DNA of 7,828 bases from Myxococcota bacterium. Lineage in GTDB: Bacteria; Myxococcota_C; UBA6777. The notes below the pieces were generated by a model. That model was not told the DNA's origin. It searched no databases and worked only from the letters and a program-made list of their open reading frames with translations. Shown here piece after piece: positions 1 to 7,828 of the stretch; positions within the stretch are counted from its first letter, which is position 1; every line of letters starts with the position of its first letter. A program made the translations under genes and the position numbers. The DNA lies in NCBI GenBank assembly GCA_023150835.1, contig JAKLKB010000193.1, forward strand, positions 1 to 7,828. Reading direction: 5' to 3'.

Positions 1-70
1 AGCGTCTGCGTCTCGTGCAAACAGCGTGCGTCATGAAAAAACAAAATCCCCGCTGCTTCCGACTTTCGCT

Positions 71-108
71 CCCTCCCCTGTTCACGGGGGAGGGCTGGGG
101 TGGGGGGG
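71..108. repeat. GC-rich palindromic intergenic repeat
   Basis: CCCTCCCCTG (71-80) pairs with CGGGGGAGGG (85-94) around a TTCA tetraloop, giving a 10-bp stem with one T-G wobble (79/86). It is followed by a G-rich tail, CTGGGGTGGGGGG. The overall look, a C-rich arm, a G-rich arm and a G-rich tail, matches a class of short dispersed palindromes common between genes in many bacteria. There is no T-run after either side, so it is not a standard intrinsic terminator. Membership in a dispersed family is inferred; only one copy is visible. Confidence 0.55.
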
Positions 109-134
109 CCAACAAGCGCTTAACCTAACGCCTA

Positions 135-173
135 TGGGGCAGCGCCCCACAAAACAAACAAAATGCGCCCCAC
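135..173. repeat. Small hairpin with two alternative right arms
   Basis: TGGGGC (135-140) can pair with GCCCCA at 144-149 (three-base loop). It can also pair with a second GCCCCA at 167-172, since the nine-base word GCGCCCCAC occurs at both 142-150 and 165-173. The two pairings exclude each other. The spacer is A/C-rich. The hairpin lies upstream of the predicted promoter, so it may not be in the leader RNA at all, and no function can be assigned. Confidence 0.3.
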
Positions 174-212
174 CTGTCCGAGCGGGGGGGTATGTTTGTG
201 GTATCGAAACAG

Positions 213-241
213 TTGCCAACCGCTTCTTTTGTCGTTAAGAT
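213..241 (+). promoter_or_regulatory. Sigma70-like promoter candidate for the transsulfuration genes
   Basis: TTGCCA (213-218; 5 of 6 to the -35 consensus) and TAAGAT (236-241; 4 of 6 to the -10 consensus) are separated by exactly 17 bases. A start near 248 would give a leader of about 80 bases containing the hairpin at 283-298. This was found by eye and not scored against a model. Confidence 0.45.
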
Positions 242-282
242 GCGCGCCCTAGACAAAAAGGCACGATTCGTCTTGTATCCCA

Positions 283-298
283 CGAGGCCAAAGCCTCG
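283..298 (+). promoter_or_regulatory. Leader hairpin upstream of cystathionine beta-synthase
   Basis: CGAGGC (283-288) and GCCTCG (293-298) form a perfect 6-bp stem with a CAAA loop. It ends 15 bases before the AGGAG ribosome-binding site (314-318). There is no T-tract after it, so it is not an intrinsic terminator. It could stabilise the mRNA or be a protein-binding inverted repeat; either role is inference. Confidence 0.35.
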
Positions 299-328
299 AA
301 CCATCGAAATCTCAGGAGAAGATCGGGT

Positions 329-1291
329 ATGATCTACAACAATATCCTCGAAGTGATCGGCAAAACCCCCATTGTTCCGCTCAAAAAGATCGGCGCAGGT
401 CTCAAATGCAACCTTTACGCAAAGTGTGAGTTCTTGAATCCGGGAGGCTCTGTAAAGGATCGCATCGGCTACAATATGCTCTTGGAAGCCGAACGGCGGG
501 GTGAGATCAAGCCGGGCGATACATTGATCGAGCCGACTTCTGGGAACACGGGGATCGGTCTTGCCCTTGCAGCCGCTGTGAAGGGCTACAAGATGATCAT
601 CACCATGCCCGAAAAGATGAGCCAAGAAAAACAAGTGGTGTTGGAAGCGTTGGGAGCCCAGATCATCCGCACCCCGACCGAAGCCGCTTGGGATGCTCCC
701 GAAAGTCACATCAGCATCGCCAAAAAATTGCAAAAAGAGCTACCCAACGCACATATCCTCGATCAATACGGCAATCCCGATAACCCCGATGCCCACTACA
801 AATACACCGCCCAAGAGATCATCGACGACTTTGGTCAAGATCTGCACATGGTGGTGATGGGCGTTGGGACGGGCGGAACCATTACAGGCGTCGCCAAGCG
901 GCTCAAAGAAGACATCCCCCACATCCAGATCGTGGGAGCCGATCCACACGGCTCGATCCTTGGGGGAGGGGATGAGATCCATTCTTATCATGTCGAAGGC
1001 ATCGGCTACGACTTTTTCCCCGATGTTCTGAACAATCAGTTGATCGATCGCTACATCAAGACGGATGATGCGCATTCGTTCGAGATCGCACGCCGCTTGA
1101 TCCGTGAAGAGGGCTTGTTGTGTGGCGGTTCTTGTGGCGCCGCAACATGGGCTGCTTTGCAAGCTGCGCAAGGGTTGGAAGCAGGCCAAAATTGTTTGGT
1201 GTTGTTGCCCGATTCGATCCGCAATTATCTGAGCAAGTTCGTGAACGACAAGTGGTTGCAAGCGCATGGCTTTTCAAAAGAACAGGCGTAA
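329..1291 (+). CDS. Cystathionine beta-synthase, catalytic core only
   Basis: This PLP enzyme of the beta-replacement family condenses serine (or an activated serine) with homocysteine to give cystathionine, the first step of reverse transsulfuration in the cytoplasm. The PLP lysine is K43 in GGSVKDR. The substrate loop TSGNTG is at 70-75, the phosphate-binding GTGGT at 180-184, and CGGSCG at 265-270 carries the pyridine-contacting serine (S268). Four segments match the CBS branch rather than CysK: DAPESH (122-127), HILDQY (142-147), EGIGYDF (223-229) and LPDSIRNYLSKF (293-304). At 320 residues it has neither the N-terminal heme domain of animal CBS nor the C-terminal Bateman pair, so heme or SAM control through those domains is absent. 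The ATG is preceded by AGGAG at 10 bases. The next gene encodes the following pathway step. Use of O-acetylserine as substrate cannot be excluded. Confidence 0.92.
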   Translation: MIYNNILEVIGKTPIVPLKKIGAGLKCNLYAKCEFLNPGGSVKDRIGYNMLLEAERRGEIKPGDTLIEPTSGNTGIGLALAAAVKGYKMIITMPEKMSQEKQVVLEALGAQIIRTPTEAAWDAPESHISIAKKLQKELPNAHILDQYGNPDNPDAHYKYTAQEIIDDFGQDLHMVVMGVGTGGTITGVAKRLKEDIPHIQIVGADPHGSILGGGDEIHSYHVEGIGYDFFPDVLNNQLIDRYIKTDDAHSFEIARRLIREEGLLCGGSCGAATWAALQAAQGLEAGQNCLVLLPDSIRNYLSKFVNDKWLQAHGFSKEQA

Positions 1292-1322
1292 TCCGCGCTG
1301 AGCAAAAAATCAAGTTATCTGA

Positions 1323-1370
1323 TCTCTTCCAAGGATACGCCTCTCAAGCAAGTAGTGTATCTTGGAGAGA
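1323..1370 (+). promoter_or_regulatory. Long imperfect hairpin between the two transsulfuration genes
   Basis: Three stem blocks stack: TCTC/GAGA (1323-1326 with 1367-1370), TCCAAG/CTTGGA (1328-1333 with 1361-1366) and ATAC/GTAT (1335-1338 with 1357-1360). They are separated by single-base bulges at T1327 and G1334 and enclose an 18-base loop, giving 14 base pairs in total. What follows (CGATCTTTCGG) is not a T-tract, so termination is unlikely. It sits inside a 122-base gap between genes expected to be co-transcribed. Possible roles are mRNA processing, translational control of the downstream gene, or an operator. None is demonstrated. Confidence 0.45.
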
Positions 1371-1399
1371 CGATCTTTCGGCAAAATAAGCCGAGATAT

Positions 1400-1403
1400 G
1401 GAG
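1400..1403 (+). promoter_or_regulatory. Ribosome-binding site that sets the ATG start at 1414
   Basis: GGAG at 1400-1403 lies 10 bases before ATG 1414 but only 4 bases before the in-frame TTG at 1408. The genes at 329 and 5874 also have their purine-rich site about 10 bases from ATG, so ATG 1414 is preferred. The choice changes the protein by two residues. Confidence 0.6.
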
Positions 1404-1413
1404 ACATTTGAGC

Positions 1414-2556
1414 ATGAGATTCGATACCAAAGTGGTGCGCGCAACGGTTGAACCCGACCCCACAACAGGCGCGATCGTCCCTCCTATTTATCAAACCGCA
1501 ACGTATGTTCTTCCCGAGATCGGAAAGAATCGTGGATACGACTATACGCGCTCCTCCAACCCCACACGTGCGCAGTTGGAGTCGATGCTGGCGGCCCTTG
1601 AAGGCACAAAATACGCTGTTACCTACGCATCGGGGATGTCTGCGGTCGACGCGGTGATGAAGATGTTTCGCCCGGGCGATCACATCATCTCCAGCGATGA
1701 CGTGTACGGTGGAGTGTCGCGTCTCTTCAATCGCATCTTGAGCCACTACGGGATGGAATTTACCTACGTCGACAGCAGCAACCCCAACAACGTCGCCGAA
1801 GCCATCCGCCCCAACACCAAGCTGATCTGGCTCGAAACCCCTACCAATCCTCTGTTGAAAGTGACCGATCTCGAAGCCATCGCCAAGATCGCCAAAGAAC
1901 ACAAGATCATCTGCGGTGTGGATAGCACCTTTGCAACACCAGCGTTGTTGCGTCCTGCCGAGTTTGGCATCGATATCGTCATGCACAGCACCACGAAATA
2001 CATCAGCGGACATAACCAAATCATCGGTGGTGCCGTACTGACCAGCGACGAAGAGATCCACAAACAACTGCGCTTTGTGCAAAAAGCCATTGGCGCGGTT
2101 CCTAGCCCCTTTGATTGTTGGTTGATCATCGGTGGGCTTCGTACCTTGGCCCTGCGGATGGAACGCCACAGCCAAAACGCAATGAAGGTGGCGACCTTTT
2201 TGGAACAACATCCCAAAGTGTCGCGTGTCTCGTATCCCGGCTTGCCAAGCCATCCCGGCCATCAAGTCGCTAAACGCCAGATGTCCGCGTTTAGCGGCAT
2301 GATCTCCTTTGAACTCAAAGGCGGCATCCCTGCGGGCGTTGCGCTGTTGAACAACGTGAAACTGTGTGCGCTTGCTGAAAGCCTCGGATCTGTCGAGACG
2401 ATGATCACACACCCCGCCACCATGACCCACGCCGAAGTCCCCAAAGACGAGCGGCTTGCGCGTGGTTTGACGGACGGTTTGTGCCGTCTGTCCGTCGGCA
2501 TCGAAGACGTTCAAGATATCATCGAAGACCTCGAAAACGCACTCGAAAAGATCTGA
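1414..2556 (+). CDS. Cystathionine gamma-lyase / gamma-synthase family enzyme
   Basis: This is a fold-type I PLP enzyme of the Cys/Met metabolism family, 380 residues, the usual length. The phosphate-contacting YDYTR is at 42-46, YASGMSA at 71-77, DVYGG at 96-100 with the PLP-stacking tyrosine Y98, ETPTNP at 141-146, the PLP aspartate D170, and the Schiff-base lysine K195 in STTKY. The C-terminal block LAESLG...ATMTHA is typical of both gamma-lyases and MetB-type gamma-synthases, so sequence alone does not settle the reaction. The cystathionine beta-synthase immediately upstream argues for cystathionine gamma-lyase, cleaving cystathionine to cysteine, 2-oxobutyrate and ammonia. Two local oddities stand out: GHNQIIGG (199-206) where most relatives I know have GH-S/N-D, and VDST instead of the common VDNT around D170. 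It is probably co-transcribed with its neighbours. Confidence 0.88.
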   Translation: MRFDTKVVRATVEPDPTTGAIVPPIYQTATYVLPEIGKNRGYDYTRSSNPTRAQLESMLAALEGTKYAVTYASGMSAVDAVMKMFRPGDHIISSDDVYGGVSRLFNRILSHYGMEFTYVDSSNPNNVAEAIRPNTKLIWLETPTNPLLKVTDLEAIAKIAKEHKIICGVDSTFATPALLRPAEFGIDIVMHSTTKYISGHNQIIGGAVLTSDEEIHKQLRFVQKAIGAVPSPFDCWLIIGGLRTLALRMERHSQNAMKVATFLEQHPKVSRVSYPGLPSHPGHQVAKRQMSAFSGMISFELKGGIPAGVALLNNVKLCALAESLGSVETMITHPATMTHAEVPKDERLARGLTDGLCRLSVGIEDVQDIIEDLENALEKI

Positions 2557-2587
2557 TTCCCCCCTCTCTTCTAGCTACCCATACACC

Positions 2588-3712
2588 ATGCAACATCCCC
2601 CTTTGTTCTCTTCTGAAACACCGATCGATTGGCTTTCTTTGAAAGAGCGCTTTCGTCAAAAGGCCAAGGCTCTAGGACTTGGACGGATCGGCTGGACGCA
2701 CGCCGAGCCTGCCGCAACACTCCAACACTACGAAGCGTGGTTGCGCAACGGATATCACGGCGAGATGGCGTACCTTGGTCGAGAAGATCGCTTGGCAAGG
2801 CGGCGTGATCTTCGCTTGATCTTACCCGAAGTTCAAAGCCTGATCTTTGTGACTCTGCCGTATTGGCCGTCTTCTTTTCCCGAAGCAACGGACGCGATGC
2901 GCGGTGTGGTCTCCTGCTATGCTTGGGGGCGCGATTATCACGATATCCTCGGACAGAAGCTTAAGACGCTTTGTGCTTGGCTTGAGCAAGAAGCTGGCGG
3001 AAAAACCCGATACTACATCGATACAGGTGCGATCCAAGAGCGCGACCTCGGCGGGCGCGCAGGGCTCGGATTTGTCGGCAAAAACACCATGTTGATCGAT
3101 CCCACCTACGGGAGCGGCTTTTTCTTAGGCGAGATCTTGACGACCTTGGCGTTTCCCCCTGATCCTCCGGCCCGTATGCCAAGCTGTGGTCGCTGCCAAC
3201 GCTGCTTGCAAGCCTGCCCAACACAGGCTTTTGTCGGGCCTTCTCAGATGGATGCACGTCGTTGCATCTCTTACTTGACCATCGAATTAAAGGGATCGAT
3301 CCCTGTGGATCTGCGCCCATTGGTGGGAAATTGGATCTACGGCTGCGATGTCTGTCAACAAGTTTGCCCTTGGATGCGCTTTGCAGGGGATGGCCCAAGC
3401 CCGCTTTGGGGCTCTCCGCCCGAAGAAGTGACGCTGCCCAAACTACTTGGACTGCTGGCGCTAGACGAGGAAGGCTTTCAACTGCGATTTGCGGAATCCC
3501 CGATTCGCCGCATCAAACGCTCTCGCTTGTTGCGCAACGTGGCTGTGGCCCTCGGAAACATCGGTGATCCAACGGCTCTCCCTGCGCTTCAACGTGTACT
3601 TTGTGATCCAGAGCCTCTGATCCAAGAGCACGCAGCATGGGCGATCCGCTCCATCCGCCAAAAGCTCCTCTTCACCCCAAACCCCTTCCCCACGAATCTT
3701 CGCCGCCGTTGA
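2588..3712 (+). CDS. queG: Epoxyqueuosine reductase QueG
   Basis: This cytoplasmic enzyme reduces epoxyqueuosine to queuosine in the anticodon of GUN tRNAs, using cobalamin and two [4Fe-4S] clusters. The N-terminal part carries the QueG cobalamin/substrate fold. D145 in YIDTGAIQERDLG matches the catalytic aspartate region, and GFVGKNTMLI (161-170) is characteristic. Eight cluster cysteines are present: C200, C203, C206, C210 (CxxCxxCxxxCP), C226 in CISYLTIE, and C253, C256, C260 in GCDVCQQVCPW. Residues about 315-362 form a HEAT-like helical repeat, as in other QueG proteins (usually about 310-390 residues). The gene starts 31 bases after the previous stop with no terminator between. I see no Shine-Dalgarno before the ATG, where the sequence is pyrimidine-rich. 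The last residues are Pro-rich and basic, and the coding end overlaps the promoter of the next gene. Confidence 0.95.
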   Translation: MQHPPLFSSETPIDWLSLKERFRQKAKALGLGRIGWTHAEPAATLQHYEAWLRNGYHGEMAYLGREDRLARRRDLRLILPEVQSLIFVTLPYWPSSFPEATDAMRGVVSCYAWGRDYHDILGQKLKTLCAWLEQEAGGKTRYYIDTGAIQERDLGGRAGLGFVGKNTMLIDPTYGSGFFLGEILTTLAFPPDPPARMPSCGRCQRCLQACPTQAFVGPSQMDARRCISYLTIELKGSIPVDLRPLVGNWIYGCDVCQQVCPWMRFAGDGPSPLWGSPPEEVTLPKLLGLLALDEEGFQLRFAESPIRRIKRSRLLRNVAVALGNIGDPTALPALQRVLCDPEPLIQEHAAWAIRSIRQKLLFTPNPFPTNLRRR

Positions 3713-3736
3713 CTTTTCTTTGCCCTCCTTTATCAT
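3709..3736 (+). promoter_or_regulatory. Sigma70-like promoter overlapping the queG stop codon
   Basis: TTGACT (3709-3714; 5 of 6) and TATCAT (3731-3736; 5 of 6) are separated by 16 bases. The -35 box includes the queG stop codon (3710-3712). A transcript start near 3743 would leave about 65 bases of leader before the TTG start at 3808 and would exclude the upstream ATG at 3637. This is the best promoter match I found in the window. It was judged by eye. Confidence 0.55.
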
Positions 3737-3795
3737 GTGACGGTTGTGAACAAAGGAGACGCCAGACGCCAAGGTCTGCGAAGGGCACCAAGACA

Positions 3796-3801
3796 CCGAG
3801 G
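3796..3801 (+). promoter_or_regulatory. Ribosome-binding site favouring a TTG start at 3808
   Basis: CCGAGG (3796-3801) contains GAGG six bases before the in-frame TTG 3808-3810. A stronger site, AAAGGAG, at 3751-3757 has no in-frame ATG, GTG or TTG at a usable distance. It may be incidental or a ribosome standby site. Confidence 0.5.
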
Positions 3802-3807
3802 TCCATT

Positions 3808-5754
3808 TTGGAGCAATACGACGATGTTCCCGAGTTCTCGCTTGTAATCGAATCTGGCGGTGAACGAGGTGAACGCTTTACCTTTCAACAACCTGAGGTC
3901 ACTCTTGGTCGGACGGCTGACAACGATCTTGTCTTGTATGATGGGGCTGTCTCTCGCCGCCACATCGTAATTTATTATAGAAATCAACAGTTTATTATCG
4001 AAGACTTGGGCAGTAGCAACGGAACCATCCTCAACGGCCAACCGTTGACGCAACCCAATGTTCTTTCCGAAGGGGACCGCATCGATATCGGGCCTGTTCG
4101 CTTTGTCTTCACGCTGGAAGTCGAGCGCGGCGACTCCACACAGATGGAAGTCGAAGCCATCCCAGAACATTGGGTGAACCCCGATCCTTCCGCTCCGATC
4201 GCACGCCCTCGCTTTGACGCCAGTTCGGGCTTACCTGTCCCTCCACAAGGCGACACCCGCGCTTTTTCAGCACACCAACTCCACCAAGGCCAAGCCCCCC
4301 TCCCCCCTGTCTCGGCAACCCAGCACCTTCCTGCTCAACACCTCCATCCTTCCGCTGGATTCGCACTTCCACAACACGCACCCCCTCCTCTTCATCCCAA
4401 CGGCACTCCCGCACCTTCGCACGCTTCATCACAGCCCTATGGTGCGCCATCCCAGCCCTATGGTGCGCCATCACAGCCCTATGGTGCGCCATCCCAGCCC
4501 TATGGTGCGCCGTCACAGCCCTATGGTGCGCCGTCACAGCCCTATGGTGCGCCGTCACAGCCCTATGGTGCGCCATCACAGCCCTATGGTGCGCCATCCG
4601 CCCCTTACAACGGCGCTGCTTCGTTTCCTGCTGGGCCGTCCTATCCCTCCCAAGCCCCTGCACCGGTCTGGTCAGCGCAACCTGCCGTTGGAGATGCAGC
4701 CTTCTCTCCGAACGCGGCTTCGATGCCCCCGCCATCCGCAGCATTGGCTAGGTTTGCCCCTGCGATCCCTTCGCTGTCTCCGCCTCCACAATCGGCCTTC
4801 CCACCACTTTCTGGCGCACCTGCTCCTTCAAAAAACCTTGTTTCCCCCCAACCAAGCGGACTTTCCGCAGCTTCTGCTCGGCGCCCGTCTCTTGATCGGC
4901 CCGGGATCTCTCTGCAACAAGAACGCGCTTATGTTCTTCGACTCTCGATCCTTGGCTTGGTGTTGCTTCTCGCCACACTTGGGACGTTTTTGATCCCCGT
5001 TTCTCCCCCTCAAAACCTGTTGATCGCGCAGCCTGTCGCTGCACAAAAAAGCGAACCCGTCCCTGTACGTGCCGAAGATATCGAAAGCATCTATCAACGC
5101 AGCTTTGGTTACAACCAATACAACAAGCTTGATGCGCGTTATCTGTTTGAAACTACGTTTTCGATCAAGTACAGCGATGGCAAACTCTTTGTTTCATTTC
5201 GTTTGATCGGCCCTGACAGCGTCAGCCTGCTCGCCAACGGCACCGAATTCGAGCGGCTACACCCCAATCCCCAACAGTGGTTGCCTTTTCGCGCAGAGAT
5301 CCCGCGTGGACTCTTGCGCTACGGCGAAAACCTGATCACCTTCAAGCGCATCTCTGCCGCAGACAACCGTTGGGGACTGACACACGTCCGCTTTGAAGAA
5401 AAAGAGATCCCGCTTGCCAACCTCCGCCGTGCGAAGACTTATTGCAAACAGGGAGACGAGCTTTTTGATACATTCCAAACACAGCCCGAGCATACTCCCC
5501 GCGCCATCGAAGCCTACGAAAATTGCCGGCTCTATTTGTTCCGAAAGACTCCGATCCACCCTCTGTTTTCGCGTGCAACCAAGCAGATCAAACAGCTTGA
5601 ACAATTCCGAAATGATCTTTATGTTGCAGGACTCAAACAGGCCCAATCCAACCCTGCAACCAAAAAGCAGGTGTACGAGGGCTTGCTAAAATACTTTGAT
5701 GACAAATCCCCTCAATACTTGCGACTCTCTGAGATGTTGCAAACAAACCCTTGA
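3808..5754 (+). CDS. FHA-domain, proline-rich, single-pass membrane protein with extracytoplasmic domain
   Basis: This is a 648-residue protein of unknown specific function. Residues about 10-105 are a canonical FHA domain: GR at 34-35, SRRH at 49-52 and SSNGTILNG at 69-77, the residues used to bind phosphothreonine. A roughly 265-residue Pro/Ala/Ser/Gln-rich linker follows, including eight SQPYGAP repeats (208-263). One hydrophobic helix at about 379-398 puts FHA in the cytoplasm and the rest outside. Residues about 445-530 alternate like a beta-sandwich of the galactose-binding type (weak inference). Residues 535-648 are helical and TPR-like. The only two cysteines, C546 and C573, are in that outer part and could form a disulfide. 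An ATG at 3637 is in frame but lies inside queG and upstream of the promoter. The extension it adds is Cys/Pro-rich and outside the FHA fold, so TTG 3808 is preferred. The gene is followed by a second FHA membrane protein. Confidence 0.85.
   Translation: MEQYDDVPEFSLVIESGGERGERFTFQQPEVTLGRTADNDLVLYDGAVSRRHIVIYYRNQQFIIEDLGSSNGTILNGQPLTQPNVLSEGDRIDIGPVRFVFTLEVERGDSTQMEVEAIPEHWVNPDPSAPIARPRFDASSGLPVPPQGDTRAFSAHQLHQGQAPLPPVSATQHLPAQHLHPSAGFALPQHAPPPLHPNGTPAPSHASSQPYGAPSQPYGAPSQPYGAPSQPYGAPSQPYGAPSQPYGAPSQPYGAPSQPYGAPSAPYNGAASFPAGPSYPSQAPAPVWSAQPAVGDAAFSPNAASMPPPSAALARFAPAIPSLSPPPQSAFPPLSGAPAPSKNLVSPQPSGLSAASARRPSLDRPGISLQQERAYVLRLSILGLVLLLATLGTFLIPVSPPQNLLIAQPVAAQKSEPVPVRAEDIESIYQRSFGYNQYNKLDARYLFETTFSIKYSDGKLFVSFRLIGPDSVSLLANGTEFERLHPNPQQWLPFRAEIPRGLLRYGENLITFKRISAADNRWGLTHVRFEEKEIPLANLRRAKTYCKQGDELFDTFQTQPEHTPRAIEAYENCRLYLFRKTPIHPLFSRATKQIKQLEQFRNDLYVAGLKQAQSNPATKKQVYEGLLKYFDDKSPQYLRLSEMLQTNP
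4429..4617 (+). repeat. Eight tandem 21-base repeats encoding SQPYGAP, plus one degenerate unit
   Basis: Eight 21-base units run from 4429 to 4596, each encoding Ser-Gln-Pro-Tyr-Gly-Ala-Pro without a single amino-acid change. A ninth, decayed unit (4597-4617) encodes SAPYNGA. The only base differences are synonymous: TCA or TCC for Ser and CCA or CCG for the last Pro. Because 21 is a multiple of three, long artefactual open frames appear on both strands here. Confidence 0.97.
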
Positions 5755-5873
5755 AAGATGGGCAGCCTTTCGGTAGGACAAACCATCCGCACTTTTTTTC
5801 CCTGTGGCTTGCGCATGATCTTGGCTGTGTGCTTCGTTGTGCGAGGCCCTTCATCATTTAGGATTTTTGCGAC
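5755..5873 (+). other. Gap between the two FHA genes, with weak terminator-like signal
   Basis: GATGG (5758-5762) can pair with CCATC (5783-5787), enclosing a smaller CCT/AGG hairpin (5766-5768 with 5775-5777). A run of seven T follows at 5793-5799. The stem is short and interrupted and the T-run starts five bases after it, so any termination is probably partial. No good promoter was seen for the next gene, which suggests read-through from the first FHA gene. AGGA at 5860-5863 serves the ATG at 5874 with a 10-base spacing. Confidence 0.3.
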
Positions 5874-7583
5874 ATGAACAACGGTCCGAAAGACGGAAAC
5901 TGGAACGCACCCGGGTCCCCCTACGCTTCTTATGGACCACCTCGAGGGCAAGGGGCGGTGGGCTTTGAAGAGACCCGATTGCTCGAAGATCCAAGCCAAG
6001 AACTCCAACAAACTGCGCCAATCTCTCCTCACGCAGCCCAGCAAGCCCCCGCGCCATCGGCTTCACCCGCTGCGCGTGGCGGCATCAATCCCAAAGATAT
6101 CGCCAGTGAAAAAACCATCCTGCACGACGACATCAAAGGAAGCCTCGGAGCGATGGCCAAGTTGGTGATCTTGGAAGGAATGCAACAAGGAAAAGAATTC
6201 CCTATCCTTGAGCAAACCGTCTCGTTTGGTCGAGAAAGAGACAACACCATCTCTTTTCCTGATCTGTCCGTAAGCCGCTACCACTTCAAGATCCACCGCA
6301 AACCCAACGGACACGATCTGGAAGGATTAAGCGATGGAAACCCGACATTGCTCAACGGAAAGGCCACCCGAAAAGCCACGCTCAAACACGGCGACCGCAT
6401 CCAAGCAGGAAAGACGCTGCTTCAATACCTCATGCTCGGGCAGCCCAACGCCCCAGTCGAGGCCAAATCCAACATGGCGATCTTTCTGGTCCTTGGATTG
6501 GTTCTTCTTTCAGGAGGGATCGGGGCAGGGATCTTCTTGTTTTCTGGAAGGAAAACCGCCCAAGACGACAGCAAGAAACAGATGGTCTCGGAAGCTTTTG
6601 AGGAAGGACTCAACCTGTATCGGCAACGCAAATGGCGCGATGCAGAGATCGCTTTCGAACGTGCGTTGAGCCATGACAGCAAGCGCATGGATATCAAACA
6701 GTATATCCGCGACGCAAGATCCGAAAATGATGCTGATCTCAAACTGAAAAAGGTTCGGTTGTTGATCGCGGACAAAAATTACAAAGAAGCCAAAGAAGCC
6801 CTAACTGATATCGAAGAAAAACTGGCCCCCGGCTCTGTTTACGCAGAAGACCTTTTGCGCCTCCAATCGAACGTTCGAAAAGCCCTTGCACCCGCTGTTG
6901 TCGCTGTCGTTCCTCCAGTCCGCAACGGCGGAACCAAACCCCCCGCACGCACGCGATGGGTCAAGAAAAATGGCCGTTGGGTTCGCGCTTCTGCTCCCGC
7001 CCCAACACCTCCGCCCACAACGGTCACTCCTGCGGTTCCTGCTGCAAAAACCCCCGAACAGATCGCCTTAGAATCTTTCGCTGAAGGCGATCTCAACAAA
7101 GCCAAAGATCTTCTGATCAAAGCAGGAAACAGCAACAAAGCAAACCAGATCGACCAGTTCCGTGAAGCCTACTCGCGTGGGAAAAGCAGCCACAACAACC
7201 GCATCCACACCACAGCGATCCCCGCACTTGAACAAGCACTCCAAATCGATCAAGAACTCGGGCAAGGAAAGAGCCTCTACACCGTACAGTTGCGCAAAAT
7301 GCTCGCCAATATGTACTCGATGGCCGGTCTGATGGCTTTTAGCGAGCGACAATACGGCTCCGCTTACAGCAGCTTTCGCAAAGCACTCAAACAACGTCCC
7401 GACCATATCGTCAGCAAAAGCAAGATCGAAGAGATCCAAGCCGAAGCCCAAGGCTGGCTTTCCGAGGCTCAAAAAGCCAAAGGCACCGCCGCCAAAACTT
7501 ACCTCCTGCGGATCACGAATACCCTCCCCCAAACAGACCCCATCTGCAAACAAGCCAAAGCACTTCTCAAACAGTTCGAATAA
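5874..7583 (+). CDS. FHA-domain, single-pass membrane protein with TPR-like extracytoplasmic repeats
   Basis: This is a 569-residue protein with no assigned function. The disordered N-terminus (1-93) holds two similar Thr-acidic motifs, EETRLLED (32-39) and EKTILHDD (79-86). An FHA domain spans about 95-187 with GR at 119-120, SRYH at 134-137 and NPTLLNG at 156-162. The usual S-x-NGT element reads GNPT, so phosphopeptide binding may differ. A transmembrane helix is at about 201-223, which leaves the rest outside the membrane. Residues 238-345 contain TPR-like helices (the clearest repeat is 238-275). A Pro/Ala-rich linker at 346-395 includes RWVKKNGRWVR (361-371). Residues 396-569 are again helical and TPR-like. 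Its layout mirrors the preceding gene, but the two outer domains are not visibly alike. The pair suggests a membrane complex that reads Ser/Thr phosphorylation inside and binds partners outside. That role is inferred. Confidence 0.9.
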   Translation: MNNGPKDGNWNAPGSPYASYGPPRGQGAVGFEETRLLEDPSQELQQTAPISPHAAQQAPAPSASPAARGGINPKDIASEKTILHDDIKGSLGAMAKLVILEGMQQGKEFPILEQTVSFGRERDNTISFPDLSVSRYHFKIHRKPNGHDLEGLSDGNPTLLNGKATRKATLKHGDRIQAGKTLLQYLMLGQPNAPVEAKSNMAIFLVLGLVLLSGGIGAGIFLFSGRKTAQDDSKKQMVSEAFEEGLNLYRQRKWRDAEIAFERALSHDSKRMDIKQYIRDARSENDADLKLKKVRLLIADKNYKEAKEALTDIEEKLAPGSVYAEDLLRLQSNVRKALAPAVVAVVPPVRNGGTKPPARTRWVKKNGRWVRASAPAPTPPPTTVTPAVPAAKTPEQIALESFAEGDLNKAKDLLIKAGNSNKANQIDQFREAYSRGKSSHNNRIHTTAIPALEQALQIDQELGQGKSLYTVQLRKMLANMYSMAGLMAFSERQYGSAYSSFRKALKQRPDHIVSKSKIEEIQAEAQGWLSEAQKAKGTAAKTYLLRITNTLPQTDPICKQAKALLKQFE

Positions 7584-7632
7584 TACGATATCCGAGCGAT
7601 GTGTACACAATGTACGTAAACGCCCTATTGTC

Positions 7633-7654
7633 GGGCAGCCCCCCGTGGCTGCCC
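7633..7654. repeat. Perfect intergenic hairpin (dispersed palindrome or bidirectional terminator)
   Basis: GGGCAGCC (7633-7640) and GGCTGCCC (7647-7654) form a perfect 8-bp stem with a CCCCGT loop, 49 bases after the FHA gene stop. Downstream on the plus strand is CTACTTCTTTAC, only weakly T-rich. The minus side lacks a T-run too. It lies between apparently convergent genes, where a bidirectional terminator would be expected. The flanks CCTATTGTCGGG and CCCCTAC also resemble short dispersed intergenic palindromes seen in many bacterial genomes. Confidence 0.5.
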
Positions 7655-7670
7655 CTACTTCTTTACTCTC

Positions 7671-7828
7671 CTACTTCGATTCCAAAGAATCCGTTTCTAC
7701 CACAGAATTCGTGATGGCTGCTTCGGGAAGTGTCGATGTGTTCGTTGCTTCGGGAAGTGCCGATGTGTTCGTTGCTTCGGGAAGTGTCGATGTGTTCGTT
7801 GCTTCGGGAAGTGCCGATGTGTTCGTTG
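7671..7828 (-). CDS. 3' end of a minus-strand gene with nine-residue tandem repeats (5' partial)
   Basis: Reading the complement from the right edge, one frame stays open for 51 codons to a TAG at 7673-7671. The protein ends AAITNSVVETDSLESK after at least four units of TNTS[A/T]LPEA. It would be a Thr/Ser/Pro/Glu-rich, low-complexity tail of unknown function, convergent with the FHA gene and separated from it by a hairpin. Certainty is limited: the 27-base repeat leaves all six frames open, including a plus-strand frame reading ASGS[V/A]DVFV from an ATG at 7714. I prefer the minus strand for its acidic, disordered-looking tail and for the terminator-like hairpin just past its stop. Confidence 0.45.
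   Translation of the reverse strand, partial: TNTSALPEATNTSTLPEATNTSALPEATNTSTLPEAAITNSVVETDSLESK
7720..7828. repeat. 27-base tandem repeat, four units, continuing past the window edge
   Basis: Units are at 7720-7746, 7747-7773, 7774-7800 and 7801-7827, and the final G at 7828 starts or continues a fifth. They are identical except at one base that alternates T, C, T, C (AGTGTCG or AGTGCCG), so the array is also a 54-base repeat present twice. Each unit contains the small palindrome CTTCGGGAAG. Confidence 0.97.

Follow-up and report, generated by a model that had tools for sequence, protein, structure and literature searches.

The window spans an entire contig, 7828 bases long, from a draft genome of 7.56 Mb (G000) that belongs to an uncultured, myxobacterium-like lineage. 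It encodes two adjacent FHA membrane proteins, here called A and B. Each of them very probably recognizes phosphorylated threonine in the cytoplasm and displays protein-binding domains beyond the inner membrane. The pair is most likely a lineage-specific variant of an already known design, for which we infer the function and the kinase. The explanation that we favor, with about an even chance of being right, is that A and B act as inner-membrane adaptors, encoded by an operon-like gene pair, and form a phospho-regulated envelope scaffold. To our knowledge, few envelope outputs have been described for lineages whose Ser/Thr kinases number more than 100. The conserved FHA pair, for which a candidate phosphorylation site and well-modelled outer domains are available, offers a small, testable case of kinase action across the inner membrane.

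Domain architecture of A and B

The contig carries cysK (329–1291), a metB-type enzyme gene (1408–2556), queG (2588–3712; TIGR00276, 6e-107), and the genes of A and B; its last stretch, beginning near 7670, holds the minus-strand tail of a beta-lactamase-family gene. Protein A (3808–5754, plus strand, 648 aa) was assigned as an open reading frame with a TTG start, supported by Pfam FHA, a structure model, and orthologues in three other genomes; a longer frame starts with ATG at 3637 but would overlap queG. Protein B (5874–7583, plus strand, 569 aa) has an ATG start and was assigned with Pfam and a structure model. A 27-bp tandem repeat at 7719–7828 (4.1 copies, minus strand) codes for nine-residue TNTSALPEA repeats. 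These form the coding tail of the beta-lactamase-family gene, which continues on contig C86, and the assembly probably broke at the contig end because of this repeat.

Protein A consists, in order, of an FHA domain, a Pro-rich repeat linker, one transmembrane (TM) helix, a galactose-binding-like beta-sandwich, and a TPR-like helical part. The FHA domain (3898–4092, plus strand; residues 31–95; Pfam FHA, 4.7e-21) is canonical, with GR (R35 or neighboring; LGR from residue 33), SRRH from residue 49, and SSNG from residue 69, and the orthologue alignment has a canonical FHA domain in all copies. The Pfam YscD model, which is of the FHA fold, overlaps this match, and Pfam detected no other family and no enzyme domain in A. 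The cytoplasmic linker after the FHA domain contains a 21-bp tandem repeat (4427–4598, plus strand, 8.2 copies) that encodes QPYGAPS units. G001 has fewer copies than G000, and nearly all units are QPYGAPS in G000 and QPYGSPS in G001, as if this minisatellite were homogenised. The single TM helix (4924–5001, plus strand; about residues 373–398) is followed by the outer region (5050–5751, plus strand; residues 415–648).

Protein B consists of a low-complexity N-terminus, an FHA domain, one TM helix, and two TPR blocks; its low-complexity stretch precedes the FHA domain, whereas the repeats of A come after it. The FHA domain of B (6219–6410, plus strand; residues 116–179; Pfam FHA, 2.5e-11) keeps GR120, S134, R135, and H137 (SRYH), and N156, with the Gly after the key Asn changed to Pro in this genus (GNP for GNG). 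Each of the two proteins has a significant match to the FHA family in which the phosphothreonine-site residues (Arg, Ser, His, and Asn) are present, and phosphothreonine binding is predicted for both. The Pfam scan of B detected TPR_2 (6.6e-9) and no enzyme domain. The single TM helix (6471–6545, plus strand; about residues 200–224) is flanked by small net charges that do not decide the topology, and the outer region (6552–7580, plus strand) comprises TPR block 1 (about residues 230–340), a flexible linker, and TPR block 2 (about residues 393–567). The initial annotation had read each protein as an FHA domain, low-complexity sequence, one membrane helix, and a long C-terminal region with no enzyme domain, and the Pfam, TM, and repeat analyses agree with it.

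The outer regions had been described as a beta-sandwich plus helices in A and as TPR repeats in B, and the AlphaFold models bear this out. In A, a jelly-roll-like beta-sandwich is followed by five helices (pLDDT 82); in B, two helical-repeat (TPR) blocks are predicted (pLDDT 86). Foldseek matched the sandwich of A to carbohydrate-binding module (CBM) chains with E values of 3e-4 to 1e-3 (TM-score by target for CBM36, 0.43–0.47), and structural comparison of the modelled fold with CBM6/35/36 and BcsB domains gave Z values of up to 8.9 across about 94–107 residues, at 7–17% identity. This likeness suggests a fold class and indicates no ligand. The helices of A matched Cyp40, FKBP51, and FKBP52 over 63 residues with Z under 8, which is only suggestive of a TPR-like identity for the modelled part. 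The profile search suggested by the initial annotation returned nothing for the outer region of A against solved structures (best E 0.11), and Pfam at a relaxed threshold gave nothing above chance-level matches for three outer domains of A.

The large C-terminal regions of both proteins very probably lie outside the inner membrane. A has only two cysteines (C546 and C573), both invariant and both located in the outer helices, as would suit an extracytoplasmic disulfide. TPR block 2 of B also occurs in three proteins (L048 7297–9231, L050 6994–8805, L053 9096–10208) that have signal-peptide-like N-termini and no FHA domain; these make up a repeat family that is specific to the lineage and probably periplasmic. 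Their N-termini support a periplasmic location of the outer region of B.

Conservation and neighborhood of the gene pair

The lineage was compared over five genomes (G000–G004); searches at the family, order, class, and phylum levels gave the same five, which makes it a very small lineage within the set searched. Four of them have one copy each of the outer domain of A, and when 84,980 species were scanned with a sequence pattern, this domain appeared only in the three relatives. The initial annotation had suggested testing whether the two genes are conserved as neighbors, and they are linked in all three other genomes with the pair (G001, G003, and G004), which represent three genera. In G003, the gene of A is split over two contigs, with the FHA half adjoining queG on C690 and the outer half on C689; the break falls within the Pro-rich linker, and A and B are spaced by only 3 nt. 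Because the FHA scores are far above the cut-off and the adjacency recurs in these genomes, the pair is not a chance arrangement. G002 has neither A nor B; queG and a close, orthologous metB are also missing from it, so that the absence of the pair there is uninformative, a gap and a loss being indistinguishable.

The gene order metB, queG, A, B is kept in all four genomes with the pair. Downstream of B, a beta-lactamase-family gene and tgt are present in G000 (across contigs, via C86), G001, and G004, and the beta-lactamase-family gene has opposite orientations in different genera. The tgt gene of G003 is found away from the pair, on a separate contig and beside other genes. The neighbors of the pair are housekeeping genes (cysK, metB, and queG; the beta-lactamase-family gene and tgt). 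A nearby kinase, pilus, or secretion cluster was not supported, as no kinase, phosphatase, pilus, secretion, or apparatus gene was conserved beside the pair in the neighborhoods compared within the lineage. In genus g1, tgt adjoins the gene of a kinase-like protein that combines a Pro-rich linker with a C-terminal TM helix (L103 2600–4504 and L044 1–1601). Its Pkinase match (9.9e-6) is under the cut-off and its catalytic motifs seem lost by eye, features of what is probably a membrane pseudokinase; G004 has none at the corresponding place.

Candidate phosphorylation sites and alternative explanations

Directly before the FHA domain, the B-type proteins have an [E/D]xT motif followed by two hydrophobic residues, in the forms EKTIL, EATMV, DKTLL, EQTVL, and EETMV. 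In B itself, the motif E79-K-T81-I-L (6108–6122, plus strand) is the candidate phosphothreonine site, recognized from the alignment of orthologues and of the B-type paralogues within the lineage (C167, C22, G002:C54, and G004:C61). Eight B-type proteins contain nine occurrences of the motif, where shuffled sequences predict 0.39; this count is partly circular because the motif was defined on these proteins. In other FHA proteins, nine were observed against 3.9 expected, a weak excess that 12 of 1000 shuffles reach. As a general motif of FHA proteins it is weak without the B-type, several matches seeming to lie inside folded domains, and A does not have it. The linker of A has a conserved Thr motif (GDTRAFS, GGTQTFS, or GDTRTFS in the orthologue alignment). 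GarA and OdhI are known phospho-switches, each of which binds its own N-terminal Thr motif once this is phosphorylated. The best solved-structure matches for the FHA domains of both A and B are of the GarA/OdhI type, and the motif of B is a candidate for a similar switch.

Each genome of the lineage has at least 142 to 149 matches to Ser/Thr kinase domains, with similar numbers across relatives, and these many Hanks-type kinases are possible writers of phosphothreonine for A and B. In G000, a genome of 7.6 Mb, about 40 FHA domains were counted alongside no fewer than 147 such kinase matches. In the favored scaffold explanation, one or more Hanks-type kinases would phosphorylate threonines, including that of the [E/D]xT motif before the FHA domain of B, and the conserved Thr in the linker of A may also be phosphorylated. 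The phosphopeptide would dock on the FHA domain of B, in cis or on a neighboring molecule, or on that of A. Docking would cluster or release A and B, controlling what the periplasmic domains hold together, and the pair would relay the state of phosphorylation in the cytoplasm to a scaffold in the periplasm. The coupling of cytoplasmic phosphorylation to envelope assembly, put forward in the initial annotation, would come about in this way.

The strongest competitor, although an unlikely one, is that A and B belong, as stray accessory subunits, to a phosphothreonine-regulated apparatus encoded elsewhere, such as a Kil/Tad-like pilus, a Glt-like gliding machinery, or a Bd0474-type predation complex. 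Bd0474 has the order FHA, FHA, TM, extracytoplasmic TPR and shares an operon with the FHA protein Bd0473 (PMC12034629), the Kil clusters of M. xanthus contain many FHA proteins (PMC8460266), and GltG, likewise bitopic, carries an FHA domain (PMC3169522). Contig C150 of G000 also has a 913-aa frame (L106 8366–11107) that joins an FHA domain to a T2SSE-type ATPase, as in KilF of Myxococcus. However, this gene lies away from the pair, on a contig where the neighboring genes differ and do not resemble a full Tad locus, both A and B are below the NCBIfam cut-offs for GltG, TagH, and SctD, and the pair itself is surrounded by housekeeping genes.

Somewhat less probable still is a static envelope scaffold with no signalling, in which the FHA domains would be phosphorylation-independent protein-protein modules as in SctD/YscD. 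FHA-fold domains of the T3SS need no phosphothreonine and provide a precedent; the FHA regions of both A and B match the Pfam YscD cytoplasmic model above the cut-off, and the Gly-to-Pro change after the key Asn of B points in the same direction. Against this, both proteins retain the phosphothreonine-site residues (Arg, Ser, His, and Asn), the FHA domain of A is canonical in every copy, and the SctD family scores of the two proteins are far under the cut-off (TIGR02500; 14.8 and 14.1, with a cut-off of 86).

A bolder version of the signalling model, which we regard as unlikely, is an enzyme-less, two-protein phospho-relay across the membrane. The FHA heads of A and B would read each other's phosphothreonines, thereby clamping or releasing the periplasmic, sugar-binding-like domain of A against the TPR arrays of B; if true, cytoplasmic kinases would set envelope architecture directly across the membrane. 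If the pair instead served a pathway encoded next to it, either queuosine (queG and tgt) or sulfur amino acids (cysK and metB), phosphorylation would link translation or metabolism with the envelope. Such a role would fit the company of metB and queG in all four genomes and of tgt in three, but is very improbable, as these are independent housekeeping genes, tgt is elsewhere in G003, nothing in A or B points to either metabolism, and the shared ancestry of a small lineage suffices for the synteny.

Comparison with known FHA systems

By described architecture, the closest counterpart of B is Bd0474 of Bdellovibrio, which is essential for predation and binds Bd0075 through its outer domains (PMC12034629). 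Like B, it has a cytoplasmic FHA part, a TM helix, and an extracytoplasmic TPR region with no enzyme domain described, and its operon holds a second FHA gene, Bd0473, as the pair does (PMC12034629). B shows this design with an FHA domain, one TM helix, and a C-terminal TPR region predicted to be outside. It is not a full match, since Bd0474 has two FHA domains and B has one according to Pfam, and the operon neighbors differ.

GltG (PglI) of the M. xanthus gliding machinery is likewise a bitopic FHA protein with a large periplasmic part (PMC3169522). It differs from A and B in having a C-terminal TonB domain, there are no glt genes near the pair, and the scores for NF033760 are 34.1 (A) and 14.7 (B), with a cut-off of 650. 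The T6SS TagH/Fha family (TIGR03354) was rejected for A, with a score of 62.3 and a cut-off of 120.25. GarA and OdhI share with B an acidic-x-Thr motif N-terminal to the FHA domain, but are soluble and have neither a TM helix nor an outer domain, unlike A and B; the NF041660 scores are 65.8 (A) and 38.7 (B), with a cut-off of 200. The Kil/Tad-associated proteins of M. xanthus provide a case of several FHA proteins per machine, for which phospho-signalling has been proposed (PMC8460266). No Tad ATPase, secretin, or platform genes are beside the pair in G000, G001, and G004, and the T2SSE ATPases are on other contigs. FhaA–MviN of mycobacteria, in which the FHA protein reads its phosphorylated partner and controls envelope synthesis (PMC11898655), is a precedent for FHA-based envelope control, although FhaA is a different protein and no link to MviN was seen here.

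The initial annotation had called the pair a possibly undescribed module. The cut-offs for GltG, TagH, SctD, and OdhI were not reached, but the pair is less novel than that: predatory and gliding relatives already provide examples of an FHA domain, a TM helix, and a periplasmic protein-binding region in one protein, namely Bd0474, GltG, and FHA proteins encoded in Kil clusters. What is particular to this pair is the Pfam-less, sandwich-plus-helix outer domain of A, which is strictly paired with B in the lineage.
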